Source: Akkermansiaceae bacterium (GTDB lineage Bacteria; Verrucomicrobiota; Verrucomicrobiia; Verrucomicrobiales; Akkermansiaceae). From it: a stretch of DNA of 43,897 nt. Below the pieces are notes generated by a model, which was given only the letters and a program-made list of their open reading frames with translations, did no database searches and was not told the DNA's origin. Position 1 is the stretch's first letter. Each line of letters opens with the position of its first letter. The stretch covers positions 1 to 43,897 of the forward strand of contig CAIVKO010000210.1 of assembly GCA_903906515.1 (NCBI GenBank). Direction: 5' to 3'. Both the position numbers and the translations under genes were made by a program. This document shows, in pieces, positions 1 to 43,897 of this stretch.

Positions 1-51
1 GTCGGTGATTCCGGCGAACTTTTCACGCATGGGTGACGCGGTCGCGATCAT
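1..51 (-). CDS. start of an unknown gene, cut by window edge
   Basis: The reverse strand opens with an ATG at 51 that overlaps the TGA of the upstream nucleotidyltransferase gene in an ATGA arrangement and stays open for 17 codons (MIATASPMREKFAGITD) to the window edge. Such an overlap is typical of translationally coupled gene pairs, so this is probably the downstream partner of the DUF6036 gene. Too little is visible to name a family. Confidence 0.45.
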   Translation of the reverse strand, partial: MIATASPMREKFAGITD

Positions 52-608
52 TCGCCACCTCCTTTCATTTCCCCTATGATTTCCTCAATGAAAAACTGTG
101 TTTTCACGGGAATTCGTGATGTGGGGTAATAATCTTCCACAAGGTTCAAGACCTCTTCGGTCGTGTGAATCCCAAGATCCTTGCAAAGGTGGATAATGTC
201 ATTCTTATCACCCACGGTATCGTATTCCGCAACCCGTGCAGCCATGCATTTCATGGCAAGGAGATAACGGGTGGTCGGACGCATAATGCGAAGGTTCTCC
301 CATTGTGGCATTCCTTCCGTAGTAACGTCTCCTTCTTTTGAAACGAAGCCTTTGACGCCATCGTTAAGCCACGAAACGGGAAGATTCATTTCCTCCGCTA
401 TTCTTTCTGCTTCTTCATAAATTTCCGTTTTCGGGACGAAGATGGCATCCACATCGCGTGTGGATTCGCGGGCGTCGAAGGCGAGTATCATGGTTGCGCC
501 TCCGAAAATGCATAACTCACCCGTGACGCCTTTTTCAGTCAGGCGCTTGTTGAGAACTTCCAAGGCGGTGATGATCCTTTCCTTGGTGAGTATGTCTGAG
601 GAGTTCAT
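48..608 (-). CDS. DUF6036-type nucleotidyltransferase-like protein
   Basis: The 186-residue protein resembles the DUF6036 group of nucleotidyltransferase-fold proteins, which are related to the AbiEii/type IV toxin superfamily. Near residues 36-52 it has the typical glycine pair followed by an Asp-x-Asp metal motif (FGGATMI, then RDVDAIF). The middle reads MNLPVSWLND, as in the family, and a later segment (RYLLAMKCMAARV, then DKNDIIHL) matches the conserved second half. The start at 608 is the only ATG that keeps the N-terminal helix, and its upstream region has only a weak A-rich ribosome site. It lies just upstream of, and overlaps by 4 bases, another reading frame leaving the window, so a two-gene unit is likely. 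A toxin role is inference; many DUF6036 proteins have no tested function. Confidence 0.75.
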   Translation of the reverse strand: MNSSDILTKERIITALEVLNKRLTEKGVTGELCIFGGATMILAFDARESTRDVDAIFVPKTEIYEEAERIAEEMNLPVSWLNDGVKGFVSKEGDVTTEGMPQWENLRIMRPTTRYLLAMKCMAARVAEYDTVGDKNDIIHLCKDLGIHTTEEVLNLVEDYYPTSRIPVKTQFFIEEIIGEMKGGGE

Positions 609-650
609 TTTCTTTACTAATGACCAATGACCGCTGACGGAATTTGGATG

Positions 651-3254
<2,604 letters not shown>

Positions 3255-3308
3255 TCATGTCTTTTTTATAACAGCCAAAAAAACACATAAACTATTTATA
3301 TTAAACGA

Positions 3309-3336
3309 ATTATGTATGAAATTTTTTACCGGTCAA
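3309..3336 (-). promoter_or_regulatory. sigma-70-like promoter for gyrB
   Basis: On the reverse strand a TTGACC (-35 type, 3331-3336) is followed after 16 bases by CATAAT (-10 type, 3309-3314; five of six match TATAAT). It sits in the AT-rich 289-bp gap before gyrB, giving a predicted leader of about 100 bases. The spacing is one base below the ideal 17. No experimental start is known here. Confidence 0.5.
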
Positions 3337-3486
3337 CCCCACATATTCCCAGCCACCGCCAAATACGGGCAAACCACCAAAATCGTGAGCTCCAATATCT
3401 TGAAGATTTTGACGAAATCCGCCTGTCCGAGACATTACGGAGCAGTCACCCCATCAGCCGAAACGCGGCCGATATTTCCGCTAGAT

Positions 3487-4590
3487 TCATTCAAAAGACA
3501 ACGAACCATCCGCGAACTCCAGGCATTGGCATTGCCATTTCAATAAGGCTTGGGACGGTTCAATCTCACCAGCAGTCAGGCTTTCCAAAATCGCCCGTGG
3601 AGCAATCAAAGAACCTTCAATATCGAGCTCTTTGGCAACTTTCTCCCGGCGGGCGATCAGAATATCCACTTTACGGTCAAAATCCTTGTCGCGCTTCCTG
3701 CGTTTGCCGACCGCACGCTCCGGCCAATCGGCCTCAGGAAGCGCCTTGACCGCCGCGAGCGCCGCATGGAAGCGCTTCACGCGATCCGCACGGAAATGGT
3801 GAGGCAGGGCGACCTTCCTTCCGGCAGCGCACTCCGTGCTCCACTCCAACAGAGGGCGGTTGGAAATCACCATGAACGACGGCTTGTCCCACGATTTAGC
3901 CTCGCCATCCCTCCAATTCCAAAGTGCCCGGAGATAAGCCAGACCACGGGAATCGAGCTTTCCCGAGCCCTGGATCCGCCACATTTCCTCCTTGGTATCA
4001 TCGCGGTCGAGCACCCGCTGGCGGGCGGCAATGCAGCTTTCCTCAAACCAATCGTAACGCCCAAGATCCTTGAGTCCGGTGGTGATGATGTCGCCCATTT
4101 CGAGCAGGTAATGCACGTCATTCAGCGCATACTCGATCATTTTGGCAGACAGAGGGCGTTTCCCCCAATCCGATTTTTGAGAGGATTTGGAAAGCTCTAC
4201 CCCGAAATACCTTGCGACCAAGTCCCCAAGCCCGAACCGCCGGGCTCCCAACAGTCTGGCCCCGATCTGGGTGTCGTAAATCATGGCCGGAAGCTCACCG
4301 AACTGACGTTTGAGCATGGTCATGTCGTAGTCCGCCCCGTGCATCCACACGGTCGCGTTCGTGAGGTAGCGCCCCAGCGGGGAAAGATCCTTGATGGCCA
4401 GCGGGTCAATGAGCACAGACCCACCCCTGACGGCAAATTGGACCAAACACAGCGATTCCCGATAACGATGGAGACTGTCGGCCTCCGTATCGATCGCGCA
4501 GATCGGTGCGCCATGATCAGGCAGGCATTGGCCGAGATGAAGGAGCAAGCCCTCCGTGGTATCAATCATCTCAGAACCCATTAAATTCAT
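3487..4590 (-). CDS. rnd: ribonuclease D (3'-5' exoribonuclease)
   Basis: The 367-residue protein is close to the usual RNase D length of about 375. It has the DEDDy exonuclease motifs: Exo I with D34 and E36 in AIDTEADSL, Exo II in WMHGADYDM, and Exo III with the tyrosine form in YALNDVHYLLEM. A helical C-terminal HRDC-like region follows (KRFHAALAAVKALPEADWP and later helices). The family trims 3' ends of tRNA precursors and other stable RNAs using two metal ions in the cytoplasm. The ATG at 4590 was chosen; a second in-frame ATG lies three codons later. The gene is on the same strand as gyrB but separated by 289 bp that contain the gyrB promoter, so it is probably a separate transcript. 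Confidence 0.9.
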   Translation of the reverse strand: MNLMGSEMIDTTEGLLLHLGQCLPDHGAPICAIDTEADSLHRYRESLCLVQFAVRGGSVLIDPLAIKDLSPLGRYLTNATVWMHGADYDMTMLKRQFGELPAMIYDTQIGARLLGARRFGLGDLVARYFGVELSKSSQKSDWGKRPLSAKMIEYALNDVHYLLEMGDIITTGLKDLGRYDWFEESCIAARQRVLDRDDTKEEMWRIQGSGKLDSRGLAYLRALWNWRDGEAKSWDKPSFMVISNRPLLEWSTECAAGRKVALPHHFRADRVKRFHAALAAVKALPEADWPERAVGKRRKRDKDFDRKVDILIARREKVAKELDIEGSLIAPRAILESLTAGEIEPSQALLKWQCQCLEFADGSLSFE

Positions 4591-4710
4591 TGGTTGTTTT
4601 GTGAAGCAACTCGCAAAGATCTGGAAAAACCCCTCCCAAATGCATGTGGAGACCCTAGCCCCCGGCAGGCACAGGGTAAAGGAGAAAAACCGACGAATCT
4701 TGTTAAATCA

Positions 4711-4740
4711 GCGTGATTCCATACCGCTCGGGAATCGCGC
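4711..4740 (-). terminator. possible hairpin after the dehydrogenase gene
   Basis: A 10-bp stem (GCGTGATTCC against GGAATCGCGC, one G-U type mismatch) with a 10-base loop lies 22 bases beyond the stop of the carboxynorspermidine dehydrogenase-like gene. It is not followed by a clear U tract on that strand, so it may be a weak terminator or a transcript-end stabiliser. Confidence 0.3.
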
Positions 4741-4761
4741 GAGGATTTGCCAGAACCCGCC

Positions 4762-5985
4762 TCAGGCGACCGCAAACGCCTCTGCCTGCTCACGGGTGAT
4801 CTCAACGTGCTGCCACGGCAGACCGTGGGTGTTGAGGTCGGCCATAAAGGCGTCAGGATCGTGCTGTTCCATGTTCCAAACCCCCGGTTTGCGCCAATTT
4901 CCAGCGAGCATTTGCTTGGCACCGATCATGGCGGGCACGCCGGTGGTGTAGGAAATCGCCTGGGACCCGACTTCCGCGAAGCATTCCTCGTGGTCGCAGA
5001 TGTTGTAAACATAGATCGCCTTGAACGCCCCATCCTTGAGGCCGGTGATGACATTACCGATGCAGGTCTTGCCTTTGGTGGTTTTCCCGAGGTCGCCGGG
5101 GTCTGGAAGCACGGCTTTGAGAAACTGAAGCGGCACGATTTCCACGCCGTTATAGAGAACGGGATCGATGCGCGTCATGCCGACGTTTCCGAGCACTTCG
5201 AGATGCTTCAAGTAATTGGGCGAGAATGACATCCAGAATTGGGCGCGGCGCAGGGTCGGGATGTGTTTGACCAGCGACTCGAGCTCCTCGTGATACATCC
5301 GGTAAATCTCGTAGGTGCCCACACCGGACGGGCAGGTGAACGACTGATGAAGCGACATCGGCGGAGTTTCGAGAAACGCGCCGTTTTCAAAGTGGCGGCA
5401 CTCCGCAGTGACCTCGCGGATGTTGATTTCCGGGTTGAAATTGGTGGCGAAGGCCTTGCCGTGGTTGCCGCCATTGACGTCGATGATGTCGAGCGTGTGG
5501 ATTTCGTCGAAGTGGTGCTTGAGCGCCCAGGCGGTGTACACATTGGTCACGCCGGGATCAAATCCGGAGCCGAGCAGCGCGGAAAGCCCAGCTTTTTCAA
5601 AACGCTCCTGATATTCCCACTGCCAGGAATACTCGAATTTAGCGACGTCCTTCGGCTCGTAGTTCGCCGTGTCCATATAGTCGCAACCTGCTGAAAGACA
5701 GGCATCCATGAGGTGCAGATCCTGGTATGGCAGGGCCACATTGATGAGCAGGGAGGCCCCGGTCTTGCGGATCAACGCGGCGGTTTCCACCGGATTGTCC
5801 GCGTCCACTTGGGCGGTGGAGATGGTGCGCCCGGTGCGCTTCAGGACGTCTGCCGCAATCGCATCGCACTTCGAGACCGTGCGCGAAGCGAGGGTGATTT
5901 CACCGAAGACTTCGGGGACCATGGCGCATTTGTGGACGACGACATTGCCGACTCCGCCGGCTCCGATGATGAGAACTTTGTTCAT
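4762..5985 (-). CDS. carboxynorspermidine/carboxyspermidine dehydrogenase-like (saccharopine dehydrogenase family)
   Basis: The 407-residue protein starts MNKVLIIGAGGVGNVVVHKC, a Rossmann NAD(P) site (GAGGVG, residues 8-13), and keeps saccharopine-dehydrogenase-family features: LASRTVSKCDAIA, a GSGFDPGVTNVY segment, and a central DIIDVNGGNHGKAFATNFN segment. Length and these segments fit carboxy(nor)spermidine dehydrogenase, which condenses aspartate semialdehyde with a diamine in the alternative polyamine pathway. The start at 5985 was chosen because it opens directly with the nucleotide-binding strand; a longer frame to 6339 adds only unconserved sequence. The usual partner, carboxynorspermidine decarboxylase, is not adjacent in this window. 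The gene is divergent from the GH38-like gene. True saccharopine dehydrogenase is the alternative. Confidence 0.8.
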   Translation of the reverse strand: MNKVLIIGAGGVGNVVVHKCAMVPEVFGEITLASRTVSKCDAIAADVLKRTGRTISTAQVDADNPVETAALIRKTGASLLINVALPYQDLHLMDACLSAGCDYMDTANYEPKDVAKFEYSWQWEYQERFEKAGLSALLGSGFDPGVTNVYTAWALKHHFDEIHTLDIIDVNGGNHGKAFATNFNPEINIREVTAECRHFENGAFLETPPMSLHQSFTCPSGVGTYEIYRMYHEELESLVKHIPTLRRAQFWMSFSPNYLKHLEVLGNVGMTRIDPVLYNGVEIVPLQFLKAVLPDPGDLGKTTKGKTCIGNVITGLKDGAFKAIYVYNICDHEECFAEVGSQAISYTTGVPAMIGAKQMLAGNWRKPGVWNMEQHDPDAFMADLNTHGLPWQHVEITREQAEAFAVA

Positions 5986-6181
5986 AGGGGTTGCAGGCAC
6001 AAGAGGTGGGCGAAACCGGGCGTTCTGGCAAGACCAATGCGGCTGGCCAGTGATCTGAAGGCGTAAAAAAAGATCAAGGCGTGGCGGACATGAGCCTTCA
6101 CCAACCAGCTTGATCTCCGTGGAAACCCGCTGCCAAATAAAATCTTGGTGCAGTGGCCCGCAAAGGTATGCTCGCGACGAA

Positions 6182-8809
6182 ATGATTTTTACACCAACCA
6201 AAATCCTCCCGTTCCTCACTGCGCCGATCCTCGCATCAGGCACCCTTGCCGCCGCGTCGTTGGCGGACTCCCGGCCAGCCAATGCCGTCCAGAGCAACGT
6301 CGAGGAAATCATCATTGTCATCAAGACCCACTTCGACATCGGCTATACACACCGCGTCAAGGATATCATCCAGCTTTACCGCACCGGCATGATCGACCAT
6401 GCGATGAACATCATGGATCAATCCAAAAAACTGCCGACCGAACAACAGTTTGCTTGGACCGGCCCCGGCTGGGTCATGTCCAAGGCGCTGGAGGATTGGG
6501 ATGGTCAAACACCGGAGCGACGCAAGCGTATTGATGACTATGTGAAATCCGGCAGGTTCCAGTTTCACGCGCTCCCATTCTCACTCGAATCCGACGCCTG
6601 TGAGCCCGAGGAAATGGCCCGTGGCTTTATCTTCAGTTCCAACCTCAGCCGCAAGTATGGCAAGCCGCTGCCGCTCTCCGGCAAGATGAGCGACGTGCCA
6701 TCCCACGGCGGCGCACTCGCCACCGTGCTGGCTAACGGCGGGGTGAAGTTCATGCACATCGGCTGCAACTGGCCCAGCGCCTATGTCCAGACCCCCGGGA
6801 TCTTCTGGTGGGAAGGCCCGGACGGCTCACGGGTCCTCACCATTTACTCCGGCATGTACGGCACCGCCACCGGCTTCAACTGGCCGGACAATTGGATCGG
6901 CGGCACCTTTGTCGGTCACCACTTCCTGCCTCCGGAAAACTGGCCCCACAAGATCTGGCCGGCAATCATGGTCACCATGGACAACTCGGGCCCGCCTTCC
7001 GCCAAGGCCATTGAAACCGCTCTTGCCGAAGTCCACAACAAGCTCCCCGGCGTCAAGGTCCGCTTCGGCACGATGGATGACTTCGCCACAGCCTTCCTCT
7101 CCGGCAAACCCGAACTTCCGGTGATCAAAGGCGAGATGCCCGACACTTGGATTCACGGCATCATGTGTGATCCCGGCGGTAGCAAGCTCTCCCGTGCGGT
7201 CCATCCCCAGCTCGCCGCAGCCGAAGCACTCCACACCCAACTCGGACTCTGGGGTACTGCCCAACCCGCCATCGCCAGGGACGTCGCCCTCGCCTACGAA
7301 AACATCCTCCTCTACGGCGAGCATACCTGGGGCGCCGCAGCCTGCATTAGGGAATACGGTGAGGCCTTCAAATCGACCGACCCAAAACTGATAGAAAACC
7401 TCGAGGGAAGCTGGGAAGACAAGACCAACTACATCCGCACCGCCAACAAAATCGCCGACACCATCGCGGCTGCAAATCTCAAGACCCTCGCCGCCAACGT
7501 CAAGACGGCCAAAGGTTCCCTCATCGTTTACAACCCGCTGCCCTGGCCGCGCTCGGGCACCGTGGAAGTCAACAGCAAGCGCTATCTCGCCAAGGATGTG
7601 CCACCCTGCGGATATCTAACATTGAAGGATCCGGTGGAGCAGGCGGACCCTGTTTTGGAGTCACCGTTTTTCAAGGTGACGCTGGATCCCGCCACCGGCT
7701 CCATTGCGTCGTTGGTGGATAAACGCAGCGGTCGCGAGTGGGTTGACGCCGCAGCGGAACATAAACTCGGCCAATATCTCAACGAGCGCTTCACCTTTGA
7801 GCAGACTCTCCGCTACACCACCAAATACCAAATGGACCGCGCTCAGCCGCATCCGGGCATGCACAAGCCCGGCATGATCTCGGAAAAAGTGACGCCCTAC
7901 CGCGCCGCCGTTTCAAACAAGGGCACCATTCTAACCGACTCTAACTCCGCGACCATCGTATGCCCGGCCGATCCGGCCAACCACCTGCCCGCCACCGCCC
8001 TGCGTATCAAGCTGCCGCAGGACCAACCGTATGTGGAAATGGAACTCACCATCAAAAACAAGGCCAAGGACAACTGGCCCGAAGCCGACTGGCTATGCCT
8101 GCCCTTCAAATTAACCAACCCGCAGTTCCGTGTCCACCGCCAACTCGGTGTGATGAATCCCGCCACCGACATTCTACCCGGTGCCAACCGCGACCTGTTC
8201 AGCGTTGGCCACGGCGTCACCATCACCGACTCCAACGGCACCGGCATCGCCATCAGCCCGCTTGACCACCCGCTGGTCTCGCTAGACCGCCCCGGATGTT
8301 GGCAATTCTCCAAGGACGCCGCTGAATTCACGCCGACCAGACCCGTCGTCTATCTGAATCTCTACAACAACCAGTGGAACACCAACTTCCGCTATTGGTA
8401 TCCTGGCACCTGGAGCTCACGCGTCCGCATTTCCACTTTCGATGCCAAGACACCCCGCGCCGCCGTCATCGCCACACCCGCCATCGAAGCCCGCAACCCA
8501 CTCGCCGCTGTCACTGCGGACGGCTCCGGCACCAAGTTGCCCGCCACACAATCCGGCCTAACTGTTTCCCGACCCGGCGTGCTCGTCACCGCATTCGGCG
8601 AGAATCCCGACGGCAAGGGCACCTTGCTCCGTGTCTGGGATCAATCCGGCGAGTCCGGCGACCTGACCCTCACGATACCTGGAAAGTTCACCAGCGCGAC
8701 CCCGGTCAACCTGCGCGGCGAGGCCCTCGGCACGCCGCTGCCGATCCGCAATGGTGAACTCAAGATTATCTTGCGTGCCTATGCCCCCGCAACCTACCTG
8801 CTCGATTGA
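6182..8809 (+). CDS. secreted GH38/DUF5054-type glycoside hydrolase-like protein
   Basis: The protein of about 875 residues starts with a likely signal peptide (KILPFLTAPILASGTLAAA) and then a segment like the N-terminal catalytic domain of GH38 alpha-mannosidases: IVIKTHFDIGYTH, with H50 and D52 in the place of the family's zinc-binding His-x-Asp. The next parts (GPGWVMSKALEDW, FHALPFSLES, a long beta-rich C-terminal half) match proteins annotated DUF5054. An export role on mannosides or related glycans is inferred; substrate cannot be read from the sequence. The ATG at 6182 was chosen because it puts the hydrophobic signal at the very N-terminus; a start at 6110 would add 24 residues before it. 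It is divergent from the dehydrogenase, with 196 bp between starts. Confidence 0.75.
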   Translation: MIFTPTKILPFLTAPILASGTLAAASLADSRPANAVQSNVEEIIIVIKTHFDIGYTHRVKDIIQLYRTGMIDHAMNIMDQSKKLPTEQQFAWTGPGWVMSKALEDWDGQTPERRKRIDDYVKSGRFQFHALPFSLESDACEPEEMARGFIFSSNLSRKYGKPLPLSGKMSDVPSHGGALATVLANGGVKFMHIGCNWPSAYVQTPGIFWWEGPDGSRVLTIYSGMYGTATGFNWPDNWIGGTFVGHHFLPPENWPHKIWPAIMVTMDNSGPPSAKAIETALAEVHNKLPGVKVRFGTMDDFATAFLSGKPELPVIKGEMPDTWIHGIMCDPGGSKLSRAVHPQLAAAEALHTQLGLWGTAQPAIARDVALAYENILLYGEHTWGAAACIREYGEAFKSTDPKLIENLEGSWEDKTNYIRTANKIADTIAAANLKTLAANVKTAKGSLIVYNPLPWPRSGTVEVNSKRYLAKDVPPCGYLTLKDPVEQADPVLESPFFKVTLDPATGSIASLVDKRSGREWVDAAAEHKLGQYLNERFTFEQTLRYTTKYQMDRAQPHPGMHKPGMISEKVTPYRAAVSNKGTILTDSNSATIVCPADPANHLPATALRIKLPQDQPYVEMELTIKNKAKDNWPEADWLCLPFKLTNPQFRVHRQLGVMNPATDILPGANRDLFSVGHGVTITDSNGTGIAISPLDHPLVSLDRPGCWQFSKDAAEFTPTRPVVYLNLYNNQWNTNFRYWYPGTWSSRVRISTFDAKTPRAAVIATPAIEARNPLAAVTADGSGTKLPATQSGLTVSRPGVLVTAFGENPDGKGTLLRVWDQSGESGDLTLTIPGKFTSATPVNLRGEALGTPLPIRNGELKIILRAYAPATYLLD

Positions 8810-9038
8810 ACCACATGAAACCACGGAGTCTTGCCCCTGATCGTTCTCAGTCTGCCCAAAATCGATCAATCCGCTACCCGTAGCCTGCCAAAGAAACGCC
8901 GCCGCGCCATGCTCGACCACACCTACCGCGATTCTTTGCTCTCCCTAGCTTGATCGCCGTGCACCAACCCGTGGAAAATTGGACGTGCATGGAGTCTCGT
9001 GATTCGCTACGTCTCCGGGCGTGGAGAACAGTGATCTG

Positions 9039-9536
9039 ATGATGGATTTGCATAGCGATGCCCACTTTATGGGCCAGGCCCTGCGTGAGGCGCGCAAGGC
9101 GTATGCCGCCGGCGAGGTGCCGGTGGGTGCCGTGGTGGTTTGGGAAGGGCGCGTCATCGCCCGCGCGTGGAACCAGGTGGAAACCCTCAAGGACGCCACC
9201 GCCCACGCGGAAATGCTGGCGCTCACCGCAGCGCAGGAATCCCGTGGCGATTGGCGACTCGAAAAATGCACGCTCTACGTGACCAAGGAGCCGTGCCCGA
9301 TGTGCGCCGGTGCCATCGTCCATTGTCGGCCGGAACGCGTGGTATTTGGTTGCCCTGACCCCAAAGCCGGTGCCGCAGGCGGCTGGATCAATCTCCTCGA
9401 ATCCAACCCTCCGCTCAATCACCGCTGCGAGGTGACTTCCGGCGTGCTTGGCGAGGAATGCCTGCAACTCCTCCAAAGTTTCTTCCGCGAGGCCCGGGAA
9501 CGCACAAAACAGGAACGGGCAAGCGAATCGCCGTGA
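9039..9536 (+). CDS. tadA: tRNA-specific adenosine deaminase
   Basis: This 165-residue enzyme converts adenosine 34 to inosine in the anticodon of tRNA-Arg and is usually essential. The zinc site is complete: H56-A-E58 in DATAHAEML, and C86 and C89 in KEPCPMCAG. The N-terminal helix (HFMGQALREARKAYAAGEVPVGA) is characteristic of the family. Two adjacent ATGs lie at 9039 and 9042; a GTG at 9021 would add six residues with no family support. The 230 bp upstream hold no recognisable gene. The gene converges on the GT2 gene, and the junction holds a REPIN-like repeat pair. Confidence 0.92.
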   Translation: MMDLHSDAHFMGQALREARKAYAAGEVPVGAVVVWEGRVIARAWNQVETLKDATAHAEMLALTAAQESRGDWRLEKCTLYVTKEPCPMCAGAIVHCRPERVVFGCPDPKAGAAGGWINLLESNPPLNHRCEVTSGVLGEECLQLLQSFFREARERTKQERASESP

Positions 9537-9580
9537 AAAAACCGAATATCGATGCCTCTTCGGTGAGTATCTCTTTGGAT

Positions 9581-9716
9581 GGCAGGGACTCGACCTCCGG
9601 GCGGTCCTGCGCATGGGAGGCGAAAGATCATGCGAATAAATGATTGCGGGAGCCAGGGCATTCGCTAGATCATTCACACCTCATTCACCGGACCGCTCGG
9701 AGAGACGGTCCCTGCC
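9581..9716. repeat. REPIN-like inverted repeat pair (family 1)
   Basis: Two copies of a 27-bp element face each other in the convergent gap between tadA and the GT2 gene. The right copy (9690-9716) starts GGACCGCTCGG and ends CGGTCCCTGCC; GGACCG and CGGTCC form a 6-bp stem. The left copy (9581-9607) is in the opposite orientation and degenerate: the GGCAGGGAC and CGGTCC ends are kept, 21 of 27 positions match. The right copy and about five bases of flank recur exactly, inverted, at 30745-30777. It may act as a bidirectional transcript end. Confidence 0.75.
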
Positions 9717-9736
9717 TTTGCACACCAAATAGCCCT

Positions 9737-10468
9737 TCACCACACCCGCCTGCTGACTCGGATCAGCGCGGCGAGCATCCCCCACACGTCGCGCAGCGGC
9801 TTGACCTTGCCGCCCTTTTTCTCCGTCCAGTTCACGGGAATTTCTAACCAGTCGGCACCGCCGCGTTTGAGGGTGAAGAGTAACTCGGAATCAAAAGCCA
9901 GACCGTTTTCGCTCAAGCGGGGAACGACGTGGCGGTAATCATCGCCGTTGATGATCTTGGCCCCGCACTGGGCGTCCTCGCACTCGAAGTCCAACAACAA
10001 ACGGCTCAGCAGAAGAAACCCGCGGTGCGCAAGACCGCGCCAGCGACTCTCGATGATTTCCGTGGTTTCAGTGCGTTTCCGGACGCCCAATACCGACTCT
10101 CCGGTGGAGACAGCCGTGCCAATGAGCCGCAGGAAATCCGCAGCGGTCACACTGCCATCTGCATCCAGAAAGGAGAACCAATCCGCTTCCGGATAGAGCG
10201 CCCACGCCTCTCTAACTACCGAACCCTTGCCAAAGTGTTGCGCGGCAAAATGAACCTCCACCGGCGGAAACACCCGCGAAAATCCATTTTTCAAATCCGT
10301 GAGGCGCGCGTGCTCGTCCTGGTGGGATCCGTCATCTGCGATGATCCAGCGAATGGGAAGCGGTGACGCCGCAAGCGCCTCCGCTAGAGACACACCAAAA
10401 ACCGCCAGCCGCGCGGAATCATTCCACACCGGAGTGACAAGCAGGATTTCTTGGGCTGAGACGGACAT
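9737..10468 (-). CDS. GT2 family glycosyltransferase
   Basis: The protein of about 243 residues has a GT-A fold pattern: a first strand ILLVTPVWNDSARL, then WIIADDGSHQDEH, and the metal-binding region FSFLDADGSVTAADFLRL. It resembles family 2 glycosyltransferases of the polyprenyl-phosphate hexose synthase type, which charge a lipid carrier with a sugar. No C-terminal membrane segment is obvious, so it may be soluble or peripheral. The ATG at 10468 gives the clean N-terminus (MSVSAQEILLVTP); an earlier ATG at 10510 would leave only 17 bp to the divergent Agl23-like gene. That neighbour belongs to the class that uses lipid-linked sugars as donors, so the pair may act in one glycan pathway; this is inference. 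Confidence 0.8.
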   Translation of the reverse strand: MSVSAQEILLVTPVWNDSARLAVFGVSLAEALAASPLPIRWIIADDGSHQDEHARLTDLKNGFSRVFPPVEVHFAAQHFGKGSVVREAWALYPEADWFSFLDADGSVTAADFLRLIGTAVSTGESVLGVRKRTETTEIIESRWRGLAHRGFLLLSRLLLDFECEDAQCGAKIINGDDYRHVVPRLSENGLAFDSELLFTLKRGGADWLEIPVNWTEKKGGKVKPLRDVWGMLAALIRVSRRVW

Positions 10469-10527
10469 GGTGCTGACATATTTACATTGAGAGAAATGCG
10501 ATTCTTTCATCGTATTGACGGCGACCC

Positions 10528-12042
10528 ATGAAAAAGGCCGCCATCATCATCTACTGGATCTGCGTGATCGCCGCCGGGGCATTTCTCCGCTTCGACGATC
10601 TCGGCAAGCGGCCGTTCCACGCGGATGAAGCCACCGGCGCGCGCATCACCGCCAAACGCATGGAACCCGGCGGCGCAACCTTCGATCCGAAACATTTCCA
10701 CGGTCCGCTTCTGGCGGATCTCGCCGAGCCGATTTGCAAACTCCGCGGCGAGAACCATTGGCCAGAGATGACCAAGACCACCCTACGGATACTCCCGGCT
10801 ATCGCCGGAACCCTTCTCGTCTGCCTGCCGTTGCTGTGGCGCAGGCGCTTCGGCGATCCCGCGATGCTGCTCTCCGCCGCCCTCCTCGCGACATCGCCTC
10901 TGTTGGTTTATTACAGCCGGATGTTCATCCACGAAATACTGCTCGCGCTGTTAGGATTGCTGGCGGTGATGGTTCTGACCCGCAATCCGCGCTGGGGAGC
11001 CGCCGGATTTCTAACAGGACTGATGTTCGCCACAAAGGAGAGCTTCGCCATCAGCATCATCGCATGGACCGCCGCCGGCTTTTGGATTGCGCTGGAAAAC
11101 CGACAGTCTTTGAATAAGGAAACACTGACCCTGGCATGGAGCAAATACCGGATGCCCGTCGCCGTCTCGTTGCTCACCGCCGCAGTTACCGCGATTCTTC
11201 TCTACACCGACTTCCTGCGCCACCCGCAGGGTGCCATCGATGCGGTGCGCACGTTCTTTGTTTACGAAACCGTCGGTGGCCATGAAAAATCCGCGTCTTA
11301 CTACGTGCAGCTTCTCGCGTTCCCGAAAAAATCCGGCGGTATCTGGTGGTTTGAAACCCCGGTGCTCTTACTCGCGCTCGCCGCATACGCATCCACCTTC
11401 ACTCGGAAGGAGGATGCCATCCGCTCACGCGTCGTGATCCGCTTTCTTGCCTATTCCGCGGCCGCGCATTTCCTGATCTACAGCATCATCTCATACAAAA
11501 CTCCCTGGCTCGCCTGCCTGCCGTGGGCACATGTCTGCCTGCTCGCCGGCTTCGCCATCACCGGATGGTGGCACACCGGCACGACGGCGCGGGTCATCCT
11601 AACCATCATTGCGATGGCCTGTGCCACAACGCAATTCAAACAATCCCGGATGGCAACCGGACGATACGCCTCGGACGTGCGCAATCCCTATGCATACGTG
11701 CCAACCCAGAGGGATGTCGAGACGCTGGAACCATGGCTGCGGAAACTCGGCGACATCACACCCGGCGGCACGGTGGAGCCGATCGCCGTCGTGGGAGCCG
11801 ACTACTGGCCGCTTCCGTGGTATCTCCGCACTTTTGAAAAAACCGGTTGCTGGCCCGAACTTCCGGACAACCTCGCCTTCATGCCCATTGTGTTTTCCTC
11901 CACCAATACCTCGGAAAAGGTCATGCTCGCGCTCGAAAAAACACACACGCTCCTACCCCGCGGACTGCGGGCGGAGGTGCCGTTGCTTATGTTTGTTAGA
12001 AATGACATATGGAACCGCTGGATGGAGGCCGGAGAAAAATGA
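10528..12042 (+). CDS. Agl23-type (TIGR03663) membrane glycosyltransferase
   Basis: The 504-residue integral membrane protein resembles TIGR03663/Agl23 'flippase activity-associated' proteins and the wider GT-C/PMT group that transfers sugars from lipid carriers outside the membrane. The first outer loop has the conserved pattern FLRFDDLGKRPFHADEA, with acidic residues as in GT-C catalytic loops. About nine hydrophobic segments follow (for example TLLVCLPLLW, LLALLGLLAVMVL, VILTIIAMACATT), and FATKESFAI matches the family's KES motif. A soluble C-terminal domain follows. It is divergent from the GT2 gene and overlaps apbE by four bases (ATGA), so the two are translationally coupled. Acceptor and donor are unknown. 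Confidence 0.75.
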   Translation: MKKAAIIIYWICVIAAGAFLRFDDLGKRPFHADEATGARITAKRMEPGGATFDPKHFHGPLLADLAEPICKLRGENHWPEMTKTTLRILPAIAGTLLVCLPLLWRRRFGDPAMLLSAALLATSPLLVYYSRMFIHEILLALLGLLAVMVLTRNPRWGAAGFLTGLMFATKESFAISIIAWTAAGFWIALENRQSLNKETLTLAWSKYRMPVAVSLLTAAVTAILLYTDFLRHPQGAIDAVRTFFVYETVGGHEKSASYYVQLLAFPKKSGGIWWFETPVLLLALAAYASTFTRKEDAIRSRVVIRFLAYSAAAHFLIYSIISYKTPWLACLPWAHVCLLAGFAITGWWHTGTTARVILTIIAMACATTQFKQSRMATGRYASDVRNPYAYVPTQRDVETLEPWLRKLGDITPGGTVEPIAVVGADYWPLPWYLRTFEKTGCWPELPDNLAFMPIVFSSTNTSEKVMLALEKTHTLLPRGLRAEVPLLMFVRNDIWNRWMEAGEK

Positions 12043-12890
12043 ATAACCCCTCGCAATTTCCGGAAGCGCTGCATTTCAGCCATGAGGCGATGAATACCAC
12101 CTTCGAGCTGTGGTTCCGCGGCGTGGACCCGGGCGACGCACCCGGCATCGCACGGGAATGTTACGAGAAGATCGACTTGATAGAAGGCCGCCTCAGCCGG
12201 TTCATCGATACCAGCGACATATCCCGAATCAACCAACTCTCCGCCGGGGAAACCTTGTATATCAGCCAGGAATGCCACGAATGTTTGTTGCTGGGACTCG
12301 AAGCTCACACACTTTCCTGCGGCCTATTCGACATCACCCTCGGCACCCGCATCCAGCACCTGAAATCCGGCGATGAAAACACGATCCCGCCACTCACCGG
12401 CCGATGGATCATCCACCCGGACGTGCCCGCCGTCACCTGCGTGGATCCCGGCCGCGAACTCGATCTCGGCGGCATCGGCAAGGGCTTCACGCTGGATCAA
12501 CTCCGGAATCTCCTGATCGATTGGGAAGTGGATGACGCGCTGCTCGCCGCCGGAGCCAGCTCACTGCTCGCCCACGGCCCCACCAACTGGCCGGTGGAAC
12601 TCGCCGGCTCCAACCAGTCACAGCGCATCAATCTAACCAACCAAGCGCTCAGCGCCTCCGGAACCATCATCCAAGGCTCCCACATCGTCCACCCCGCCGG
12701 GCAGGATGCCATGCCGGATCATGCCCCCTCCCACGTCTGGGTCACCGCAGCCACCGCCGCCCTGGCGGAAATCTGGTCCACCACCCTGATGCTCATGTCC
12801 CAAGAGGAAATCCCCGATTTCATCGCCGAAAACCCTGAAATCATCAGCGTCCATGCCGAATACGAGGGCCACATGGAAAAAATCCGCTGA
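12039..12890 (+). CDS. apbE: FAD:protein FMN transferase
   Basis: The 283-residue protein belongs to the ApbE family, which attaches FMN to a threonine of Nqr/Rnf and related redox subunits using FAD and Mg2+. Typical features are the start EAMNTTFELWF, EGRLSRF, the flavin-binding LDLGGIGKGFTLDQL, and LLAAGASSLLAHG. At the metal site the usual Ala-Asp-Ala is replaced by LAEIWSTTL, so aspartate becomes glutamate while the threonine is kept. There is no signal peptide or lipobox, so it is probably cytoplasmic. The ATG at 12039 has a good ribosome site (GGAG, 5 bases upstream) and overlaps the previous stop. Confidence 0.85.
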   Translation: MNNPSQFPEALHFSHEAMNTTFELWFRGVDPGDAPGIARECYEKIDLIEGRLSRFIDTSDISRINQLSAGETLYISQECHECLLLGLEAHTLSCGLFDITLGTRIQHLKSGDENTIPPLTGRWIIHPDVPAVTCVDPGRELDLGGIGKGFTLDQLRNLLIDWEVDDALLAAGASSLLAHGPTNWPVELAGSNQSQRINLTNQALSASGTIIQGSHIVHPAGQDAMPDHAPSHVWVTAATAALAEIWSTTLMLMSQEEIPDFIAENPEIISVHAEYEGHMEKIR

Positions 12891-12999
12891 TCTCAAGCAC
12901 CGTAATCAAGGAGGTGTGGCGGAACAGCTTGAGTGCCCCATGACTGACAGCAATTGACTTGCCGTGCGCGGTTTCTCCCCGCAAAGTGCGCGCGCAACC

Positions 13000-13878
13000 A
13001 TGGAATCCTGGCAAGCCATCATCCTCGGCGTGATCGAAGGGATCACCGAATACCTTCCCATCAGCTCGACCGGCCACCTGCTCGTCGCAGAACACCTCAT
13101 GGGCATCGATCAGGGCGGCGCAACGGGAAAAGCCGCTTCGGACACCTTCGCCATCTGCATCCAGGGCGGGGCCATCCTCGCCGTGCTGGGATTGTATTAC
13201 AAACGCGTCCTGCAAATGATCCGCGGTGTCCTCGGCCAGGATTCCGAAGGATTGAAACTCGCGATTTCCATCGTGATAGGCTTCCTGCCCGCGGCGGTCA
13301 TCGGGGTCTTGTGCAACGATTGGATCGAAGCCAAACTCTTCGGCATGTGGCCGGTCGTTTTCGCCTGGGTCACCGGCGGCATCCTGATCATCGCCGCCAC
13401 AACCTGGCGGAAACGTAAGCACACCGAGCACGGCGGCATGGAACTGATGGAACTGACGTGGAAAATGGCCCTCATCATCGGCCTCATGCAATGCGTGGCC
13501 ATGTGGCCGGGCACCAGCCGCAGCCTGATGACCATCGTCGGAGGATTGCTCGTCGGCCTGTCAGTGAAAGCGGCGGTGGAATATTCATTTTTGTTAGGAG
13601 TCCTCACACTCACCGCCGCCACCGCGAAGAAGGCGGTATGGAAGGTGCATGATCTGGATACCGCGTATGACGTCTGGTTCGGCGGTGCCAAGCTGATGTG
13701 GAACCACTACGGCGCGGTACCGCTGTTGCTTGGCATCATCGCCGCCACCGTGTCCGCCGCCATCGCGGTCAAATGGCTGGTTTCCTATCTGCAAAGCCAC
13801 GGCCTAGCGGTCTTCGGATGGTACCGCATCATCCTCGGCCTCGCCATCGGCGGCTGGCTGCTCTGGCCCGCACCGTGA
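13000..13878 (+). CDS. uppP: undecaprenyl-diphosphatase
   Basis: This 292-residue BacA/UppP-family membrane enzyme removes a phosphate from undecaprenyl diphosphate so the lipid carrier can be reused in peptidoglycan and glycan synthesis. Both family signatures are present: EGITEYLPISSTGHLL near residue 15 and the phosphate-binding WPGTSRSLMTIVGG near residue 169. About eight membrane helices can be seen. The ATG at 13000 gives the family N-terminus (MESWQAIILGVIEG); an upstream GTG at 12964 is less likely. It ends two bases from the stop of a convergent fragment gene. Resistance to bacitracin is a known side effect of such enzymes. Confidence 0.93.
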   Translation: MESWQAIILGVIEGITEYLPISSTGHLLVAEHLMGIDQGGATGKAASDTFAICIQGGAILAVLGLYYKRVLQMIRGVLGQDSEGLKLAISIVIGFLPAAVIGVLCNDWIEAKLFGMWPVVFAWVTGGILIIAATTWRKRKHTEHGGMELMELTWKMALIIGLMQCVAMWPGTSRSLMTIVGGLLVGLSVKAAVEYSFLLGVLTLTAATAKKAVWKVHDLDTAYDVWFGGAKLMWNHYGAVPLLLGIIAATVSAAIAVKWLVSYLQSHGLAVFGWYRIILGLAIGGWLLWPAP

Positions 13879-13880
13879 TG

Positions 13881-14366
13881 TCAGCTTGTTGATATCTTTA
13901 CTTCCGCGCGTCGCTTTGAACACCTACGACCCAGACCGTTGTGCATCATCTTCTCCTCCGCCTCAACACCTTGTCCGTTGTCCTTGATTTCTATCCGAAT
14001 TATTCCATCTAAACGCTGGATACTCACCTCAGCCTGACTGGCATTGACATGGTGTCCCATGTTATCGAGCGTCTTTTGGATGATGCTGAAAAACGCATTA
14101 CAGATTTCACCGATTGGCTCCTCTGTTATAGCGGATGTCCTGCGGCTCACCCCAACTTCTGTATCTGACATAAAGACTTTCATGAACGATCGAATCGCCG
14201 GAATCAGACCGAGATCATCGAGCAACGTCAGAGTATCAATGCCATTTTTCACCGTATTCAACCCTAAATCCTGAGCCGCCAGCAAGGTCTCCGGAGAGCC
14301 GTTCACGACGTGAAAACGCGATGCTGCCAAATAGTCGGCAGACAACAAATCTGATGGGGAGTTCAT
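13881..14366 (-). pseudogene. truncated histidine kinase fragment (HisKA_3/HATPase type)
   Basis: The 161-residue frame reads like the C-terminal part of a NarX/DegS-type sensor kinase: LLDDLGLIPAIRSFM, then an N-box-like IIQKTLDNMGHHVNASQAEV, and the D-box IEIKDNGQGV. The phosphoacceptor region (ARELHD) is missing: the first 45 residues before LDDLGL do not contain it. The C-terminus breaks off just after the G-box (HNGLGRRCSKR), where the normal protein continues. N-box residues are also altered (GHHV instead of xKHA). The gene lies in an AT-richer patch, converges on uppP with a 2-bp gap and has no response regulator beside it. A free-standing ATPase-like protein cannot be excluded, but a decaying remnant fits better. 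Confidence 0.55.
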
Positions 14367-14808
14367 ATTGGCTTAAAACAGCAATTCCCGCCAATGGAAT
14401 CATTGCGACTGGCGTTAAATGCCGTTTGGCGGACCTTTTCACTTGAAACCTTCCATGTCTATGGGGTGAAACCCTACCATGAGAAATGCGCACATTGCGC
14501 AATCATCCCTATTCTTCAAAATCAACAATCGCCAATCAATCCAAAGAAGTCACAGCGCCCCTCACCCAACTCATTTGAATGTTAAAGGTTGCGGGCGGGC
14601 CACCTGCAATTTGAAGTTACTCCAACTTCCACACCCGGCGACCATGCGTTCTGGCACGAAAAAGAAGCGGTCCGACTGATCATCCCATTGGAAAACCCAT
14701 TAACCAGAGGGCATCTCAGTCGGACCGCCTGAGGTGTCGCGACGTCAATTATCAAGCAACCGGCATGCCAAGTCTCTCAGAAAAATTCCATTAAATCAAA
14801 TTTCAGAA
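14367..14808. other. 442-bp gap, mostly unexplained, with one long inverted repeat
   Basis: No convincing coding frame was seen on either strand. Composition is AT-richer than the neighbours. A small imperfect hairpin (ATGGGGT, three-base loop, ACCCTACCAT) lies around 14460-14480, and a 13-bp perfect inverted repeat spans 14667-14728, listed separately. Confidence 0.5.
14667..14728. repeat. 13-bp perfect inverted repeat, 36-base loop
   Basis: GCGGTCCGACTGA at 14667-14679 is perfectly inverted as TCAGTCGGACCGC at 14716-14728. The element lies beyond the 3' end of the TetR gene and could be a terminator-like structure or a REP-type pair. It shares the GGTCCG core with the family 1 repeats elsewhere in the window, but no longer similarity. 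Confidence 0.6.
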
Positions 14809-15408
14809 TCACTGGGCACGCAAGGTTTCGAGATACGCATCAAGGGCGGATGCACAGGTGCGGTGCATGGAGTCGTCCGAGCGGCATTGGGTGGTGACGG
14901 TGAAACCGGAAAAAACCGATATGATGAAGGAGGCCTCCACGGCGGGTTGAATGGAACGGTGGATCCAACCGGCGGCTTTCCCCCGCTCCAACCATGTGGC
15001 GATGGATGCCCGCCAATCTGAAAAAACCACTTCCAGAGCAACTCCCAATTCCGGATAGGCGGCAGCGGTCTCCGCCGTCAGCGAAACCAGCGCCGATGCC
15101 GGATCCCCGGGCCGAAGCTCCATGCAACGAGCCCGACAGAACGAACGAAACGCATCGAGCGAACTCAACACATCCATCGGCGCGATCCACAGTTTTTCCA
15201 TCGCCGGTGCCAGGGCATCGGCAATCCAGGCCTTGGCCAGAGCCTGCTTGTCTGGAAAATGATGAAACAAAGCACCTTTGGTCAGTTCCGCCCTGGAAAC
15301 AATCGATCCCAGACCGCTCCCGGAATACCCACCAATCGAAAATTCCACGCCTGCGGCATCCAATATCGCCTGCCGGGTCCGCACAGGCTCCTTCTTGCGT
15401 TGCTTCAT
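14809..15408 (-). CDS. TetR/AcrR family transcriptional regulator
   Basis: The 199-residue protein has the N-terminal helix-turn-helix of TetR regulators: TRQAILDAAGVEFSIGGY, then LTKGALFHHFPDKQAL, whose last part is the recognition helix. The C-terminal helical ligand-binding domain is not diagnostic. The ATG at 15408 (MKQRKKEPVRT) was chosen; a TTG at 15429 would fall inside the palindromic operator. That operator (15415-15438) lies 6 bases upstream, pointing to autorepression. The nearest divergent gene is dtd, starting 122 bases from the regulator's start; whether it is a target is unknown, since dtd is normally a housekeeping gene. Confidence 0.9.
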   Translation of the reverse strand: MKQRKKEPVRTRQAILDAAGVEFSIGGYSGSGLGSIVSRAELTKGALFHHFPDKQALAKAWIADALAPAMEKLWIAPMDVLSSLDAFRSFCRARCMELRPGDPASALVSLTAETAAAYPELGVALEVVFSDWRASIATWLERGKAAGWIHRSIQPAVEASFIISVFSGFTVTTQCRSDDSMHRTCASALDAYLETLRAQ

Positions 15409-15414
15409 GAGAAA

Positions 15415-15438
15415 AACATACCAACCCAAAGGTATGTT
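15415..15438. promoter_or_regulatory. palindromic TetR-type operator
   Basis: AACATACC (15415-15422) and GGTATGTT (15431-15438) form an 8-bp perfect inverted repeat around an 8-base centre. Size and place directly before the TetR start codon fit a dimer-binding operator for autoregulation. Confidence 0.7.
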
Positions 15439-15530
15439 GGCAAGAAGTGGTTTGAAGAATTGTAGCGCGTGATTCCAGTGTTGACGGTCTGCGCCCTGCT
15501 CGGGATGGTTTGGAAAATTCTATAAAATCC

Positions 15531-15983
15531 ATGCGAGCAGTGATCCAACGAGTTCTTGAGGCGGCGGTGGCCATCGACGGTCGAACGATTTCACAGATCG
15601 GACCGGGGCTTCTGGTTCTGCTCGGCATCGAGGAGGCGGATGATGCATCAGATATCGAGTGGCTATCCGCCAAAACCGCGAAGATGCGGATTTTCGGCGA
15701 TGATGACGGAAAAATGAACCTTTCCGTGACCGAAACCGGGGGCGAGGTGTTGGTGGTGAGCCAATTCACGCTCCACGCGTCCACCAAGAAAGGCAACAGG
15801 CCATCATTCATCCGCGCGGCGGCTCCGGAGCATTCCGAACCGCTTTACGAGGCATTTTGCTCCGCAATGGAAAGGGAAATCGGCAAACCCACGGGCCGCG
15901 GGGTGTTCGGCGGAGACATGAAAATTTCGCTCGTCAACAATGGTCCGGTCACGATTGTGATCGATAGTCGTGCAAGAGAATGA
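15531..15983 (+). CDS. dtd: D-aminoacyl-tRNA deacylase
   Basis: The 150-residue protein is a standard-length Dtd, which frees D-amino acids and glycine from mischarged tRNA. Both signature motifs are present: VSQFTLHASTKKGNRPSF and the C-terminal NNGPVTIVID. The N-terminus MRAVIQRVLEAAVAI is the family's usual start, so ATG 15531 was chosen over one at 15510. It is divergent from the TetR regulator and followed 48 bases later by carA on the same strand. Confidence 0.95.
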   Translation: MRAVIQRVLEAAVAIDGRTISQIGPGLLVLLGIEEADDASDIEWLSAKTAKMRIFGDDDGKMNLSVTETGGEVLVVSQFTLHASTKKGNRPSFIRAAAPEHSEPLYEAFCSAMEREIGKPTGRGVFGGDMKISLVNNGPVTIVIDSRARE

Positions 15984-16031
15984 AGCCTGCACTTGCATCG
16001 TTGCGGCGGACTGCCTAGGTTTCGCCCCGCC

Positions 16032-17180
16032 GTGCCGATTAATGCCATTTTAGCCCTAGAAGACGGACGCTGTTTCGAAGGAACCGCGTTTGGTGCCACC
16101 GGAACCACGACCGGTGAAATTTGTTTCAACACCTCCATGACCGGATATCAGGAGGTCATCACCGATCCATCCTACCGCGGACAGATCGTAAGCATGACCT
16201 ACCCGCAGATCGGAAATTACGGGGTCAATCCCGAGGACGCGGAATCCCGCGAACCTCACATCCGCGCGTTCGTGATCGGTGAACTCTGCGAAGTCCCTTC
16301 CAACTGGCGGTCTTCCCAACCGCTCTCCGAATACCTCGCCGGCCACGGCGTCCTCGGCATCGAGGGCATCGATACCCGTGCGCTCACCAAACACCTGCGC
16401 TCGCTCGGTGCCATGCGCGCCTGCGTGACCACCGAACTCAGCCGTGAGGAGGCCATTGCCGCCGCCCAAGCCTCGCCCTCTATGGCAGGGATGGACTATG
16501 TGAAGGAGGTTTCCACCGAAACTTCATTCAAATGGGAGGACGAATCGCGCGAATGGGTGCTGCCTAACACATCGACAGGCCACATGGGGCCCTACGAAGA
16601 TCTTCCGCCGGTGCGCCACCGCATCGTCGCTTATGATTTCGGCATCAAGTTCAACATCCTGCGCCGCCTGCGCCAGGCCGGATTCGATGTCGAGGTGGTC
16701 CCTTCCACCACCACCGCCGCCGAGGTGCTCGCGAAAAATCCGGATGGAATCTTCCTGTCGAATGGTCCCGGAGATCCGGCGGCCCTCGGCTATATCCACG
16801 AGGAACTTCGCCTACTCATCGGTAAAAAACCGATCTTCGGCATCTGTCTCGGCAACCAATTGTTAGCTCACGCGTTCGGCGGGACCACATTCAAACTGAA
16901 ATTCGGCCATCGCGGCGGCAACCAGCCGGTCAAGGACCTCCGCACCGGAAAAATCGCCATCACCTCGCAGAACCACGGATTTGCTGTGGCGCCGGAATCA
17001 CTCCCACCGGAAGTCGAAGTCACCCACATCAACCTCAACGACGGCACCGTCGAGGGCATGCGCCACACGACACTCCCGGTCTTCAGCGTGCAATACCACC
17101 CCGAAGCCGCCCCCGGCCCTAACGACGCCTCGTATTTCTTCGAGGAATTCGCGCGTCTGATCGACGAAGTTAAAAGTTAA
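16032..17180 (+). CDS. carA: carbamoyl-phosphate synthase small subunit
   Basis: The 382-residue glutaminase subunit delivers ammonia to CarB for carbamoyl phosphate, feeding arginine and pyrimidine synthesis. The N-terminal domain has ALEDGRCFEGTAFGA and TGYQEVITDPSYRGQ. The class I glutamine amidotransferase domain has the nucleophile C272 in FGICLGNQLLAHAFGG and the His-Glu pair in VQYHPEAAPGP. The start is taken as the GTG at 16032, giving the usual N-terminus PINAILALEDG. A longer frame from a TTG at 15993 has no family support. carB is not in this window. Confidence 0.95.
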   Translation: MPINAILALEDGRCFEGTAFGATGTTTGEICFNTSMTGYQEVITDPSYRGQIVSMTYPQIGNYGVNPEDAESREPHIRAFVIGELCEVPSNWRSSQPLSEYLAGHGVLGIEGIDTRALTKHLRSLGAMRACVTTELSREEAIAAAQASPSMAGMDYVKEVSTETSFKWEDESREWVLPNTSTGHMGPYEDLPPVRHRIVAYDFGIKFNILRRLRQAGFDVEVVPSTTTAAEVLAKNPDGIFLSNGPGDPAALGYIHEELRLLIGKKPIFGICLGNQLLAHAFGGTTFKLKFGHRGGNQPVKDLRTGKIAITSQNHGFAVAPESLPPEVEVTHINLNDGTVEGMRHTTLPVFSVQYHPEAAPGPNDASYFFEEFARLIDEVKS

Positions 17181-17207
17181 TGGTTATCGGTTAAACGTAT
17201 CATCACT

Positions 17208-17234
17208 TATAACTCATAACTTATAACCTATAAC
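17208..17234. repeat. four tandem TATAAC-type heptamers before purA
   Basis: The short AT-rich gap before purA contains TATAACT, CATAACT, TATAACC and TATAAC in direct succession with a 7-base period. It may be a slipped repeat or a promoter region with several -10-like boxes; no matching -35 element was convincing. Confidence 0.5.
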
Positions 17235-17253
17235 AAAAATTTCACCAATTTTC

Positions 17254-18531
17254 ATGAACACCATCATCACAGGTCTCCAGTGGGGGGACGAAGGCAAAGG
17301 CAAGATCGTTGATTACCTCACTGAAACCGCGGACGTGGTCATCCGCGGCCAAGGCGGCAACAACGCGGGTCACACGGTCATCACCGGAGGCACGAAATAC
17401 GTGCTTCACCTGCTCCCGTCCGGAATCATCTGGGACTCGAAAATCAACGTCATCGGCAACGGCGTGGTCGTCGACCCCGTCGGACTCGTCACGGAAATCG
17501 AGCGCATCGAGGGCCAAGGCATCTCCATCACGCCGGACAAACTCCTCATCTCGGACCGCGCCCACGTCGTTCTCCCGTGCCACAAGGAACTCGACGCCGC
17601 ACGCGAGGCCGCACTCGGCGAGCAGAAGATCGGCACCACCAAGCGCGGCATCGGCCCAACCTATGCGGACAAGATCAACCGCTGCGGCCTGCGCATGGCG
17701 GATTTACTCAACCGCGAGTTCGCCTGCGCACAGATCACACGCCGCGTGGCGGAAGCCAATGAAGTGCTGGCCAAATTCGATCTAACCCTATTCGATGCCG
17801 ATCAGGTGATTGACGAGGTTTACACCGCTTTCGAACGTCTCCGCCCGCACATCACCAACACCATTCCCGTCTTGCACGAGGCATGGAAATCCGGAAAAAC
17901 CCTGTTGTTCGAAGGTGCGCAGGGGACCTTGCTGGATATCGACTTCGGAACCTATCCGTTTGTCACATCCTCCAACACCACCGCCGGTGGATCCTGCACG
18001 GGCACCGGCCTGCCACCCACGGCGATCGACGCGGTAGTCGGTGTCTGCAAGGCCTACACCACCCGTGTCGGCTCGGGCCCGTTCCCGACCGGCGACGAAG
18101 GTCTATCAGACTACCTGCATGGACTCGGTCGTGAGTTTGGTGCCACCACCGGCCGCCCGCGCGGCTGCGGTTGGTTGGACACCGTGCTGTTACGCTTCGC
18201 CTGCATGGTCAATGGCGTGACCGGCCTGGCCGTGACCAATGTCGATGGCCTGGACGCCTACGAAACCCTGCAAATCTGCACCGCCTACGACATCGACGGC
18301 ACCCTGCACACCCTTCCGCTAGCGGATCGCTCGGCATGGGACCGTGCCGTGCCGGTTTACGAATCACTCCCCGGCTGGAAATGCGATACCACGGCCTGCA
18401 CCAGCTACGAGCAACTGCCGGAACGTGCCAAATCCTATCTTGCACGCCTCGCGGAACTCTGCGGCGCCCCCATCGCTTTTGTCGGCGTGGGTCCTGATAG
18501 AATCCAAACTCTTGTGGCTCCACAAGCATGA
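17254..18531 (+). CDS. purA: adenylosuccinate synthetase
   Basis: The 425-residue enzyme makes adenylosuccinate from IMP, aspartate and GTP, the first committed step to AMP. Signatures are clear: the GTP-binding QWGDEGKGKIVDYL near residue 9, RGQGGNNAGHTV, the IMP-binding TTKRGIGPTYADK, and EGAQGTLLDIDFGTYPFVTS. Length is as expected (about 430). The ATG at 17254 is directly before the first conserved strand. It lies 73 bp after carA and 39 bp before uppS on the same strand, so carA-purA-uppS may be partly co-transcribed. Confidence 0.97.
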   Translation: MNTIITGLQWGDEGKGKIVDYLTETADVVIRGQGGNNAGHTVITGGTKYVLHLLPSGIIWDSKINVIGNGVVVDPVGLVTEIERIEGQGISITPDKLLISDRAHVVLPCHKELDAAREAALGEQKIGTTKRGIGPTYADKINRCGLRMADLLNREFACAQITRRVAEANEVLAKFDLTLFDADQVIDEVYTAFERLRPHITNTIPVLHEAWKSGKTLLFEGAQGTLLDIDFGTYPFVTSSNTTAGGSCTGTGLPPTAIDAVVGVCKAYTTRVGSGPFPTGDEGLSDYLHGLGREFGATTGRPRGCGWLDTVLLRFACMVNGVTGLAVTNVDGLDAYETLQICTAYDIDGTLHTLPLADRSAWDRAVPVYESLPGWKCDTTACTSYEQLPERAKSYLARLAELCGAPIAFVGVGPDRIQTLVAPQA

Positions 18532-18570
18532 TCCGATCGATCTGATCAATCCGACCGATCCATACCCACC

Positions 18571-19281
18571 ATGTCAGATTTTCCAGACACCCCGCGTCAC
18601 ATCGCCGTCATCATGGACGGCAACGGACGTTGGGCCAAGGAGCGCGGACTGCCGCGCAGGGAAGGCCACCGCGCCGGCGCCGAGTCGGTCAGGGAAATCA
18701 CCGATACCTGCATCGATCTGGGCGTCGAATACCTGACACTCTACGCGTTCTCCTCGGAAAACTGGAACCGTCCGGAATCCGAAGTCAAGGCGCTCATGGC
18801 ATTACTCGACCGGTTTCTAGCGGAAAAAGCCAAGGAGCTGGACCGTCAAAAAATCCGGCTGCTTGCCATCGGTCAACTCGACCGCCTTCCCGCAAAAACC
18901 CGAAATTTGTTAGATCGGATCATGGCACGCACGGCGGATCACAAGACGATGACGCTGGTCCTGGCGCTGTCCTACGGCGGACGCGAAGAAATCGTCTCCG
19001 CTGCGAAATCCCTGGCAGTTGACGCTGCGGCCGGAGTCCTCTCACCGGATGCAATCACCGCCGAGGTTTTCGCCTCGCGCCTGCAAACCGCCGGCATCCC
19101 GGACCCGGACCTGCTCGTCCGCACGTCGGGCGAAATGCGTGTCTCGAACTTCCTACTCTGGCAGATCAGCTACGCCGAGATCGTGATCGTGAAAAAATTC
19201 TGGCCGGACTTCCGTCGCAATGACCTGGTCGAGGCCGTGAACGAATACCAACGCCGCCACCGCCGCTTCGGCGCACTCTGA
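18571..19281 (+). CDS. uppS: isoprenyl transferase (undecaprenyl diphosphate synthase)
   Basis: The 236-residue cis-prenyltransferase extends farnesyl diphosphate to the C55 lipid carrier. It has the diagnostic HIAVIMDGNGRWA with catalytic D16, LTLYAFSSENWNRP, and the C-terminal DLLVRTSGEMRVSNFLLWQ. The gene shares a pathway with uppP 4.7 kb upstream. It is convergent with the SMP-30 gene; the 138-bp junction is filled by a second-type inverted repeat pair. Confidence 0.96.
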   Translation: MSDFPDTPRHIAVIMDGNGRWAKERGLPRREGHRAGAESVREITDTCIDLGVEYLTLYAFSSENWNRPESEVKALMALLDRFLAEKAKELDRQKIRLLAIGQLDRLPAKTRNLLDRIMARTADHKTMTLVLALSYGGREEIVSAAKSLAVDAAAGVLSPDAITAEVFASRLQTAGIPDPDLLVRTSGEMRVSNFLLWQISYAEIVIVKKFWPDFRRNDLVEAVNEYQRRHRRFGAL

Positions 19282-19283
19282 AA

Positions 19284-19407
19284 CGCTTGTAGCGTCGCTC
19301 TATGAGCGTCGATGCCGATGAAATGCGCGAAGCTCTTCTTTGACGTTTCTTGAACGCCCCGCCCTCGGGGGCAATCAGCGGCGGTCATAGACGCGCCGCT
19401 ACAAGCG
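19284..19407. repeat. REPIN-like inverted repeat pair (family 2)
   Basis: The convergent gap between uppS and the SMP-30 gene begins with CGCTTGTAGCG at 19284-19294 and ends with its inverse, CGCTACAAGCG, at 19397-19407. Similarity goes on inward: left arm CGCTCTATGAGCGTCG, right arm (inverted) CGCGTCTATGACCGCCG, so each arm is about 29 bp. The element is unrelated to family 1 but has the same place and layout. Confidence 0.7.
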
Positions 19408-19419
19408 CGGATTCTCCGT

Positions 19420-20280
19420 TCACCCCGCGAAGGCATTCGTCGGCACCCCCCGCGCATTGAGGCCGCGGATGACAAATAGGCGGCCGGAGTGCTCCTCCTT
19501 CGCTGTCTTGTGAATGCCGGTGGTGACGAATAGGTCCGTTAGATCCGGCCCGCCAAAGGCGCAGGCCGTGGCTTCCAGGCATGGCAGGGCGATGCGGTGC
19601 AACTCGTTGCCGTTCGCAGGATCAAAGCACGACACACAACCGCCATGACAGAATGCGATCCAAAGATGACCCGCAGTGTCGATGGCCATGCCATCCGGCG
19701 AGGCTTCGATGTGGCCGGTGGTGACCACCGTGCGGGGATTAAGCAGTCGCCCTGCCTCGTAATCGAAGGCAAGCACCTCACGGCGCGGGGTGTCGATGTA
19801 ATAGGCTGTACCGCCATCAGCGGACCAGACGATGCCATTGGAAGTGGTGACCGGACCAAACGCCTCGTGCACGCTGAGGTCCGGATCGAGCCGATAGAGC
19901 CGGGCCGCGCCGGTTTTCCGAGTGAGACTCATGGTTCCCGCAAAAAACCTTCCGTCCGGCGAGCATTTGCCGTCGTTGAACCGGTTATTGGGTTTGTCAT
20001 GCTCCGGGTCCGCGATGGTCGTGAGTTTTCCGGTTTCCTCATCGAGAAAATAAAATCCATGATCTCCGGCGATCACGAAGCCGCCACTCTCACGCGGCAC
20101 CACGGTGCCCACCCGCTGCCCGACGTCCCACGACCGCTCGCTGCCATCCGCAGGATCAAAACGATGGACCTTGTGGCCTTCAATATCGACATAATACAAG
20201 GCCCCACGCCACCAGATCGGGCCTTCACCCCATTGGCTGCGGATTCGACCAACCGGCTCGGTTCGGATCATGGGTGACAT
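19420..20280 (-). CDS. SMP-30/gluconolactonase/regucalcin family protein
   Basis: The protein of about 286 residues is a six-bladed beta-propeller of the SMP-30 type, whose members are metal-dependent sugar lactonases. Metal-site residues are in place: the Glu of WGEGPIWW, the Asn of NRFNDGKCSPDG, the Asn of TSNGIVWS, and the Asp of SPDGMAID. Repeated blade ends (LYYVDIEG, YYIDTPR, LWIAFCHGG) are visible. The ATG at 20280 (MSPMIRTEP) was chosen; 20271 is equally possible. No signal peptide is seen, so it should be cytoplasmic. It is divergent from the UroD-family gene with about 135 bp between. Confidence 0.88.
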   Translation of the reverse strand: MSPMIRTEPVGRIRSQWGEGPIWWRGALYYVDIEGHKVHRFDPADGSERSWDVGQRVGTVVPRESGGFVIAGDHGFYFLDEETGKLTTIADPEHDKPNNRFNDGKCSPDGRFFAGTMSLTRKTGAARLYRLDPDLSVHEAFGPVTTSNGIVWSADGGTAYYIDTPRREVLAFDYEAGRLLNPRTVVTTGHIEASPDGMAIDTAGHLWIAFCHGGCVSCFDPANGNELHRIALPCLEATACAFGGPDLTDLFVTTGIHKTAKEEHSGRLFVIRGLNARGVPTNAFAG

Positions 20281-20415
20281 CGTAACGCCGACCATTGCCC
20301 GCACACAATGCAAAAAATGCTATTGCCGTCCTCCGGCGACCGGCCGAACATCCGCCCGTTCGATCGCAGATCGAGTTTTTCGCACGTGGTTTTCTAAAAA
20401 AAACAACCCTTCGCC

Positions 20416-21450
20416 ATGACAGACGCCCATTGGAACCAACTCCTCGCCGTTCTGAATGGCGAAATCATCCAGCCCATGCCCATGGGTTTCATCATCGATT
20501 GCCCATGGTTGCCCGGGTGGGCCGGCATGAACATCGCGGATTACCTCACCAGCGACGAATTGTGGTTTGAAGCAAACCGGAAGGCGATCGAGGCATTTCC
20601 CGAGTTCATGTTCCTGCCCGGTTTCTGGTCGGAGTTCGGCATGTGCACCGAACCCTCCGCCTTCGGCGCACGCTGTATTTTCCCCGTCAATGAGTTTCCC
20701 CACGCGGAAAAGGTCGTTGAGGAACCCGAACAGGCGGCGAAGCTGCTGGAACCCAATCCCGCCACGGACGGATTGCTTCCCTTCATGCTGTCGCGGCTCA
20801 AACGCACCCAGCCGAAGATCGAGGAAATGGGCCACAAGATCCGTTTCTCGGTTTCCCGCGGACCGCTCAACATCGCCACCTTCCTGATGGGCACCACCGA
20901 GTTTCTGATGGGCATCAAAACCGACCCCGATGAAATGCACGCGATGCTGCGGACCATCACCCGCTTCCTGAAAAACTGGCATACCCTCCAGCGCGAAACC
21001 TTCCCAACCATCGACGGCATGATGATGCTCGACGACATCGTCGGCTTCCTCAGCGAGGCGGATTTCCTGGAATTCGGCTTCCCCTATCTGAAAGAGATCT
21101 ACGACACCGATGTGACCGTTAGATTTTTCCACAACGACGCACCGTGCGCGCAATCGCTGAAACATTACCCGGATATGGGCGTCAATCTTTACAACCCCGG
21201 CATTCAGACTCCGCTCGAAGAAATGCGGGCCATGGAAGGAGGCCGTCTAACAATCCTCGGCGTGATTCCACCGCGCGACGTACTCGCCAGTGGTTCCGCA
21301 GACGATGTCGCCAACGCCGTTGGAAAAATCCTGGCCGATACCGCCTCCAATCCCTCGCACCTGATCCTCTCATGCGCCGGAGGAATGCCGCCCGACACCA
21401 GCACGGAAAACCTCCGCGCATTCAGCGACGCGGCGCGGGGGAAGAGGTAG
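20416..21450 (+). CDS. uroporphyrinogen decarboxylase (URO-D) family protein
   Basis: The 344-residue protein resembles the URO-D/MtaA/CmuA superfamily, whose members decarboxylate uroporphyrinogen or act as corrinoid or coenzyme M methyltransferases. Supporting parts are FGFPYLKEIYD, RFFHNDAPCAQSL, and the late LSCAGGMPPDTSTENLRAF. The N-terminus lacks the PVW.MRQAGR signature of HemE, so this is not the haem enzyme and more likely a methyltransferase-like or catabolic member. No corrinoid protein gene is next to it, and the substrate is unknown. The start ATG at 20416 is the first in frame after the divergent promoter region. Confidence 0.72.
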   Translation: MTDAHWNQLLAVLNGEIIQPMPMGFIIDCPWLPGWAGMNIADYLTSDELWFEANRKAIEAFPEFMFLPGFWSEFGMCTEPSAFGARCIFPVNEFPHAEKVVEEPEQAAKLLEPNPATDGLLPFMLSRLKRTQPKIEEMGHKIRFSVSRGPLNIATFLMGTTEFLMGIKTDPDEMHAMLRTITRFLKNWHTLQRETFPTIDGMMMLDDIVGFLSEADFLEFGFPYLKEIYDTDVTVRFFHNDAPCAQSLKHYPDMGVNLYNPGIQTPLEEMRAMEGGRLTILGVIPPRDVLASGSADDVANAVGKILADTASNPSHLILSCAGGMPPDTSTENLRAFSDAARGKR

Positions 21451-21569
21451 GATGGGATATTGGAAACCAGTGGCCGCTCTGGCGGCTTGGAAAATACCGC
21501 GAAGCCTGACTGGTTGGACGGAGCTTAGCGGAGTCAAATTGGGGATTGAAGATGGCCGGCACCTCTCCC

Positions 21570-21680
21570 GAATCCCAACGGGATTCCGTCACAAAGCCCA
21601 AGGTTGCTCCCGCTGCGGGGCTACCTTGGGTAAGAAATCCACACACCATCCAACCTCAACGAGGTTGTGTCCCGTGGGAC
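21570..21680. repeat. cluster of four hairpins (intergenic repeat element)
   Basis: Four inverted repeats follow one another: GAATCCC-aac-GGGATTC (21570-21586); a 34-base hairpin with CCCAAGGT / ACCTTGGG arms and an inner CCCGC / GCGGG stem (21597-21630); CAACCTC-aac-GAGGTTG (21651-21667); GTCCC-gt-GGGAC (21669-21680). The two AAC-loop hairpins share a design. Similar hairpin strings are known as dispersed repeats in some environmental bacteria; from memory only, no comparison was run. Confidence 0.65.
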
Positions 21681-21746
21681 ATCGTTAACACAAAACACGG
21701 TCGTTTTTCCTTTGAGTTTCACCCCGTTCATTCTTTCATTGGAGCC

Positions 21747-21774
21747 AAACCATCCTTGACAGATCAGGCATTTC
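21747..21774. repeat. 28-bp dispersed repeat, copy 1
   Basis: Twenty-six of 28 bases (AAACCATCCTTGACAGATCA then GGCATTTC) match the stretch at 23956-23983, in the same orientation 2.2 kb away. Function unknown. Confidence 0.55.
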
Positions 21775-21820
21775 TAAGGTCGGCCGTCCACTTTTTAGAT
21801 TTCGAAGGTTCACTCCAACA

Positions 21821-22159
21821 CGTCTCCTGGACCATGGTGACTTTCTGGAAATCTGGCACGGCCTGACCGTCATCCACCTTCCTGGTCACACGACCGGTCA
21901 TTCCGGCTTTTACTGCGAGCGCCTGAAGTTGCTCTTCTGTGCCGACCTCTTTGCGAGCTACGGGATTTTTTCACATGTGCCACCTGCGATTTTCAACAAC
22001 GATGGAGCTGAGATTACCAAGAGCATCGCCAGGGCTATGGAACTTGATTTAGACGGTGTGCTACCCAATCATTGTGATGGAGCGTCGCCACAGGTGCATT
22101 TGGAGCGACTGATTACCATCAACCGCATGAATCAACTGGTACAACAAACCGCTCCATAA
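21821..22159 (+). pseudogene. metallo-beta-lactamase-fold hydrolase, C-terminal remnant
   Basis: Reading in one frame to the stop at 22159 gives the second half of an MBL-fold protein: LLDHGDFLEIW, then VIHLPGHTTGHSGFY (third metal motif), LLFCADLFASYG (the bridging Asp region, with the usual GD changed to AD) and GVLPNHCDG (last His). The first metal motif HxHxDH and everything before it are absent; the frame closes at a stop near 21715. With no proper start, this looks like the 3' end of a deleted gene. It follows the hairpin cluster and one copy of a 28-bp repeat, which fits a rearranged region. Confidence 0.7.
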
Positions 22160-22223
22160 AAATTCACCTAGACCGACAATACTCTGATCAAGGCAACGGG
22201 GGATTCATTGACACCCTGAATTT

Positions 22224-23771
22224 TCACACCTTATCCTGCCGCATGCCCAGCGCCCACAGCATCGCAGCGGCCGCGGCATACGGAATGGAGAAAGCCGGTG
22301 CCGCAGTGAACCAGCCGAAGTGGTTTTCCACACCACCCGGGGTGAGTGTGTAGGCGTGCATCATGCCCGTGGCGGAGAGTAAGGCCGCTGCCAAAAGCCA
22401 GCCCGCCGCGTGTTTGAACTTGCGGTCTATCACGAACGCAGTGACAGCGGCGTAGATGATGGACGTGAGGAGGAAACCCTGGCTCAGCGCGATGACGCCG
22501 TGGATGTGCAGGTTCGGCGCGAACTTGTCCGCCGTGGCTGCGAGGTTGGTGCCGGCGACGCGGAGCGTGGTTTCGATCTGCACTAACAGCCATGACGCCA
22601 GTGAAGGGACAAGTCCCACCGCAACCGCAATGGCGTGCGGTTGCGGGCTGGCCTGAAACGCCTGTGCCGTGATCACGAGCCCGATCCAGAGCAGGATGCC
22701 AAGCGTGACCTCCAGCGGCACGATGCGCAGCACCTGACTCACGGCCCCGAATAGGGCGATGCCGCAGATGACCGTGCCATTCAACCACGAATAACCCCAG
22801 CGCGCGCCCATGGCCTTCCACCCGGGATGCCCGATGTAGAGTGTGGTTGCGAAGGGACTGCCGAAACACGCCGCGACGATGCTGCCAATGCCATTGGCCA
22901 GAAGTGAGGGTCGCGTGGGAAACCGATCTCCCGCTGCTTCCGCACTCTCAAGACACTGCAGCGACCCGATGATGTTGAAAAGTCCCATCGGAAAAATGAC
23001 AGCCATGTAGCTCCATCCGACCTTGGAGAAAAGGAAACTGAAAAGATCTCCGCCCGACCAGTGCGGCGGATGAAAGCCCCATGACGTGGCTTCTACGGGA
23101 ACCGCACCCGGTGCGAGACCCGCAGCCCGCAACACCCACGCGAGCAGGGTGCCCGTAACAACGGCAACAAAGCCCGCCGGCAGCCCCAACGGAAGGTTTA
23201 GCTTCGACGCATAACACACGAGGATGATGAGCATGGGCAACAGGCCGAGCGCCGGTGTCGCGAAGATTTGAAACACAAAACCCATCGCGATAAATGTGAT
23301 CGCAATGCCCGCCAGCGAAGACAGCAACGCCGCCCGCGGCGCATGACGGCGGAGGAAATCACCCACGAAGGCTCCGATGAGCTCCATAACCCCACTGATG
23401 AAACACGCGAACAGGCCGGCTTTCCACGCGAGTGCGGCATCGTTCGTCTGACGATAGATCGGTGCCATGATGAAGACGATGTAGGCGAAAAGGCTGACCG
23501 TGTTGATCCCGTAGGGCATCGCCGTGACGTCCTCGCGGCCCTCGCGTTTTGCGAGACCCCACGCCTGCCAGGCAAAGAAGAAGTTCCCCGCGAGGATACT
23601 CAGCGCGGCACCAGGTAGAATCTTCGACGCCACCTCCGCCGCGCTGATGCCACAAAGCAACGGGCAGAGCGTGAAGATCAGGAGAAGCTGGAGCAGATTG
23701 TCCACGAACAGCCCGAAAAAACCGTCGAGATCACCTTTGGACATGCGAAGAAAGCGCGGTGTGGCCGTCAT
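22224..23771 (-). CDS. NCS2-type nucleobase/solute permease
   Basis: The 515-residue membrane protein resembles NCS2/AzgA-like transporters for purines and uracil. It has about 12-14 hydrophobic segments and the family's early pattern: GDLDGFFGLFVDNLLQLL, then FFAWQAWGLAKREGREDVTAMPYGINTVSLFAY. The later part ESAEAAGDRFPTRPSLLANGIGS matches the region before transmembrane segment 10. The ATG at 23771 (MTATPRFLRMSKGD) was chosen; a start at 23741 is also possible, while the upstream extension to 23957 is unconserved. Substrate cannot be fixed from sequence. Neighbouring genes do not indicate purine use. Confidence 0.75.
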   Translation of the reverse strand: MTATPRFLRMSKGDLDGFFGLFVDNLLQLLLIFTLCPLLCGISAAEVASKILPGAALSILAGNFFFAWQAWGLAKREGREDVTAMPYGINTVSLFAYIVFIMAPIYRQTNDAALAWKAGLFACFISGVMELIGAFVGDFLRRHAPRAALLSSLAGIAITFIAMGFVFQIFATPALGLLPMLIILVCYASKLNLPLGLPAGFVAVVTGTLLAWVLRAAGLAPGAVPVEATSWGFHPPHWSGGDLFSFLFSKVGWSYMAVIFPMGLFNIIGSLQCLESAEAAGDRFPTRPSLLANGIGSIVAACFGSPFATTLYIGHPGWKAMGARWGYSWLNGTVICGIALFGAVSQVLRIVPLEVTLGILLWIGLVITAQAFQASPQPHAIAVAVGLVPSLASWLLVQIETTLRVAGTNLAATADKFAPNLHIHGVIALSQGFLLTSIIYAAVTAFVIDRKFKHAAGWLLAAALLSATGMMHAYTLTPGGVENHFGWFTAAPAFSIPYAAAAAMLWALGMRQDKV

Positions 23772-23955
23772 GCGCAGGATGAAAGCAGAATACACGCGGC
23801 TTGGAAAGCATGGATGATCAGGACGCCGCCCGTGCCCCAATCTCAAATTCTTAGTCTTCTGTCTCAAAATCTTCTGTCTCTTCCCCAAGCCATCCGCTGG
23901 ATCAGCCCGCCCGAAAATTCCAGCCCATCCCGCCCGAATATACGCGTCCGACAGC

Positions 23956-23983
23956 AAACCATTCTTGACGGATCAGGCATTTC
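23956..23983. repeat. 28-bp dispersed repeat, copy 2
   Basis: Partner of the copy at 21747-21774 with two mismatches. It lies between the NCS2 permease gene and the zinc-ribbon gene, which are divergent. The gap also has two direct copies of TCTTCTGTCTC at 23855 and 23870. Confidence 0.55.
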
Positions 23984-24067
23984 CTAACCAGCGTGCCACC
24001 GCAATCCTCCTGGATATCACTTCTTTAGATGCTAGGAATAAGTAATGTTTGAAAAAATTTATCCACC

Positions 24068-24301
24068 ATGAAAAAAACCGGAAAATGCCCGAAGTGCGGA
24101 TGTGCGGATGTGATCGCAGATGCGAAAGCCGTCGATCGCGGAGACGAGAGCTTCGAGCACGACATGAAAATTGCCACATTTGGAAATCCGGGAGCCCTAA
24201 TATTCAAGCAGAAGAAGGAGACATCAATGTCAGCATGGGTTTGTGCATCGTGTGGTTTTGTTGAGCTATATGCTGATGAGCCGTGGCGCATCAACACCTG
24301 A
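24068..24301 (+). CDS. small zinc-ribbon protein
   Basis: The 77-residue protein has two CxxC pairs, CPKCGC at residues 7-12 and CASCGF near residue 58, separated by a charged region. This is a classic zinc ribbon and resembles the small 'nucleic-acid-binding zinc ribbon' proteins of unknown role. The ATG at 24068 is followed by a lysine-rich N-terminus (MKKTGK). It stands alone between unrelated genes, and its function is unknown. Confidence 0.7.
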   Translation: MKKTGKCPKCGCADVIADAKAVDRGDESFEHDMKIATFGNPGALIFKQKKETSMSAWVCASCGFVELYADEPWRINT

Positions 24302-24566
24302 AGCGTCGGAAACCCCACTTCTAACATTTCGAATACAGAAGGAACAACCCATATCCAAAGGAAGGTTTTCACCCTGTCAGGAGATTGGGGAGCCAGCATC
24401 CAATAACCATCGAACCCCCATCAAACTTACACCCCGGTAGCGGGTGGCAGACCTTTGACCATTCTCGCTGAACTCAAAAAGGGCTGGACGGTGATGCGAA
24501 ACGTTGACTATAAACCGCAGTGTTCTTGCAACTTTCCCTAAACCCATATTCTCCTCAGTAGCTGAA

Positions 24567-25269
24567 ATGATGATGTTCAAGTTGTCTATATCGATTGTGA
24601 TTCTGGCATGCGTCGCCCCCCCGACGTCTGCTCAGGAAAGCGATCAAAAGCCTGAGTCTCCTCCGGTGAATACGCATGAACAATTGCAACAGATGGCAGG
24701 GAAAGACGATTTCAAACCATTTGATGGCAATCCGGTATTGCGACCGGGAGCGAAGGGTGAGTGGGATGCTGGGGCACTGGGGACGATGAACGTGTTGAAG
24801 GTGGGTGATGTGCTCCATCTGTATTACGAGGCATGGGGCGTGCGCAGCAGCAAATCCGACAACTGGTCGGAATTCGCCTCCCTTCAAATCGGACACGCCA
24901 CCTCACCCGACGGCATCCACTGGACGAAGGATCCGGCCAATCCCGTTCTGCCAAAAGGTGGCGAAAACGACTGGGATCGCGACGGAACGTGGGATCCGTT
25001 TGTCTTGTATGAGAATGGCGTATTCAAGATGTGGTATGGTGCTGGCCAGAAACAATGCGACTGGGGTTACGCGGTCTCAACCGATGGGGTTCATTTCGTG
25101 AAGAAAGGCCAGATCAGCCACATCGGCCAGGTCGAGGACGACTTTGTGGTTCATGACCCGGCCAGCGGTCATTATTTCATGTATTACAGGGATCGGTTAC
25201 TACGACCAAAAAGACTGCGATATCCGCGTGGCAATACGCAACGGCCGGTTGGATCGCGAAATGAAATGA
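24567..25269 (+). pseudogene. secreted five-bladed propeller glycosidase-like gene, frameshifted
   Basis: The frame opens with a signal peptide (MMMFKLSISIVILACVAPPTSA) and continues with features of GH43/GH32/GH130-like propellers: DGNPVLRPGAKGEWDAG, IGHATSPDGIHWTKDPANPVL, WDPFVLYENGVFKMWYGA. Reading is normal to YFMYYRDR near 25193. In that frame the sequence then turns into arginine-rich noise. One base over, the frame reads GYYDQKDCDIRVAIRNGRLD, a fitting continuation, and stops at 25269. A one-base frameshift near 25190-25197 therefore breaks the gene, and it also ends early. A sequencing error is possible but would still leave a short protein. Confidence 0.7.
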
Positions 25270-25278
25270 ATTCACCCC

Positions 25279-25707
25279 ATGTATAAAAGAGCTAACGGAT
25301 TCAAACGAATATTGGCGTTTTTATTCGACATTATTCCCATTTGGCTTTTGACCCTTCTTTTGTACAAAATCATCACAGATCAAAGCCCAATGATCGACGG
25401 ACCCTTGGCCCGAATGACGCATGGACAGATTTGGATCAAAGACGCATGGGTGCCGATATGGATCTTATATTGTTCGATCATGGAATGCACGCCGTTGCGG
25501 GGCACGCTGGGCAAGAAATATATGGGACTTGAAGTGCTTGGTCCTGGCCGCCGTCCGTTGCGATTGGGTCGTGCATTAGGCCGGAATTTCGCCAAGATTT
25601 TATCATTCATCCCTTGTTCCCTGGGATTTTTTTGGGCCCTTTTCTCCAAAAACTCCAAAGCATGGCACGATTCAATGGCAGGATGTGGTGTTTATGAGAA
25701 ACAATGA
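25279..25707 (+). CDS. RDD family membrane protein
   Basis: The 142-residue protein has the RDD domain layout: an N-terminal arginine and aspartate around the first membrane helix (FKRILAFLFDIIPIWLL), a second helix (WVPIWILYCSI), the GTLGKKYMGLEVLG segment typical of the family, and a final helix before KAWHDSMAGCGV. RDD proteins are thought to act in transport or membrane homeostasis, with few tested. It starts 10 bases after the broken glycosidase gene ends. Confidence 0.85.
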   Translation: MYKRANGFKRILAFLFDIIPIWLLTLLLYKIITDQSPMIDGPLARMTHGQIWIKDAWVPIWILYCSIMECTPLRGTLGKKYMGLEVLGPGRRPLRLGRALGRNFAKILSFIPCSLGFFWALFSKNSKAWHDSMAGCGVYEKQ

Positions 25708-25778
25708 ATTCATAGAGATGTATGGGACAGCGAGCCTGATATTGGATCAAAGAACATCGATGTTAGATACCGGCGATT

Positions 25779-27083
25779 TCATTCGGGCTTTGAGCAAAAC
25801 GCTTCGATACGTCCCGCAATGGTAGGAGGGACAACGGCGCGAACGAGGATATCATCGCCATCGTATTCCGTGGCAAGCACCTTTGCCTCGCGGTGGAGAA
25901 GGCTCACCAAATCGGCGCGCTGCTGGGGAATCCGGTAGTCCTTGCAACACACGCGGTCCGCAAGCACCTCGGCACAATCCTTGAGCAACGACTCCAAGCC
26001 CTGGCCGGTGATGGAGGAAACGTGAAGCGCATCCGGAAAGCGCCACTCCAACCTTGTTAGCGCGTCATCCTCGGTGACGAGATCGATTTTATTGAGCACG
26101 GTGATGACTTCCTTGTCTTCCGCGCCGAGTTCCTTGAGCACTTCGAGTGTGGTGTCGTGAAACCGTTCGATTTCCGGAGCGGTGGCGTCCAGCACATGGA
26201 TGAGGAAATCCGCGAGCACGGCTTCTTCCAGCGTGGCCTTGAATGCCTCGACCAAGCGGTGCGGGAGATTTCTAACAAATCCTACCGTGTCGGTGATGAG
26301 CAACGGTTGACCATCCGGCAGATCGATACGGCGGGTGGTGGTGTCCAGCGTGGCGAAGAGCATGTCCTTGGCCATCACATCGGCCCCGCTGAGGATATTG
26401 AGCAGCGAGGATTTCCCGGCATTGGTATATCCGACGATGGCGGCGTGGGGAGTGTCCATGCGCTCGCGTTCCTTGCGCTGGGTCTTGCGTTGTTTACGGA
26501 CGAGTTCGAGTTCGCGCTTGCAGCGATCGATGCTCATGTTGGCGAGCCGGCGGTCCACCTCGATCTGTTTCTCACCCATGCCGCGGGCAGCTCCCCCGCC
26601 CTGCCCGCCACCGGAACCAGCGCCGCCTTCGCGGTCGAGGTGCCCCCACATCCGCGCGAGACGTGGCAGCGCGTATTGCATACGGGCGAGTTCGACTTGC
26701 AGGCGCGCCTCGCTCGTGTGGGCGCGTTTGGCGAAAATATCGAGAATAACCTCCTCGCGGTCGATCACACAGAGGTCGGCGAGTTTTTCCCACTCCCGCT
26801 GTTGGGACGGTGCTAGGCCGTTGTCGATGACGATCACGTCGCACTCGTGGGCGCGGGCGAGTTCGGTGATTTCGGCAGCTTTACCGGTGCCGCAGAGGAA
26901 TTTCTTATGCATTTCCCGGCAGCGCGGGAGCACGGCCTCGACCACCTCGATGCCGAGGGTCTTCACGAGCTCGCCGAGTTCTTCCAACAGCGACTCTGCC
27001 TCGGTGGCCTCGCGCGGGTCGAAATAAAAGCGCACCAGCAGCGCGCGCTCGACCATTTCCGGTTTTTGTCTGACTTCAAACAT
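25779..27083 (-). CDS. hflX: GTPase HflX
   Basis: The 434-residue protein is a ribosome-associated GTPase that splits stalled or hibernating 70S ribosomes. The N-terminal domain (ERALLVRFYFDP, ELGELVKTLGIEVV, CGTGKAAEI) and the glycine-rich linker region (GGAGSGGGQGGGAARG) are characteristic. The G domain has G1 GYTNAGKSSLLN, G2 FATLDTTTRRI, G3 DTVGFVRNLPH and G4 NKID. The ATG at 27083 (MFEVRQKPEMVERA) was chosen; another at 27056 would also work. It is divergent from the MCE operon with 108 bp between starts. Confidence 0.93.
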   Translation of the reverse strand: MFEVRQKPEMVERALLVRFYFDPREATEAESLLEELGELVKTLGIEVVEAVLPRCREMHKKFLCGTGKAAEITELARAHECDVIVIDNGLAPSQQREWEKLADLCVIDREEVILDIFAKRAHTSEARLQVELARMQYALPRLARMWGHLDREGGAGSGGGQGGGAARGMGEKQIEVDRRLANMSIDRCKRELELVRKQRKTQRKERERMDTPHAAIVGYTNAGKSSLLNILSGADVMAKDMLFATLDTTTRRIDLPDGQPLLITDTVGFVRNLPHRLVEAFKATLEEAVLADFLIHVLDATAPEIERFHDTTLEVLKELGAEDKEVITVLNKIDLVTEDDALTRLEWRFPDALHVSSITGQGLESLLKDCAEVLADRVCCKDYRIPQQRADLVSLLHREAKVLATEYDGDDILVRAVVPPTIAGRIEAFCSKPE

Positions 27084-27191
27084 CCGCAGGATTGCTAGCA
27101 CCGCCACCATGACAAGGCGATGGCAAATTTCCACATCCCGTTTCCGCGAGGTAAGGCTTGTCCGGATGTGATTTTTCTGAGATATGAAGAC

Positions 27192-28319
27192 ATGTCAAAA
27201 AGCGATGCTCTACCGAGCGCCCGCTGGACGAAAGCGGACGATAAGGTGGTGTTGGAAATTTCCGGTGACTGGCTACGCGATGGCCCACCTCCGAAAATCC
27301 ACGGACCCGCCTCGCATCAGGCGCCGGACCGCTATGTCACCACGGAACTGGGCACCTTCGATTCCATCCTGCCGGCCTTCATCCTCGCGCAGTTTCGGAC
27401 GGCAAATCCCCCGACTGGAACACCACTGGAACCATCCATGGAGGGACTTCCAGCCGGACTTATCGGTTTATTGGAGCTCGCTCTAGCCGTGCCTGAAGAA
27501 ATCGATGCCAACAAGGATGCCCCCGCCACTTCCGAAATTAAAAAACTGGGAAAGGCCTCGATCAGGGTTTGGGAATCTTTGCATCAGGTTGCGGATTTCA
27601 CCGGGCAGGCGGTGATCTCCATGGGACGATTTGTCACCGGCAGAGCCCACTTCCGCGCCCAGGATTTCTGGGCTATCGTTCAGGAATGCGGAGTCCAGGC
27701 ATTACCGATCGTCTCGCTCATCAGTTTTCTAATCGGCCTGATTCTCGCCTTTGTCGGCAATGTCCAACTGGCCAACTTCGGTGCCGGCCTCTACGTGGCG
27801 GATCTGGTCGGCATCGCGATGGTCCGCGAAATGGGCGTGGTCATGACGGCTATCATCATGAGCGGCCGCACCGGTGCCGCGTTTGCCGCCCATATCGGCA
27901 GCATGAAGGTGAATGAGGAAATCGACGCATTGCGGACGTTCGGGTTCAATCCATTCGATTTCCTCGTGCTGCCCCGCCTGCTCGCATTGATCCTGATGCT
28001 GCCGATATTGACAATTTATGCAAACATCGTGGGCATCCTGGGAGGCATGCTGGTCGGTGCCACCGTGGGAATTCCGCCAGTGCTTTATTGGAACGAAACT
28101 CTCTCATCACTGGATATGACCACGGCCTCCCTCGGGGTTTTCAAGAGCGTGTTCTTCGGTGCGGTGATCGCCTTGAGCGGCTGCCTCGAAGGCATGAAAT
28201 GCGAAAATTCCTCCGCAGGCGTCGGCAAAGCAACCACCCGCGCCGTGGTGGCATCCATCACGGCCATCATCGTGCTCGACTCCGGATTTGCCGCGATTTT
28301 CACCATCCTCGACATCTAA
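27192..28319 (+). CDS. mlaE: MCE lipid-transport permease with STAS-like N-terminus
   Basis: The 375-residue protein is an MlaE-type inner membrane permease of an MCE phospholipid transport ABC system. Residues from about 120 on are typical: FRAQDFWAIVQECGVQALPIV, GAGLYVADLVGIAMVREMG, and the EIDALRTFGFNPFDFLVLPR loop. The first 120 residues (KVVLEISGDWLRDG and onward) look like a STAS domain, which is fused to MlaE in many Gram-negative groups other than enterobacteria. The ATG at 27192 follows a poor ribosome site; an upstream ATG at 27120 is possible. It is first of four tightly linked genes; mlaF starts 5 bases after its stop. Confidence 0.9.
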   Translation: MSKSDALPSARWTKADDKVVLEISGDWLRDGPPPKIHGPASHQAPDRYVTTELGTFDSILPAFILAQFRTANPPTGTPLEPSMEGLPAGLIGLLELALAVPEEIDANKDAPATSEIKKLGKASIRVWESLHQVADFTGQAVISMGRFVTGRAHFRAQDFWAIVQECGVQALPIVSLISFLIGLILAFVGNVQLANFGAGLYVADLVGIAMVREMGVVMTAIIMSGRTGAAFAAHIGSMKVNEEIDALRTFGFNPFDFLVLPRLLALILMLPILTIYANIVGILGGMLVGATVGIPPVLYWNETLSSLDMTTASLGVFKSVFFGAVIALSGCLEGMKCENSSAGVGKATTRAVVASITAIIVLDSGFAAIFTILDI

Positions 28320-28324
28320 CATTC

Positions 28325-29125
28325 ATGACGGCGCAACAGCACCCCCCTGCGACCAAGCCCATGATCACCGCGCGTGATCTCACGATGGCCTATGACTCCT
28401 TCGTGGTCATGCGGGATCTCAATTTTGAAATCGCGGAAAAAGACATTTTCATCATCATGGGCAGCAGCGGTTGTGGCAAGAGCACCCTGATGCGACATCT
28501 CATCGGCTTGCAGGAGCCCGCCAAGGGCACGATCCTGTATGGCGATAAGGACTTCACCGCCACGGATCCCGCCGAACGCGGCGCATTCACCCGACGTTTC
28601 GGTGTGATGTATCAATCCGGCGCGCTCTGGTCCTCTCTCACCTTGGCGGAAAACATCGCACTGCCGATCGAGGAAAACACCCGCATGACCCACAAGGCCA
28701 TTCGCGATCTGGCTTCATACAAGCTGTCACTGGTGGGCCTCTCGGGTTATGAAGACTACTACCCCTCGCAAATCAGCGGCGGCATGAACAAACGCGCTGG
28801 AATCGCCCGCGCGATGGCGCTGGACCCGGAAATCCTCTTCCTGGACGAACCCGGCGCCGGCCTAGACCCGCTCAGCTCGCGCCGTCTCGATGAACTCATC
28901 CTCCGCCTGCGCGACAGCCTGGGATCCACCGTGGTCATCGTCACCCACGAACTCGCCAGCATATTAGCCATCGCCAACAACTCGATCTTCCTCGATACTG
29001 CCACACGCACCCAGGGAGCCACCGGCAATCCGTCCGAACTCCGCAAGCACTCGGAAAATCCCGCAGTCCGGCTTTTCCTCAATCGCGGCGAGCAACCGGA
29101 AACCCCAACCGAAATCCCGACATGA
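28325..29125 (+). CDS. mlaF: MCE system ATP-binding protein
   Basis: The 266-residue ABC ATPase powers the MlaE permease. It has Walker A GSSGCGKST (46-54), a Q-loop MYQSGALWSSLT, the signature QISGGMNKRAGIARAMAL, and Walker B ILFLDEPGAGLDP with the catalytic Glu, followed by the H-loop VTHEL. The SGGMxKR signature is characteristic of MlaF rather than other ABC importers. It lies 5 bases after mlaE and overlaps mlaD by four bases (ATGA). Confidence 0.93.
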   Translation: MTAQQHPPATKPMITARDLTMAYDSFVVMRDLNFEIAEKDIFIIMGSSGCGKSTLMRHLIGLQEPAKGTILYGDKDFTATDPAERGAFTRRFGVMYQSGALWSSLTLAENIALPIEENTRMTHKAIRDLASYKLSLVGLSGYEDYYPSQISGGMNKRAGIARAMALDPEILFLDEPGAGLDPLSSRRLDELILRLRDSLGSTVVIVTHELASILAIANNSIFLDTATRTQGATGNPSELRKHSENPAVRLFLNRGEQPETPTEIPT

Positions 29126-30132
29126 GCCAAAAAGCAAGCCCCACCCTCATCGGCGTTTTCACACTCATCGGCCTGATCCTCGCAGGTGCGGCCATCGTTT
29201 TGTTAGGCGCTGGGAAGTTATTCAAAAACACCCACTCCGTGCTGCTCTACTTCGACAAGAGCGCCAACGGCCTGCAGGTCGGATCCGATGTCCGCTTCGG
29301 CGGCGTCCGCATCGGCAGAGTAAAATCCATCAGCGTGCTGGTGGACCGCGAGGAGAACCGCAAGGTCATTCCCGTGGTCGTGGAACTCGGGGAAAAAGAA
29401 CTCGGACTGATCAGCACCGAAGCAGGAGGAGGTATCGACTTCTCCACCGCTGAGGGCGTGGCCAAGGCCGTCAGCGAGGGCCTGCGCGCAGGCATGGTGC
29501 AGCAGAGCCTGCTCACCGGGCAGCTTTACATCGAGTTCGACATTGTTCCGGATAAACCGGGCTTCGTCTATCATTCCCGCAGCGAGCCACGCTATCCGGT
29601 CATTCCCACCATCGGCACAGGAATGGATGCGCTGATTTCCGGAATTTCCGACGGTTTGAAAAAATTCAACGCGCTCGATCTCGACAGCGTGACCACCGAA
29701 TTCCGAGACGTTCTAGCCGCCGCCAAATCCCAGATCGCCGAACTAAAGGTCAAGGAAATCAACGAAAACGTGTTAGCCATCACCGGCGATATCCGCAAAT
29801 TCACCGGCAACGAAAAGCTCACCAGTGCGGTGGAAAACCTCGATGCCGCAATCCGCCAAATCGACGGACTCGCCACCAAGGCCAACAACGGAATCGATCC
29901 GCTCTTGACGGAACTCCGTGCCGTGATTGCCAAAACCGATGCCGGGATCGCAAACATAGATGCGGCCGCCAAGGACATCGCCCAGCTCAGCAGCCCGCGC
30001 TCGCCGGTGATCCTGCGCCTACAGAATGTGCTGCAGGAAACGGAACGCGCCTCACGCGCGCTCAAGGAGCTTTCCAATGACCTGAAACGCAATCCCAAAG
30101 CCCTGATCTCCGGCAAAGCCATACCCGAATGA
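29122..30132 (+). CDS. mlaD: MCE family substrate-binding protein
   Basis: The 336-residue protein has an N-terminal membrane anchor (TLIGVFTLIGLILAGAAIVLLGAG) and then one MCE domain (SVLLYFDKSANGLQVGSDVRF, VRIGRVKSI, GLRAGMVQQSLLTGQLYIEF). A long helical C-terminal part (from about residue 180; DAAIRQIDGLATKANN) could form the helical pore or bundle seen in hexameric MCE proteins. It should sit in the periplasm bound to MlaE. It overlaps both neighbours by four bases, so the whole operon is translationally coupled. Confidence 0.9.
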   Translation: MSQKASPTLIGVFTLIGLILAGAAIVLLGAGKLFKNTHSVLLYFDKSANGLQVGSDVRFGGVRIGRVKSISVLVDREENRKVIPVVVELGEKELGLISTEAGGGIDFSTAEGVAKAVSEGLRAGMVQQSLLTGQLYIEFDIVPDKPGFVYHSRSEPRYPVIPTIGTGMDALISGISDGLKKFNALDLDSVTTEFRDVLAAAKSQIAELKVKEINENVLAITGDIRKFTGNEKLTSAVENLDAAIRQIDGLATKANNGIDPLLTELRAVIAKTDAGIANIDAAAKDIAQLSSPRSPVILRLQNVLQETERASRALKELSNDLKRNPKALISGKAIPE

Positions 30133-30725
30133 AAACTCACGCTATTTTTCTCGTCATTCCGTGCATCCTCGCATCCTGCGGCAGCATGCTTGAACCCGTG
30201 AAGGACACCACGGTCCATCACATGTTAGAAGCTACCGTCCCCCACCGTGGGATCACCGGCTCCAGCCCGGCTATCGCCATCTCACGCCCCTCGCTTCCGA
30301 GTTATCTCGACCGAGAGCAACTCGTCAGCCGTAGTGATGGAGGCACCCTCCAGATGAACAACTACCATCTGTGGGCGGAGCCGCTGAACGCAGGCATCTC
30401 GCGCGTCATGGCCATCAATCTCGGACGCCTCACCAATTCGCTCAACATCCAGCCGGTGGAGAGCTTCGTCACCCTCGATTACCAAAATTTGTTAGAGATC
30501 AGGATTTCACGTTTCGAGGCGGATGCCATCGGCAATGTCGTTCTCGAATGCACCTGGAAGTTGCAACCGGTGACCGGGCGTGTTGCGGATACCCGCACGT
30601 TCCAAACCATGGTGCCGGTCTCCGCCACGGATTCCGCCATCACATCCGCCGCGCTTGCCGGGCGTGTCTCCGCCATGAATGAGGCTCTCGCCCGTCTCGC
30701 CCGCGCGATCACCCGATCGCTTTGA
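30129..30725 (+). CDS. pqiC: PqiC-like ABC transport auxiliary lipoprotein
   Basis: The 198-residue protein starts with a lipoprotein signal (FLVIPCILASC, lipobox LASC with the acylated Cys near residue 17). The mature part fits the PqiC/DUF330 family: LPSYLDREQLVSRSDGG, the WAEPLNAGISRVM region and VLECTWKLQ. Family members are outer-membrane lipoproteins of MCE systems such as Pqi. Its four-base overlap with mlaD marks it as the last gene of the MCE operon. A REPIN-like pair follows it. The gene symbol is by family; the exact system (Mla or Pqi) is not decided. Confidence 0.85.
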   Translation: MKTHAIFLVIPCILASCGSMLEPVKDTTVHHMLEATVPHRGITGSSPAIAISRPSLPSYLDREQLVSRSDGGTLQMNNYHLWAEPLNAGISRVMAINLGRLTNSLNIQPVESFVTLDYQNLLEIRISRFEADAIGNVVLECTWKLQPVTGRVADTRTFQTMVPVSATDSAITSAALAGRVSAMNEALARLARAITRSL

Positions 30726-30749
30726 CTTAGAGGCTTGAATATTTACAAA

Positions 30750-30882
30750 GGCAGGGACCGTCTCTCCGAGCGGTCCGACATATGAAATGAGAATGCTGAT
30801 GCCCATGAAATACTTGAAAATCAAGTCAACGACTCTCATTCACTATCCATCTTCATGGACCGCTCGGAGATCGGTCCCTGCC
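30750..30882. repeat. REPIN-like inverted repeat pair (family 1)
   Basis: Two nearly perfect family 1 copies face each other between the lipoprotein gene and the convergent helicase gene. The left copy (30750-30776) begins GGCAGGGACCG and ends GAGCGGTCC, the exact inverse of 9690-9716. The right copy (30857-30882) lacks one base in the centre. Midway lies a small hairpin ACTTGA-aaa-TCAAGT, so the whole 133 bp can fold as one long palindrome. Its size is near that of the 136-bp pair at 9581. Confidence 0.85.
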
Positions 30883-30904
30883 ATTTTTAAGACGCCTCTC
30901 GACC

Positions 30905-32608
30905 TCACATCGGACCGCGGTCCACATCGATCCGGAACGGCCTGCCGCGCAGGCGGGCGTTGCGGGTGCGATCCATGACCTGTCCGACCAGCGATTCCGG
31001 AATATCGACCAACGAGTGCTTTGGAAACAAGGTGATGCGTCCGAGGCAACCGTCGGGCAAACCGGCTTCACGGTAAAGCATGCCGACGATTTCCTTGGCC
31101 ATCACGCCGTGGGTCTTGCCAAGTGATAGGAACATGCGCGTCATGCCTTCCTCGTGCGGGATCGGGCCACGCTCGAATTTCGGCCCGGACTTCGGTCCCC
31201 GATCATCGCGGCGTTCGTCACGGGAATCCTCGCGTGGCGCGCGGACGTCGCGGTTTTTTTCACGGCGTGCCGGGCGTTCCGGTTCGCGGTCCTCATCGAT
31301 GAGTGATCCTTCGCGCCCGCTGGCCTCGCGCAGCAGGGTGACCAGCGCGCCCGCAATGTCGGTGGGCGTGTGACCTTGATCCAACAAACGGTCGATGTTG
31401 TCCTGATAGGTATCGAATTTCCCGGATTCCAGGCGCTCCTTGAGCGAATCAAAAATCAAATCCGCGCGGCGGCCTTCGACTTGTTCGACGGACGGGATTC
31501 TCTCGCGGTGGATCACCTGGCGGATGAACCGTTCGATCGTCTGCATCCGATAGATGTCGCGGCCATAGACAAAACTCACCGCACGGCCCGAACGACCGGC
31601 ACGACCGGTGCGGCCGATACGGTGGACGTAATCTTCCGGGTCGGTGGGGAGGTCATAGTTGAAAACGATGTCAATTTCATCGATATCGAGTCCACGGGCT
31701 GCGACGTCGGTGGCGACTAACAACTCGACCGATCCCTCGCGGAATCGTTTCAGGACGCGTTCGCGCATCATCTGGGTCATGTCGCCGTGGAGACGGTCCG
31801 CGGCATATCCGCGGTTGACGAGATCCTCGGTGCATTCGTCCACCGAGCGCTTGGTGTTGCAGAAAACCAGAGCGAGGCGCGGCGGATTCATGTCAAGGAT
31901 GCGGGAAAGCACCTCGACCTTCGAGCGCTGGCGGACTTCGAAATACGATTGTTCGACGGTGGAAACCGTGCGGGCCTTCTGTTGGATCTCAACGACCTGC
32001 GGGTCCTTGCCGAAACTGCGGATCAGTCGGGAAACCCCCGGGCTCATCGTGGCGGAGAAAAACAAGGTCTGCCGGTCCGCTGGCAACGCGGCAAGCAACT
32101 CATCCATTTCCTCCTTGAATCCCATGTCGAGCATACGGTCCGCCTCATCGAGGATGGCCATGCGCACACGGGAGGCATCGAAACTGCCGCGTCGAAGGTG
32201 GTCAAGCAGACGTCCGGGTGTGCCGACGACGACTTGCGCACCATCGCGTAGGGCACGGAGCTGGCGGTCCATCGGCGCACCACCATAGACCGGAGTGGCG
32301 TGGAGGCCGCGCATTTTCGCACCCAAACGGTGGACTTCCTCACAGACCTGCACGGCCAACTCGCGGGTCGGGCAGAGGATGAGGACCTGTGTCCACGGCG
32401 ATTTAAGATCGATCTTCGCCAATGCCGGCAAGGTGAATGCAGCGGTCTTGCCGGACCCAGTGGCCGACAAACCCACCAAGTCCCGACCCTCCAGCGCGGG
32501 TGGGATGCTCAGTGCCTGAATCGGCGAGGGCCGCTCGTAGCCGAGGGTTTCAATGGCGGCAAGCAGCGCATCAGGCAGGCCGAGTTCGGAAAAGGGAGGT
32601 GTGTCCAT
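30905..32608 (-). CDS. DEAD-box ATP-dependent RNA helicase with DbpA-type C-terminal domain
   Basis: The 567-residue protein has all helicase motifs in order: Q motif near residue 25, [44 protein letters not shown], then [25 protein letters not shown] and [16 protein letters not shown]. After a charged Arg/Asp-rich linker (about residues 430-490, [18 protein letters not shown]) the end ([19 protein letters not shown] and onward) is a DbpA-like RNA-binding domain. Proteins of this build (CsdA/DeaD class) act in ribosome assembly and RNA turnover, often in the cold. The start ATG is at 32608. It is convergent with the MCE operon, the gap holding a REPIN-like pair. Confidence 0.93.
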
Positions 32609-32695
32609 GAGGTAGTCTGATTCAAAACCGTCGGCAGGATGATTTTCCGCAACGGGCCGGAAGGCAATCGCTGATTTTCAACGGAATACAAGCAC

Positions 32696-32814
32696 GGATG
32701 TGAAACCGGACGATTCTGGGGGCTTTTTCGTGGTTTTCAGGGGCTGGCTTTGCATTTTTCGCGATATTTTGCCATTCCCCGCGCAAGAAGTCCTTGGCAT
32801 TTCCGTATGATCGG
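32696..32814 (+). promoter_or_regulatory. duplicated 119-bp upstream region, copy 1
   Basis: This stretch before the tandem esterase gene is about 89% identical (106 of 119, no gaps) to 34785-34903 before the transporter gene. Best-kept parts are GCTTTGCATTTTTCGCG, TATTTTGCCATTCCCCGCGC and CATTTCCGTAT. The distance from its end to the chosen start is 82 bases. It is likely a shared control or leader region. Confidence 0.7.
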
Positions 32815-32896
32815 GAGATTGGCGGACTCTCAAAGATACTTCAAAATCTCACTCCACCTGCCACGATCACGCTCTTTTAACATAGGAATCAATACG

Positions 32897-34669
32897 ATGA
32901 AAAAGCTGTTCACTCTCTGTTCTTGTTCTTGGTTGCTGGCTGCCGTTCTGGCGTTTGCCGGGGAGCGGGTCGCGCTGTGGCCGGAAGGAAAGATTCCGGA
33001 TTTCCAGCCCCAGCAAATCGCGGCGACCACCCTGGAGGCAAAAGCGCCGGGATTCAAGGCAGCGGAAAACACGATGCCACATCTCGACTGGTATGAGCCG
33101 CCCGCTGAAAAAAATGGCGGATGCATGCTGCTCATTTCCGGCGGTGGTTATCAAAATTGCTGCGACGGGGCGGCGATTGAACGGGCTGCCAAGAAGTTCA
33201 CGGAACTCGGTTTCGTCTGCGTGAACCTCACCTACCGCACGCCGCGCCCGCTGAAACTGCCGATCTACCAGAGCGCGTGGGAGGACGGACAACGCGCCGT
33301 CCGTCTCGTCCGCAACGAGGCGAAAAAACGCGGCTTCGACCCTGAGAAAATCGGCGCGTTCGGATTCTCCGCAGGTTCACACTTGACGGTCCTGCTCGCG
33401 ACGAGCGCGCTCACGCCGGCATACGAACCGGTCGACGAACTCGACAAGCTCCCGTGCCACGTCAACTGGGCGGTGCCGGTTTACACCGCCTACGCTCTCA
33501 CGGATGGCCTGACCGGCACCAACACGCACAATGGCGATGCGCCCGACGTAAAGCTTTCGGACGTGTTCAAGTTCGACGCGAAGACCTGTCCGATGGCGCT
33601 CTTCCACGGCGGAGTGGATGCCTATTCACCGAATGGTTCCACGCAGATCTACCGCCAGCTCCGCAGGATGAAAATTCCGGCCGAGATCCATCTCTTCGCC
33701 GACCGTCCCCACGGTTTCATGGGCGACCCCGCGAAGGGTGACAACGGCACCGCCTACGACCACTGGTTCGACCGTGTCGCGGAGTTCCTCCGCCAAATGA
33801 ATTATGACGGCCGTCTCGGCAAGGAGGTCGATCTGATGGCGCGTTATCCGAACGACGATTCGCGCGCCAGCTACAGCAAGGAGCCGCTCTGGCCGGAAGG
33901 AAAGATGCCGGATGTGCAGGCAAAACAATGCCAGCCTTATCTCGAGTGGCACATGCCGAAGGAACTCAAGACGAAGGCAATCCAGATCATCTATTCGGGC
34001 GGCGCCTACCAAGGCAATAATCCAGACGGATTCGAGGTCGCGCCGACACGGCGTTATCTCAATGAAAAGGGTATGGCGGTCGTGACGGTGAAATACCGCA
34101 CGCCGCGCCCGCAAGGCGGACTGGCCAAGCACACGACGGCATGGCAGGACCTGCAGCGGGCCATCCGGATCGTCCGCAGCGAGGCTGCGGCGAAGGGGCT
34201 TGATCCCGACCGCATCGGCATCATGGGTTCCTCGGCTGGCGGACATCTAACACTCATGGGCGCGACCAGCTCGAAAAGCCTATCTTATACGCCGATTGAC
34301 GACCTCGACAAGTTCCCCTGCAACGTGCAATGGGCGGTCGCGATCTATCCGGCATACGCACTCACGGATGGTGCGGAATCGCCCAATGCAAAGGGCGGCA
34401 ACGAGGACGACGCAAAGCTCGTCCCTGAGTTTTCCTTCGACCCGACGACGTGTCCGGTCATGTTCATCCACGGCGACGCCGATGGTTGGGCGGCCATGAA
34501 TTCAGTGAAATGCTGGGAACAACTCCGGCGGATGAAAATCCAGTCCGACCTGCACACGCTTGTCGGACGCAATCACTGCTTCCAGAGGACTGCCGCACCG
34601 GGCACTGGCAGCTTTACCTGGATGGATCGTATTTGGGAATTCATGAACCATAAAGGATACAACAAGTAA
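32897..34669 (+). CDS. secreted tandem alpha/beta-hydrolase (esterase-like), two catalytic domains
   Basis: The 590-residue protein starts with a signal peptide (KKLFTLCSCSWLLAAVLAFAG) and then has two similar alpha/beta-hydrolase domains of about 288 residues each. Each begins with a LWPEGK(I/M)P(D) segment. Domain 1 has nucleophile S158 in FGFSAGSH, then HGGVDAY and RPHGF. Domain 2 has S446 in MGSSAGGH, then HGDADGW and NHCF. Both therefore keep Ser-Asp-His. The fold resembles acetyl-xylan or BD-FAE type carbohydrate esterases, so removal of acyl groups from glycans outside the cytoplasm is plausible but not shown. The start at 32897 was chosen for the signal peptide; upstream frame extends into the repeated region. 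Confidence 0.8.
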   Translation: MKKLFTLCSCSWLLAAVLAFAGERVALWPEGKIPDFQPQQIAATTLEAKAPGFKAAENTMPHLDWYEPPAEKNGGCMLLISGGGYQNCCDGAAIERAAKKFTELGFVCVNLTYRTPRPLKLPIYQSAWEDGQRAVRLVRNEAKKRGFDPEKIGAFGFSAGSHLTVLLATSALTPAYEPVDELDKLPCHVNWAVPVYTAYALTDGLTGTNTHNGDAPDVKLSDVFKFDAKTCPMALFHGGVDAYSPNGSTQIYRQLRRMKIPAEIHLFADRPHGFMGDPAKGDNGTAYDHWFDRVAEFLRQMNYDGRLGKEVDLMARYPNDDSRASYSKEPLWPEGKMPDVQAKQCQPYLEWHMPKELKTKAIQIIYSGGAYQGNNPDGFEVAPTRRYLNEKGMAVVTVKYRTPRPQGGLAKHTTAWQDLQRAIRIVRSEAAAKGLDPDRIGIMGSSAGGHLTLMGATSSKSLSYTPIDDLDKFPCNVQWAVAIYPAYALTDGAESPNAKGGNEDDAKLVPEFSFDPTTCPVMFIHGDADGWAAMNSVKCWEQLRRMKIQSDLHTLVGRNHCFQRTAAPGTGSFTWMDRIWEFMNHKGYNK

Positions 34670-34784
34670 ACATGCGGCCAAACGCATTCCCATTACCGGG
34701 AGGAATGAGTTTGGGCATTTGCTTGAGGACGTATGCCCCCCACGCAAATAGAGACACCCCGCTGGATTCACACCATACGCGCAA

Positions 34785-34903
34785 GGATGTGAAACCCGAC
34801 GATTCTGGAGGCTTTTTCGATGTTTTCACGGATTAGCTTTGCATTTTTCGCGGTATTTTGCCATTCCCCGCGCAAGAAATCCTTAACATTTCCGTATTAT
34901 CGG
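34785..34903 (+). promoter_or_regulatory. duplicated 119-bp upstream region, copy 2
   Basis: Counterpart of 32696-32814 with 13 substitutions and no insertions. It ends 28 bases before the transporter's ATG (against 82 for copy 1), so the repeat is not simply the start-codon context. Similarity falls off sharply on both sides. Confidence 0.7.
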
Positions 34904-34931
34904 TCGGTTTCCGGATTTTCTGCTTCTTCGA

Positions 34932-36668
34932 ATGGCCACAGACAGAAAACAGATCATCGAGCTCACCTGGAAGCGCTTTCGCAGCGCTCTCCAGATGCTT
35001 GCGAAGTCCAAGCAAGGCCCCAAGGCCCTGATGTTTGCCATCACCCTGGTCATTCTAATGTTCGCAATCAACGGCCTGAACGTGCTCAACAGCTACGTCG
35101 GACGGGATTTCATGTCGGCCATCGAGAACAAGGATCTGGGGATTTTCGAAACGCAGGCGATTTTGTATGCGGGGGTGTTCCTAGTCTCCACGGTGGTTCT
35201 GGTCTTTTACCGTTTCACCGAGGAGCGGCTGGGGATTCTCTGGCGCGAGCAATTAACGTGGCGGCTGACGGAAGCCTATCTGAGCGAGCGCACCTACTAT
35301 CGCCTCGACTCCGCCACCGGCGTGGCCAATCCCGACCAGCGGATCGCCGAGGACGTCAGAGCATTCACCACCACCACACTTTCGTTCACCCTGCTTATCA
35401 TCAACGGCACCCTCACCGCAGTGTCCTTCTCCGGGGTTTTGTGGAGTATCAGCCCGGTCCTGTTTACTGTCGCGGTGATCTACGCGGTCAGCGGAACCGT
35501 GATGACCATCTTGTTAGGAAAACCGCTGATCCGCCTCAACTACCACCAGCTCGACATGGAAGCGAATTTCCGCTCCGACCTGATCCATGTCCGCGAAAAC
35601 TCGGAATCTATCGCCCTCGCGCATCGTGAAGGACGTTTCAAGGCCCGACTGAAATCCCGGCTGGACGCGCTGACCGGAAACTTCCGCCGCCTCATCCGCA
35701 TCAACCGCAACCTCGGGTTTTTCACCAACGCATACAACTATTTCATCCAGATCATCCCGGCGCTGCTGATCGCGCCGCTCTTCATCAAGGGTCAGGTCGA
35801 GTTCGGTGTGATCACCCAGTCCACCATGGCCTTCGCTACGTTGTTAGGGGCATTCTCCCTCATTGTGACGCAGTTTCAATCGATTTCCGCATTCACGGCG
35901 GTCACGGCGCGACTGCATCTGCTCAGCGAAGCGATCGACAAAGCCCACCACACTCGGCCGTGCTCGATCCTTACCGAGGAGGCCCCGGACCGCGTGGTTT
36001 ATGAAAATGTGACGCTGCATACCGCGGACAACTCGCGCCTGCTGCTGGAAAATCTCAATCTTGAAATCCTCAAGGGATCGCGCTGGTTGTTCACAGGCGT
36101 GGATGACGTTAGCAAGGTGGCCTTGTTCCGCGCCACGGCGAGCGTTTGGGATTGCGGTGGTGGAAAAATCATCCGCCCCGGGCTCGATGACATTCTATTT
36201 CTACCGGAGCGACCCTACCTTCCTCCTGGAGCCTTGCGTGACGCATTATTGCGCACCGGCATGGAAGCAGTGACCACCGATGATGAAATCATGGTCGTCA
36301 TCACGAAGCTGGGACTCGAAGGCGTGGTGGAACGCGTGGGTGGATTGAGCGCACAATGCGATTGGGACGACGAATTCTCAATCGGCGAACAACACATGCT
36401 GTCCATCGCCCGAATTTTCCTGGCGAAACCCGCGATTGTATTTCTCGACCGCCCCGGGAGTTCGCTGCCCAAGTCACAAATTTCGAGTATCCTCGACATG
36501 CTGGCCGAGCAGGAGATCGGCGTGGTCATCCTCGCGAAGAATGGCGAGGCACGGCTCCACTACGACTCCTGTCTTGAAATCAAGGCCGACGGCAAGTGGG
36601 AGGTGCACCACGAATCCAATTCTCAAGCAAGCGTGGAATACGCCGAACTCCGCGACTTGAGTTGCTAA
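34932..36668 (+). CDS. SbmA/ABCD-like transporter with degenerate ATPase domain
   Basis: The 578-residue protein has an ABC_membrane_2 region as in SbmA/BacA, YddA and peroxisomal ABCD transporters: six membrane helices and LGILWREQLTWRLTEAYL, YYRLDSATGVANPDQRIAEDV, a segment typical of the family. The C-terminal 220 residues align to an ABC ATPase, but key residues are gone. Walker A is TGVDDVSKVA (388-397): two glycines are lost and the Ser/Thr after K395 is Val. Walker B is FLDRPGS, D506 kept, the catalytic Glu replaced by R507. The signature is SIGEQHML (S483-L490). The protein probably does not hydrolyse ATP, as in the peptide importer SbmA, which is proton-driven and lacks an ATPase domain. 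It lies 27 bases before the GH94 gene. Confidence 0.82.
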   Translation: MATDRKQIIELTWKRFRSALQMLAKSKQGPKALMFAITLVILMFAINGLNVLNSYVGRDFMSAIENKDLGIFETQAILYAGVFLVSTVVLVFYRFTEERLGILWREQLTWRLTEAYLSERTYYRLDSATGVANPDQRIAEDVRAFTTTTLSFTLLIINGTLTAVSFSGVLWSISPVLFTVAVIYAVSGTVMTILLGKPLIRLNYHQLDMEANFRSDLIHVRENSESIALAHREGRFKARLKSRLDALTGNFRRLIRINRNLGFFTNAYNYFIQIIPALLIAPLFIKGQVEFGVITQSTMAFATLLGAFSLIVTQFQSISAFTAVTARLHLLSEAIDKAHHTRPCSILTEEAPDRVVYENVTLHTADNSRLLLENLNLEILKGSRWLFTGVDDVSKVALFRATASVWDCGGGKIIRPGLDDILFLPERPYLPPGALRDALLRTGMEAVTTDDEIMVVITKLGLEGVVERVGGLSAQCDWDDEFSIGEQHMLSIARIFLAKPAIVFLDRPGSSLPKSQISSILDMLAEQEIGVVILAKNGEARLHYDSCLEIKADGKWEVHHESNSQASVEYAELRDLSC

Positions 36669-36695
36669 CCCAAAAGATCGGCGCATTCCCGATCC

Positions 36696-39600
36696 ATGAA
36701 AACACCACCAGAAACCCAAACTGTTTTTCCTGTTCGTATTTCCAACCCGTCAGGATTGAGTATGGAGGTTAATTCCAACGGCTCCATCCGGCGGATCGAT
36801 CACAGCGATATCATGATCAACCTGTTCCTCGGCAACGAGGCTGACGGCGGACCTGCCAATATCTATCTCCGTGAGCATGGTGCCACCATGAGATCGGTTC
36901 CCATGCTTGGCCCGCAAAGCCCGGCGGTTTTCGATGTCCACGAGGGTGGATTCTCGGCAACCGGACACTGGAATGATCTGGTTTTCCGCGTAAAGCTTGT
37001 TCTAGCGGAATCCACCCCGGCATGGTTCTGGCATGTGGAAGTGGAAAACACCGGTAAGACCGCGGTGACTTGCGATCTGCTTTTCGCCCAAGATCTGGGA
37101 CTGGCTCACTACGGAGCCATCCGCCTGAATGAATATTATGTCAGCCAGTATGTGGACCACACTGCGCTGACTCACGATAAACACGGCGTGTGCGTCGCAT
37201 CGCGCCAGAACCAGTCGATGGGCGGACGCTGCCCGTGGACGGTCGTCGGCTCGCTGCGCCGGGGGATTTCGTATGCCACCGATGCCATGCAGTTCCATGG
37301 GCTCTCGACCCGCTCGGGTGGCTCCGCACAGGCGCTTGCCGATGGCCTGCCGGGCAAACGCCTGCAACACGAGCATTCCATGGCCTGTATCCAGGACGAA
37401 CCCATCACTCTGGCTGCGGGTGAAAGAAAAAACTGCGGATTTTTCTGCGGATTCGAAGTGAACAAGCCGGACGCCACATCAGAAGCCGATTTATCACGGA
37501 TTGATGCGGTGATGTCTCTGCCTGAATCCGCCGCCCCGCAGTGGTCTGCCGACGGCGATGGATCGCATGGCTCCGCCTCGCTCTTCACCACGGCCACTCT
37601 GTTAGAAACACTGAATCTGGACGACACGGAAATCCAATCGTTGTTCAGCGGGAAAATCCTCCATCCCGAGCATGACAACGGATGCCTGCTTTCATTTTTC
37701 AACAGCTCCGGAAATCATGTGGTGCTAAAGGCGAAAGAACTCAAGGTGCTTCGCCCCCACGGTCATCTGCTGCGCACCGGAGCTTCCCCGACGCCGGATG
37801 AATCCGCCCTGACATCCACCGCCTGGATGGCCGGCGTCTTCCATTCGATGGTCACCCAAGGGCATGTAAGCATCAACCGCTTCCTCTCCACCTGCCATAC
37901 CTATCTCGGATTGTTCCGCAGCCACGGCCAGCGGGTGTTTGTGGAAACCGACGGCAAGTGGGTTTTGTTAGGTTTACCATCCGCGTTTGAAATGGCGACC
38001 GCATCATGCCGCTGGATCTACAAACATGCCGACGGCCTCATCGAGGTGGTTTCCACCGCTCAGGAATCAGCCCATGAGCTGGGACTCTCGATCCGCATCC
38101 TCAAAGGTAATGCCGCCAGATTCCTGATCACCCACCACGTCGCCATGAATGGTGATGACGGCAGCCCTGCCATCCCCGTGGTTTTCGAGACGGATGAAAA
38201 CGGGGTCTTCGTCCGCTCCGTGCCGGACTGCGATGTGGGCCGCCGCTTCCCTGATGGAGAATTCCGAATCGCTCCTGCGGATGGCACGGTGTTCGAATCC
38301 ATCGGCGGCGACGACGAATTGTTTACCGATCGGGTTTCACGCAATCAACCGTTCCTCAACATCACCACCGCGCCAACTCTAACCGCCGGTCTTGTGATCA
38401 CCGGACATCTGGTGGACGACCAAACGCCACAAGCCGCGCCCCCCCTAACACCCAATGCGGTGGTGACATCGCCGGGAGAGTCGTCACACTCCCCCGCCGT
38501 GGCGCGGATTTCAACGATGCTGCCATGGTTCATGCACAACGCCCTGGTGCACTACCTTTCCCCGCGGGGCCTGGAACAATACTCCGGCGGCGGATGGGGA
38601 ACCCGCGATGTCTGCCAAGGCCCGGTGGAATTACTGCTGGCACTCGGCCGCTTCGATGTGGTGCGCGACCTGCTCCTGCGCGTGTTCCGCCAACAGAATG
38701 CGGATGGCGACTGGCCACAGTGGTTCATGTTCTTCGACCGCGAGCGCAACATCCGCCCCGGCGACTCGCATGGCGATATCGTCTATTGGCCGGTCCTCGC
38801 ATTGGCCCAGTATCTCGATGCCACCGGTGACGCCACGGTGCTCGATGAATCGCTGCCATTTTTCCATCCGGATGGCGATGCATCCGCAGAACACGTGAGC
38901 GTGTCGGACCATGTCGAACGTGCACTGAATGTAATTCTGACCCGTGTGATCCCCGGCAGCAATCTCGCATCCTACGGCCACGGCGACTGGAATGACTCGC
39001 TCCAACCCGTGAAATCCGACATGCGTGAGCGCCTCTGCAGTTCGTGGACGGTGACGCTCAATTATCAGACATTCATCGCACTCGCGGATGCCTACAAACG
39101 CATCGGCAATTCCGGGCGCGCGGCGGAACTCGCCGCCATAGCTAACAAAATCATCGATGAATTCCAACGCGTGCTCATCGTGGACGATGTCGTGACCGGC
39201 TTCGCCTATTTCCACGAATCCGGAAAGACGGATTTCCTCCTGCACCCACTTGATGGAGTCACCGGACTTTCACACAGCTTGCTGCCAATGATCCATGCGA
39301 TCATCAACGACATGCTCACCCCGAGCCAGGCGGAAAACCATCTGACCGTCATACGCAAGCACCTGCTAGGACCCGATGGCGCTCATCTTTTCAACCGCCC
39401 GATGGTCTATCGAGGCGGGCCGCAGACATTGTTCCAACGTGCGGAGAGCGCGAGTTACTTCGGCCGGGAAATCGGCATCATGTACACCCACGCCCACCTG
39501 CGCTATTGCGAGGCGCTCGCGCGTTTCGGCGATGCGGAGGGCTTTTTCCACGCGCTTTGCCAGGCGGTGCCGATCGGCATCCGTGAAATCGTCCCCTCGG

Positions 39601-40061
39601 CCACGCTGCGCCAGTCGAACTGTTACTATTCGAGTTCGGACCCGGCGTTTGCAGACCGTTACGAGGCTTACAACGATTATGAAAAGGTGAACAGCGGAGA
39701 AGTGCCGCTCGAAGGAGGTTGGCGCGTTTATTCCAGCGGCGCGGGCATCAGCTTCCGACTCGTGATCCAGTGCTTCCTCGGCATCCGTGAAACACTGTCC
39801 CATCTGGTGGTGGACCCGGTGATTCCGGCTCGATTGGACGGATTGGAAGCCACCGTGAAAATCGCCGGACGAAACATCACGGTGCTCTATCGCATCGGAG
39901 CGAACGGCTGCGGCACCGCGTCCGTCAACATCAACGGTGAGGATCTCGATTTCGTCAGGAAAAACAACCCCTACCGCCCTGGTGCGGTCGCGGTTCCCAT
40001 GGGGGACATCCTTGCGAACCTCAAGGATTCCGAGAACCTCCTCACGATATCGATCGGTTGA
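36696..40061 (+). CDS. GH94 phosphorylase, 1,2-beta-oligoglucan phosphorylase-like
   Basis: The 1121-residue protein matches the length and layout of 1,2-beta-oligoglucan phosphorylases (about 1110 residues), which split beta-1,2-linked glucose chains with phosphate to glucose 1-phosphate. The (alpha/alpha)6 barrel has QYSGGGWGTRDVCQGPVE, FRQQNADGDWPQWFMFFDRE, GDSHGDIVYWPVLALAQY, and YGHGDWNDSLQPV, whose Asp764 or Asp767 is the general acid of GH94. FGREIGIMYTHAHLRYCEAL and GGWRVYSSG are further family parts. No signal peptide was found, so it should act in the cytoplasm. It is flanked at 27 and 44 bases by the transporter and aroB, so co-transcription is likely. Other GH94 substrates (cellobiose, laminaribiose) are less likely at this length. 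Confidence 0.82.
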   Translation: MKTPPETQTVFPVRISNPSGLSMEVNSNGSIRRIDHSDIMINLFLGNEADGGPANIYLREHGATMRSVPMLGPQSPAVFDVHEGGFSATGHWNDLVFRVKLVLAESTPAWFWHVEVENTGKTAVTCDLLFAQDLGLAHYGAIRLNEYYVSQYVDHTALTHDKHGVCVASRQNQSMGGRCPWTVVGSLRRGISYATDAMQFHGLSTRSGGSAQALADGLPGKRLQHEHSMACIQDEPITLAAGERKNCGFFCGFEVNKPDATSEADLSRIDAVMSLPESAAPQWSADGDGSHGSASLFTTATLLETLNLDDTEIQSLFSGKILHPEHDNGCLLSFFNSSGNHVVLKAKELKVLRPHGHLLRTGASPTPDESALTSTAWMAGVFHSMVTQGHVSINRFLSTCHTYLGLFRSHGQRVFVETDGKWVLLGLPSAFEMATASCRWIYKHADGLIEVVSTAQESAHELGLSIRILKGNAARFLITHHVAMNGDDGSPAIPVVFETDENGVFVRSVPDCDVGRRFPDGEFRIAPADGTVFESIGGDDELFTDRVSRNQPFLNITTAPTLTAGLVITGHLVDDQTPQAAPPLTPNAVVTSPGESSHSPAVARISTMLPWFMHNALVHYLSPRGLEQYSGGGWGTRDVCQGPVELLLALGRFDVVRDLLLRVFRQQNADGDWPQWFMFFDRERNIRPGDSHGDIVYWPVLALAQYLDATGDATVLDESLPFFHPDGDASAEHVSVSDHVERALNVILTRVIPGSNLASYGHGDWNDSLQPVKSDMRERLCSSWTVTLNYQTFIALADAYKRIGNSGRAAELAAIANKIIDEFQRVLIVDDVVTGFAYFHESGKTDFLLHPLDGVTGLSHSLLPMIHAIINDMLTPSQAENHLTVIRKHLLGPDGAHLFNRPMVYRGGPQTLFQRAESASYFGREIGIMYTHAHLRYCEALARFGDAEGFFHALCQAVPIGIREIVPSATLRQSNCYYSSSDPAFADRYEAYNDYEKVNSGEVPLEGGWRVYSSGAGISFRLVIQCFLGIRETLSHLVVDPVIPARLDGLEATVKIAGRNITVLYRIGANGCGTASVNINGEDLDFVRKNNPYRPGAVAVPMGDILANLKDSENLLTISIG

Positions 40062-40105
40062 CGATCCGTGATGGACATCCGGGCTCCATTTTCCATGCTT
40101 CCGCC

Positions 40106-41194
40106 ATGCAAAACGTCCATGTCGATCTCGCCGACCGCTCCTACGATGTCCTCGTGGTACCCGGAATCCTGAGCCAAACAGGCAAACTTATCGCAAAAAC
40201 CGGTCTCGCCGGATGCCGCGCCGCCGTTATCAGCGATGAAACCGTGGCCCACCACCACGCGGACGCTCTTATCGAATCACTCGAATCCGCCGGTTTCCGC
40301 CCCACCCTGCACACCGTGCCCGCAGGCGAGTCATCCAAGTCACTGCCCCATGTGGAAACCCTCTGCCGCGAGATGATCCGCGCCGGCCACGACCGGAAAT
40401 CTGCCGTCGTCGCGCTCGGCGGTGGCGTCGTCGGCGACCTCGCAGGATTTGTATCCTCGATGTTCTATCGGGGGCTGCCCTTCGTCCAAATCCCCACTAC
40501 CATCGTCGCCCAGGTCGATTCATCGGTCGGCGGAAAAACCGGCGTCAACGTGGCAGAAGGAAAAAACTTGTTAGGAGCATTCCACCAACCGCGCCTGGTC
40601 ATCGTCGATCCGGAAACCCTACGCACCCTGCCGGACCGCGAATTTCACGAGGGTTTCGCGGAAGCCATCAAACACGCCGCCATCCGCGATGCCGCGATGC
40701 TCGACGAACTCGCCGCACTCGACCCCGCCAGCCGCGATGTCCCGGCGGACCTGATCGCCCGCAACATCGCGATCAAAGCCCGCGTCGTAGAGGCGGACGA
40801 ACATGAAACGCGCGGCATTCGCGCCCTGCTCAACTTCGGCCACACCATCGGCCACGGCATCGAAGCCTCCGTCCCATACGGCGAAATGCTGCACGGCGAG
40901 GCGATCTCGCTCGGCATCCGTGCCGCGCTCTTCCTCTCGGAACGCCGCGCCGGTCTCACCCCGGAGGACTCCGAAAAAATCCTTTCTTTGTTAGAAAAAT
41001 TCCACCTCCCACTCGTTCTATCCAGATCAATCACCACGGAAACGGTGATGGAAAAACTCGCCAAGGACAAAAAATTCGCGTCCGGTGCCATCCGCTTCGT
41101 CGTGATCGATGCCCCCGGCCATGCCAAGGTGGTGGACAACATCACCCAAGCAGACCTCATCGAGGCCATCGAGCATCTGCGGTCTCGTGGTTGA
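40106..41194 (+). CDS. aroB: 3-dehydroquinate synthase
   Basis: The 362-residue enzyme makes 3-dehydroquinate from DAHP, the second step of the shikimate pathway, using NAD+ and a metal. Key parts: AVVALGGGVVGDLAGF, FVQIPTTIVAQVDSSVGGKTGVN, GKNLLGAFHQPRLV, and the metal ligands in EGFAEAIKHA, NFGHTIGHGIE and GEMLHGEAISLG. The ATG at 40106 (MQNVHVDLADRSY) was chosen over an upstream TTG at 40058. It follows the GH94 gene by 44 bases and is convergent with the macroglobulin gene. Confidence 0.96.
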   Translation: MQNVHVDLADRSYDVLVVPGILSQTGKLIAKTGLAGCRAAVISDETVAHHHADALIESLESAGFRPTLHTVPAGESSKSLPHVETLCREMIRAGHDRKSAVVALGGGVVGDLAGFVSSMFYRGLPFVQIPTTIVAQVDSSVGGKTGVNVAEGKNLLGAFHQPRLVIVDPETLRTLPDREFHEGFAEAIKHAAIRDAAMLDELAALDPASRDVPADLIARNIAIKARVVEADEHETRGIRALLNFGHTIGHGIEASVPYGEMLHGEAISLGIRAALFLSERRAGLTPEDSEKILSLLEKFHLPLVLSRSITTETVMEKLAKDKKFASGAIRFVVIDAPGHAKVVDNITQADLIEAIEHLRSRG

Positions 41195-41517
41195 TCCCCG
41201 GAAACCATTACAGCCAATCGATAAAGCCGGTGATAACTGGATCATTGATCTTGTTTACGTCTATGAAAAATGAGCGTTTTACTCATGGTCGATGAAAGTC
41301 GGCAAATGGATGGCTGATACCGGAGGGCACCTCTTTTCCGCGCCGAATGACAAAGCAAATTCCTGGCATTCTGCGTTTCCTGTGAGCCCCAGGACCGTTG
41401 GCCCTGAAGAATAATAAATCCCATCTTCCGGCGGGCTCGAATAAATGCACCCGTCAAAACCAGAAGTCCCTGCTGCCACACCGCTGATTCCGGCAATTTT
41501 TCTCCACGGCTCACTGC
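41195..41517. other. 323-bp convergent gap, little visible
   Basis: Only a short hairpin (ATGAG, 7-base loop, CTCAT, 41270-41286) is visible after aroB and could help end transcription. No REPIN-like pair like those in the other large convergent gaps was found. A GTG-initiated frame of 80 codons on the reverse strand (41279-41521) overlaps the macroglobulin stop but has no recognisable family. Confidence 0.4.
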
Positions 41518-43897
41518 TCACTCGATTCTCAGCTTGATGTCTTCCGAGTTGCCGCGGAGTTCGGGGGCATACATGGCGGAGGCTTCGGCGGGCAGGGCTT
41601 TGTAAGTGCCGGGCGCCTCGGCGCGGAGTTGATAGCGCAGGGTGTGTGTGCCACGCGGCAGTGCGCGGATGAAGAAGTCCACCGTTTGATCGCGCGGTTC
41701 CATGTAGGTGCTGAATCCGCCATCGCCGGAAATGTATCCGCTCAGGGCGTCCAGCGCTTCGAATCCTGCGGCCTTGGCATCGGAGAAAAGCAGGTATTCG
41801 TAGTCATTCTTGCTTTCAAGAATGAGCTCCACCTCGATGCGATCGCCGGATTTCAACGAATCGCCGTCGGCCAGAGGCTCGCGCTTGAAGCGCTCCACCC
41901 GTTGTTTGGCGATGAGTCCGGTGGAATCGGGGACTTCGGTTTCTTTTTCGAGGGCGACGAGTTTGGAAACCTTGCGTTGCACCTTCACTTCGAGTCCGGC
42001 GGCGCGGAGCTTGTCTTCGAGGGTGAAGACTTCGAGATAGGCGTTCGCATAAAGCGTTCCCTTGCCGGTCTTGCGGAGTTCGATGTCGTGCTTCCCGGTG
42101 GTGACGGCATCTCCGGTTAGAAGAACCGTGCCATCGAAGGTGAAAAGGTTGTCACGATCGATGGTGAGTTTCTTCATCGACTTGCCGTCCATCAGAACCT
42201 CGACTTCCATTTCCGGGACACTCTCGCCGCTGGCCTTGAAATAGGTGGCGATGGCCTCGATGGCAAAGGCGGTGTCACGGGTGGACTCCCAATAACTGGC
42301 GTGTTTGCGGTTGTTGACGAGGTATTTCACCAGACCGCGGGTATCAGCATCCTTGGGTTTCACCGCAGCGAGCAGCTTGAGATACCATGCGTGCGCCTCC
42401 ACTTCGCTGCCATACCAGAACCACCAGCAATGCGTGTTCTGGAGATCCAGATAAGCCGTTTGATTTTCCGGATCCCGCTTGAGGTTCTGTGAAATCATCT
42501 TCATCAACTCATCGCGGCGGGCTTCGTCACCCTTGCGGTGTTCTTCCAGGCCGACGAGGCACTTGGCATAAACCGGCAGGTCGATGCGGTCGCGGTAGAG
42601 GAAGGCAAGCATCGGCTCGGAATCGCGCTTGGCCTCGCCGAGCACCAGGCGGTTGAATGCATCGAGGGCATCGGCTTTGGCCTTCTCGTAGCGGTTGTCG
42701 TCTTTGACCTTCTTGCCCGCATCACGCAGCGCCTGGCGTTCGACGTAGAGCTGCAGGGCCACGACTTGTTTTTTCTCGTAGGACGCCAACCAGCCGATTC
42801 CGGCGTTGATCATGGGCTCGGGGATTTTCGCGCCATTCGCCTTTGCAACTAACAATCCATGGACCACCACCGCCGTCGTGTGCGGATAGGAATATTCGCC
42901 ATGACCGGAGAACCATCCCCAGCCACCATCGGAGTTTTGCATGGACATGAGTTTGTCCACACCGGCGGAAACCATCTTCTCGATTTCATGTTCATCGAAA
43001 ACCGGGTTTTCCTTCCATTGTTTCCACTGTGCGGCGCGGTCGGCGGCATTGCCGAGTTCCTGCGGATTCAGGTTGTTCCGCTTGGCTTTGACTTCCGCGA
43101 GATTGATCTTGAGATCACCGAGAAGCTTCTGCGCGATCACAGCGGGAACGAAACGATTCAACGTTTGTTCGGTGCAACCATATGGATAACTCGCCAGATA
43201 GGGGATGGCATCCACCACGGCACCCGCGATCGTCGGCGACACCCTGACCGTGAGCTTCGATTGATCCGGTCGGCGTTTTTCCGGCACTTCCATTTGGATT
43301 TTCGCGGAGTTCTGGTCCGGTTCGACCACGCGGCTCCACGCGTCCTGACGGGACATGCCGTGCACGAGCACCGGCAGCTTGCGCTCGACGGCATCGCCAT
43401 CGTCGCCGGAATCGGCCTTCATGCGCAAGGTCGCCTCGCCTTCGCGCATGGCTTTGACCCGCCAATCGACCCGGGCCTCGGACTTCGCGGCGATTTCCAC
43501 GGTCTTCGCCGCACCATCGATGGCTTCGATATTCTTTCCATCGAGTTCCAACGAAACTTTAACCGTTTTCGGCGCATCATGATCGTTATGCACTACCGCG
43601 CTGAACACCGCTTCATCGCGCTCGACGAGGAAGCGCGGTGCCTGCAAGCGGACCAACAATTCCTTGGAGGTGATGATTTCGGTCGAGCCTTCACCGACAT
43701 GGGTGTCGTTGCCAAGCACCCAAACGCGAGCCTTCCAGGTCGTGAGGTTGTCGGGGAACTCCAGTGGAACCACGACACAACCGTCGGCATCCGTCTGGAT
43801 CGCGCCGGACCACTTCATGAGATCCGCGAAGTCCTTGCGGACAAGAATAGGAGCAGCACCCGCAGCACGGTCGGGATTATTGAGAATCGCATCGATA
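41518..43897 (-). CDS. bacterial alpha-2-macroglobulin family protein, partial
   Basis: The frame is open to the right edge (no stop from 43897 down), so only the C-terminal 790 or so residues are seen. At the edge the text reads VRKDFADLMKWSGAIQTDADG, the family's MG domain pattern, followed by FPDNLTTWKARVWVLG. The thioester motif CTEQ is present in YPYGCTEQTLNRF, within the helical thioester domain (later repeats such as GGWGWFSGHGEYSYPHTTAVV). Receptor-binding-like C-terminal beta domains end the protein. Such proteins trap attacking proteases in the periplasm, usually as lipoproteins next to a class A penicillin-binding protein; that partner, if present, lies outside the window. An internal ATG at 43818 is not the true start. 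Confidence 0.9.
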   Translation of the reverse strand, partial: IDAILNNPDRAAGAAPILVRKDFADLMKWSGAIQTDADGCVVVPLEFPDNLTTWKARVWVLGNDTHVGEGSTEIITSKELLVRLQAPRFLVERDEAVFSAVVHNDHDAPKTVKVSLELDGKNIEAIDGAAKTVEIAAKSEARVDWRVKAMREGEATLRMKADSGDDGDAVERKLPVLVHGMSRQDAWSRVVEPDQNSAKIQMEVPEKRRPDQSKLTVRVSPTIAGAVVDAIPYLASYPYGCTEQTLNRFVPAVIAQKLLGDLKINLAEVKAKRNNLNPQELGNAADRAAQWKQWKENPVFDEHEIEKMVSAGVDKLMSMQNSDGGWGWFSGHGEYSYPHTTAVVVHGLLVAKANGAKIPEPMINAGIGWLASYEKKQVVALQLYVERQALRDAGKKVKDDNRYEKAKADALDAFNRLVLGEAKRDSEPMLAFLYRDRIDLPVYAKCLVGLEEHRKGDEARRDELMKMISQNLKRDPENQTAYLDLQNTHCWWFWYGSEVEAHAWYLKLLAAVKPKDADTRGLVKYLVNNRKHASYWESTRDTAFAIEAIATYFKASGESVPEMEVEVLMDGKSMKKLTIDRDNLFTFDGTVLLTGDAVTTGKHDIELRKTGKGTLYANAYLEVFTLEDKLRAAGLEVKVQRKVSKLVALEKETEVPDSTGLIAKQRVERFKREPLADGDSLKSGDRIEVELILESKNDYEYLLFSDAKAAGFEALDALSGYISGDGGFSTYMEPRDQTVDFFIRALPRGTHTLRYQLRAEAPGTYKALPAEASAMYAPELRGNSEDIKLRIE

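Follow-up and report, generated by a model that had tools for sequence, protein, structure and literature searches.

Architecture of the Locus

The stretch of DNA analyzed here (the window, 43,897 nucleotides of an Akkermansiaceae genome) encodes on its forward strand a probably secreted esterase with two α/β-hydrolase domains (32897–34669), a transporter of 578 amino acids (34932–36668), and a GH94 phosphorylase of 1121 amino acids, SOGP (36696–40061), which starts 27 nt past the transporter gene. A first-pass annotation had described an esterase, a transporter, and a phosphorylase in tandem, the first two preceded by the same element. All three genes were confirmed, and the element proved to be a 146-nt sequence on the forward strand, present before the esterase (copy 1, 32686–32831) and before the transporter (copy 2, 34775–34920) in copies that are 84% identical. 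Downstream, aroB, encoding 3-dehydroquinate synthase (40106–41194, forward strand; NCBIfam TIGR01357, E = 1.3e-108), likely begins at ATG 40106, 44 nt past the phosphorylase gene, and is possibly co-transcribed with it. The annotation was silent on aroB, as it was on the degenerate NBD of the transporter. As a conserved partner, aroB was rejected, since none of the 25 further loci examined has it next to SOGP.

GH94 enzymes of the SOGP type phosphorolyze β-1,2-glucooligosaccharides with a DP of 3 or more. The window protein contains the Pfam domains SOGP_N (residues 25–250), SOGP_2nd (residues 325–561), Glyco_hydro_94, and SOGP_4th; Ndom1, Ndom2, and the catalytic barrel are all present, and the protein matches LpSOGP (PDB 5h3z, E = 3.5e-176) over its full length. 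All 14 of the LpSOGP ligand or pocket residues checked (subsites −1, +1, and +2 and the phosphate site, as given in the accessible part of PMC5309861) are identical in the window SOGP and in 28 of 28 aligned sequences, with positions transferred by eye from the 5h3z alignment and Y1004 and S1005 placed through the GGWRxYSS motif. Domain make-up and substrate residues are thus like those of LpSOGP and LiSOGP and support the predicted activity of a 1,2-β-oligoglucan phosphorylase, as first proposed for this gene. At subsite +2, the window clade differs from LpSOGP in carrying Ser for G623 and Gly for A626. The partners differ as well: a transporter with a dead NBD and a glycosidase-like protein, here called c0, for the window SOGP, in contrast to a solute-binding ABC system and a GH3 enzyme for the Listeria SOGP, according to the accessible text of PMC12369401.

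The esterase reading frame opens at TTG 32750, but ATG 32897 is the likelier start, giving a signal-peptide-like N-terminus as judged by eye. Two stretches match Pfam BD-FAE (E = 7.6e-36), and two match the NCBIfam PaeX pectin acetylesterase model far below its equivalog cut-off; the best PDB match is 6a6o (E = 3.2e-18). Nucleophile motifs (GFSAGS and GSSAGG, located by eye) accompany the α/β-hydrolase domains, as in CE/PaeX-type enzymes. The three genes had been treated as one unit, to be checked by comparing gene order in relatives. The pairing of transporter and SOGP recurs there, which supports these two members, whereas among 26 SOGP loci the esterase lies beside SOGP in the window only. 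Its membership is therefore not supported by conservation, and the copied upstream element is all that ties it to the unit.

In other species, the upstream element occurs 5′ of the transporter only: 10 further genomes have it about 30–45 nt from the orthologue, and 5 of them contributed to the seven-sequence profile of the element. The core of copy 1 (32718–32818) matches this profile with E = 1.3e-22, being itself one of the seven sequences. A dispersed element was ruled out, since the genome holds two copies only; its other matches to the 146-nt element are just 14–24 nt long (E = 1.98 or worse). Neither the window as a whole nor the repeat matched an Rfam family. As judged from this distribution, the element is the transporter's own, copied before the esterase.

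The Transporter Retains an NBD Fold Lacking Catalytic Motifs

The transporter combines a TMD of the YddA/Rv1819c type (residues 1–335; 34932–35936) with a degenerate NBD (about residues 345–560; 35964–36611), both on the forward strand. Pfam detects ABC_membrane_2 (E = 5.1e-42) and SbmA_BacA (E = 2.4e-16), and a match to ABC_tran stays below the cut-off (E = 9.8e-4). Rv1819c (PDB 6tqe, E = 1.5e-55) is the best match by sequence and also by Foldseek. The protein shares with YddA/BclA and Rv1819c the TMD family and the order of the TMD–NBD fusion that marks type IV ABC folds of the YddA lineage, but differs from them in its degenerate Walker A, Q-loop, catalytic Glu, and H-loop and in having β-glucan enzymes as neighbors. 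Of the features of a functional ABC protein (Walker A GxxGxGK[ST], catalytic Glu, Q-loop, H-loop), the Walker A glycines and the H-loop His are lost, the catalytic Glu is replaced by Arg, and the Q-loop Gln by Glu. The NBD region is nonetheless modeled mostly in blocks with pLDDT 80–93.

This condition is not peculiar to the window. A genome scan recovered 80 transporter loci, with the NBD degenerate in 30, intact in 49, and cut by a contig end in 1; among further family loci, 28 of 29 were readable and none had a Walker A. Most dead-NBD members have lost the Q-loop, the catalytic Glu, and the H-loop jointly; the lysine position of Walker A and a portion of the signature frequently persist. 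Dead NBDs show dN/dS ratios of 0.07–0.21 (seven pairs with an estimate; one of eight pairs was saturated), compared with 0.13–0.25 for intact NBDs (five pairs), and evolve faster than their own TMD in five pairs. These ratios rule out simple decay and indicate that the dead NBD is maintained by purifying selection.

The first-pass annotation had regarded the transporter as an SbmA protein, with a possible link to peptides. The assignment gives way to the YddA/Rv1819c lineage, and the peptide link finds no echo in other genomes, where the neighbors of the transporter are carbohydrate enzymes and no peptide genes. SbmA/BacA are proton-driven SLiPT proteins without an NBD, and the likeness consists in an NBD that is unused or absent: the window protein keeps the NBD fold, and six relatives consist of the TMD only. 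Membership in SbmA is excluded by the tree and by the glutamate ladder (E193, E203, E269, E276, E287, and E378), of which four positions are unmatched and the two matched, E193 and E276, are kept in intact homologues too; the alignment also shows no TM0 extension. Acidic residues 97 and 208 are invariant in the dead clade (L071, L097, L098, and L116 were set aside in the residue comparison). Their reading as a proton-coupling signature is weakened by intact sister sequences, which carry E97 in 5 of 6 and E208 in 3 of 6 cases.

Loss of the NBD within a Single Clade

In the transporter tree, from which L071 was omitted as a duplicate of L060, the dead NBDs form one clade (UFBoot 100) that spans Verrucomicrobiota, Pseudomonadota, and Desulfobacterota; the sequences at its base are transitional and come from Planctomycetota. 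Nested inside lies a subclade of TMD-only proteins. The gene directly upstream of SOGP is TMD-only in six loci and of the dead-NBD type in two, including the window; in the TMD-only loci, SOGP begins where the NBD would be. In four genomes with c0 and SOGP (G023, G033, G051, and G053), a TMD-only protein is the sole match to the transporter at E ≤ 1e-60, which implies that the NBD is dispensable there. Because the subclade is nested in the dead-NBD clade far from SbmA, this loss appears independent of that of SbmA, for which the accessible sections of PMC13316013 propose common ancestry with, and NBD loss from, a YddA-like ABC transporter.

Association with c0, SOGP, and OPG Genes

c0 is a glycosidase-like protein of ~1,030 amino acids. 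Its catalytic part matches no Pfam or NCBIfam family above cut-off, and residues 308–1017 are predicted to fold like (α/α)6 glycosidases with a supersandwich domain (GH78, GH65, GH95, GH15, GH116, and GH94; Z about 18–23) at about 10–15% identity. Within the family, c0 occurs in 36 of 195 genomes, confined to 3 of 16 genera, and all 36 also encode the transporter and MdoG/OpgG. Of these genomes, 24 have SOGP only and 12 a stand-alone GH94 only, none having both or neither. The latter enzyme resembles the cyclic-glucan-synthase type (E = 1.2e-212), but is a separate protein of about 1,100–1,290 amino acids rather than a glycosyltransferase fusion, and forms an overlapping operon with c0. The counts set aside 4 of 31 SOGP hits (other GH94s), 5 of 43 transporter genomes (only 35–40% matches), and 11 of 23 stand-alone GH94 genomes (frames of cyclic-glucan-synthase size or other GH94s). 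Motifs or length were read in 34 of the 38 transporter genomes; G108, G131, G168, and G172 were assigned by identity or length only.

Across phyla, the co-occurrence is weaker yet persists. c0 was found in 15 of 20 dead-NBD genomes versus 3 of 30 others, some matches being partial or about 30% identical, and MdoG in 17 of 20 versus 9 of 30; c0 always came with MdoG (18/18). The dead-NBD genomes lacking c0 (5/20) or MdoG (3/20) include both transitional Planctomycetota. These statistics ignore relatedness, and the 50-genome sample overlaps the family set (by MdoG coordinates, G206, G213, G216, G220, and G222 are G133, G125, G079, G184, and G137); a dead-NBD copy is present as well in G216 and G220, which were counted as intact. 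Exceptions exist: G180 has SOGP and the transporter but no c0, G014 and G052 have SOGP without c0, transporter, or MdoG, and the transporter is missing from 22 of the 60 genomes with MdoG.

Physical linkage joins the same genes. SOGP, transporter, and c0 are linked in L083; in L278 (the L091 genome), c0 and the transporter are divergent from opgG–opgH; and in Thiobaca (L290), c0 follows SOGP by 62 nt. A GH1 gene lies directly 3′ of the transporter in L082, L085, L086, and L087. In the genome of the window, the module is split, with c0 and a second dead-NBD transporter on other contigs, and GH1, opgG, and a glycosyltransferase gene are linked; GH1 also adjoins opgG in L286, on the other strand, and is not labeled in the other 20 opgG loci. 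In L107, an intact-NBD transporter adjoins c0, indicating that loss of ATP use is not required for this partnership. The genome of the window encodes no PF10091 (GH144-type) protein, which removes GH144 as the missing partner, and two MdoG/OpgG-family proteins. E. coli OpgG and OpgD have been shown to be β-1,2-glucanases of GH186 (accessible text of PMC10514313).

A Model for Return of β-1,2-Glucans

We propose, with a probability of roughly 0.55, that the transporter and SOGP are the window's part of a module that returns β-1,2-glucans, most likely osmoregulated periplasmic glucans (OPGs) made by the cell itself, to the cytoplasm for breakdown. Synthesis and trimming of the periplasmic glucan would fall to OpgH and OpgG, the esterase may remove acyl groups, and the YddA-type transporter would carry the glucan inwards without ATP hydrolysis. 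In the cytoplasm, c0, encoded elsewhere in the genome, and SOGP would degrade it, SOGP yielding glucose 1-phosphate; GH1 enzymes may finish sophorose, which SOGP cannot use. In some relatives, the stand-alone GH94 would replace SOGP. No earlier report linking transporter, SOGP, and OPGs was found in the open-licence literature.

Uptake of β-1,2-glucans from other bacteria, with the OPG genes incidental, is an unlikely alternative that draws on the probable secretion of the esterase and on G014 and G052, genomes without MdoG whose distant SOGPs adjoin a PF10091 (GH144-type) gene in a catabolic layout, one of them also an MFS_2 sugar transporter. It fits poorly with the presence of MdoG in every c0 genome of both samples, the divergent arrangement with opgG–opgH in L278, the lack of a PF10091 protein in the genome of the window, and the absence of a recurrent outer-membrane uptake gene among clustered neighbors. 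We give still less credence to the reverse direction, in which SOGP and c0 would build β-1,2-oligosaccharides in the cytoplasm for release by the transporter. In its favor, GH94 enzymes act reversibly, most type IV ABC folds serve as exporters, and genes for outer-membrane efflux (OEP) occur close to SOGP or the transporter in L053, L057, L059, L092, and L101. However, an AcrB-type gene directly 5′ of the OEP gene may account for the latter in L101, a dead NBD supplies no drive for export, and the glycogen phosphorylase and acetate kinase fusion beside c0 in L250 look catabolic.

A separate question is whether the NBD has kept some unusual mode of action, by binding ATP without canonical motifs or with a partner ATPase encoded elsewhere, leaving the protein an ABC transporter. 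The purifying selection, the confident model, the residual Walker A lysine position and signature, and the split YddA genes in the accessible part of PMC13316013 speak for such a role; the joint loss of Q-loop, catalytic Glu, and H-loop, and the nested subclade in which SOGP starts in place of any NBD, make it improbable, about as much so as export.

The salvage model supplies candidates for the genes that degrade OPGs and bring them back into the cytoplasm. A broader, tentative reading, to which we assign somewhat less than even odds, is that multi-phylum, ABC-derived oligosaccharide importers work without ATP, their NBD having been inactivated and then deleted independently of SbmA, and serve an undescribed OPG salvage pathway in which c0 would represent a new family of glycoside hydrolases or phosphorylases. 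The accessible sections of PMC13316013 show no intermediates for the proposed origin of SbmA and describe the function of the YddA lineage in E. coli as unknown. The proteins here form a separate series within one family, from intact through partly degenerate (L097) and dead but maintained to deleted. With this series, the shift from primary to secondary transport can be tested in proteins that share about 50% identity across the TMD, and the YddA lineage gains a concrete candidate substrate class.

Degenerate ATPase domain of the transporter

Searches for Pfam and NCBIfam domains placed four genes on the plus strand: a two-domain esterase (32897–34669), a 578-residue transporter (34932–36668), a 1121-residue GH94 protein (36696–40061), and aroB (likely ATG at 40106). 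A bacterial alpha-2-macroglobulin-like protein on the minus strand (41518–43896) is convergent with aroB and cut by the window edge. A 260-residue protein (24504–25286, plus strand) gave only weak GH130/GH32-like matches below the cut-off (E 0.001–0.003).

The closest PDB and Foldseek match of the transporter is Rv1819c (model mean pLDDT 76.9; nucleotide-binding domain [NBD] about 80–93). The Walker A position reads GVDDVSKV, LDRPGSSL replaces the usual LDEATSAL, FLPERPY stands instead of FLPQRPY, and motif reading found no H-loop histidine in this NBD, which very probably does not hydrolyze ATP. The genome's second YddA-type transporter (locus L069, also designated L243; G000:C28:7179–8846) is 56% identical, and its NBD is also degenerate. 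Among the best 80 of 582 relatives from a scan of species genomes, 30 NBDs were read as degenerate ("dead") and 49 as intact, and one (L098) was cut by its contig. Hosts of the 30 include Verrucomicrobiota, Gammaproteobacteria (e.g., Chromatium okenii, Thiorhodococcus, Thiobaca, and Methylococcus), Methyloversatilis, Desulfobacterium and other Deltaproteobacteria, and two Planctomycetota. Within this set, L096 stops short of the Walker B region, L095 retains the Q-loop glutamine, and L097 retains that residue and a near-canonical Walker A, having lost the catalytic glutamate and H-loop histidine. Walker A was missing from all 28 additional family loci, one of which (L208) retains the glutamate.

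Stepwise loss of the NBD

A tree restricted to the TMD (89 sequences over 321 columns; outgroup SbmA) grouped dead-NBD and TMD-only proteins, the latter with the NBD deleted, into a single clade of 39 (UFBoot 100), neighboring six intact proteins from Verrucomicrobiota (97). Nested within the dead clade, the TMD-only proteins, six in number, form a clade of their own (100), adjoining dead-NBD L092 and L101 (100) and then L084 (99); the order in which the transitional proteins L097 and L116 branch was weakly supported (41). In TMD-only loci, the phosphorylase gene starts where the NBD would be. As read from these sequences, the lineage lost its ATPase motifs and afterwards the domain itself. 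In four genomes carrying the phosphorylase and its partner c0, described below (G023, G033, G051, and G053), the sole transporter match at E ≤ 1e-60 among the seven best candidates scored per genome was TMD-only.

Simple decay of the dead NBD is ruled out by dN/dS values of 0.07–0.21 in the seven pairs with an estimate (one further pair was saturated), compared with 0.13–0.25 in five intact pairs. Of the SbmA glutamate ladder, the window transporter matches only E193 and E276, both also present in intact homologues. E97 and D208 are invariant in 36/36 dead or TMD-only sequences; in intact sequences an acid occurs at position 97 in 5/48 and at 208 in 3/49, some of these acids being already present in the intact sister group of the dead clade.

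The phosphorylase and its gene neighbors

The resemblance to 1,2-beta-oligoglucan phosphorylase (SOGP) proposed in the first-pass annotation is borne out: the GH94 protein carries the Pfam domains SOGP_N, SOGP_2nd, and SOGP_4th, matches the L. phytofermentans SOGP (LpSOGP; PDB 5h3z) at E 3.5e-176, and shares all 14 checked glucose, phosphate, and sophorose site residues, as do all 28 aligned SOGPs (window, L043–L067, L079, and L083; the 890-residue fragment L039 was excluded). Reference residues came from PMC5309861, and LpSOGP numbering was transferred by eye on the alignment with 5h3z. At subsite +2, the small residues G623 and A626 of LpSOGP are replaced by Ser and Gly in window-clade SOGPs, and seven distant SOGPs have Asn and Ala. 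By sequence, the protein is a beta-1,2-glucan-type phosphorylase, with a predicted activity.

Comparison of gene order in relatives upheld the proposed pairing of transporter and phosphorylase, and conservation gave no support for including the esterase. The transporter lies immediately upstream of SOGP in 8 of 26 SOGP loci, six of them TMD-only; the two genes also adjoin in L079 and, in reversed order, in L083. A glycosidase-like protein of about 1,030 residues, c0, adjoins transporter or SOGP in 16 loci, and in Thiobaca follows SOGP by 62 nt. It carries a CBM32-like domain, has no signal peptide apparent by eye, and is predicted to combine a supersandwich with an (alpha/alpha)6 fold (model mean pLDDT 76.4, seven sequences), resembling GH78, GH65, GH95, GH15, GH116, and GH94 enzymes. 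GH1 immediately follows the transporter in L082, L085, L086, and L087. Within the best 80 of 582, c0, module GH94, GH1, or opgG flanked 15/31 degenerate-set loci (the 30 dead plus L098) versus 1/49 intact, the single case being L107, adjoining c0. In L107 and L244 (G184:C91), an intact-NBD YddA-type transporter 39–40% identical to the window's directly adjoins c0, perhaps representing an ATP-driven ancestral state with the same substrate.

Other neighbors were noted. At L250:13838–18609, adjoining c0, a single protein combines cyclic-nucleotide-binding, acetate kinase, and phosphate propanoyltransferase domains, and glycogen phosphorylase comes next. Outer-membrane efflux (OEP) genes lie near transporter or SOGP in L053, L057, L059, L092, and L101, preceded in L101 by an AcrB-type gene.

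The upstream element

The upstream element reported as common to esterase and transporter is real, a 146-nt repeat with two copies in the genome. A profile of its ~100-nt core, built from seven sequences, located it in ten further genomes (E ≤ 3.3e-6), each time ~30–45 nt ahead of the orthologous transporter gene; five of these genomes supplied the profile and five did not (L188, L198, L189, L060, and L192). An eleventh match was weak (L183, E 0.11), and another in L083 (E 0.33) sits away from that position. Because, among the sequences searched, only the window has the element before a second gene, it belongs to the transporter, and the esterase appears to have gained a copy.

Association with osmoregulated periplasmic glucan genes

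Across 195 genomes of the family, SOGP occurred in 27 (31 matches less four other GH94s), c0 in 36, dead or TMD-only transporters in 38 (43 less five with only 35–40% matches), stand-alone GH94 in 12 (23 less eleven others), and MdoG (OpgG family) in 60. All 36 c0 genomes had transporter and MdoG, and each had either SOGP (24) or stand-alone GH94 (12), never both or neither. Association p-values of 1e-10 to 1e-37 ignore relatedness. The transporter occurred without c0 in G168 and G180, and SOGP without c0 in G180, G014, and G052; the latter two also lack transporter and MdoG, and a PF10091 (GH144-type) gene adjoins their SOGP (L066 and L067). Both c0 and MdoG were missing from the five genomes that carry frames of synthase size (G098, G152, G155, G166, and G188).

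Among 50 genomes chosen by locus, five overlapping the family set, MdoG occurred in 17/20 dead-NBD versus 9/30 intact genomes (p 1.6e-4) and c0 in 15/20 versus 3/30 (p 3.6e-6), several c0 matches being partial or near 30% identity (G203, G207, and G212); two "intact" genomes also carry a dead copy, which works against the contrast. None of the 18 c0 genomes lacked MdoG.

On the chromosome, opgH lies within three reading frames of opgG in 18 of the 20 opgG loci examined. In L278, a locus of the genome that also holds L091, opgG-opgH and the pair of c0 and transporter are divergently oriented, and a c0-like gene (25–29%) is next to opgG in L284, L286, and L287, the last two sharing one genome. 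The window's own genome has GH1, MdoG, and family-2 glycosyltransferase genes in succession. In Desulfobacterium (L276:13550–19021), an 1823-residue protein directly after a second opgG holds a synthase-type GH94 region 35% identical to stand-alone GH94.

A proposed model for glucan import and breakdown

These genomic patterns tie the transporter lineage and the phosphorylase tightly to osmoregulated periplasmic glucan (OPG) genes. Since sophorose is not phosphorolyzed by LpSOGP (Table 1 of PMC5309861), a second enzyme is needed, for which c0 or GH1 could be candidates. Participation of the esterase is plausible by analogy, without backing from conservation, because two reports describe a putative acetylesterase gene in a Streptomyces beta-1,2-glucan cluster (PMC12369401) and OPGs that can carry modifications (PMC10514313). 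We favor, at a probability of roughly 0.55, a model in which the transporter would bring OPGs or their fragments inward without ATP, and c0 together with GH94 would degrade them.
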